Part shown: positions 1-24,773 of the stretch, piece after piece
How positions within the stretch are numbered: the stretch's first letter is position 1
Layout: every line of letters starts with the position of its first letter
The notes under the pieces: generated by a model
The model's database searches: none
What the model saw: the letters and a program-made list of their open reading frames with translations, nothing else
Told to the model about the DNA's origin: nothing
DNA from: a virus
IMG/VR virus record: IMGVR_UViG_3300018481_000014
Location: 1 to 24,773 of that record
Strand: one strand, 5' to 3'
DNA length: 24,773 nt
Translations under genes and position numbers: made by a program

Positions 1-123
1 GAATGCGCCGCTGGTCGCAGAAGCGATCGCCCAGGGCATGGGCGTTACGACCGGCAAACTGAAAGAGCTGGGCGAGCAAGGCAAGCTGACCAGTGATGTC
101 GTCGGTAACGCGCTGATCGCCGC
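1..123. repeat. Terminal direct repeat, left copy (circular closure)
   Basis: These 123 bases are identical, base for base, to the last 123 bases of the window. The reading frame of the tape-measure gene continues exactly across the join. The repeat is best read as the overlap of a circular assembly rather than a biological repeat, because it lies inside a gene and is about the length of an assembler k-mer. The unique genome is then 24,650 bp. Confidence 0.95.
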
Positions 124-1588
124 CGCCGACAAGGCCAACGCAGCCTTTGCCAAACTGCCGCAAAGCCTTGAACAAGCGACCAACAAGATGCTGGCCCAGG
201 CGACGCTTGCCGCGGCCGAATTCGACAAGATCGGCGGCACGACCACGACGCTGGTGACGACGGTTAATTACGTTACCGAGTCGCTGAAGCGGTGGACGGC
301 CGAACTGGCAGAAACCAACGCCCGGCTTAATACGACGCAGATCCTAGTCGAATTCGTCAACGACATTCTGAAACTGGCGGCGGTCGCCGCGGTGGCGCTG
401 AGCGCGGCTTTCGAGATTGTGGGCAAGCGCATCGCGTTCATTGCTGACCAACTCGACCTGCTGGTGAACTTAGACTTTACCGGCGTCATGGAAAGTTCGC
501 GCCGCTGGCGCGAGGAATTGGAGCGCATCGAGGCGACGGCCAGCCGCACGATTGAAACGCTGATGAACCCGCCTAAGGCGCCGTTTGGCAAGGTAATCGG
601 CGGCTCCGAGGAAACCGGCGGACAACCGCTGGTGCCCGGCAAACCGTTGAAGCCCGGCGCCGGCGGCGGCGGCGGCGGTGCCAACAAAGAAGCCGACGCG
701 CTCAAGAAACGCGGCGAGGCGCTGGCGGCCCAGGTCAACGCGCAGAACGCGCTTAATCAGAAGCTCGCGGAATACAAGGAGCTGCTGGAAAAGGGCGCCA
801 TCAGTGAAGTGACCTACGCCCGCGCCGTCGAGGAAGCCAACCGGCAACGCTGGGCGGCCAACGACGCCATGCGCGCCGCGCTCGATCCGATCTTTGAATA
901 CAACAAGCGGATCGAGGAACTCGACCGGCTGCTGCAACAGAATGTCATCACCCTGGAAACATGGCGGCTGGCCTACGATGACGCCAACAAGAAGCTGACC
1001 GAAAGCACCAAGCGCAAGGACAACGAAAAGACCCCGATCGAGAAACTTGAGGAAAGCGCGCTACAGGCGATCGGCGGCGGAATCGGTGATTTCTTCACCG
1101 AGATCATTACCGGCAGCAAGACGGCCGAGCAGGCTTTCGCCGCCATGGTCCAGAAAATCATTACCGACCTCGCCCGATTGCTGGCCGAATTCGCCGCCGC
1201 CGAGGCGGCCAAGTTCATCATCAAGAGCCTGTTCGGCGGGACGCCCGCGGCCGGCGGCAAGGCAGCGCCAGCGCCGGCCTCGCTCATGCTGGCCAGCCGG
1301 CCGCCGGCCTGGAGCGCGGCGGCCTCGCTCGGCGTCACGCCGTTTGCCACGCCGGCCGCCGGCGGCGAGGCGGTCGGCGCTGCGGCCGGCACCAGCGGTG
1401 GGCCGTGGCAAGTGAACGTCCACAACAACGCGCCAGGGGTCGACGTGACCACGGCGCAGCGCAGCGACGGCGGCCTCGACATCATGGTGAACCGCGTTCG
1501 TTCGATGCTGGCCCAGGATGTGGTGCGCGGTGGCAACGCTTTCAGCCGCTCGCTTGAAAGCGCCTATTCGCTGGGACGCGGCCGATGA
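1..1588 (+). CDS. Phage tail tape measure protein, C-terminal part (continues from 24094)
   Basis: This is the 3' part of a gene that begins at 24094 and crosses the circular join; the joined protein is 714 aa. The tape measure fills the tail tube, sets tail length and is ejected during DNA entry. The segment begins in the conserved tape-measure N-terminal domain (ENAPLVAEAIAQGMGV). It continues through Ala/Glu/Lys-rich helical, coiled-coil-like sequence and a Gly-rich linker near 655-680. It ends in a lambda-type C-terminal domain (DFFTEIITGSKTAEQAFAAM, about 1090-1150) with a hydrophobic segment after it. By the usual rule of about 1.5 angstrom per residue the tail would be near 100 nm; that is inference. 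The stop overlaps the next ATG in an ATGA junction. Confidence 0.93.
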   Translation, partial: NAPLVAEAIAQGMGVTTGKLKELGEQGKLTSDVVGNALIAAADKANAAFAKLPQSLEQATNKMLAQATLAAAEFDKIGGTTTTLVTTVNYVTESLKRWTAELAETNARLNTTQILVEFVNDILKLAAVAAVALSAAFEIVGKRIAFIADQLDLLVNLDFTGVMESSRRWREELERIEATASRTIETLMNPPKAPFGKVIGGSEETGGQPLVPGKPLKPGAGGGGGGANKEADALKKRGEALAAQVNAQNALNQKLAEYKELLEKGAISEVTYARAVEEANRQRWAANDAMRAALDPIFEYNKRIEELDRLLQQNVITLETWRLAYDDANKKLTESTKRKDNEKTPIEKLEESALQAIGGGIGDFFTEIITGSKTAEQAFAAMVQKIITDLARLLAEFAAAEAAKFIIKSLFGGTPAAGGKAAPAPASLMLASRPPAWSAAASLGVTPFATPAAGGEAVGAAAGTSGGPWQVNVHNNAPGVDVTTAQRSDGGLDIMVNRVRSMLAQDVVRGGNAFSRSLESAYSLGRGR

Positions 1589-2088
1589 TCAGCGCCGAAC
1601 TCAAGCGCGTCTATGCCTCGGCGCCGTTCGACCGGCGCTATGTCGAAACGCTGGAACTGTCCCACCCGTATTTTCCGACAGTGTTCCGGCTGACCAACGA
1701 CCCGGCGCCGTGGCTGTTCCTGCTGTCCAGCAGCGCGACCAGCCCGGTTCAATTCGTGCCCGTGCCGTTTCGCGTGCAGTTGCCGACGGTCGACGCCAAG
1801 GGCCAGCAGGATTTGCAGATCATGCTCGACAATGTCGGCCGCGAGGCGATGGACGCGATCGAGGCGGCGTCGTACCTGCCGACCGTCAATATCGCGGTGG
1901 TCTATCGCGTCTATATCGACATCGAGGGCACGGCGCCCCAGCTCGACCCGCCGCTGGTGCTGGCGTTGCAAAGCGTCGTCATCGACGCGCAGGCCATCAC
2001 CGGCACCGCGACCCGCACCGACGTTCTTAATCGACCGTTCCCGAGCGAACTCTACCGCGTCGACACGTTTCCGGGGCTCAACCGATGA
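1585..2088 (+). CDS. DUF1833-like minor tail protein
   Basis: This 167-aa protein starts in an ATGA overlap with the tape-measure stop. The N-terminal MISAELKRVYASAPFDRRYV, with an aromatic strand soon after (LELSHPYFPTVFRLTNDP), matches the phage DUF1833 pattern as I know it. That family sits between tape measure and NlpC/P60 in many siphophages, at the lambda gpM/gpL level. The role is probably structural at the distal tail, joining the tube to the tip. There is no signal peptide or membrane segment. The family call rests on pattern and position; no enzymatic function is suggested. Confidence 0.75.
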   Translation: MISAELKRVYASAPFDRRYVETLELSHPYFPTVFRLTNDPAPWLFLLSSSATSPVQFVPVPFRVQLPTVDAKGQQDLQIMLDNVGREAMDAIEAASYLPTVNIAVVYRVYIDIEGTAPQLDPPLVLALQSVVIDAQAITGTATRTDVLNRPFPSELYRVDTFPGLNR

Positions 2089-2100
2089 AAGGGGCGCACC

Positions 2101-2316
2101 ATGTCGCTTCTGGCCGCTGTCATCTGGCTGCTGATCTATCTGCTGATCCTTGGCCTGGTCTTTGCCCTGGTGGTCTGGGTACTGCGCGACGTGCTGGGCA
2201 TCGCGATACCGCTGCACATTCTGAAGATTGTCGGCGCGATCATCGTTCTGCTGGTGATCCTGTGGTTCGTGGCCACGCTGCTGGGCGGCGGCATGGCCGT
2301 ACCGCGTCTCGGATGA
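2101..2316 (+). CDS. Small two-TM membrane protein in the tail-tip operon
   Basis: This 71-aa, almost entirely hydrophobic protein has two predicted membrane helices, about residues 3-28 and 40-63, joined by a short loop (LRDVLGIAIPLHILK). An AAGGGG-type Shine-Dalgarno at 2089-2094 precedes the ATG, and the stop overlaps the NlpC/P60 start (ATGA at 2313). It resembles the very short two-helix proteins common in phages and proteobacteria (Thivi_2564-type) in its single charged turn before the second helix. A membrane protein between two tail-tip genes is unexpected. It could be a holin, a superinfection-exclusion factor, or a helper for genome entry. The sequence does not decide between these. 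Confidence 0.7.
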   Translation: MSLLAAVIWLLIYLLILGLVFALVVWVLRDVLGIAIPLHILKIVGAIIVLLVILWFVATLLGGGMAVPRLG

Positions 2317-2738
2317 ACCACGCCGGCGACCTCGAATGGATCAACGACTACGTGGGCGTGCCGTATGTCGTGAATGGTCGTGACCGCAATGGCTGGGACT
2401 GCTGGGGCCTGGTGCTGGCGGTCTATCGCGATCGCCTGGGCGTCGAGCTGCCCGATTGGCGCCGACCGGAACCGTTTGGCCTGGTGGCCCAGGTGCGCGC
2501 TTTTGGCGAGGCCTGGCGTGACGTGCAGGCCGGCGCCCAGGCGATCGAGCTGACCACACCGGAACCGCTGGCGATTGCCCTGGTCGCCCGCACGGCCGGC
2601 GCGCCGCATCATGTCGGCGTCGTGGCCGGTCGCGGCGTGCTGCATTGCGCTGCGGTTTACGGCGGCACGGTGTGGGACACGACCGGCCGTTTCCTCAAAA
2701 GCTATTCGGGAGTCTCCTGGTGGCGCTGGCGTCGATAG
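2313..2738 (+). CDS. NlpC/P60 family tail-tip cysteine peptidase (lambda gpK-like)
   Basis: This 141-aa protein carries the NlpC/P60 catalytic pattern. The nucleophile is Cys30 in WDCWGLVLAVYRD, and the partner histidine lies at 99-100 in APHHVGVVAG. A polar third residue would fall in the VLHCAAVYGG strand. Such proteins sit in the tail tip and cut peptidoglycan stem peptides while the tail penetrates the wall. The start at 2313 is the ATGA overlap with the preceding membrane gene. A longer frame opens at 2085, but it would overlap that gene completely, so it is rejected. The 3' end overlaps the start of the TipJ-like gene, as lambda K overlaps I/J. Confidence 0.88.
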   Translation: MNHAGDLEWINDYVGVPYVVNGRDRNGWDCWGLVLAVYRDRLGVELPDWRRPEPFGLVAQVRAFGEAWRDVQAGAQAIELTTPEPLAIALVARTAGAPHHVGVVAGRGVLHCAAVYGGTVWDTTGRFLKSYSGVSWWRWRR

Positions 2739-4987
2739 TCTTTGTTAAAAATCCGCTGGCGCTGGCGGCCCGACCCGAGGCCATGCCGGTGGCGCCAGGG
2801 ACGCGCCCGTATGACTGGCTCAAGGAACGTTACCCCGAGGGCTGCGGCGGCCCGGTGCGCCACATTCACAACGGCGTCGAAATCCCCGAGGACGCCGACG
2901 ACTGGCTCGAGCGGCCGGTGATGGCCGGCGAGTGTTGCGTGCTGGCCGTCGCGCCGGCCGGCATCGAAGTCGCGCTGACCACCATTCTGATCACCGCGCT
3001 GGTGACGGCCGTTGTGTCGGCCGCCGTGTCGATCGGCCTGTCGCTGCTGTTTCCCGACCCGACCGCGGCGGCCGGAACGACGCCCAGCGTCAACGCGCAG
3101 AGCCCGGTTTACAGCGTGCGGTCGAGGCAGAACCTCGCGAGATTAGGCGAGCCGGTTCCGGTGGTTTACGGCAACGTCCTGATGACGCCCGACCTTTGCG
3201 CGGCGCCCTACAATATGTTCACCGATGGCCAGCGTGCCATGCACGTCGATTTGCTGCTGTGCCTGGGTCATGGGTTTTTCGCCGTCCATGAGGTGCTGGT
3301 CGGTGAGACTGAAACCTCATCCATGACCGGCGCCCAATGGATACAGGTCACGCCCAACGACCACGGTGGCCAGTTTGGCCACCTTGGCCCGATCGCCGCG
3401 GCCAACGGCTGGTCGCCCGGCTTTATTGAAAACGCCTATTCGAGCCTGGAGGTGGGCGAGCAACGCTTTACCAATGCCGGCGACGTAAGCGGCTATTTCC
3501 GCGTCGGCCGCGCCGGCGTTAGCATCGGCCAGTATCTCTACGTCAACATTGAATGGCCTCGCGGCCTCTATCAGATGAACGACTGGGGCGACGTGGTGAC
3601 GACGCACGTTGACTGGAACGTTCACGTTGTCGAGGCCGACATTGACGGCAACCCGGTCGGCGCCGAGCAGGTGTTCCCCTTCACGGCCAACAATGGACAG
3701 AACGTCGACCCGCTGCGGCGGACCTATCAGATCAACTGCGGCCGGCCGGCGGCGTGGCTGGTCAAGTTGCAGCGCGTCACCGTGCAGTTTCCCAACGGCA
3801 ATGAATTCAATGAATTCTACTGGCGCTCGCTCACCCTGGAATGCGGTCACAACCAGTCGACGGCCTACGGCGCCGTGACGCTGCTGATGGTGCGCCTGAA
3901 GGCCGAACAGGTCGCCTCGACCGCCGAGCGCCTGGTGCGCGTCCGTTGCACGCGGCTGCTGTCACCGATGGGCAATCCGGTCAATCCGCTGGCGCCGACG
4001 GCGAGCCCCGCTGACGCTTTCATCGACATTATGGTGAACCCGACCTACGGCGCCGGCCGGCCGCTGGAAGAAGTCGACTACAATCAGATCGCCCTGCTGC
4101 GGACCTACTGGCTGCCCTATGAATTCAATGGCGCCTACACACAAAAGACGACCGTATGGCAGGCGCTCACCCAAACGGTGCAGGGCGTCGCCGCCGCGCC
4201 GCTGCCGATCGGCGGACTAATGAGTGTGGCCCAGGACGGCCTGCGGCCGGCGCGCTCGATGATGTTTTCCGAGCAGAACATCGTCCGCGGTTCGTTCAAG
4301 CTCAGTTACCATTTCGAGCAGACCGGCGCGCCCGACGGTGTCGAGATCGAATACGTCGAACCCTACACCTGGACGCCGGCTTACCAACGCTGGCCGTTGG
4401 CCAGCGTGTCGCCGGAACGGATGAACCTATTTGGTTGTTCGAGCCCACAGCAGGCGGCGCAATTCGCCCGCCTGCAATGGCAGCGCCGGCAAATGCTGCG
4501 GCGCCTGGTCGAATTCTCGACCGAGTTGGAGGGGCTGATACCGCATCCGGCCGAGCGTATTGCCGTGGCCCATACCCTGCCGCGCTGGGGGGTGTCCGGA
4601 TATGTCGCCCTGGTCGACGGGCTGGAACTCATGCTTGACCGGGTGCTGCCATGGGATGAGGTGGCCGGCCCTTATTACATGATGTTTCGCAACGAGCATT
4701 CGGGCGCGTCAAACGTGGTCGAGGTGGTGCAGGGCTGGAACGGCCCGCACTGGGTCACGCTGACCGCGACACCGTGGGGACCGGAGGGCGGCTGGGTCAT
4801 CGGCCAGCGCCAGGAGGGTACGCACTTCACCTGGGGCGACGGCGAGCGCGTGGTAAAAGACTTCACCCTGACCGCGCTGGCGCCCAAGGGCGGCCAGGGG
4901 GCGACGACGGTCGACATCAGCGGCGTGGTCTATGACCCGGATGTGTATTTCGGCACGCTGGCCCATCTGCAATTTCCGGTGCCGTGA
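2720..4987 (+). CDS. TipJ-like tail tip / host-specificity protein with fused gpI-like N-terminus
   Basis: This 755-aa protein is the central tip protein, expected to form the tail tip and help choose the receptor. The first ~85 residues look like the beta-grasp (gpI-like) domain fused to TipJ proteins (FVKNPL near the start, then GECCVLAVAPAG). A hydrophobic segment follows (ALTTILITALVTAVVSAAVS). The conserved TipJ block comes next (SVRSRQNLARLGEPVPVVYG, then LLLCLGHGFFAVHEVLVGET). The C-terminal half is beta-rich tip sequence with no obvious fibronectin repeats. I chose the GTG at 2720 because GGAG lies seven bases upstream; an upstream ATG at 2645 would give a basic extension inside the NlpC gene. 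An ATG at 2783 is a weaker alternative. Confidence 0.85.
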   Translation: MALASIVFVKNPLALAARPEAMPVAPGTRPYDWLKERYPEGCGGPVRHIHNGVEIPEDADDWLERPVMAGECCVLAVAPAGIEVALTTILITALVTAVVSAAVSIGLSLLFPDPTAAAGTTPSVNAQSPVYSVRSRQNLARLGEPVPVVYGNVLMTPDLCAAPYNMFTDGQRAMHVDLLLCLGHGFFAVHEVLVGETETSSMTGAQWIQVTPNDHGGQFGHLGPIAAANGWSPGFIENAYSSLEVGEQRFTNAGDVSGYFRVGRAGVSIGQYLYVNIEWPRGLYQMNDWGDVVTTHVDWNVHVVEADIDGNPVGAEQVFPFTANNGQNVDPLRRTYQINCGRPAAWLVKLQRVTVQFPNGNEFNEFYWRSLTLECGHNQSTAYGAVTLLMVRLKAEQVASTAERLVRVRCTRLLSPMGNPVNPLAPTASPADAFIDIMVNPTYGAGRPLEEVDYNQIALLRTYWLPYEFNGAYTQKTTVWQALTQTVQGVAAAPLPIGGLMSVAQDGLRPARSMMFSEQNIVRGSFKLSYHFEQTGAPDGVEIEYVEPYTWTPAYQRWPLASVSPERMNLFGCSSPQQAAQFARLQWQRRQMLRRLVEFSTELEGLIPHPAERIAVAHTLPRWGVSGYVALVDGLELMLDRVLPWDEVAGPYYMMFRNEHSGASNVVEVVQGWNGPHWVTLTATPWGPEGGWVIGQRQEGTHFTWGDGERVVKDFTLTALAPKGGQGATTVDISGVVYDPDVYFGTLAHLQFPVP

Positions 4988-5607
4988 TGACGGTCTATTA
5001 CCCCGAAACCTTCCGCTGCGCGCAGATCACGCCCTATCAGATTGCCGTCGACATGGGCCTGCTGCGGACGGCGATGGACGGCGGCGCCTATCGCCAGCGC
5101 CGCGTCTATCGCACCATGCCGCACCAGTTCCGGCTGGAATTCATCATGACGGTGGTCGAGCTGGGCGCCTGGCAGGAATGGGTCAACGTCAACGCCTACG
5201 ACTTCTTCACGATTCAAAAGCTCGAAAGCATGTACGCCGGCAAGATCGGCGAGATATCGAGCCCGCATTCCATCCGGTTCATCAGCAATCTTGACATCGA
5301 CAACCCGGTTTATGGCTGGGTCCGGGTCAAGGTGCAGGCCGAACTGGACCCGTTGCAGGCGGCCAACTCAGGCCCGCTGGTGCCGTCCGATCACTGGATC
5401 ATCGGCGGCACGCCGGCGGCGCCGAGCAACGCCAACACGATCATCGCCGGTTCGCCCGGCGCGCCGTCCAGCATCCGCATCAGCGCCGGCTCGCCCGCCC
5501 AGCCGGCGGCGATCATCGAACCCCCGCCGGAAGTCGCCCGCACAACGGAAGCAAACCTCGTGCGGCTCACCGAACAGAGCGAGATCCGAACGCTGTTGGA
5601 GATTTAA
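4987..5607 (+). CDS. Minor tail protein, family not identified
   Basis: This 206-aa protein starts in a one-base TGATG overlap with the TipJ-like gene; an in-frame GTG at 4984 is an alternative. The first ~120 residues have alternating beta-type sequence with a conserved-looking core (RQRRVYRTMPHQFRLEF, then WQEWVNVNAYDFFTI) that recalls small tail-hub or distal-tail proteins. Residues ~130-185 are a low-complexity Pro/Ala/Ser linker with a loose repeat of the form IIxGxPxAPS. The last ~20 residues return to charged, helical sequence. It probably connects the tip to the fibres that follow. I do not recognise a named family. Confidence 0.7.
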   Translation: MTVYYPETFRCAQITPYQIAVDMGLLRTAMDGGAYRQRRVYRTMPHQFRLEFIMTVVELGAWQEWVNVNAYDFFTIQKLESMYAGKIGEISSPHSIRFISNLDIDNPVYGWVRVKVQAELDPLQAANSGPLVPSDHWIIGGTPAAPSNANTIIAGSPGAPSSIRISAGSPAQPAAIIEPPPEVARTTEANLVRLTEQSEIRTLLEI

Positions 5608-5608
5608 G

Positions 5609-6346
5609 ATGAAGATTTCGGAAATGCCGGCCGCGTCGGCGGCCAATGCGACCGACCAACTGGAAGCCAACCAAGCCGGATTCACCCGGCGCGTTACCGT
5701 TACACAATTGCAGGCGACAATGGGCGGCAGCTACCTGCCACTGGCTGGCGGCGCGCTGGCCGGCCCCGGCAACCTGACGGTGGCCGGCACACTCGGTGTG
5801 ACCGGCGCGCTGACCGGCACGACGGCGACGATGAGCGGCGCGCTGACCGGCACGTCGGCGACAATGAGCGGCACGGTGACGACGCCTGTTGTCTCGGGCG
5901 GTGCTGCAACCCTCGTGCTGAATGCGCCGACCGGCCAGCGCGTTTCAAAACGCATCAACAACGTCAGCATCGTCGAGACGCAGAACAATGCGATGTACCC
6001 CGGTACGACCAATACGATTGCGCTGGGCGCAACCACCAATCGTTGGGCAACCGTTGCTAGCGTGCTGGGCGACTTCACGGGCGCGCTGACCGGCACGACG
6101 GCGACGTTCACCGGCAACGTCACACTTAATTCAACGCTTGCCGTCGGTGCAGGCGCGGCAACGCAGGCTTTCGTCAAGGCCAGCAGCACCGCCAACCTTG
6201 GCATCTACTATGGAACGGGCGCGCCGGCCTTCACGGCGGCGAAAGGTTCGCTCTACTCCAACACCACAGCGACCACGACGACGACGCGGCTTTTCGTCAA
6301 CACTGACGGGGCGGCGACGTGGGCATCTCTGACAACCAGCGCATAA
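5609..6346 (+). CDS. Tail fibre protein with Thr/Gly/Ala repeats
   Basis: This 245-aa protein starts one base after the previous stop, with GGAG about eight bases upstream. The N-terminus (MKISEMPAASAANATDQLEA) is of the kind that attaches fibres to the tail tip. Residues ~50-100 are a low-complexity beta-type repeat (GALTGTTATMSG, varied), which returns at ~157-165. Such repeats are typical of trimeric fibre shafts. The C-terminus (YYGTGAPAFTAAKGSLYSNT...FVNTDGAATWASL) is like C-terminal domains of other phage fibres. It is probably a receptor-binding or shaft component. No enzymatic motif is seen. Confidence 0.8.
   Translation: MKISEMPAASAANATDQLEANQAGFTRRVTVTQLQATMGGSYLPLAGGALAGPGNLTVAGTLGVTGALTGTTATMSGALTGTSATMSGTVTTPVVSGGAATLVLNAPTGQRVSKRINNVSIVETQNNAMYPGTTNTIALGATTNRWATVASVLGDFTGALTGTTATFTGNVTLNSTLAVGAGAATQAFVKASSTANLGIYYGTGAPAFTAAKGSLYSNTTATTTTTRLFVNTDGAATWASLTTSA
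5804..5830 (+). repeat. 27-bp direct repeat in fibre gene, copy 1
   Basis: This 27-bp block (beginning GGCGCGCTGACCGG) is repeated exactly at 6080-6106, and with two mismatches at 5837-5863. It encodes the GALTGTTAT shaft repeat. Exact DNA identity 250 bp apart, rather than only amino-acid similarity, points to recent duplication or conversion. Confidence 0.85.
6080..6106 (+). repeat. 27-bp direct repeat in fibre gene, copy 2
   Basis: This block is identical to 5804-5830 and lies in the same frame of the same gene. The pair could drive in-frame shortening or lengthening of the fibre shaft by homologous recombination. Confidence 0.85.
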
Positions 6347-6356
6347 GGCGAACGCC

Positions 6357-7724
6357 ATGGTCGACACCTTTGCAAGAATGCGGCAGCTCACCGGCACGAC
6401 GGCCGAGTGGGCGGCCAACGATTTGGTTATCGGTCTGGGCGAACTGGCCATTGAGATCGTGTCGGCCGGTGTCCACCGTATGAAACTGGGCGACGGCGCC
6501 CGAATGTTCAGCGCGCTGCCGTACTACGATCCCGGCGTCGGGACGTTCGTGATGAAGGCCGGCGACACCATGACCGGCCTGCTGACCACGCCAGGCTTCA
6601 ACGTGCCGGACGGCGGCACGGCGAGCGCGCCGACCGTGGTCTACAGCGACGCGTCCAGAAACATAGCGACGACGGCGTTTGTCAAAAACCTGCTGGCGAC
6701 CCGAGGGCAGGGCGACGCGATCTATAGATATGGCGGCGCCACGCTGGGCACGCCGGCGGCCGGCGCGGTGATCATTGACCCCGGCACCGACCCGGTGCGC
6801 CAGTTCGCATTGAGTGAAACCGACGCCGACGGGGTCGGCCGGTTCCTCACCCTGTTGCAGCCTGGTGATTCGCTGGTGATTACCAACGAAGTCACGCCGG
6901 TCACGTACTACGCCCGCTATGACCTGGTAAGCACCGTGACCGACCACGGCGCCTGGGTCGAATTCACCGCCCATCTGATCACGTTCAGCGGCATTGCCGA
7001 AGCGCCGCCGCTCAATACCCGGCTGAAACTGACCGGCTACCTCAACCTGGCGACTGGCGACGGCCCGATCCTGGGCGTGACCGCCGGCGACAACCTGACC
7101 GGCGGCGGCAATGTCGGCGTGGTCACGCTGGCGGTGCAGGGCTCGCCGGCGTTCACCGGCACGCCGACCGCGCCGACCGCGGCGGCCGGCACCAATACGA
7201 CGCAACTGGCGACGACGGCCTTTGTCACCACGGCGGCGTCGACCAGCCTAAGGCTGGTCAGTGAGGCCGTGTCGACCGGCGCGTCCGGCGTCCTGGCGGT
7301 GACGTTCCCGGCCGCCGCCAAGATCGTGGAGCTGCATTGGGACTGCACGGTCAACCCGGCGGCCAATAACGCCTGGTCGATGGTGGGAATGGCCGGCAGC
7401 ACGCCGCAGACTGCCGCAAAATACAGCGTAAGCAATCTGTTACAGACGGCGACGACGGTGGCCGGCGGATTCGTGGCCGCACAGGCCGGCTGGCAAATGC
7501 TGGGGGGTGAGTTTCGCTCATGGGGCCATGCCACGTTCCAGCAACCACAGACTGGAATCGGCTTTGTGAACTTTGCCGGCATCACTATGACAGGCACCAG
7601 GCAGCAAACCACGGCCGCGTGGGAAACCGACGGCACGATGACGCCGTTCGACGGCTTCCGCATCAATTGCAGCCCCGGCAACATGCTGACCGGCTCATAC
7701 CTTCGATGCTTTGCCCTGGTGTGA
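6357..7724 (+). CDS. Tail fibre / receptor-binding protein with Mtd-type N-terminal domain
   Basis: This 455-aa protein starts at an ATG ten bases after the previous stop. Residues ~5-55 (LTGTTAEWAANDLVIGLGEL, then KLGDGARMFSALPYY) match the small N-terminal domain found on many phage fibres, of the Mtd N-terminal type. A repetitive shaft follows, with typical fibre segments (MKAGDTMTGLLTTPGF; then PTAAAGTNTTQLATTAFV near residues 278-295). The last ~160 residues, after the palindrome at 7241-7259, are unlike the shaft and rich in Trp/Gly, as expected of a receptor-binding head. I see no intramolecular chaperone motif or protease site. Confidence 0.85.
   Translation: MVDTFARMRQLTGTTAEWAANDLVIGLGELAIEIVSAGVHRMKLGDGARMFSALPYYDPGVGTFVMKAGDTMTGLLTTPGFNVPDGGTASAPTVVYSDASRNIATTAFVKNLLATRGQGDAIYRYGGATLGTPAAGAVIIDPGTDPVRQFALSETDADGVGRFLTLLQPGDSLVITNEVTPVTYYARYDLVSTVTDHGAWVEFTAHLITFSGIAEAPPLNTRLKLTGYLNLATGDGPILGVTAGDNLTGGGNVGVVTLAVQGSPAFTGTPTAPTAAAGTNTTQLATTAFVTTAASTSLRLVSEAVSTGASGVLAVTFPAAAKIVELHWDCTVNPAANNAWSMVGMAGSTPQTAAKYSVSNLLQTATTVAGGFVAAQAGWQMLGGEFRSWGHATFQQPQTGIGFVNFAGITMTGTRQQTTAAWETDGTMTPFDGFRINCSPGNMLTGSYLRCFALV
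7241..7259. repeat. Perfect 9+1+9 palindrome inside fibre gene
   Basis: GACCAGCCT and AGGCTGGTC flank a single A. The palindrome sits in codons for STSLRLVSE, exactly where the repetitive shaft gives way to the unique C-terminal head. It could be chance, or a trace of recombination at a module boundary. Confidence 0.7.
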
Positions 7725-7734
7725 CCGTGCCGAC

Positions 7735-7974
7735 ATGCCCGACCGGCCGCCGTTCGACCCCGTCAGGGCGTGTTTTTATTTGATTGCAGCGGTTCTTGGC
7801 GTGCAATGCCTCGTGGCGCTGGCTGGGCTGGCTGCCTGCATCTATTGGTCCCGACACGTGGTCGAGGGCCGGTGGAACTGCGAGAACATCAACGCGACGC
7901 TTAACCAATTACTCACCGGCGCCCTGGCCGCGGCGCTGGCGTTCACGGCCGGGTTCGTTCGCAAAGATAAGTGA
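7735..7974 (+). CDS. Two-TM small membrane protein, holin candidate
   Basis: This 79-aa protein has two hydrophobic helices, about residues 11-34 and 57-74, separated by a hydrophilic loop (YWSRHVVEGRWNCENINATL), and ends in charged FVRKDK. Size, topology and position straight after the fibre genes fit a class II holin, which would permeabilise the inner membrane to release the endolysin. The endolysin itself lies 6 kb away at 13919, so the pairing is inferred. Other short membrane proteins at 2101, 14341 and 16573 compete for the role. I chose the ATG at 7735; no in-frame upstream start clears the fibre stop. Confidence 0.6.
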   Translation: MPDRPPFDPVRACFYLIAAVLGVQCLVALAGLAACIYWSRHVVEGRWNCENINATLNQLLTGALAAALAFTAGFVRKDK

Positions 7975-7982
7975 GCGCTCAC
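7971..7982. promoter_or_regulatory. 12-bp perfect palindrome, operator-like
   Basis: GTGAGCGCTCAC is a perfect palindrome overlapping the stop of the holin candidate. It equals the central 12 bp of the idealised symmetric lac operator, and the AA on its right also matches. No LacI-type gene is present in the window, so any binding protein would have to come from the host. No terminator T-run follows. The function is unknown and chance is possible. Confidence 0.35.
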
Positions 7983-8032
7983 AAGCGGCGGCGCTGTTGC
8001 GTCGACCACAACCTCGCGTATCGTCGGCGCCG

Positions 8033-8125
8033 ATGAAAGCCAAGCGCCCGCCGTTCTATAGCTCCCCGCCACACACGAACGGCCAAGAGGCGGCCGGCGC
8101 CGGCCGCCCCGGCTGGCGCCGGTGA
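8033..8125 (+). CDS. Possible 30-aa small ORF
   Basis: This short frame (MKAKRPPFYSSPPHTN, then basic) ends in a TGATG overlap with the next gene, the junction used elsewhere in this genome. No convincing Shine-Dalgarno is seen upstream. It may be a coupling leader peptide or a chance frame. Confidence 0.25.
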   Translation: MKAKRPPFYSSPPHTNGQEAAGAGRPGWRR

Positions 8126-8466
8126 TGGCACAAGTAGGCTGCCGCAGCGTCACGAAGCCCGGCGACATTGTCGCGCCGGTGAGTTGGGACGACCTCGCCC
8201 TGTTCCACATCAACAGCGCAGCCAACGCCGAGATACTGCCGCTGCGCCCTGACCTGACGGCGGCGCTGCGTTGGCGCCTGGCCAACCTGGTGCCCATCGC
8301 CACGGGCCGCGCTTACGAACCGATTTGGTTCAACAACCGCTCGATCATGCTCGCGGCTGTGTATCAGTCTGGGGATTATCACTACGGCACGCCGGAATCG
8401 GGCAGGCGCCAGGCGCTCGCCCGCTGGGTCCATGCGCGCCTGGTCAAAGAGGACGCCATCGCATGA
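8125..8466 (+). CDS. Hypothetical protein (113 aa)
   Basis: This soluble 113-aa protein starts at ATG 8125, with an in-frame GTG at 8122 as alternative. The sequence is balanced and globular-looking (APVSWDDLALFHINSAANAE, then WFNNRSIMLAAVYQSGDYHY, then ARWVHARLVKED) and the frame has the genome's usual third-position GC bias. It has no signal peptide, membrane helix or zinc motif. It stands between the holin candidate and the structured leader of the initiator-like gene, so it could belong to either block. I do not recognise it. Confidence 0.6.
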   Translation: MAQVGCRSVTKPGDIVAPVSWDDLALFHINSAANAEILPLRPDLTAALRWRLANLVPIATGRAYEPIWFNNRSIMLAAVYQSGDYHYGTPESGRRQALARWVHARLVKEDAIA

Positions 8467-8494
8467 GCTGATGGGTTTTAGCGAGGGGCCTGAC

Positions 8495-8570
8495 GGTGGA
8501 TTGGCTCTTTCGCTGTTGTCGTTTCGGACTCGGTTTGCTCCCGAGAACGAAGCGATTGAACCAATCCACC
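8495..8570 (+). ncRNA. Long imperfect stem-loop in the leader of the initiator-like gene
   Basis: The ends pair perfectly over 10 bp (GGTGGATTGG at 8495-8504 with CCAATCCACC at 8561-8570). Moving inward, pairs continue at 8506-8507/8558-8559, 8510-8514/8551-8555, 8519-8523/8546-8550 and 8529-8533/8541-8545, closing on a 7-nt loop. That is about 27 base pairs in 76 nt with small bulges. No T-run follows, so it is not an ordinary intrinsic terminator. Position suggests a structured leader RNA, a small RNA or a DNA cruciform tied to replication control. The pairing is seen; the role is inference. Confidence 0.6.
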
Positions 8571-8612
8571 CAGACAGTGAGTGAATCATGTGGACATATG
8601 TTCGGTTGTCAA

Positions 8613-8634
8613 CCTCCGTCGATTACACGGAGGG
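8613..8634 (+). promoter_or_regulatory. Hairpin burying the ribosome-binding site of the initiator-like gene
   Basis: CCTCCGT (8613-8619) pairs perfectly with ACGGAGG (8627-8633) across a 7-nt loop. The right arm contains the Shine-Dalgarno GGAGGG that serves the GTG at 8641. When folded, the site would be closed to ribosomes. A second palindrome just upstream (GGTTG-T-CAACC, 8604-8614) shares two bases with the left arm and could compete with it. This looks like translational control of the gene. Confidence 0.6.
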
Positions 8635-8640
8635 CAGGCC

Positions 8641-9174
8641 GTGACATTTTGGCATTACCATTGGGCGCTGATCCGCGCCCGCGAACTGGACCTGTCGACG
8701 TTCGACACGTTCGTTTTTGCCCATATGGCGCAACTGACAAACCCGGCCGGCGTGGTTGCCTATTCGATCACGTCCATGGCGGCCGACATTGGCTGCGAGC
8801 GCAAACGATTCAGCGAGGCCGTGCGTCGCATATGGGAGACGCCTTCAGTGTCCAGCAAAGGACGGTCCAAACACCCTGGGAAAGCGCGGATTTACTGCAT
8901 GGTAATGGAACAGGAGGCGCGGGTTGTGGTCGAGGCCTGGCGCGCCGAGCAACGCGCCTTGGCGGCAGCGATTCGGTCAGTTCCCAAAATAAGGCGAAAT
9001 GTGGAGACCTGGGCCTCACAGGCCCAGGTCCGGGCCTCACAGGCCCACACTACAAAGACAACAATTATGATTCATGAGCGCGACGCTCGTTTCAGCGATC
9101 CGCCCGAGCTGACGGCCGAACAGAAAGAGGCAACCAGGCAGAGGCGGGCGCACGCCCTGCGGAGGGGCCGGTGA
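8641..9174 (+). CDS. Winged-helix DNA-binding protein, putative replication initiator
   Basis: This 177-aa protein has an N-terminal helical domain (residues ~1-75: FWHYHWALIRAREL, then FAHMAQLTNPAGVVAYSITS and MAADIGCERKRFSEAVRRI). It reads as a winged helix of the HTH_36/DnaD type used by phage and plasmid initiators. A basic, helical C-terminal tail follows. The repeated ASQA near residues 125-135 is the coding side of two palindromes, the arrangement seen when an origin lies inside its own initiator gene, as in lambda O. The GTG start at 8641 is chosen for GGAGGG seven bases upstream; frames opening at 8581 or 8590 lack this. It could instead be a transcription factor. No helicase or loader gene is nearby. 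Confidence 0.55.
   Translation: MTFWHYHWALIRARELDLSTFDTFVFAHMAQLTNPAGVVAYSITSMAADIGCERKRFSEAVRRIWETPSVSSKGRSKHPGKARIYCMVMEQEARVVVEAWRAEQRALAAAIRSVPKIRRNVETWASQAQVRASQAHTTKTTIMIHERDARFSDPPELTAEQKEATRQRRAHALRRGR
9006..9088. other. Origin-like cluster: palindromic repeats plus AT-rich stretch
   Basis: Two copies of the 15-bp palindrome GGGCCTCACAGGCCC lie at 9011-9025 and 9032-9046. The first extends to an 11+3+11 perfect inverted repeat (9006-9030). An AT-rich tract (9049-9075), unusual for this genome, follows at once, and a further palindrome GAGCG-CGA-CGCTC closes it at 9076-9088. Iterated palindromes beside an easily melted tract, inside the 3' end of an initiator-like gene, is the layout of lambdoid and plasmid origins. 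This is inference from architecture only. Confidence 0.45.
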
Positions 9175-9365
9175 TGGTCGAGCCGGTGCCACTACGAACC
9201 TGCAACAATTGCCTGAACTGGCAGCCGACAAGGGAACCGTATGGCCAATGCCGTGCGAGCCTGCCCATGCCGCTGATGACACCCGATCGACTGATGGGCG
9301 AAGCGATATGGCCGCTCACCATGACAAGCGACTGGTGCGCGCATTGGCAGAGGAAAGAGACATGA
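9174..9365 (+). CDS. Small four-cysteine, probably zinc-binding protein
   Basis: This 63-aa protein has cysteines at 10, 13, 26 and 55 (TCNNCLNWQ, YGQCRA, SDWCAHWQ). The spacing is that of small phage Cys4 proteins thought to bind zinc. GGAGGGG lies about eight bases upstream of the ATG, which overlaps the previous stop (GTGATG). The gene overlaps the HNH gene by four bases. The role is unknown; a nucleic-acid or protein-binding accessory of the replication block is plausible. Confidence 0.65.
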   Translation: MVEPVPLRTCNNCLNWQPTREPYGQCRASLPMPLMTPDRLMGEAIWPLTMTSDWCAHWQRKET

Positions 9366-9784
9366 GGCTATCAAGCCCAGCCAGTCGCGAATTCCTGCGC
9401 TCCAAGGCCTGGCGCATCGTCCGGGCAAGGCACCTAAGAGCCCATCCCAATTGCTCATGGTGCCCGGAGCGAGGCCCGAACGGTATGACGGTCGACCATG
9501 TCATTGCCCGTTCGCTGCGGCCTGACCTCGCCCTGGACCCGTCCAACCTTCAGACGTTGTGCAGCCAGTGTCATGGCCTGGCGAAGCAGCATCACGAGCG
9601 GGCGGCCGGCGACGTGTTTGCCGGCGGCTCGACGGGCGCCGGCTGGCCGGTCGATCCGGGCCATCCTTGGAACATGGGCAACGCTGGGCCTGCCGCGGCC
9701 CGCCTGTTGCCAAAACGACCCCCGGCTGGCCCGCGATACCGGCCGGAACCTAAAAACGCCGTACGACGCTTAAAACCCACCTAG
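9362..9784 (+). CDS. HNH endonuclease
   Basis: This 140-aa protein carries a complete HNH/zinc core. Cys31 and Cys34 (NCSWCPERGP) and Cys67/Cys70 (TLCSQCHG) would bind zinc. Asp45-His46 (TVDHVIARSL) supplies the general base, and Asn62 and His71 complete the motif. Residues past ~80 are Gly/Pro/Arg-rich and probably disordered. Many HK97-type phages place an HNH gene next to terminase, where it assists packaging; here it is about 2 kb upstream of the probable small terminase, in the replication block. It starts in an ATGA overlap with the Cys4 gene. It could also be a free-standing homing nuclease. Confidence 0.88.
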   Translation: MRLSSPASREFLRSKAWRIVRARHLRAHPNCSWCPERGPNGMTVDHVIARSLRPDLALDPSNLQTLCSQCHGLAKQHHERAAGDVFAGGSTGAGWPVDPGHPWNMGNAGPAAARLLPKRPPAGPRYRPEPKNAVRRLKPT

Positions 9785-9793
9785 CGAGGCATC

Positions 9794-10048
9794 ATGGAAA
9801 ACGTGACACCCCCATGCAACGACGACGAGGACGAAAGCGCCAGATATGCCAGGGCGGTTGCCCTGGTTGAAGATATTTGGCCCATGCTTGCGGCCAACGA
9901 TGGCGCCGTTATTGGCATCGTGATTGCCACGCTGTTGGCGAACTATCTGGCCGGTTTTGAGCCTAACCAGCGCGTCAAAGAGGCGGCCGAGCTGATGGTG
10001 CTGGCGGCCGGCTATGACGATGACGAGGACGGCGGCGCTACCCAATGA
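9794..10048 (+). CDS. Hypothetical acidic protein (84 aa)
   Basis: This 84-aa protein has acidic runs at both ends (CNDDEDESARYARA near the start, GYDDDEDGG at the end) around a helical, fairly hydrophobic middle (AVIGIVIATLLANYLAGF). The middle may be a buried amphipathic helix rather than a membrane segment. The ATG is nine bases past the HNH stop, and the 3' end overlaps the next gene (ATGA). The charge pattern recalls small phage proteins that mimic DNA or bind host factors, but that is only a resemblance. Confidence 0.6.
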   Translation: MENVTPPCNDDEDESARYARAVALVEDIWPMLAANDGAVIGIVIATLLANYLAGFEPNQRVKEAAELMVLAAGYDDDEDGGATQ

Positions 10049-10305
10049 TCGACCCTGAACAGTTCCAGTTCCGTTGCGAGGCGATGACCTTGTGGCGCGA
10101 CGGCAACCAGGCGGTGGTGAGCGCCAAAATCGGCGGGCGCTGGGTCCGCCTGGTCGCCGCCGATTGCCGGGGCATCTTCAACGTCGAGGTGCCAGGCCCG
10201 AGGCTGCGCGAGGTGAGCCGCGACGACTACATGACGGCCCGACGCCGCCGCCATAATCTCCACCTGGCCCGATTGGCTGCGCTGAAGATGGAGCCAGTGA
10301 AATGA
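10045..10305 (+). CDS. Hypothetical protein (86 aa)
   Basis: This 86-aa protein begins in an ATGA overlap and ends in another. The first ~60 residues read as a small beta-sheet domain (FRCEAMTLWRDGNQAVVSAK, then RWVRLVAADCRGIFNVEVPG). The end is strongly basic and helical (DDYMTARRRRHNLHLARLAA). The basic tail suggests nucleic-acid contact. No family is recognised. Confidence 0.6.
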   Translation: MIDPEQFQFRCEAMTLWRDGNQAVVSAKIGGRWVRLVAADCRGIFNVEVPGPRLREVSRDDYMTARRRRHNLHLARLAALKMEPVK

Positions 10306-11432
10306 CACCGCCCTACCGACTCGTGGACCAGGCGACCGGCGAGACCGCCCGCGGCCCCGATGGCCAGGCCTGGGAATACATGGACGTGCCGCCGGGGCAT
10401 GTCATCGAACTCTACGACACGACCAACGCCGCGGAACCGTGGCCACGGGTGAGCCCATCGCACATTGTGCGCCCTGGCGATCCTGAGCCGATCGACCCGC
10501 CAACACAGCCAAACGGGGGAAGCATGTTCAAACCAACCAGCGCGGCCGAATTCCACGACGCCTTGCAAGATGCTTTGCGCGCCGGCCGGTTCCTGATCCT
10601 CGATCCAACGACCGATCTCGACCTACAGGAACCGCTCAACTTTGAACTGATCAACGCCGGCGCGCCGCACGGCCTGATCGGCAACGGTGCCCGGTTCAAC
10701 TGGAAGGGCGCTGGCGGTGGCGACATGCTGACGTTCCAGGCCGACAAATCACGCGGCGTGAACACCAACCTGGTGCTGGAAAATATCTACCTGTACGGCA
10801 ACGGCTACGACGCGGCGCCGGCCGGTGTTGCGCTCAAACTCTACGCACCTACGGGTGATCCGGGTGCGATCTATAAATTCAAGCTGAAGGACATTTATGC
10901 CAACTACGCGACCCGCGGCATTGTCCTAGAGGGCGCTGTCTTTGAAGGCTATTGCGACAACATCCAAGCCGAGAACATGCGATCGCATGGCATGGAATGC
11001 CTGCACACCTACACCGAGGGCGAACACCAGGGCATTGTTTCCAACATCAACATCATCCATCCCAACCTGAGCCGGAACTACGGCGCCGGCCTCAAGTGTA
11101 CCTACAGCACGAATCTGCTGTTCGGTTCATTCGTGCTGAATGCGCTGGGTGGTGTGCTGGCGCCTGATGGCCTGCGCTATGCCGCTGCCTGTAATGGGGA
11201 GAATACTGGGGAATCAGTATTTGTGCTGGCTAGTGCAGGCTATGGGTCGGTGATCACAGGCTGCGAGGGCTCATCCAACGCTGAGACTGTGGCCCGTGCC
11301 TATGAGGGTGGGCAATGGGTCGATAAGGGCGAGCCCATGCTGTACCTCATCGATGGGCCATGTGATCAGGCATACAATCATGTGTCCTTCTACGGCAGCG
11401 GCTCCAATCCTATGGAGGTGGTCAAGCCATGA
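10302..11432 (+). CDS. Beta-helix tailspike-like protein (possible depolymerase)
   Basis: This 376-aa protein has two parts. Residues 1-74 are Pro-rich (YMDVPPGHVIELYDTTNAAE, then PEPIDPPTQPNGG). Residues ~75-376 read as a right-handed parallel beta-helix of the pectate-lyase type, with short strand-turn repeats (LVLENIYLYGNGYD, YANYATRGIVLEGAVF, GIVSNINIIHPNLSRNYGAG). Such proteins act as tailspikes that bind or cut surface polysaccharide. A second ATG at 10524 follows a purine-rich GGGGGAAG and could start a shorter form lacking the Pro-rich part. From about 11170 codon choice shifts to fewer G/C third positions, which suggests a transferred C-terminus. The gene lies away from the tail operon, in ATGA overlap with its neighbours. 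Confidence 0.7.
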   Translation: MTPPYRLVDQATGETARGPDGQAWEYMDVPPGHVIELYDTTNAAEPWPRVSPSHIVRPGDPEPIDPPTQPNGGSMFKPTSAAEFHDALQDALRAGRFLILDPTTDLDLQEPLNFELINAGAPHGLIGNGARFNWKGAGGGDMLTFQADKSRGVNTNLVLENIYLYGNGYDAAPAGVALKLYAPTGDPGAIYKFKLKDIYANYATRGIVLEGAVFEGYCDNIQAENMRSHGMECLHTYTEGEHQGIVSNINIIHPNLSRNYGAGLKCTYSTNLLFGSFVLNALGGVLAPDGLRYAAACNGENTGESVFVLASAGYGSVITGCEGSSNAETVARAYEGGQWVDKGEPMLYLIDGPCDQAYNHVSFYGSGSNPMEVVKP

Positions 11433-11683
11433 GCCCGCCTCCCTTGCCCCAATGCCTGGCCCGCATCGAGCGTACCGCTGAATTCATGATTACCCAGGCC
11501 AGGCATGAGCTGCACAAGGGACGCACCGAACGGGCCTATGAACTCGACAATGTATCAACGCTGTTGCTGGTCGCAGCCAAGGAGATACGTGCCTTACACG
11601 CTGCCTTGATGAGTGCTCAAAGCGCGGTGTTCGTGCCGTTCACCGGGGGCACCCGCCAGGGAGGGGGGAGGGTGCCAAAGTAG
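11429..11683 (+). CDS. Hypothetical helical protein (84 aa)
   Basis: This 84-aa protein starts in an ATGA overlap with the tailspike gene. Residues ~8-68 should form two amphipathic helices (LARIERTAEFMITQARHEL, then NVSTLLLVAAKEIRALHAAL) joined by a short charged turn, and a Gly-rich basic tail follows. Helical-hairpin proteins of this size are often dimers or small adaptors. No family is recognised. It shares the lower third-position GC of the tailspike 3' end. It may be co-acquired with it. Confidence 0.6.
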   Translation: MSPPPLPQCLARIERTAEFMITQARHELHKGRTERAYELDNVSTLLLVAAKEIRALHAALMSAQSAVFVPFTGGTRQGGGRVPK

Positions 11684-11763
11684 GCGAATGGCCTCTGACC
11701 TCCCTGCGCCACACGCGAAAACTTGAGGACAGAAATTTGGGTTAAAGTAGTTTTCCGAGGTGC

Positions 11764-11793
11764 CTGGTGGCCTGGGCGCGCTATGGCCACCAG
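11764..11793 (+). promoter_or_regulatory. 9-bp stem hairpin upstream of the small terminase gene
   Basis: CTGGTGGCC (11764-11772) and GGCCACCAG (11785-11793) pair perfectly across a 12-nt loop, ending about 20 bases before the ATG at 11814. No T-run follows. The surrounding gap (11684-11813) contains a locally AT-rich tract at about 11729-11756 but no convincing promoter. The hairpin may be a leader control element or a protein-binding palindrome. Confidence 0.45.
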
Positions 11794-11813
11794 CCCGCCA
11801 TTACTGGGTTGTA

Positions 11814-12287
11814 ATGATGACCGTTAGACAACCGCGCAAGGCGCAGTCACAGACCGCGACCGGCAAGTCATTGGCGATTACCGCCGAGGCAAAGGGCGCC
11901 TATCCACCCTGGCCGAAAGACCTGGTCGACCTGCCCAGCAAACGCCGCAACCGTGAACGGTGCCGTGGCTGGTACGATTACTTTATCCGTCATCGCACGC
12001 CCGAAGCATGGCAGGCGGCCGACCATGTCCGGGTGGCAATGCTGGCGCGCCTTTGCACGTATTGGGAAGCCGAATGCTGGTTGCTGGGCGAGAGGATAGG
12101 CGGCGACCCTGCCCTGGCCGACAAGTGGCGCGCCGGCATCGCGCAATTGTCCCGAATGTTAGGCTTGTCGGTGGCGGTTCGCGATCCGCGCCTGGCTGCC
12201 AACGATAGCGTTGTCCGCGCCGAATACGAGCAACAACGGCTTGAATTGCAGGACGACGACTTGCTGGCAAAGCCGAGAATGAATTAA
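11814..12287 (+). CDS. Probable terminase small subunit
   Basis: This 157-aa protein has the layout of P27-type small terminases. It has a basic, disordered start (TVRQPRKAQSQTATGKS) and a helical core built around WYDYFIRHRTPEAWQAADHV and ARLCTYWEAECWLLGERIGG. A C-terminal motif follows (QLSRMLGLSVAVRDPRLAAN) that parallels the LGLxPxxR signature of the family. The small subunit recognises the packaging site and recruits the large subunit. The gene is separated from the large terminase by about 2.8 kb. ATG codons at 11814 and 11817 are both possible and neither has a clear Shine-Dalgarno. The pentamer arrays begin five bases past the stop. Confidence 0.6.
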   Translation: MMTVRQPRKAQSQTATGKSLAITAEAKGAYPPWPKDLVDLPSKRRNRERCRGWYDYFIRHRTPEAWQAADHVRVAMLARLCTYWEAECWLLGERIGGDPALADKWRAGIAQLSRMLGLSVAVRDPRLAANDSVVRAEYEQQRLELQDDDLLAKPRMN

Positions 12288-12291
12288 CCGC

Positions 12292-12475
12292 CGCTTCTCG
12301 TCGCTTCGCTTCGCAGCTCACCGCAGCTCGCCGCTTCTCTGCGCTTCTCCCCGCGGCTCACCGCAACGCAACGCCCTAGACTCGACTAAACAAGGTTAGT
12401 ACTCTCCCTGTTCCTCGCTTCTCTCCTCGTCGCCTCTCACCGCTTCGCTTCTCCGCTCATCGCATCGCACCGCTG
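12292..12475. repeat. Degenerate pentamer array 1 (C-K-C-N-N units)
   Basis: From 12292 to 12376 there are 17 consecutive pentamers that all fit C-(G/T)-C-N-N in one phase (cgctt, ctcgt, cgctt, cgctt, cgcag, ctcac and so on). A 39-bp break follows (12377-12415), including an AT-rich part with the inverted repeat ACTAA-ACAAGG-TTAGT at 12385-12400. Twelve more units run from 12416 to 12475 in a different phase, up to the AAAGG Shine-Dalgarno of the gene at 12488. The last two positions of each unit vary freely. This is the main content of the 200-bp gap 12288-12487. A period of 5 is incompatible with coding. Confidence 0.9.
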
Positions 12476-12487
12476 AAAGGACACCCC

Positions 12488-13075
12488 ATGAAACGGGTAA
12501 CGATTTTTATTGAGGGTATTGCGCCATATTCCGCCTCGCGTGGAACCGACGACAACCCCCGCGCCGACCGCGAAACCCACGAGGACTACGACCAGCGGAT
12601 ATGGCGCGAGAAGGCCAACGTCACGCCTGAGGGCAAAGTCTGCATCCCCGCCATGGCGTTTAAACAGGCGATGGATACGACGGCCTACAAGCTGGGTGAA
12701 AAGGTGCCCAACCGGCGCGGCGCCACCTTTAAGAACTTCTTTGTATCCGGCCTGATATGCGAGGCCGACGCCGTGCTGCACGTCAACGGCAAGATATTGA
12801 CCCGCGCCGACGCCGAGCCGGTGACGATTTCCGCGAATTCAGACGGCGTGCGCGGTTCCGGCAAGCGCGTTCCGCGGACGTTTCCAGTGTTTCGGAAATG
12901 GGAATGCGAAGTTGTGATGATTGTCACAGACGACATCCTCACCCAAGCCATCATCGAACAGCACGCCCGCGCCGCTGGTATCGTGGCCGGCGTCGGCCGG
13001 TTCCGCCCCGAGAAGGGCGGCCCCAATGGACGCTTCCGCGTGAAGAAGTTTGCGTGGGAGGATTTCAAGCTCTGA
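12488..13075 (+). CDS. Conserved phage protein of unknown function (195 aa)
   Basis: This 195-aa protein has the layout I associate with a widespread uncharacterised phage family. The parts are a first strand ending in a Tyr-Ser motif (TIFIEGIAPYSASR), an acidic YDQRIWREKANVT block, and PEGKVCIPAMAFKQAMDTTA. A glycine/basic loop follows (VRGSGKRVPRTFPVF), then a C-terminal GVGRFRPEKGGPNGRFRV loop. Alternating strands with a Gly-rich terminal loop faintly recall RAMP/Cas7-type folds, but I see no catalytic residues and make no such claim. AAAGGA lies upstream at the end of pentamer array 1, and array 2 begins five bases after the stop. The flanking arrays suggest that it binds nucleic acid; that is inference. 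Confidence 0.7.
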   Translation: MKRVTIFIEGIAPYSASRGTDDNPRADRETHEDYDQRIWREKANVTPEGKVCIPAMAFKQAMDTTAYKLGEKVPNRRGATFKNFFVSGLICEADAVLHVNGKILTRADAEPVTISANSDGVRGSGKRVPRTFPVFRKWECEVVMIVTDDILTQAIIEQHARAAGIVAGVGRFRPEKGGPNGRFRVKKFAWEDFKL

Positions 13076-13079
13076 CCGC

Positions 13080-13359
13080 CGCACCGCACCGCTTCGCGCC
13101 GCCCCGCGGCGCTACTCGCCTCGCCTCGACGCAGCTCCCCGCAGCGCTGCGCCTCGCCCCGCAGCGCTGCGCGCCGCATCTCAACGCAACGCATCGCATC
13201 GCAACGCGCCACTGCTCTCCGCACCTCACCTCATCGCAACTCACCGCAACGCCGCTCACCGCGACGCCGCTCACCTCATCGCCACTCCCCGCGGCGCAAC
13301 GCTTCGCAGCTCACCGCTCCGCGCCTCTCCGCTTCGCAACGCAACGCCCCACGACACCT
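13080..13359. repeat. Degenerate pentamer array 2 (54 phased C-K-C-N-N units)
   Basis: From 13080 to 13349 the sequence splits into 54 consecutive pentamers with no slip: 38 are CGCNN, 15 are CTCNN and one is CACNN. Two further CAC units (cacga, cacct) extend it to 13359. Positions 4 and 5 are nearly unconstrained. The last three full units (cgcaa, cgcaa, cgccc) also end the first block of array 1. The array fills nearly all of the 301-bp gap between two genes and ends at the AAAGGG Shine-Dalgarno of the gene at 13377. The long open frames across it in several directions arise only because the repeat rarely allows stop codons. Confidence 0.95.
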
Positions 13360-13376
13360 GAAAGGGAACCCCTCTC

Positions 13377-13886
13377 ATGCCGCTATTTGTCCGCGCCGAA
13401 ACGACCGACCGCCTTATCCGGTATCTTGCTGCATTCGACAAGGGCACGACTGTCACCTATGGCGACCTGTCCAAAACGCTCGGCGCCCCGGTTACGTCTA
13501 GAACCTCCGCTTTGCGCAGTGCCCGGATTGCCCTGCAAAAAGAGCACGCCCAGGTATGGCACGCCGAGCCCGGCGTCGGTGTGCGGCGCCTGACCGATCC
13601 GCAGATGGCCGAGCTTACGTGGTGGCTGCGCGGCGCCAGGGGCAAGCTCAATCGCGGCCGCAACCAGGGGAGCGTTGCCGATGTGGCGGTCCTGCCGGCC
13701 GACCAGCAAGTGCGCTTTGCGATTCAGAACGTCCAGGCCGAGTTGGCCTTGCAGGCGTTGGCGCGACCGACCGCAACGCGCCTGGCCAAGACGGTGCGCG
13801 GCAATGCCAACGACCTGCCGGCATTCAATATGGTGGAGTGGGCGATTACACTGATGGCGCCGCCTAAAAAGCGGCAGAAGGCATGA
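13377..13886 (+). CDS. Winged-helix DNA-binding protein
   Basis: This 169-aa protein has an N-terminal winged helix, residues ~8-72. Helices are in TTDRLIRYLAAFDKG, VTYGDLSKTLGA and SRTSALRSARIALQKEH. A beta wing (AQVWHAEPGVGVRRLT) then ends the domain. The rest is helical and basic (WWLRGARGKLNRGRNQG; ending MAPPKKRQKA). It could be a transcriptional regulator of the late genes that follow, or an architectural protein acting on the adjacent array. The ATG at 13377 is preceded by CTGAAAGGGA, nearly the same as the leader of the 12488 gene, so the two may be translated under a shared control. No sensor domain is seen. Confidence 0.65.
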   Translation: MPLFVRAETTDRLIRYLAAFDKGTTVTYGDLSKTLGAPVTSRTSALRSARIALQKEHAQVWHAEPGVGVRRLTDPQMAELTWWLRGARGKLNRGRNQGSVADVAVLPADQQVRFAIQNVQAELALQALARPTATRLAKTVRGNANDLPAFNMVEWAITLMAPPKKRQKA

Positions 13887-13918
13887 GATTTCCATAATGA
13901 CCCTTATGCGAGGGGCCG

Positions 13919-14344
13919 ATGGCAACGCAACTGACCGAGCACTTCAGCCTGGAGGAAATGACCCATAGCGATACCGCGAACGCCTGCGGCATCGACAACA
14001 CGGCGCCGCCGGACGTGATCGACAACCTGACCCGGCTCTGCAACGTGCTGGAAGAAGTCCGCGTCGTCTGCGGCAATCATCCGGTGACGATCAATTCCGG
14101 CTATCGCTGCGAGGCGCTCAACGCCGAGGTTGGTGGCGTCGAGGACAGCGCCCATCGCTACGGCCTCGGCGCCGACATTGTCATCCCCGGCTACGGCGAC
14201 CCGACCGACGTTTGGGAGGCGCTGATTTTTGTTGTCGAGGATTTGGGCATAGACCAGCTCATAGACGAATCGGGCGGCGGCGCCCGCTGGGTCCATATCG
14301 GGCTGTGCGAGGGCGAGCCGCGCTGCGAGTGCTTTGCCCTATGA
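13919..14344 (+). CDS. Endolysin, peptidase M15 family (D-Ala-D-Ala carboxypeptidase-like)
   Basis: This 141-aa protein is a compact M15_3-type peptidase that should cut peptidoglycan peptides at lysis. The opening TEHFSLEEMTHSDTA is typical of the family. Zinc ligands are His79 and Asp86 in SAHRYGLGADI and His126 in RWVHIGL. The INSGYRCEALNAEVGG stretch is the conserved substrate-side loop. It has no signal peptide, SAR helix or cell-wall-binding domain, so it needs a holin. AGGGG lies upstream of the ATG. A CATAA-tgaccc-TTATG inverted repeat sits in the 32-bp gap before it. A one-TM protein gene overlaps its stop (ATGA), and together they form a lysis cassette. Confidence 0.9.
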   Translation: MATQLTEHFSLEEMTHSDTANACGIDNTAPPDVIDNLTRLCNVLEEVRVVCGNHPVTINSGYRCEALNAEVGGVEDSAHRYGLGADIVIPGYGDPTDVWEALIFVVEDLGIDQLIDESGGGARWVHIGLCEGEPRCECFAL

Positions 14345-14439
14345 CCGACGACTGGTGGTATCTGCTGCCCGTGCTGGTGGCGATTTCTGCCGTCGTCGCG
14401 TGGCTGGTCCTGCGCTGGATGAACAGGCGCAAGCTGTGA
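14341..14439 (+). CDS. 32-aa single-TM protein after endolysin (lysis accessory or small holin candidate)
   Basis: This 32-aa protein has one strong membrane helix (WYLLPVLVAISAVVAWLVL, about residues 6-24) with an acidic start and a basic end (RWMNRRKL), so N-out/C-in is expected. It is coupled to the endolysin by ATGA and to the methyltransferase by GTGA. Position and topology suggest a lysis role such as a pinholin-like or regulatory peptide. There is no lipobox, so it is not a spanin lipoprotein. Confidence 0.6.
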   Translation: MTDDWWYLLPVLVAISAVVAWLVLRWMNRRKL

Positions 14440-15065
14440 AACCGCTGGCGATTGACCTGTTCTGCGGCCTGGGCGGCTGGACCGAGGGGCTGCTGGCCGA
14501 GGGCTACGAGGTGGTAGGCTTCGACATTGAGCGGCACGAATACGGCGGGAATCGCTATCCCGCCCAGCTCGTCATACAAGACGTGCTGACGCTCCATGGC
14601 CGGCAATTCAGGGACGCGGCGCTGATCGTGGCGTCTCCGCCCTGCCAGGCCTACAGCTATCGGGCAATGCCGTGGAAGCGCGCCAAGGCGCTGCCGCCGC
14701 CGGATAATACCCTGTTTGAATCGTGCTTCCGCATCCAACGCGAGGCGAGCGAAGCGGCGGCCCGGCGTGTTCCGATGGTGGTCGAGAATGTGCGCGGTGC
14801 CCAGCTCTGGGTCGGCCGGGCGCGGTGGAATTTCGGCTCGTTCTATCTGTGGGGCGACGTGCCGGCGCTGATGCCGGCTGGTGTGCCCCGTAAGTTCCAT
14901 GCGAGCGGTGCCGCTTGGTTTGACAGCAATACCAAGGACTCGATGTTCGGGACGCTGGGGCCAGCCTCCTACTGGTCGTCGAGTCCTAAGCGCAAGTTCG
15001 CCAGCGCGATGATCGCCAAGATACCGTTGCCATTGAGCCGGCACATCGCGGCGGTGTACCGATGA
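14436..15065 (+). CDS. DNA cytosine-C5 methyltransferase
   Basis: This 209-aa protein has the core motifs of 5-methylcytosine methyltransferases. Motif I (DLFCGLGGWTEG, residues 7-18) binds S-adenosylmethionine. Motif IV has the Pro-Cys pair with catalytic Cys70 (ASPPCQAYS), and motif VI is VVENV (115-119). The C-terminal part is short, so the target-recognition region is small compared with the usual 300+ aa enzymes. SRHIAAVY at the end may be a reduced motif X. No restriction partner is adjacent, so it probably protects phage DNA from host restriction. The GTG start at 14436 overlaps the preceding stop (GTGA); the stop overlaps the terminase ATG. Confidence 0.88.
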   Translation: MKPLAIDLFCGLGGWTEGLLAEGYEVVGFDIERHEYGGNRYPAQLVIQDVLTLHGRQFRDAALIVASPPCQAYSYRAMPWKRAKALPPPDNTLFESCFRIQREASEAAARRVPMVVENVRGAQLWVGRARWNFGSFYLWGDVPALMPAGVPRKFHASGAAWFDSNTKDSMFGTLGPASYWSSSPKRKFASAMIAKIPLPLSRHIAAVYR

Positions 15066-16585
15066 CCCGCGGCGAGCGTGTCTGTGAATTCATCACCCGG
15101 CATTGCAAGGTGCCCGAGGGCGAGCTGGTCGGCCAGCCGGTCGAGCTGGCGCCATTCCAGCGGCAATTCATTCTTGAGGTGTACGACAACCCGGCCGGCA
15201 CGCGCCGTGGCTACCTGTCGATGGCCAGGAAGAACGCCAAGACGACGCTAATTGCCTTCCTGGTGCTGGCGCACCTGATCGGACCCGAGGCCAAGCAGAA
15301 CGCGCAGATTGTGTCCGGTGGCCTGACCCGCAGCCAGGCGGCGCTGGTGTTTGACCTCGCGGTCAAGGTGTGTCGGCTCAACCCGAAGCTGGCGCGCCTG
15401 GTTCATGTGGTCGATTCGCTGAAGCGCATGAAGGGCCTGGCGCTCAATACAGAATATCGCGCTCTGAGCGCCCAGGCCGGCGCCGCTCACGGCCTGTCGC
15501 CGCTGGTCGCCATCCTGGACGAAGTCGGACAGATCGACGCCGAATCCTCACCATTCGTGGAGGCAATCACCACGGCCCAGGGCGCCTATGCGGCGCCGCT
15601 GCTGTTCGCCATCTCGACCAGCGCCCGCAGCGATCAAAGCATGTTCTCGATATGGCTGGACGACGCCAAGCGCACCGGCGACCCGTCCATCGTTGTCCAT
15701 GAATACCGGGCACCCGATGGCTGCGAGGTCGATGACCCGAAGGCGTGGGCCGCCGCTAACCCGGCGCTGGGCATCTTCCGCAGCGAGGGCGACCTGGCCA
15801 AAGCGGCCGAGCGTGCCAAGCGGCTGCCCAGCGAAGAAGCGGCGTTCAGAAACCTCTATTTGAATCAACGCATTGCCCTTGAGTCGCTGTTCATCGCCCC
15901 GACCTTGTGGCGCGACAACGGCGACGCGCCAAACCTCGAGGTGATGAAGGCCAACACGCTGGCGATCGGATTAGATTTATCGGCCAGGGGCGACCTCACG
16001 GCGGCGGTGCTGGCGGCCCGCGACGAGGATGGGACGGGCCATGTCCACCTGTTGCCGTTCGTGTTCACCCCGGCCGGCACGATTGGCGAGCGTTCCCGCC
16101 GCGATCGGGCGCCCTATGAACAGTGGGCAAAGGATGGCTACCTGGTCGCGGTGCCCGGCGACGTGATCGAATACGACTACGTGTCCGGCTACCTCGCCCG
16201 CGAGCTGGAGACGCTGGGCCTGGACCCGGCGGTGGTCGCCTTTGATCGGTGGCGTATCAAGGAATTCCAGCGTAGCGCGATGGATACGGGTTTTGGCGGT
16301 GCCGCCGACTGGCAGGCCATCCCGCAGACCTACAGCGGCATGAGCCCGCGCCTCGAGGCGTTTGAAAGCCTGCTGCTGCAACGCCGCATCCGCCACGGCT
16401 GCCATCCGCTGCTAACGATGGCCGCAGCCAATGCCGTCACGAAGCTAGACCCGGCCGGCAACCGCATCCTGAACAAGGAGCGCGGCCGGCGGCGCATCGA
16501 CCCGCTGGTGGCGGCGGTGATGGCGGCGTTCGCGGTCTATGACGGCGCGGCGGCGGATTTCGACGCCAAGGCGTGGATTGGCTAG
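15062..16585 (+). CDS. terL: Terminase large subunit
   Basis: This 507-aa protein is an HK97-type packaging motor of the Terminase_1 family. The ATPase half has a Walker-A-like ARKNAKTT (55-62), a Walker B LVAILDE (148-154) and a coupling motif in AISTSAR (183-189). The nuclease half begins at AIGLDLSARGDLTA (301-314), where Asp305 is the first metal ligand. FDRWRIKEF and RRIDPLVAAVMA later supply further acidic positions. It translocates DNA into the prohead and cuts it. It starts in an ATGA overlap with the methyltransferase gene and is followed, in overlap, by a small membrane-protein gene. Confidence 0.95.
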   Translation: MTRGERVCEFITRHCKVPEGELVGQPVELAPFQRQFILEVYDNPAGTRRGYLSMARKNAKTTLIAFLVLAHLIGPEAKQNAQIVSGGLTRSQAALVFDLAVKVCRLNPKLARLVHVVDSLKRMKGLALNTEYRALSAQAGAAHGLSPLVAILDEVGQIDAESSPFVEAITTAQGAYAAPLLFAISTSARSDQSMFSIWLDDAKRTGDPSIVVHEYRAPDGCEVDDPKAWAAANPALGIFRSEGDLAKAAERAKRLPSEEAAFRNLYLNQRIALESLFIAPTLWRDNGDAPNLEVMKANTLAIGLDLSARGDLTAAVLAARDEDGTGHVHLLPFVFTPAGTIGERSRRDRAPYEQWAKDGYLVAVPGDVIEYDYVSGYLARELETLGLDPAVVAFDRWRIKEFQRSAMDTGFGGAADWQAIPQTYSGMSPRLEAFESLLLQRRIRHGCHPLLTMAAANAVTKLDPAGNRILNKERGRRRIDPLVAAVMAAFAVYDGAAADFDAKAWIG

Positions 16586-16722
16586 TATTGCCGTTGCTGG
16601 CCGTAATGCTCTGGGCTGCGGTGGGCTGGGCGATGGATTTCTGGAACGATGAAGGCGCGATAAGCCTCGTGATATTGGCAATGGCTATATTGTTCTTCCT
16701 GATTCCCCTGGTGATGCCGTGA
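16573..16722 (+). CDS. 49-aa two-TM protein overlapping terL
   Basis: Read from GTG 16573, this frame gives a 49-aa protein with two clear membrane helices (VLPLLAVMLWAAVGWAM and ISLVILAMAILFFLIPLVM) joined by a short acidic turn (FWNDEGA). It overlaps the terL end by 13 bases; ATG 16606 is an alternative that would cut into the first helix. The Shine-Dalgarno is weak. Strong hydrophobic patterning over its whole length makes chance unlikely. The role is unknown; a small holin, antiholin or exclusion protein is possible. Confidence 0.55.
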   Translation: MDWLVLPLLAVMLWAAVGWAMDFWNDEGAISLVILAMAILFFLIPLVMP

Positions 16723-16738
16723 CCTACATGGTGTAGAA

Positions 16739-16770
16739 ATCCCCAAAAGGGCCACCAGTCCTAGGGGGAT
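16739..16770 (+). promoter_or_regulatory. Possible hairpin covering the prohead protease ribosome-binding site
   Basis: ATCCCC (16739-16744) can pair with GGGGAT (16765-16770), which is the Shine-Dalgarno of the GTG at 16774. An inner AGG/CCT pair (16748-16750 with 16760-16762) is compatible. The loop is long, so stability is modest. Confidence 0.35.
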
Positions 16771-16773
16771 ACC

Positions 16774-17400
16774 GTGACGGGCTTGTCACCGTTCCGTGCT
16801 TGTTCGACCTGGATTACGAAGGCCGTCGATGATGACCAGCGCATCATTGAGGGCGTGGCATCCAGTTCCGCGACCGACAACGCCGGCGACCAGCTCTTGT
16901 CCAGGGGCGCGGTGTTCAAGCTGCCCATGCCGCTTCTGATGCAGCACGACCGCGATCGGCCGGTCGGTGACGTGATCGTAGCCAGGGCATCCGATACCGA
17001 AATCACCGTCCGCGCCCAAATCGCCCGCGATACTGGCCTGGCCTACGTCGAGGACGCATGGAAGCAAATACGCGGTGGCCTGGTCAAAGGCCTGTCGATC
17101 GGCGCCCAGCCGCTCAAGGCCGAGCCGATCATGGACAAAGCCGGCCAGATGACCGGCGTGCGCTACACGGCCTGGCGCTGGATGGAACTGTCGGCCGTGA
17201 CCCTGCCCATGAACATGGACGCCACGATTGACGTGATTCGCGCTTTCGATCCGTGGGGAGCGGCGGCATTCAGCCGGCCCGAACTGCGGCACGAGGGCGA
17301 CGACGGCCCCGAGCCCGTGGGCCACGACTACCTGACCACCCGGCCCCGCGCCATTGCCGCCCTGACGGCGGCATCGCGTGCCTTACTGCATCGAGGCTAG
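16774..17400 (+). CDS. HK97-family prohead protease
   Basis: This 208-aa protein is an HK97-type maturation protease, which removes the delta domain of the capsid protein in the prohead and then itself. The N-terminal strand IIEGVASSSATDNAGDQLLS is diagnostic. The probable catalytic His58 is in LMQHDRDRPVG and Ser108 is in KGLSIGA, with an acidic partner likely in the WMELSAVTLP strand. The GTG start is chosen for AGGGGG five bases upstream. The final ~40 residues are a variable tail likely lost on autoprocessing. It is directly followed by the capsid gene. Confidence 0.92.
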   Translation: MTGLSPFRACSTWITKAVDDDQRIIEGVASSSATDNAGDQLLSRGAVFKLPMPLLMQHDRDRPVGDVIVARASDTEITVRAQIARDTGLAYVEDAWKQIRGGLVKGLSIGAQPLKAEPIMDKAGQMTGVRYTAWRWMELSAVTLPMNMDATIDVIRAFDPWGAAAFSRPELRHEGDDGPEPVGHDYLTTRPRAIAALTAASRALLHRG

Positions 17401-17403
17401 ATC

Positions 17404-18810
17404 ATGTCCGTATCAGAACAGATTGCCGCGCTCGCCACCAAGCTCGCCGGCGACCGAACCATGCTGGAAAACCTCATCCGCTCGCTGGATGACAAGCCCA
17501 ATGACACGACCATTACCGCCCAGGTCGACCAGCTCTCGGGCAGCGTGACCGCCGACAGTGCGACCCTGTCGACCTTGCAGAACGCCGAACGCGCCCTGAT
17601 GACCCGCGCCCAGCCGGTGGCGCCGTCGATCATCACCGCCCGCCCGCGTGAGCAAGTGAAGCCGGAACACGTTTGGCGCGCCGGCGTGGTTTGCGCCGAC
17701 GCCTATTTCAGCGGCCGGCCCTATGAGGAAATCGTGCGCGAGCGTTACCCCGACTCGGTGCTGACCCAGCATCTTTGCACGGTGGCGCTCAACCGTTCCG
17801 CACCGGGCCGCGGGTTTGAGGTGCTAACGCGGGAATTCCTGACCAGGGCGACGCAAGGGCCGGCGAACACCTACACGCCCGGCTATGCCCAGGAACTCGT
17901 CCACCAGACCTACGCGGCATTCATGGACCTGTTGCAGGAAGAATCCGCGGTGGCAAAGATTGCCTGGCGCGGTGATTCCTTCACCAACGGTTCGCCCATC
18001 GTGGTGCCCTACCGCGACACCCGCGGCGCGTTCCCCGACAACTTTGAAGCGGCGTTTAGGCGCGAGGGCGACCCCATCCGCGTCGGCCGCCTGGCGACCA
18101 CGTCCAAGACGCTCTACCCCTACAGCATGGGCGTTATTGGCACGATGACCCGCGAACTCATGCGCCGGTCGACGCCGTCGATCGAGGCCATGATCCGCAA
18201 GGCCATGCTCGAAGATACCGCGGCCATCCTCGATAACGTGGTCTTTGGCGCCACCGCAGCCGTTACCGGCGTTAAGCCCGCCGGCCTGCTGTGGGGCATC
18301 AATGCCGCTGATACCCGCGTGGCCACGGCGACGCCGACGCCGGCCGACATCGACATGGACCTCAACAAGATGATCAACCAGCTCGTCGCGGTGCGCGGCC
18401 TGGGTGGTCCCCGGACCTACTGGGTGATGAACCGCAGCAACGCCGCGGTGCTGGCCGGCCTGCAAACGGCGCTGGGCACGCCGGTCAATCCCGGCACGAC
18501 CATGAACGGCGGCACGCTGAAGGGGTTTTCGGTGGCGACCTCGTCCAAGTTCCCGGTCGACCAAATCCTGCTGGTCGACGCCGACGCCATCTTCTTTGTC
18601 GGCGGCGCGCCGGAATTTGAAATGTCGACCGAAGCGACGTTGCACGAAGAAAACACGACGCCGCTACAGATTGGCGCCCCGGCGACGCCGGTGCGCTCGC
18701 TGTTCCAGACCAACAGCGCCGCGCTCAGGATGATTCAGGAAGTCTCCTGGGATGACCTGCGCGTCGGCGCCATCCAGCAATTGACCGCGGTGGCCTGGGT
18801 CACGCCGTAA
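17404..18810 (+). CDS. Major capsid protein, HK97 fold with N-terminal delta domain
   Basis: This 468-aa protein is longer than a bare HK97-fold shell protein because its first ~100 residues are a helical delta/scaffold domain (SEQIAALATKLAGDRTMLEN and following coiled coil). The mature part begins before the FLTRATQGPANTYTPGYAQE stretch. It shows the HK97-fold order: LGTPVNPGTTMNGGTLKGFS near the E-loop/P-domain, and VSWDDLRVGAIQQLTAVAW at the C-terminus. No separate scaffold gene is present, which agrees with a covalent delta domain. GAGG lies about nine bases upstream of the ATG. A hairpin and a terminator follow the stop. Confidence 0.94.
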   Translation: MSVSEQIAALATKLAGDRTMLENLIRSLDDKPNDTTITAQVDQLSGSVTADSATLSTLQNAERALMTRAQPVAPSIITARPREQVKPEHVWRAGVVCADAYFSGRPYEEIVRERYPDSVLTQHLCTVALNRSAPGRGFEVLTREFLTRATQGPANTYTPGYAQELVHQTYAAFMDLLQEESAVAKIAWRGDSFTNGSPIVVPYRDTRGAFPDNFEAAFRREGDPIRVGRLATTSKTLYPYSMGVIGTMTRELMRRSTPSIEAMIRKAMLEDTAAILDNVVFGATAAVTGVKPAGLLWGINAADTRVATATPTPADIDMDLNKMINQLVAVRGLGGPRTYWVMNRSNAAVLAGLQTALGTPVNPGTTMNGGTLKGFSVATSSKFPVDQILLVDADAIFFVGGAPEFEMSTEATLHEENTTPLQIGAPATPVRSLFQTNSAALRMIQEVSWDDLRVGAIQQLTAVAWVTP

Positions 18811-18820
18811 GATGAGGGGT

Positions 18821-18850
18821 GCGGGTTGCTTTGCGTGGATAGCAACCCGC
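18821..18850 (+). other. Perfect 10-bp stem hairpin after the capsid gene
   Basis: GCGGGTTGCT (18821-18830) pairs perfectly with AGCAACCCGC (18841-18850) around a 10-nt loop. It lies between the capsid stop and the terminator hairpin and has no T-run of its own. It may protect the capsid mRNA 3' end from exonucleases. Confidence 0.65.
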
Positions 18851-18857
18851 CCGATTA

Positions 18858-18895
18858 GGGGAGGCCTGGCGTAGCGGCCAGCCTCCCCACTTTTT
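18858..18895 (+). terminator. Intrinsic terminator between capsid and downstream head genes
   Basis: GGGGAGGC (18858-18865) pairs with GCCTCCCC (18881-18888). The stem extends through TGGC/GCCA with one bulged C, and the right arm is followed by AC and five T residues (18891-18895). The T-run is short, and the next gene's Shine-Dalgarno starts directly after it. Partial termination, giving more capsid than portal transcript, is the likely purpose. Confidence 0.7.
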
Positions 18896-18908
18896 GAAAG
18901 GGCACGCC

Positions 18909-19175
18909 ATGGCGCTGGCTAATCATCTGCTGACGGCCTGGGTTTGGCAGGGAACCGCAGCCGACAAGGCCGTGGGATTTGTCACCATGACAAAGGCCGA
19001 ATTTGACGCCGCGAAAGCCGAGGGGCGCGCTCAAGACCCTCGCGTCGGCGCCCTGCACCTGAAGCCCATCACCCGCGCCCTGTTCGTGCCGGCGCCGCCG
19101 CCGGAAGGCACGCCCGCCACCGCGCCGGCGCGGCGCGGCCGGCCGTCCACCAAGTTTGTCCAGGCCGAGGGCTAG
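18909..19175 (+). CDS. Small head-module protein of unknown function (88 aa)
   Basis: This 88-aa protein starts at ATG 18909, nine bases after GAAAGGG. Residues ~1-60 are a compact alpha/beta sequence (TAWVWQGTAADKAVGFVTMT, then KAEFDAAKAEGRAQDPRVGA, then LKPITRALFVPAP). The end is Pro/Ala-rich and basic (PARRGRPSTKFVQAEG). Its place between capsid and portal suggests a decoration or assembly factor. No family is recognised. Two bases separate it from the portal TTG start. Confidence 0.65.
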   Translation: MALANHLLTAWVWQGTAADKAVGFVTMTKAEFDAAKAEGRAQDPRVGALHLKPITRALFVPAPPPEGTPATAPARRGRPSTKFVQAEG

Positions 19176-19177
19176 AC

Positions 19178-20557
19178 TTGTTCCAGTGGCTCCGCCGCGC
19201 CATTGCCGAAGGCGCCTGGCGTATGGCGTATGGGTCAAGCATCGAAAGCGGCCGGCTATTTGAAATCCCGTTCGGCAACGGTTGGGAGAGGGGCTTGCGC
19301 TTGCAGGGCGGCCCGATCGACGGGCGCGGCGTGCCGGCCGCCTATGCCTGCGTCATGGCGTTCGCCCGCGCCATCAGCCAGTGCTATCCCGAACACAAGC
19401 GCCTGAATGACGCCGGCAAGCGCGAGGTGATCAACACGTCACCGGCATCGCGGCTGATGCGAGCGCCGAACAGCTATCAGACGTTTGACCAGTGGTTGTT
19501 CAACATCGTCGCCAGCATGGGCTTTGACGGCGAGGCGCTGGCGCTGATCGTGCGCGACGATCGCCAGGCCCCTGTGGCGCTCCACCAGGTACCGCGCCGC
19601 GCCTGGCAGCCCTGGGTCGATCCCGATAGCGGCGCGGTGTTCTATCAAATCGTCGATTCGCCCGATGGCCTGTACCGCATGGGCGCCCTGCTGTTGGTTC
19701 CGGCGCGAGACTGTATCCACTTCCGCCAGCATACCCCGCGCCATCCTCTCGTCGGTGAAACCGACCTGGCGGCGGCGGCGCTGGCCACCGGCATCAACGT
19801 CGCCCTGTCGTCTGCCCAGGCGGCATTTTTCAACAACATGGCCAGGCCGGCCGGCATCCTGTCGACCGACCAGGCTCTTAGCCGTGACCAGATGACCCGG
19901 CTGCGCGAGGCCTTTGAAGCCCAGGCGGCCGGCCTGTCTCAAGGCAAGCTCCCCATCCTGGGCAACGGGTTGAAGTTTCAGCCGCTCGCCATCAACAGCG
20001 TTGACGCGCAATTGATAGAAACCCAGCGGATGAGCGTTGAAGAAATCGCCCGCGTGGAAGGGGTACCCCTTCCGATCATTGGCGATTTGAGCAAGGCCAC
20101 CTTCAACAACACCGAGCAGCTCATCAATCTTTGGCTGTCGATTAGCCTGGGCAGCAAGATCGAGAACATCGAACGCACGCTAGACCGGGCCTTTGGGTTC
20201 GACCGGCTGGACTATGTCGAGCTGGACACCAACGCCCTGCTACGGACCGACCTGGCGGCGCGCATCGACGCCCTGACCAAGGGCGTCCAGGGCGGGCTCT
20301 ACACACCTAATGAGGCCCGCGAGTTGGAGGGGCTCGACCCGAAGGCGCAAGGCAACGAACCGATGTTGCAGGCGCAGATGACGCCGTTGTCATATTTGGG
20401 CAAGATTGCCGAACAGGCGGCCAAGCCGGCGCCGGCGCCGGTGGCCTCCAAGCCGACGGCCGAGAACGACGACGCGCCCGATCCCGAGAAGTCTTTTGAC
20501 CCGGCGCTGGCGGCGACCTTGCTGCGCGCCCGACTGGAAAGGCGCGCCCATGCCTGA
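19178..20557 (+). CDS. Portal protein, HK97 family
   Basis: This 459-aa protein matches HK97-type portals, which form the ring at the capsid vertex through which DNA passes. Conserved stretches include GVPAAYACVMAFARAISQCY near residues 50-70 and the NSYQTFDQWLFNIVASMGFD block. Others are NMARPAGILSTDQALSRDQM, RVEGVPLPIIGDLSKATFNN and LWLSISLGSKIENIERTLDR. The last ~50 residues are Pro/Ala-rich. The TTG at 19178 is preceded by GAGGG at six bases; ATG 19223 is an alternative that would remove 15 residues. The gene follows the capsid gene, whereas HK97-type phages normally place it between terL and the protease. Confidence 0.94.
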   Translation: MFQWLRRAIAEGAWRMAYGSSIESGRLFEIPFGNGWERGLRLQGGPIDGRGVPAAYACVMAFARAISQCYPEHKRLNDAGKREVINTSPASRLMRAPNSYQTFDQWLFNIVASMGFDGEALALIVRDDRQAPVALHQVPRRAWQPWVDPDSGAVFYQIVDSPDGLYRMGALLLVPARDCIHFRQHTPRHPLVGETDLAAAALATGINVALSSAQAAFFNNMARPAGILSTDQALSRDQMTRLREAFEAQAAGLSQGKLPILGNGLKFQPLAINSVDAQLIETQRMSVEEIARVEGVPLPIIGDLSKATFNNTEQLINLWLSISLGSKIENIERTLDRAFGFDRLDYVELDTNALLRTDLAARIDALTKGVQGGLYTPNEARELEGLDPKAQGNEPMLQAQMTPLSYLGKIAEQAAKPAPAPVASKPTAENDDAPDPEKSFDPALAATLLRARLERRAHA

Positions 20558-20960
20558 CCTGGAAACCACGATGGTAGACTGGCTGGAACCGCTGATACGG
20601 CGTCTTGAGGCGGCCGAGGCGGACCTGGCCACGCTCAAGGCGCACCGCCTCGACGCGCCGGCCTGGGCGCCCGGCGTCTATCGCCAGGGCGACGTGGTCC
20701 AGCATTTTCACGGCCAGTATTTCGAGGCGACGGCCGACACCCACCTTGAGCCCGGCGACGGCATCGCCTGGCGCCGGCTGGGCTTGCACGGCTTTCGCTA
20801 CCGCGGCCTGTACGTCGAGGGCGCCGACTATGAAGCGGGCGACCTCGTGACCCGCGACGGCGGCATGATGCTGCAAACCACCGGCGCCCTGACCTGGTTC
20901 GTGCTGCGCGGAAAGACCGGCAAGAACGCGCCCCGCCCGCTGGTGGAGGCGGCGGCATGA
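20550..20960 (+). CDS. Probable glycan-binding-like head decoration protein
   Basis: This 136-aa protein overlaps the portal stop by eight bases. Residues ~1-30 form a coiled-coil-like helix (MVDWLEPLIRRLEAAEADLA). Two repeats of a short beta module follow, patterned as W/Y-x-x-G-x-Y-x-x-G-D-x-V: APGVYRQGDVVQHFHGQYFE (about 39-58) and YRGLYVEGADYEAGDLVT (about 84-101). The module is that of chitin-binding CBM5/12 domains. A coiled coil plus carbohydrate-binding modules in the head operon suggests a capsid-bound fibre or decoration protein that holds the virion to glycans. It may equally be purely structural. Confidence 0.6.
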   Translation: MPDLETTMVDWLEPLIRRLEAAEADLATLKAHRLDAPAWAPGVYRQGDVVQHFHGQYFEATADTHLEPGDGIAWRRLGLHGFRYRGLYVEGADYEAGDLVTRDGGMMLQTTGALTWFVLRGKTGKNAPRPLVEAAA

Positions 20961-21550
20961 GCTGGGTTGACGACACCCTGGAGGATTTCAAGACGTGGCT
21001 GGGCGGCACGCCGGACGACGCCGCGGCGACGCGGGCGCTCACCCTGGCGCTGGCGACCGTCGAGACCTGGCTAGACCGGCCGCTGGAAAAGGCAGAGCGG
21101 GTTCAAGAGGATTGGCCGGCCTACGGTGTTATTTTGTTGCGCGCCTGGCCGGTCGAGAGCGTATCGGCTTTGACAATTATCAACGGCCCGCCGCTCGACC
21201 TGGCCAATCTGCGGCTGGACAAGCGCACCGGCCGGCTGCTGGCGCCGGGCTGCTACTACACCCAGGCGACAACAACCTATGTCGGCGGATTCGACCCCAT
21301 GCCGGCCGACCTTGAGCTGGCGCTGTGGCAGATCGCGGCGGCGTTTTATCCGACCGCGCAGTCGGCCGGCGGCGCGTCGACCGGCCAGGCCGTCAAGCGC
21401 GTGACCACGCCCGATGTCGGTACGGTGGAATTCGTGTCGAGCGGCGCCGCCGGTGGGTCGGCCGATGCGATCCTGGGCGCGACCCTGTCACCACAGATCG
21501 AAAGCCTGCTGCAACGCTATCGCGCCGAGTCGGTCGTGGGTGGCGCCTGA
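20957..21550 (+). CDS. Head-tail connector protein (HK97 gp6-like adaptor)
   Basis: This 197-aa protein starts in an ATGA overlap. It shows the gp6-like pattern: an N-terminal helix pair (LEDFKTWLGG, then TRALTLALATVETWLDRPLE), a beta segment with RAWPVESVSALTIINGPP, and a helix LELALWQIAAAFYPTAQ. A linker and the C-terminal helix (IESLLQRYRAES) end the protein. These adaptors form a ring under the portal. Position after the portal block and before the stopper gene supports the call. A DUF3199-like name would mean the same role. Confidence 0.75.
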   Translation: MSWVDDTLEDFKTWLGGTPDDAAATRALTLALATVETWLDRPLEKAERVQEDWPAYGVILLRAWPVESVSALTIINGPPLDLANLRLDKRTGRLLAPGCYYTQATTTYVGGFDPMPADLELALWQIAAAFYPTAQSAGGASTGQAVKRVTTPDVGTVEFVSSGAAGGSADAILGATLSPQIESLLQRYRAESVVGGA

Positions 21551-21897
21551 TGTTTGCCTATTCCATCCCGTTTGCTGCCGTCCGTACTGCCTGGGAAGCC
21601 AACATCGCCGGCCTGTCGGCCCCGGCGACCTGGACAGCGGCCGGGCAGCCGCTTGCCATCCGCGTCGGCTTCAGCGTGGCTCGCAATACCGACGTGGCGC
21701 TGGCTAACGCGCTGGGCGTGGGAACGCGCATCATCACCATACGGGCTATCGACACGCCGACCCGCGTGCCCCATCCGCTCGACCGTATCGAGGTGGCGGG
21801 CGAACAACTGACCCTGGACGACGTGCAACCCGTTGTCTTTATGGGCCAATTGGTCGGCTGGCGCTGCCTGTCGGCCGGCGCGAGGCCAGGGCCATGA
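21550..21897 (+). CDS. Head closure / head-tail joining protein
   Basis: This 115-aa protein begins in a TGATG overlap. It is beta-rich with no long helix (SIPFAAVRTAWEANIAGLSA, then PLAIRVGFSVARNTDVALAN, then RIEVAGEQLTLDDVQPVVFM). That fits the small barrel of gpFII/gp16-type stoppers that close the connector after packaging. The call depends strongly on its place between the adaptor and the tail terminator. The sequence motif alone is weak. Confidence 0.6.
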   Translation: MFAYSIPFAAVRTAWEANIAGLSAPATWTAAGQPLAIRVGFSVARNTDVALANALGVGTRIITIRAIDTPTRVPHPLDRIEVAGEQLTLDDVQPVVFMGQLVGWRCLSAGARPGP

Positions 21898-22301
21898 GCG
21901 AAGCCTACAAGCGATCCCTGGTCCGCGGCTGGTGCCAGGCCGTGACGGCGGCGCCGTTCGTCCAGACCATCAACGTCAACGACAAGCCGCTAGTAACGGC
22001 GCCAACCTGGTTTACCGTCGTCTGGGAGCCCGACGCGGCGGAAATCATCGGCTATTGCGGCATCAGCCAGGAAATCGGCCAACTGAATATCATTGTGGCC
22101 GGCGAGCCCAACCTGGGCGACGGCCCGGTGGCGGCGGCAATGGACGCGATCGTGGCCGAGCTGATGGCCAAGGCCGACCCGGAAAATCAATTTGTGATCG
22201 AACGCGCCCAGGCGACGGCCGAGGAATCGGCGGGCACGGCCGACCGCTGGTATCGCTTACGGACGCCGCTCGACTATCGCTACCTAACAGGAGGGCCATG
22301 A
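21894..22301 (+). CDS. Probable tail terminator / neck protein
   Basis: This 135-aa protein begins in an ATGA overlap and lies just before the tail tube gene, the normal place of the tail terminator (lambda gpU type), which caps the tube. Alternating strands and helices (WFTVVWEPDAAEIIGYCGIS, GQLNIIVAGEPNLGDGPVAA, MDAIVAELMAKADP) fit that alpha/beta fold. A DUF4128-type name would also agree. Position carries most of the weight. Confidence 0.6.
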   Translation: MSEAYKRSLVRGWCQAVTAAPFVQTINVNDKPLVTAPTWFTVVWEPDAAEIIGYCGISQEIGQLNIIVAGEPNLGDGPVAAAMDAIVAELMAKADPENQFVIERAQATAEESAGTADRWYRLRTPLDYRYLTGGP

Positions 22302-22303
22302 CA

Positions 22304-22960
22304 ATGCCGGCAAAAGCCTACAGCACCAAGGGACTTAAGATATGGATCGGCAGCGCCGAGGCGCCGACCGAACTCGCGCCGACCGCCATCAGCCTGGCGA
22401 AACCCGCCGTCGTCACCGTGGCCAACAGCGCCGCCGATGGCGACATGGTCTATGTCGCGACCACGGGTTTTCCTGAAATCGACGGCAAATGGTTCCCCGT
22501 CGAGGCGGTGAGCGCGACCGCATTCAGCCTGACCGGCTCCGATACGACCGGCTCAAGCGGCGCGCTCGCCACGACGCCGAGCGTGCAGCTCCACGCCCAG
22601 ACCGACGCTTATGACCTGTCGTGCCTGGCCAAGGGCATCACGTTCAACAGCGACGCGCCGGCAGCGATCCAGGCCGGCACCTATTGCGACCCGTCGCTGG
22701 CGATCGCGAGCCCGATCATCCCGCCGACAACCATCGAATTCGCCGGCAACATCAACGTCGATGATCCTGCCTACGGCGAGATGATCGCGGCGACAGAGGA
22801 CGGTGTCAGCCGGGCCATCGACATCGAACTGCCGTTTGAACAGGGCGACATCGTTTGCCCTGGCGTCTTTAGCCTCGTGACCTGGGATTTGCCGGTCGAC
22901 GGGATTCAAGGTTTTACCGCCACCGTCACCTGTAACAGCAAACCGGCGCATCGCTGGTAG
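22304..22960 (+). CDS. Major tail tube protein
   Basis: This 218-aa protein is a tail tube subunit of the lambda gpV class. It ends with strands typical of the family (FEQGDIVCPGVFSLVTWDLP, then GIQGFTATVTCNSKPAHRW). An inserted domain near residues ~28-82 has the pattern DGDMVYVATTGFPEIDGKWF followed by a T-F-x-L turn (TAFSLTGSDTTGSSG), a motif common in phage structural proteins. AGGAGGG ends at 22295. It is only two bases from an ATG at 22298 but eight from the ATG at 22304, so I choose the latter. A stronger Shine-Dalgarno than its neighbours agrees with high expression. Confidence 0.85.
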   Translation: MPAKAYSTKGLKIWIGSAEAPTELAPTAISLAKPAVVTVANSAADGDMVYVATTGFPEIDGKWFPVEAVSATAFSLTGSDTTGSSGALATTPSVQLHAQTDAYDLSCLAKGITFNSDAPAAIQAGTYCDPSLAIASPIIPPTTIEFAGNINVDDPAYGEMIAATEDGVSRAIDIELPFEQGDIVCPGVFSLVTWDLPVDGIQGFTATVTCNSKPAHRW

Positions 22961-22968
22961 GAGCATCC

Positions 22969-23343
22969 ATGGCAGGAACCAATGGACACGACCCGGCCGG
23001 CCCGAACGATACCGTAACGGCCGACGAGCTCGACGGCCTGCTGGCCGGCCTGTTCGAGCCGACGCCCTATGAGCTGGCGCCTGGGCGCTGGATCGAGATA
23101 CGCCCGCTGATCCTGGCGAACGCCGATCGGCTCTACATGGGCGGACTGCAAGGCGCCGGGTTACAGAAATTCCTGTTGGCGCGCTGCGTCTACATCAACG
23201 GCAAGGTGCTGGGCGAAGCCGGCGCCGACCGGCTTCCGATCGGCCTGGCGAGCCGGCTGGTGCCGGTGGTGATGGGTGCCAACGGAATGGAAATCGAGAC
23301 GGCGGCAGCCGAGGGCGAGGCAACGACGGACCCAAAAGCCTAG
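22969..23343 (+). CDS. Tail assembly chaperone, short form (gpG-like)
   Basis: This 124-aa protein is the zero-frame product of a gpG/gpGT pair. It lies between tail tube and tape measure, the fixed position of tail chaperones, which hold the tape measure while the tube polymerises. The sequence has an acidic start, a core ELAPGRWIEIRPLILANADR and LQKFLLARCVYINGKVLGEA, and an acidic Ala-rich end (ETAAAEGEATTDPKA). It stops at TAG 23341. The slippery heptamer lies seven bases before the end. No similarity beyond position and architecture is claimed. Confidence 0.8.
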   Translation: MAGTNGHDPAGPNDTVTADELDGLLAGLFEPTPYELAPGRWIEIRPLILANADRLYMGGLQGAGLQKFLLARCVYINGKVLGEAGADRLPIGLASRLVPVVMGANGMEIETAAAEGEATTDPKA

Positions 23344-23576
23344 CGCGCCGCTGGCGCCTGGCTCAATTCGCGGTGGCCGAGCTGCTGGGAAAAACCGTTA
23401 GGGAGTTACGCGCCACCATGACGCTAGGTGAGTTTCTCGGCTGGCAGGCCTACGCCCAGGAAAAGAACCGCACGCTGGCCAACCAGGCGGCGACGCCCGA
23501 TGCGCAACGGGCCGTGCTGCCCGAGCTGGGCGCCCTGGGGCCTGGCGGCGTCGCCCATGCCCTGCGGGGCCGCTGA
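22969..23576 (+). CDS. Tail assembly chaperone, frameshifted long form (gpGT-like)
   Basis: A -1 shift at CCCAAAA (23331-23337) joins the short form to the downstream frame, giving about 202 aa: 123 residues of the first frame, then SLARRWRLAQFAVAELLGK and a C-terminal domain (ATMTLGEFLGWQAYAQEKNR, ending GGVAHALRGR). The downstream frame has no stop between the slip site and 23576 and no good start or Shine-Dalgarno before GTG 23373, as expected if it is read only by shifting. The long form binds the tape measure in characterised lambda-like systems. Confidence 0.8.
23331..23357 (+). promoter_or_regulatory. Programmed -1 ribosomal frameshift signal
   Basis: The heptamer C-CCA-AAA (23331-23337) fits X-XXY-YYZ exactly in the reading frame of the chaperone gene. 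After a 7-nt spacer, GCGCC (23345-23349) pairs with GGCGC (23353-23357) across a 3-nt loop, at the spacing usual for stimulatory hairpins. The zero-frame stop is two codons downstream. Confidence 0.85.
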
Positions 23577-24094
23577 TGGCCAAGGTCACGGTCCAGGGAT
23601 TGGCGGCGCTGGTCGAGGAACTGAAGAAGTTTCCCGAGGCCTTGCAGGCGCGTGCCACGCAGACCGGCGTGCGCAAGGCGGCCGGCAAGCTGCGTACCGC
23701 GCTGCGCCGCGGCGCTTACGCCAAGATGCTGACCAGGAACCGCAAGCGCACCAATCGGCTGCGCTCCGGCATCCGCTCGGCGGTGGGTAAAAAGCCGGCG
23801 TTCAAGGGCAAGGCCTGGGTGGCGCTCAAGGCGTCGGCCGGCGAGCCCCGCCCGCGCTATTACTACAAAACGCTGGAACAAGGCCGCAAACCGTACCAGC
23901 GCAAGGCCATGGTGGGCGGCAAGCGCCGGCGCGTCGGCGGCAAATACGCCGGCTCACCGCCGATGAAACCCTTTTGGTCACGGACGGTGCGCCAAACCGG
24001 GCCAATGGTGCAGTCGATCCTTATGGATGAGACCCGCAAGGCGATCGCCTACGAGGCCGGCAAGGCTTACGCCCGGTCGAAGGGTAGGCGCTGA
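23576..24094 (+). CDS. HK97 gp10-like protein (tail completion / adaptor family)
   Basis: This 172-aa, strongly basic protein has the gp10-like beginning VQGLAALVEELKKFPEALQA followed by TQTGVRKAAGKLRTALRRGA. The basic middle ends in a short motif MKPFWSRTVRQTGP near residues 125-138. Such proteins usually lie upstream of the tail tube gene, where they join head and tail. Here it lies between the frameshifted chaperone and the tape measure. The start is a TGATG overlap, and the stop overlaps the tape-measure ATG. The family call is by pattern; the unusual place leaves function open. Confidence 0.7.
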   Translation: MAKVTVQGLAALVEELKKFPEALQARATQTGVRKAAGKLRTALRRGAYAKMLTRNRKRTNRLRSGIRSAVGKKPAFKGKAWVALKASAGEPRPRYYYKTLEQGRKPYQRKAMVGGKRRRVGGKYAGSPPMKPFWSRTVRQTGPMVQSILMDETRKAIAYEAGKAYARSKGRR

Positions 24095-24773
24095 TGGCAA
24101 ACTTTAGCGACCTTGTCGTTAAGCTGGAGCTGCAACAGGCGGCGTTCAACAAGGGCATGGACGACGCGGCCAAGCGGATGGCCCGCGTCCAGCAATCGGC
24201 CAGGCAAGCGCAATCCGGCCTGGCCAGCCTGGAAAACGGCATGAAGGGTGTGGCCCAGGCGGCGGCGGCGGCCGGCGCGGCGTTTGGCACGTTCAAGGGC
24301 GTCCAGGCCATCACCAAGGCGGCCGACGAAGTTCGCAACCTACAGGGCAGCTTCACCGCACTTCTGGGCAGCTCCGAGCGCGCCAGCGACATGATGCTGC
24401 GCGTATTCAACGTGATCGACCGCACCGGCGCGCCGCTGGAGGCCGTCGCCGGCGCGACGCAACGACTGGCGATCGCCATGACGGCTATGGGCGCCAGCAA
24501 CGCCCAAATCGAAACTCTCGCAGAAACCTTTATCAAACTTGGCAAGGTTGGCGGCGCGAGCGCGGCCGAGACGGCGGCCGGCCTGCAACAGCTTGGCCAG
24601 GCGCTCGCCAGCGGCAAGCTGGGCGGCGACGAACTCAAGAGCATTCGCGAGAATGCGCCGCTGGTCGCAGAAGCGATCGCCCAGGGCATGGGCGTTACGA
24701 CCGGCAAACTGAAAGAGCTGGGCGAGCAAGGCAAGCTGACCAGTGATGTCGTCGGTAACGCGCTGATCGCCGC
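24094..24773 (+). CDS. Phage tail tape measure protein, N-terminal part (continues at 1)
   Basis: This is the 5' part of the 714-aa tape-measure protein whose remainder is at 1-1588. It opens in a TGATG overlap with the gp10-like gene. Residues ~1-60 form a helical start (LVVKLELQQAAFNKGMDDAA, with coiled-coil spacing). The conserved tape-measure N-terminal domain follows (KAADEVRNLQGSFTALLGSS; GQALASGKLGGDELKSIREN at the join). This domain is found just ahead of the coiled-coil rod in lambda-like tape measures. The frame is continuous through the terminal repeat. Confidence 0.93.
   Translation, partial: MANFSDLVVKLELQQAAFNKGMDDAAKRMARVQQSARQAQSGLASLENGMKGVAQAAAAAGAAFGTFKGVQAITKAADEVRNLQGSFTALLGSSERASDMMLRVFNVIDRTGAPLEAVAGATQRLAIAMTAMGASNAQIETLAETFIKLGKVGGASAAETAAGLQQLGQALASGKLGGDELKSIRENAPLVAEAIAQGMGVTTGKLKELGEQGKLTSDVVGNALIA
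24651..24773. repeat. Terminal direct repeat, right copy (circular closure)
   Basis: This block is identical to 1-123. Removing one copy gives the 24,650-bp circle and restores the intact tape-measure gene. Confidence 0.95.

Follow-up and report, generated by a model that had tools for sequence, protein, structure and literature searches.

Phased pentamer arrays beside a Vipr homologue in an environmental viral genome: probable guide RNAs with a C-N-C scaffold triplet

Background

What is encoded by a long run of five-nucleotide units in which two positions never change and two are close to random? The question was raised by IMG/VR virus record IMGVR_UViG_3300018481_000014 (24,773 nucleotides, hereafter the window). 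A sequence-only reading had noticed the run and had proposed for it a terminase packaging site, a nucleation site for a protein filament with a 5-nt footprint, or a leader-RNA element of the downstream gene at 13377. The window is the whole record and its two ends repeat each other. Positions 1-120 and 24650-24773 encode the same stretch of a tape-measure-like gene (a direct repeat of about 120 bp), and the genome is therefore terminally redundant or circular, with a length of about 24.65 kb.

The sequence-only reading had found no named element of this form. That was true before April 2026, when a preprint gave such elements the name vrRNAs (PMC13142463); it was the sole paper found in a literature search on VIPR. 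According to this preprint, VIPR (Viral Interference Programmable Repeat) is a CRISPR-related weapon of phages against rival phages, made up of a phage RAMP protein and vrRNAs. The latter consist of 9-16 pentamers, each with a fixed GGY and a guide dinucleotide NN. The vrRNA tracts carry a conserved 3′ tail. Two bases of the target are read per unit and one is passed over, mostly the codon wobble base. Other VIPR loci are among the targets, besides rival phages, satellites and prophages, and the effect is transcriptional repression. The same source describes seven types, with GGY/NN "or a related consensus", and places the systems of phage SUSP1 and of a P. fulva prophage in type II (PMC13142463).

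Structure of the arrays

The run at 13080-13359 on the plus strand (array A3) consists of 56 C-N-C-N-N units in phase, with zero slips. As had been reported from the sequence, the 54 successive units up to 13349 are all C-K-C-N-N bar one C-A-C unit (13210). The run extends beyond them through two final C-A-C units that reach 13359, so that C-K-C units make up 53 of the 56, and two shorter tracts lie on the same strand upstream of gene 12488 (12292-12376 and 12416-12475). Positions 1 and 3 are C in all units, and position 2 is G in 38, T in 15 and A in 3. The earlier suggestion of selection on three of every five bases is borne out. Positions 4 and 5 had been called nearly random, and 15 of the 16 dinucleotides are indeed present (AA and AC most frequently); what that description missed is their meaning, which we take to be that of guide letters. 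The order of units showed no strong tandem copying, lag 3 alone being nominal (p=0.02). Together with the linkage to one protein family described below, this upholds the earlier view that simple slippage was unlikely. Runs of at least five units were not found elsewhere on either strand of the window, and an unbiased period-5 scan scored 4.8 and 5.2 in the flanks of gene 12488, with a maximum of 2.2 in the rest. The A3 pattern is neither chance nor simple slippage.

The features of the locus are as follows.

12292..12376, plus strand: vrRNA-like tract A1, 17 C-K-C-N-N units, 14 of them variable and followed by a cap
12362-12376, plus strand: A1 cap, CGCAA CGCAA CGCCC (cap rule drawn from 590 tracts)
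12377..12405, plus strand: A1-A2 spacer with a weak hairpin (ACTAA/TTAGT), a possible 3′ tail
12416..12475, plus strand: vrRNA-like tract A2, 12 C-K-C-N-N units without an AA-AA cap, just upstream of vipr
12488..13075, plus strand: vipr, encoding a 195-aa Cas7/RAMP-like protein
13080..13359, plus strand: vrRNA-like array A3, 56 C-N-C-N-N units
13180-13189 and 13335-13349, plus strand: A3 AA-AA caps, the latter (CGCAACGCAACGCCC) with the same letters as the A1 cap
13377..13886, plus strand: vap candidate, a predicted 169-aa winged-helix-like protein

The caps follow a rule seen across relatives. In about half of 590 tracts the last two units were CGCAA-like (NN = AA), and neighbouring AA-AA units were observed 512 times, versus 267 ± 13 in shuffles. 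Tracts ending in AA-AA were mostly 9-17 units long, near the 9-16 of the preprint (PMC13142463), and the vrRNA ends would fall near CGCAACGCAA caps. Of the window's tracts, A1 has 17 units, A2 has 12 and A3 has 56, compared with 9-16 in published vrRNAs. A3 ends with the 15 letters of the A1 cap, followed by its two C-A-C units, and because there is a second AA-AA pair within it (13180-13189) it probably holds at least two guides.

Folding did not reveal a tail in the window. The A1 spacer was not more stable than shuffles (z = +0.7 to +1.5), giving no significant tail, and A3 RNA folded no better than shuffles, again with no evident tail. A search of 12 sources found no hammerhead or other Rfam RNA between tracts, and no sigma-70-like promoter was found for the window arrays. 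In two relatives, L011 and L094, conserved hairpins separate the tracts. A long conserved hairpin follows each tract there, e.g. CTCTCGAC..GGCATCCAG/CTGGATGCC..GTCGAGAG, with both arms changed. It had no Rfam match and is likely to be the vrRNA tail of those subgroups.

The vipr gene and its neighbour

A profile of the 12488 family matched one sequence in the PDB, 36pp, annotated as "SUSP1 Vipr protein" (E=3.3e-9). All 48 family members matched phrog_4652, to which the Vipr of SUSP1 and the related proteins of LESphi2 and LittleE were also assigned. The AlphaFold2 model of the 12488 protein had a pLDDT of 96, and Foldseek matched this model to Csm3/Cas7 proteins, which form the backbone of CRISPR complexes of type VII and type III (E about 1e-7). 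The family alignment contained the invariant G-rich motifs GIGRFRPE..G..GRF. On the evidence of sequence profiles and the predicted fold, the product of gene 12488 is a Vipr RAMP, with an RRM core and a G-rich loop, homologous to SUSP1 Vipr. A tblastn search of INPHARED with 12488 and 13377 gave no match, and neither did PADLOC for these two genes; the divergent family member L079, used as a query, recovered SUSP1-like phages. A tree built from 90 Vipr proteins placed the window within a 22-member CGC group (100/100) and set the three GGY phages apart, on a long branch (100/100).

The 13377 protein gave a weak match to the MGMT DNA-binding domain, and its AlphaFold2 model (pLDDT 85) gave weak winged-helix matches. 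Homologues were present at 90 loci, at 82 of them downstream of vipr. We suggest that 13377 is a candidate vipr-accessory gene, with a putative DNA-interaction fold that resembles a winged helix in the model.

Association of arrays and genes

Viral contigs were scanned with a DNA pattern of 11 C-K-C units, and 125 loci were examined among the matches listed. Diverse C-K-C arrays were present at 96 of these. Again among the matches listed, a 12488 homologue was encoded at 71 of the 96, usually adjacent to the array and in the same orientation, and at none of the 29 loci with simple or no diverse repeats; at many of the 25 diverse-array loci without the gene, the array stood at the edge of the DNA examined. 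Sampling was then reversed, with 89 loci drawn by protein alone and searched within 900 nt by a period-5 scan that assumed no letters (score at least 3.0). An array lay beside the gene at 86 of the 89 loci, compared with 3 of 262 control windows taken at a distance; of the three array-less loci, two were truncated by the contig end. The check proposed from the sequence, a joint occurrence of arrays with 12488 or 13377 homologues, was positive for both genes.

The consensus on the gene strand was C-N-C-N-N, mostly CGC, with CTC, CAC or CRC at some loci. A GGC triplet was found in the 12488 group at L143 only, a locus from a deltaproteobacterial MAG; it fell within the C-N-C side of the Vipr tree, though its placement is unsure. 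In SUSP1, LESphi2 and LittleE, which encode phrog_4652 proteins, GGC/GGT-NN arrays were found on the vipr strand. At L147 the best period-5 motif in the 900 nt upstream of vipr, read on the gene strand, was G-Y-G-N-N; it may be an array that runs the opposite way.

Targets of the guides

The code was examined in relatives by comparing the guides of all loci with 1.2 Mb, later 2.1 Mb, of locus DNA. The first pass, against 1.2 Mb, gave nothing clearly above controls. Raw scores were swamped by low-complexity repeats, and a complexity filter was therefore needed. After filtering, a skip of one nucleotide gave 8 matches scoring at least 18 and 4 scoring at least 20 in the 2.1 Mb, compared with at most 3 and none, respectively, for skips of 0, 2, 3 and 4. 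Since codon structure favours a skip of one, individual cases weigh more than these counts.

One such case is the guide of locus L180, which matched 25 of 26 letters in locus L036. The match is antisense, in the helicase gene directly after vipr, and the skipped base is codon position 3. L180's own copy of the gene was a worse match to its guide (about 20/26, by reading). From its sequence we take the gene after vipr in L036 and L180 (1463-2224 in the latter) to be an SNF2-like helicase. The L180 guide thus appears to target the helicase gene of a rival VIPR locus. As a separate observation on these genes, the helicase ORF of L036 (minus strand) appears to read in frame through a pentamer-like stretch, with the protein ...AALRVATPRIAARHTATQRFDQ..., and the L180 gene is cut short at an array.

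The second case came from locus L134 of Paracoccus litorisediminis, the guide tract of which was searched in 125 Paracoccus genomes. Six matches were found, versus one for a backward control. In two genomes the guide matched 22 of 22 letters over 11 units and skipped every wobble base, on the sense strand of a gene that, from its protein, is presumably a GpA-like TerL; a third match was at 20/22. The 22-letter pattern also occurred in 24 viral contigs. Each of them encodes the peptide DPLIERVTLVK within a TerL-like ORF, and the target was spelled in 23 different synonymous ways. These contigs are homologous and were therefore counted as one event. With four 18-letter patterns taken from the window, viral contigs gave 1, 1, 0 and 0 matches, from which about 0.002 chance matches are expected for 22 letters. 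Near its C-N-C VIPR, L134 carries genes for ParA, FtsK-like proteins and DNA methyltransferase; it may be a plasmid-like element, and elements of that kind may therefore also carry C-N-C VIPR.

Of four guides tested from named genomes, this was the one for which a target was found. The Devosia guides gave no target, and the other Paracoccus guide tested gave a single match with 3 mismatches, which we put down to chance. In L107 the guide of an array at 3677-3761 (minus-strand coordinates) matched the 3′ end of its own vipr gene at 22/24 with a one-nucleotide skip, possibly by autoregulation or by chance. For the relatives L134 and L180, the matches suggest that the NN bases specify DNA targets with a one-nucleotide skip.

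For the window's own A1 and A3 guides, no convincing target was found in IMG/VR and 385 alphaproteobacterial genomes, using central nine-unit patterns and eleven-unit patterns with mismatches. The single matches of the 18-letter patterns look like chance. L223 was rejected, as its match was confined to the nine units searched. In L224, one A3 guide matched over the nine units and part of the flanking letters (about 23/26), and the match keeps the reading frame of an ORF of 564 aa. It is suggestive, yet within chance and unproven.

Comparison with known systems

The closest system is VIPR of SUSP1 and P. fulva. The likeness includes a Cas7-like Vipr of about 195 aa in the same PHROG family, arrays of a triplet plus NN on the vipr strand and on both sides of vipr, and a small accessory gene. 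In the relatives studied here it extends to reading with a one-nucleotide skip over the wobble base and to targets in rival mobile elements. The locus differs in its triplet, which is C-N-C (mostly CGC/CTC) and not the published GGY. Tract ends are marked by CGCAA repeats, and A3 is a single run of 56 units. SUSP1 vap1 belongs to phrog_5926, whereas the accessory gene here is in a different PHROG situation. The hosts of the group also differ, those named for 12488 homologues being mainly alphaproteobacteria.

The Cas7 proteins of class 1 CRISPR systems (Csm3, backbones of type III-A and type VII) share the RAMP fold with a G-rich loop, and their subunits tile a guide RNA at a short period, with base pairing broken at intervals. 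Unlike them, the locus has one small protein, 5-nt units and a gapped code, and sequence identity is about 15%. CRISPR direct repeats, spacers and further cas genes were not seen at the locus. A more distant parallel is TRAP, the trp RNA-binding attenuation protein, which binds KAGNN repeats, each a fixed triplet and two free bases, with one subunit per unit and thus a period of 5. TRAP, however, is an unrelated ring protein used for attenuation, and its free bases carry no target information.

Interpretation and alternatives

Because gene 12488 is a Vipr homologue and arrays adjoin such genes, we consider it very likely, from homology and by analogy with the published system, that A1-A3 encode VIPR guide RNAs (vrRNAs) with the scaffold triplet C-N-C. 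The arrays would be transcribed together with the adjoining genes. Vipr would then coat the RNA with one subunit on each pentamer, gripping C-N-C and leaving the two variable bases exposed. Through these dinucleotides the guide would base-pair with double-stranded DNA at two of every three target bases, the third being skipped. The complex, perhaps assisted by the winged-helix-like protein 13377, would repress the gene to which it binds in a rival, whether phage, prophage or VIPR system. Of the earlier proposals, the protein with a 5-nt footprint comes closest; the best reading of it would be a RAMP/Cas7-like protein that oligomerises on RNA. The homology, the association of array, gene and accessory gene, the phase of triplet and NN, the caps and the two natural targets of relatives were computed here; RNA expression, filament assembly, DNA binding and repression would follow by analogy with the preprint (PMC13142463). 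Several points speak against this reading: the window's own guides gave no convincing target in IMG/VR and 385 alphaproteobacterial genomes, one in four of the guides tested from named genomes had a target, A3 exceeds the published vrRNA length and shows no evident tail, the triplet departs from GGY, and the promoter search was negative for sigma-70-like sites.

The strongest alternative, which we nevertheless consider improbable, is that the arrays are mRNA or DNA operators of an autoregulating filament protein that binds single strands. Models of such autoregulation are T4 gp32 and TRAP. The protein would bind the triplets and block translation of its own operon, and the NN bases would carry no information. 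The period of 5, the C-rich strand adjoining a gene for a nucleic-acid-binding protein and the unremarkable folding of A3 fit this explanation, as does the position of the array ends, right ahead of the Shine-Dalgarno-like sites that serve 12488 and 13377. However, the protein is a RAMP homologous to SUSP1 Vipr, and arrays are also present well away from start codons, divided into as many as a dozen tracts that have spacers and caps. The NN bases of one relative, moreover, spell 11 consecutive codons of a rival terminase, which is unexpected for a pure operator. The earlier proposal of a leader element for 13377 is unsupported, since arrays flank vipr on both sides, often as several tracts.

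A packaging (pac/cos) or replication-origin site for a terminase or initiator is hardly tenable. In the window the array does lie between a possible small terminase gene (a weak match) and the TerL gene (15062), but what such arrays constantly accompany, across many unrelated contigs, is vipr together with the winged-helix-like accessory gene, and for this reason the earlier idea of a terminase packaging site found no support. One relative, in addition, is on a plasmid-like element with ParA in Paracoccus, and long, variable, capped arrays are not expected of a pac site. Scarcely any credence can be given to a functionless, degenerating tandem repeat kept by slippage: short CGCAA repeats are present and simple CKCNN repeats occur in other scanned contigs, but positions 1 and 3 are invariant over 56 units beside near-random positions 4 and 5, and the linkage to one protein family is tight (among the matches listed, absent from the 29 loci without diverse arrays).

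If the arrays encode vrRNAs, a further proposal concerns the group as a whole, and here we see about equal weight on either side. It is that Vipr of alphaproteobacterial phages and plasmid-like elements uses a separate dialect of the gapped RNA code, holding C-N-C instead of G-G-Y, with CGCAA guide ends and perhaps with processing of long unbroken arrays, such as the 56 units here, into several or overlapping guides. The dialect and the published GGY systems could then be orthogonal to each other. What sets the locus apart is its triplet, its cap, its long array without breaks and its accessory family. The kind of system was already known, and the C-N-C group may be one of the preprint's seven types ("related consensus", fig. 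S17; PMC13142463).

Implications

On this reading the array is part of the newest class of RNA-guided systems, proposed as an ancestor of CRISPR. The C-N-C group is common in environmental phages and offers hundreds of readable guides. The one-nucleotide skip code would thereby apply to another scaffold triplet as well, on genes that are real targets. The terminase guide of L134 would be blind to synonymous changes, and that of L180 would be directed against the VIPR locus of a rival. Vipr proteins of the C-N-C kind would be small, programmable binders of DNA, perhaps without cross-talk to GGY systems, and comparing C-N-C and GGY Vipr proteins would show which residues read the triplet.
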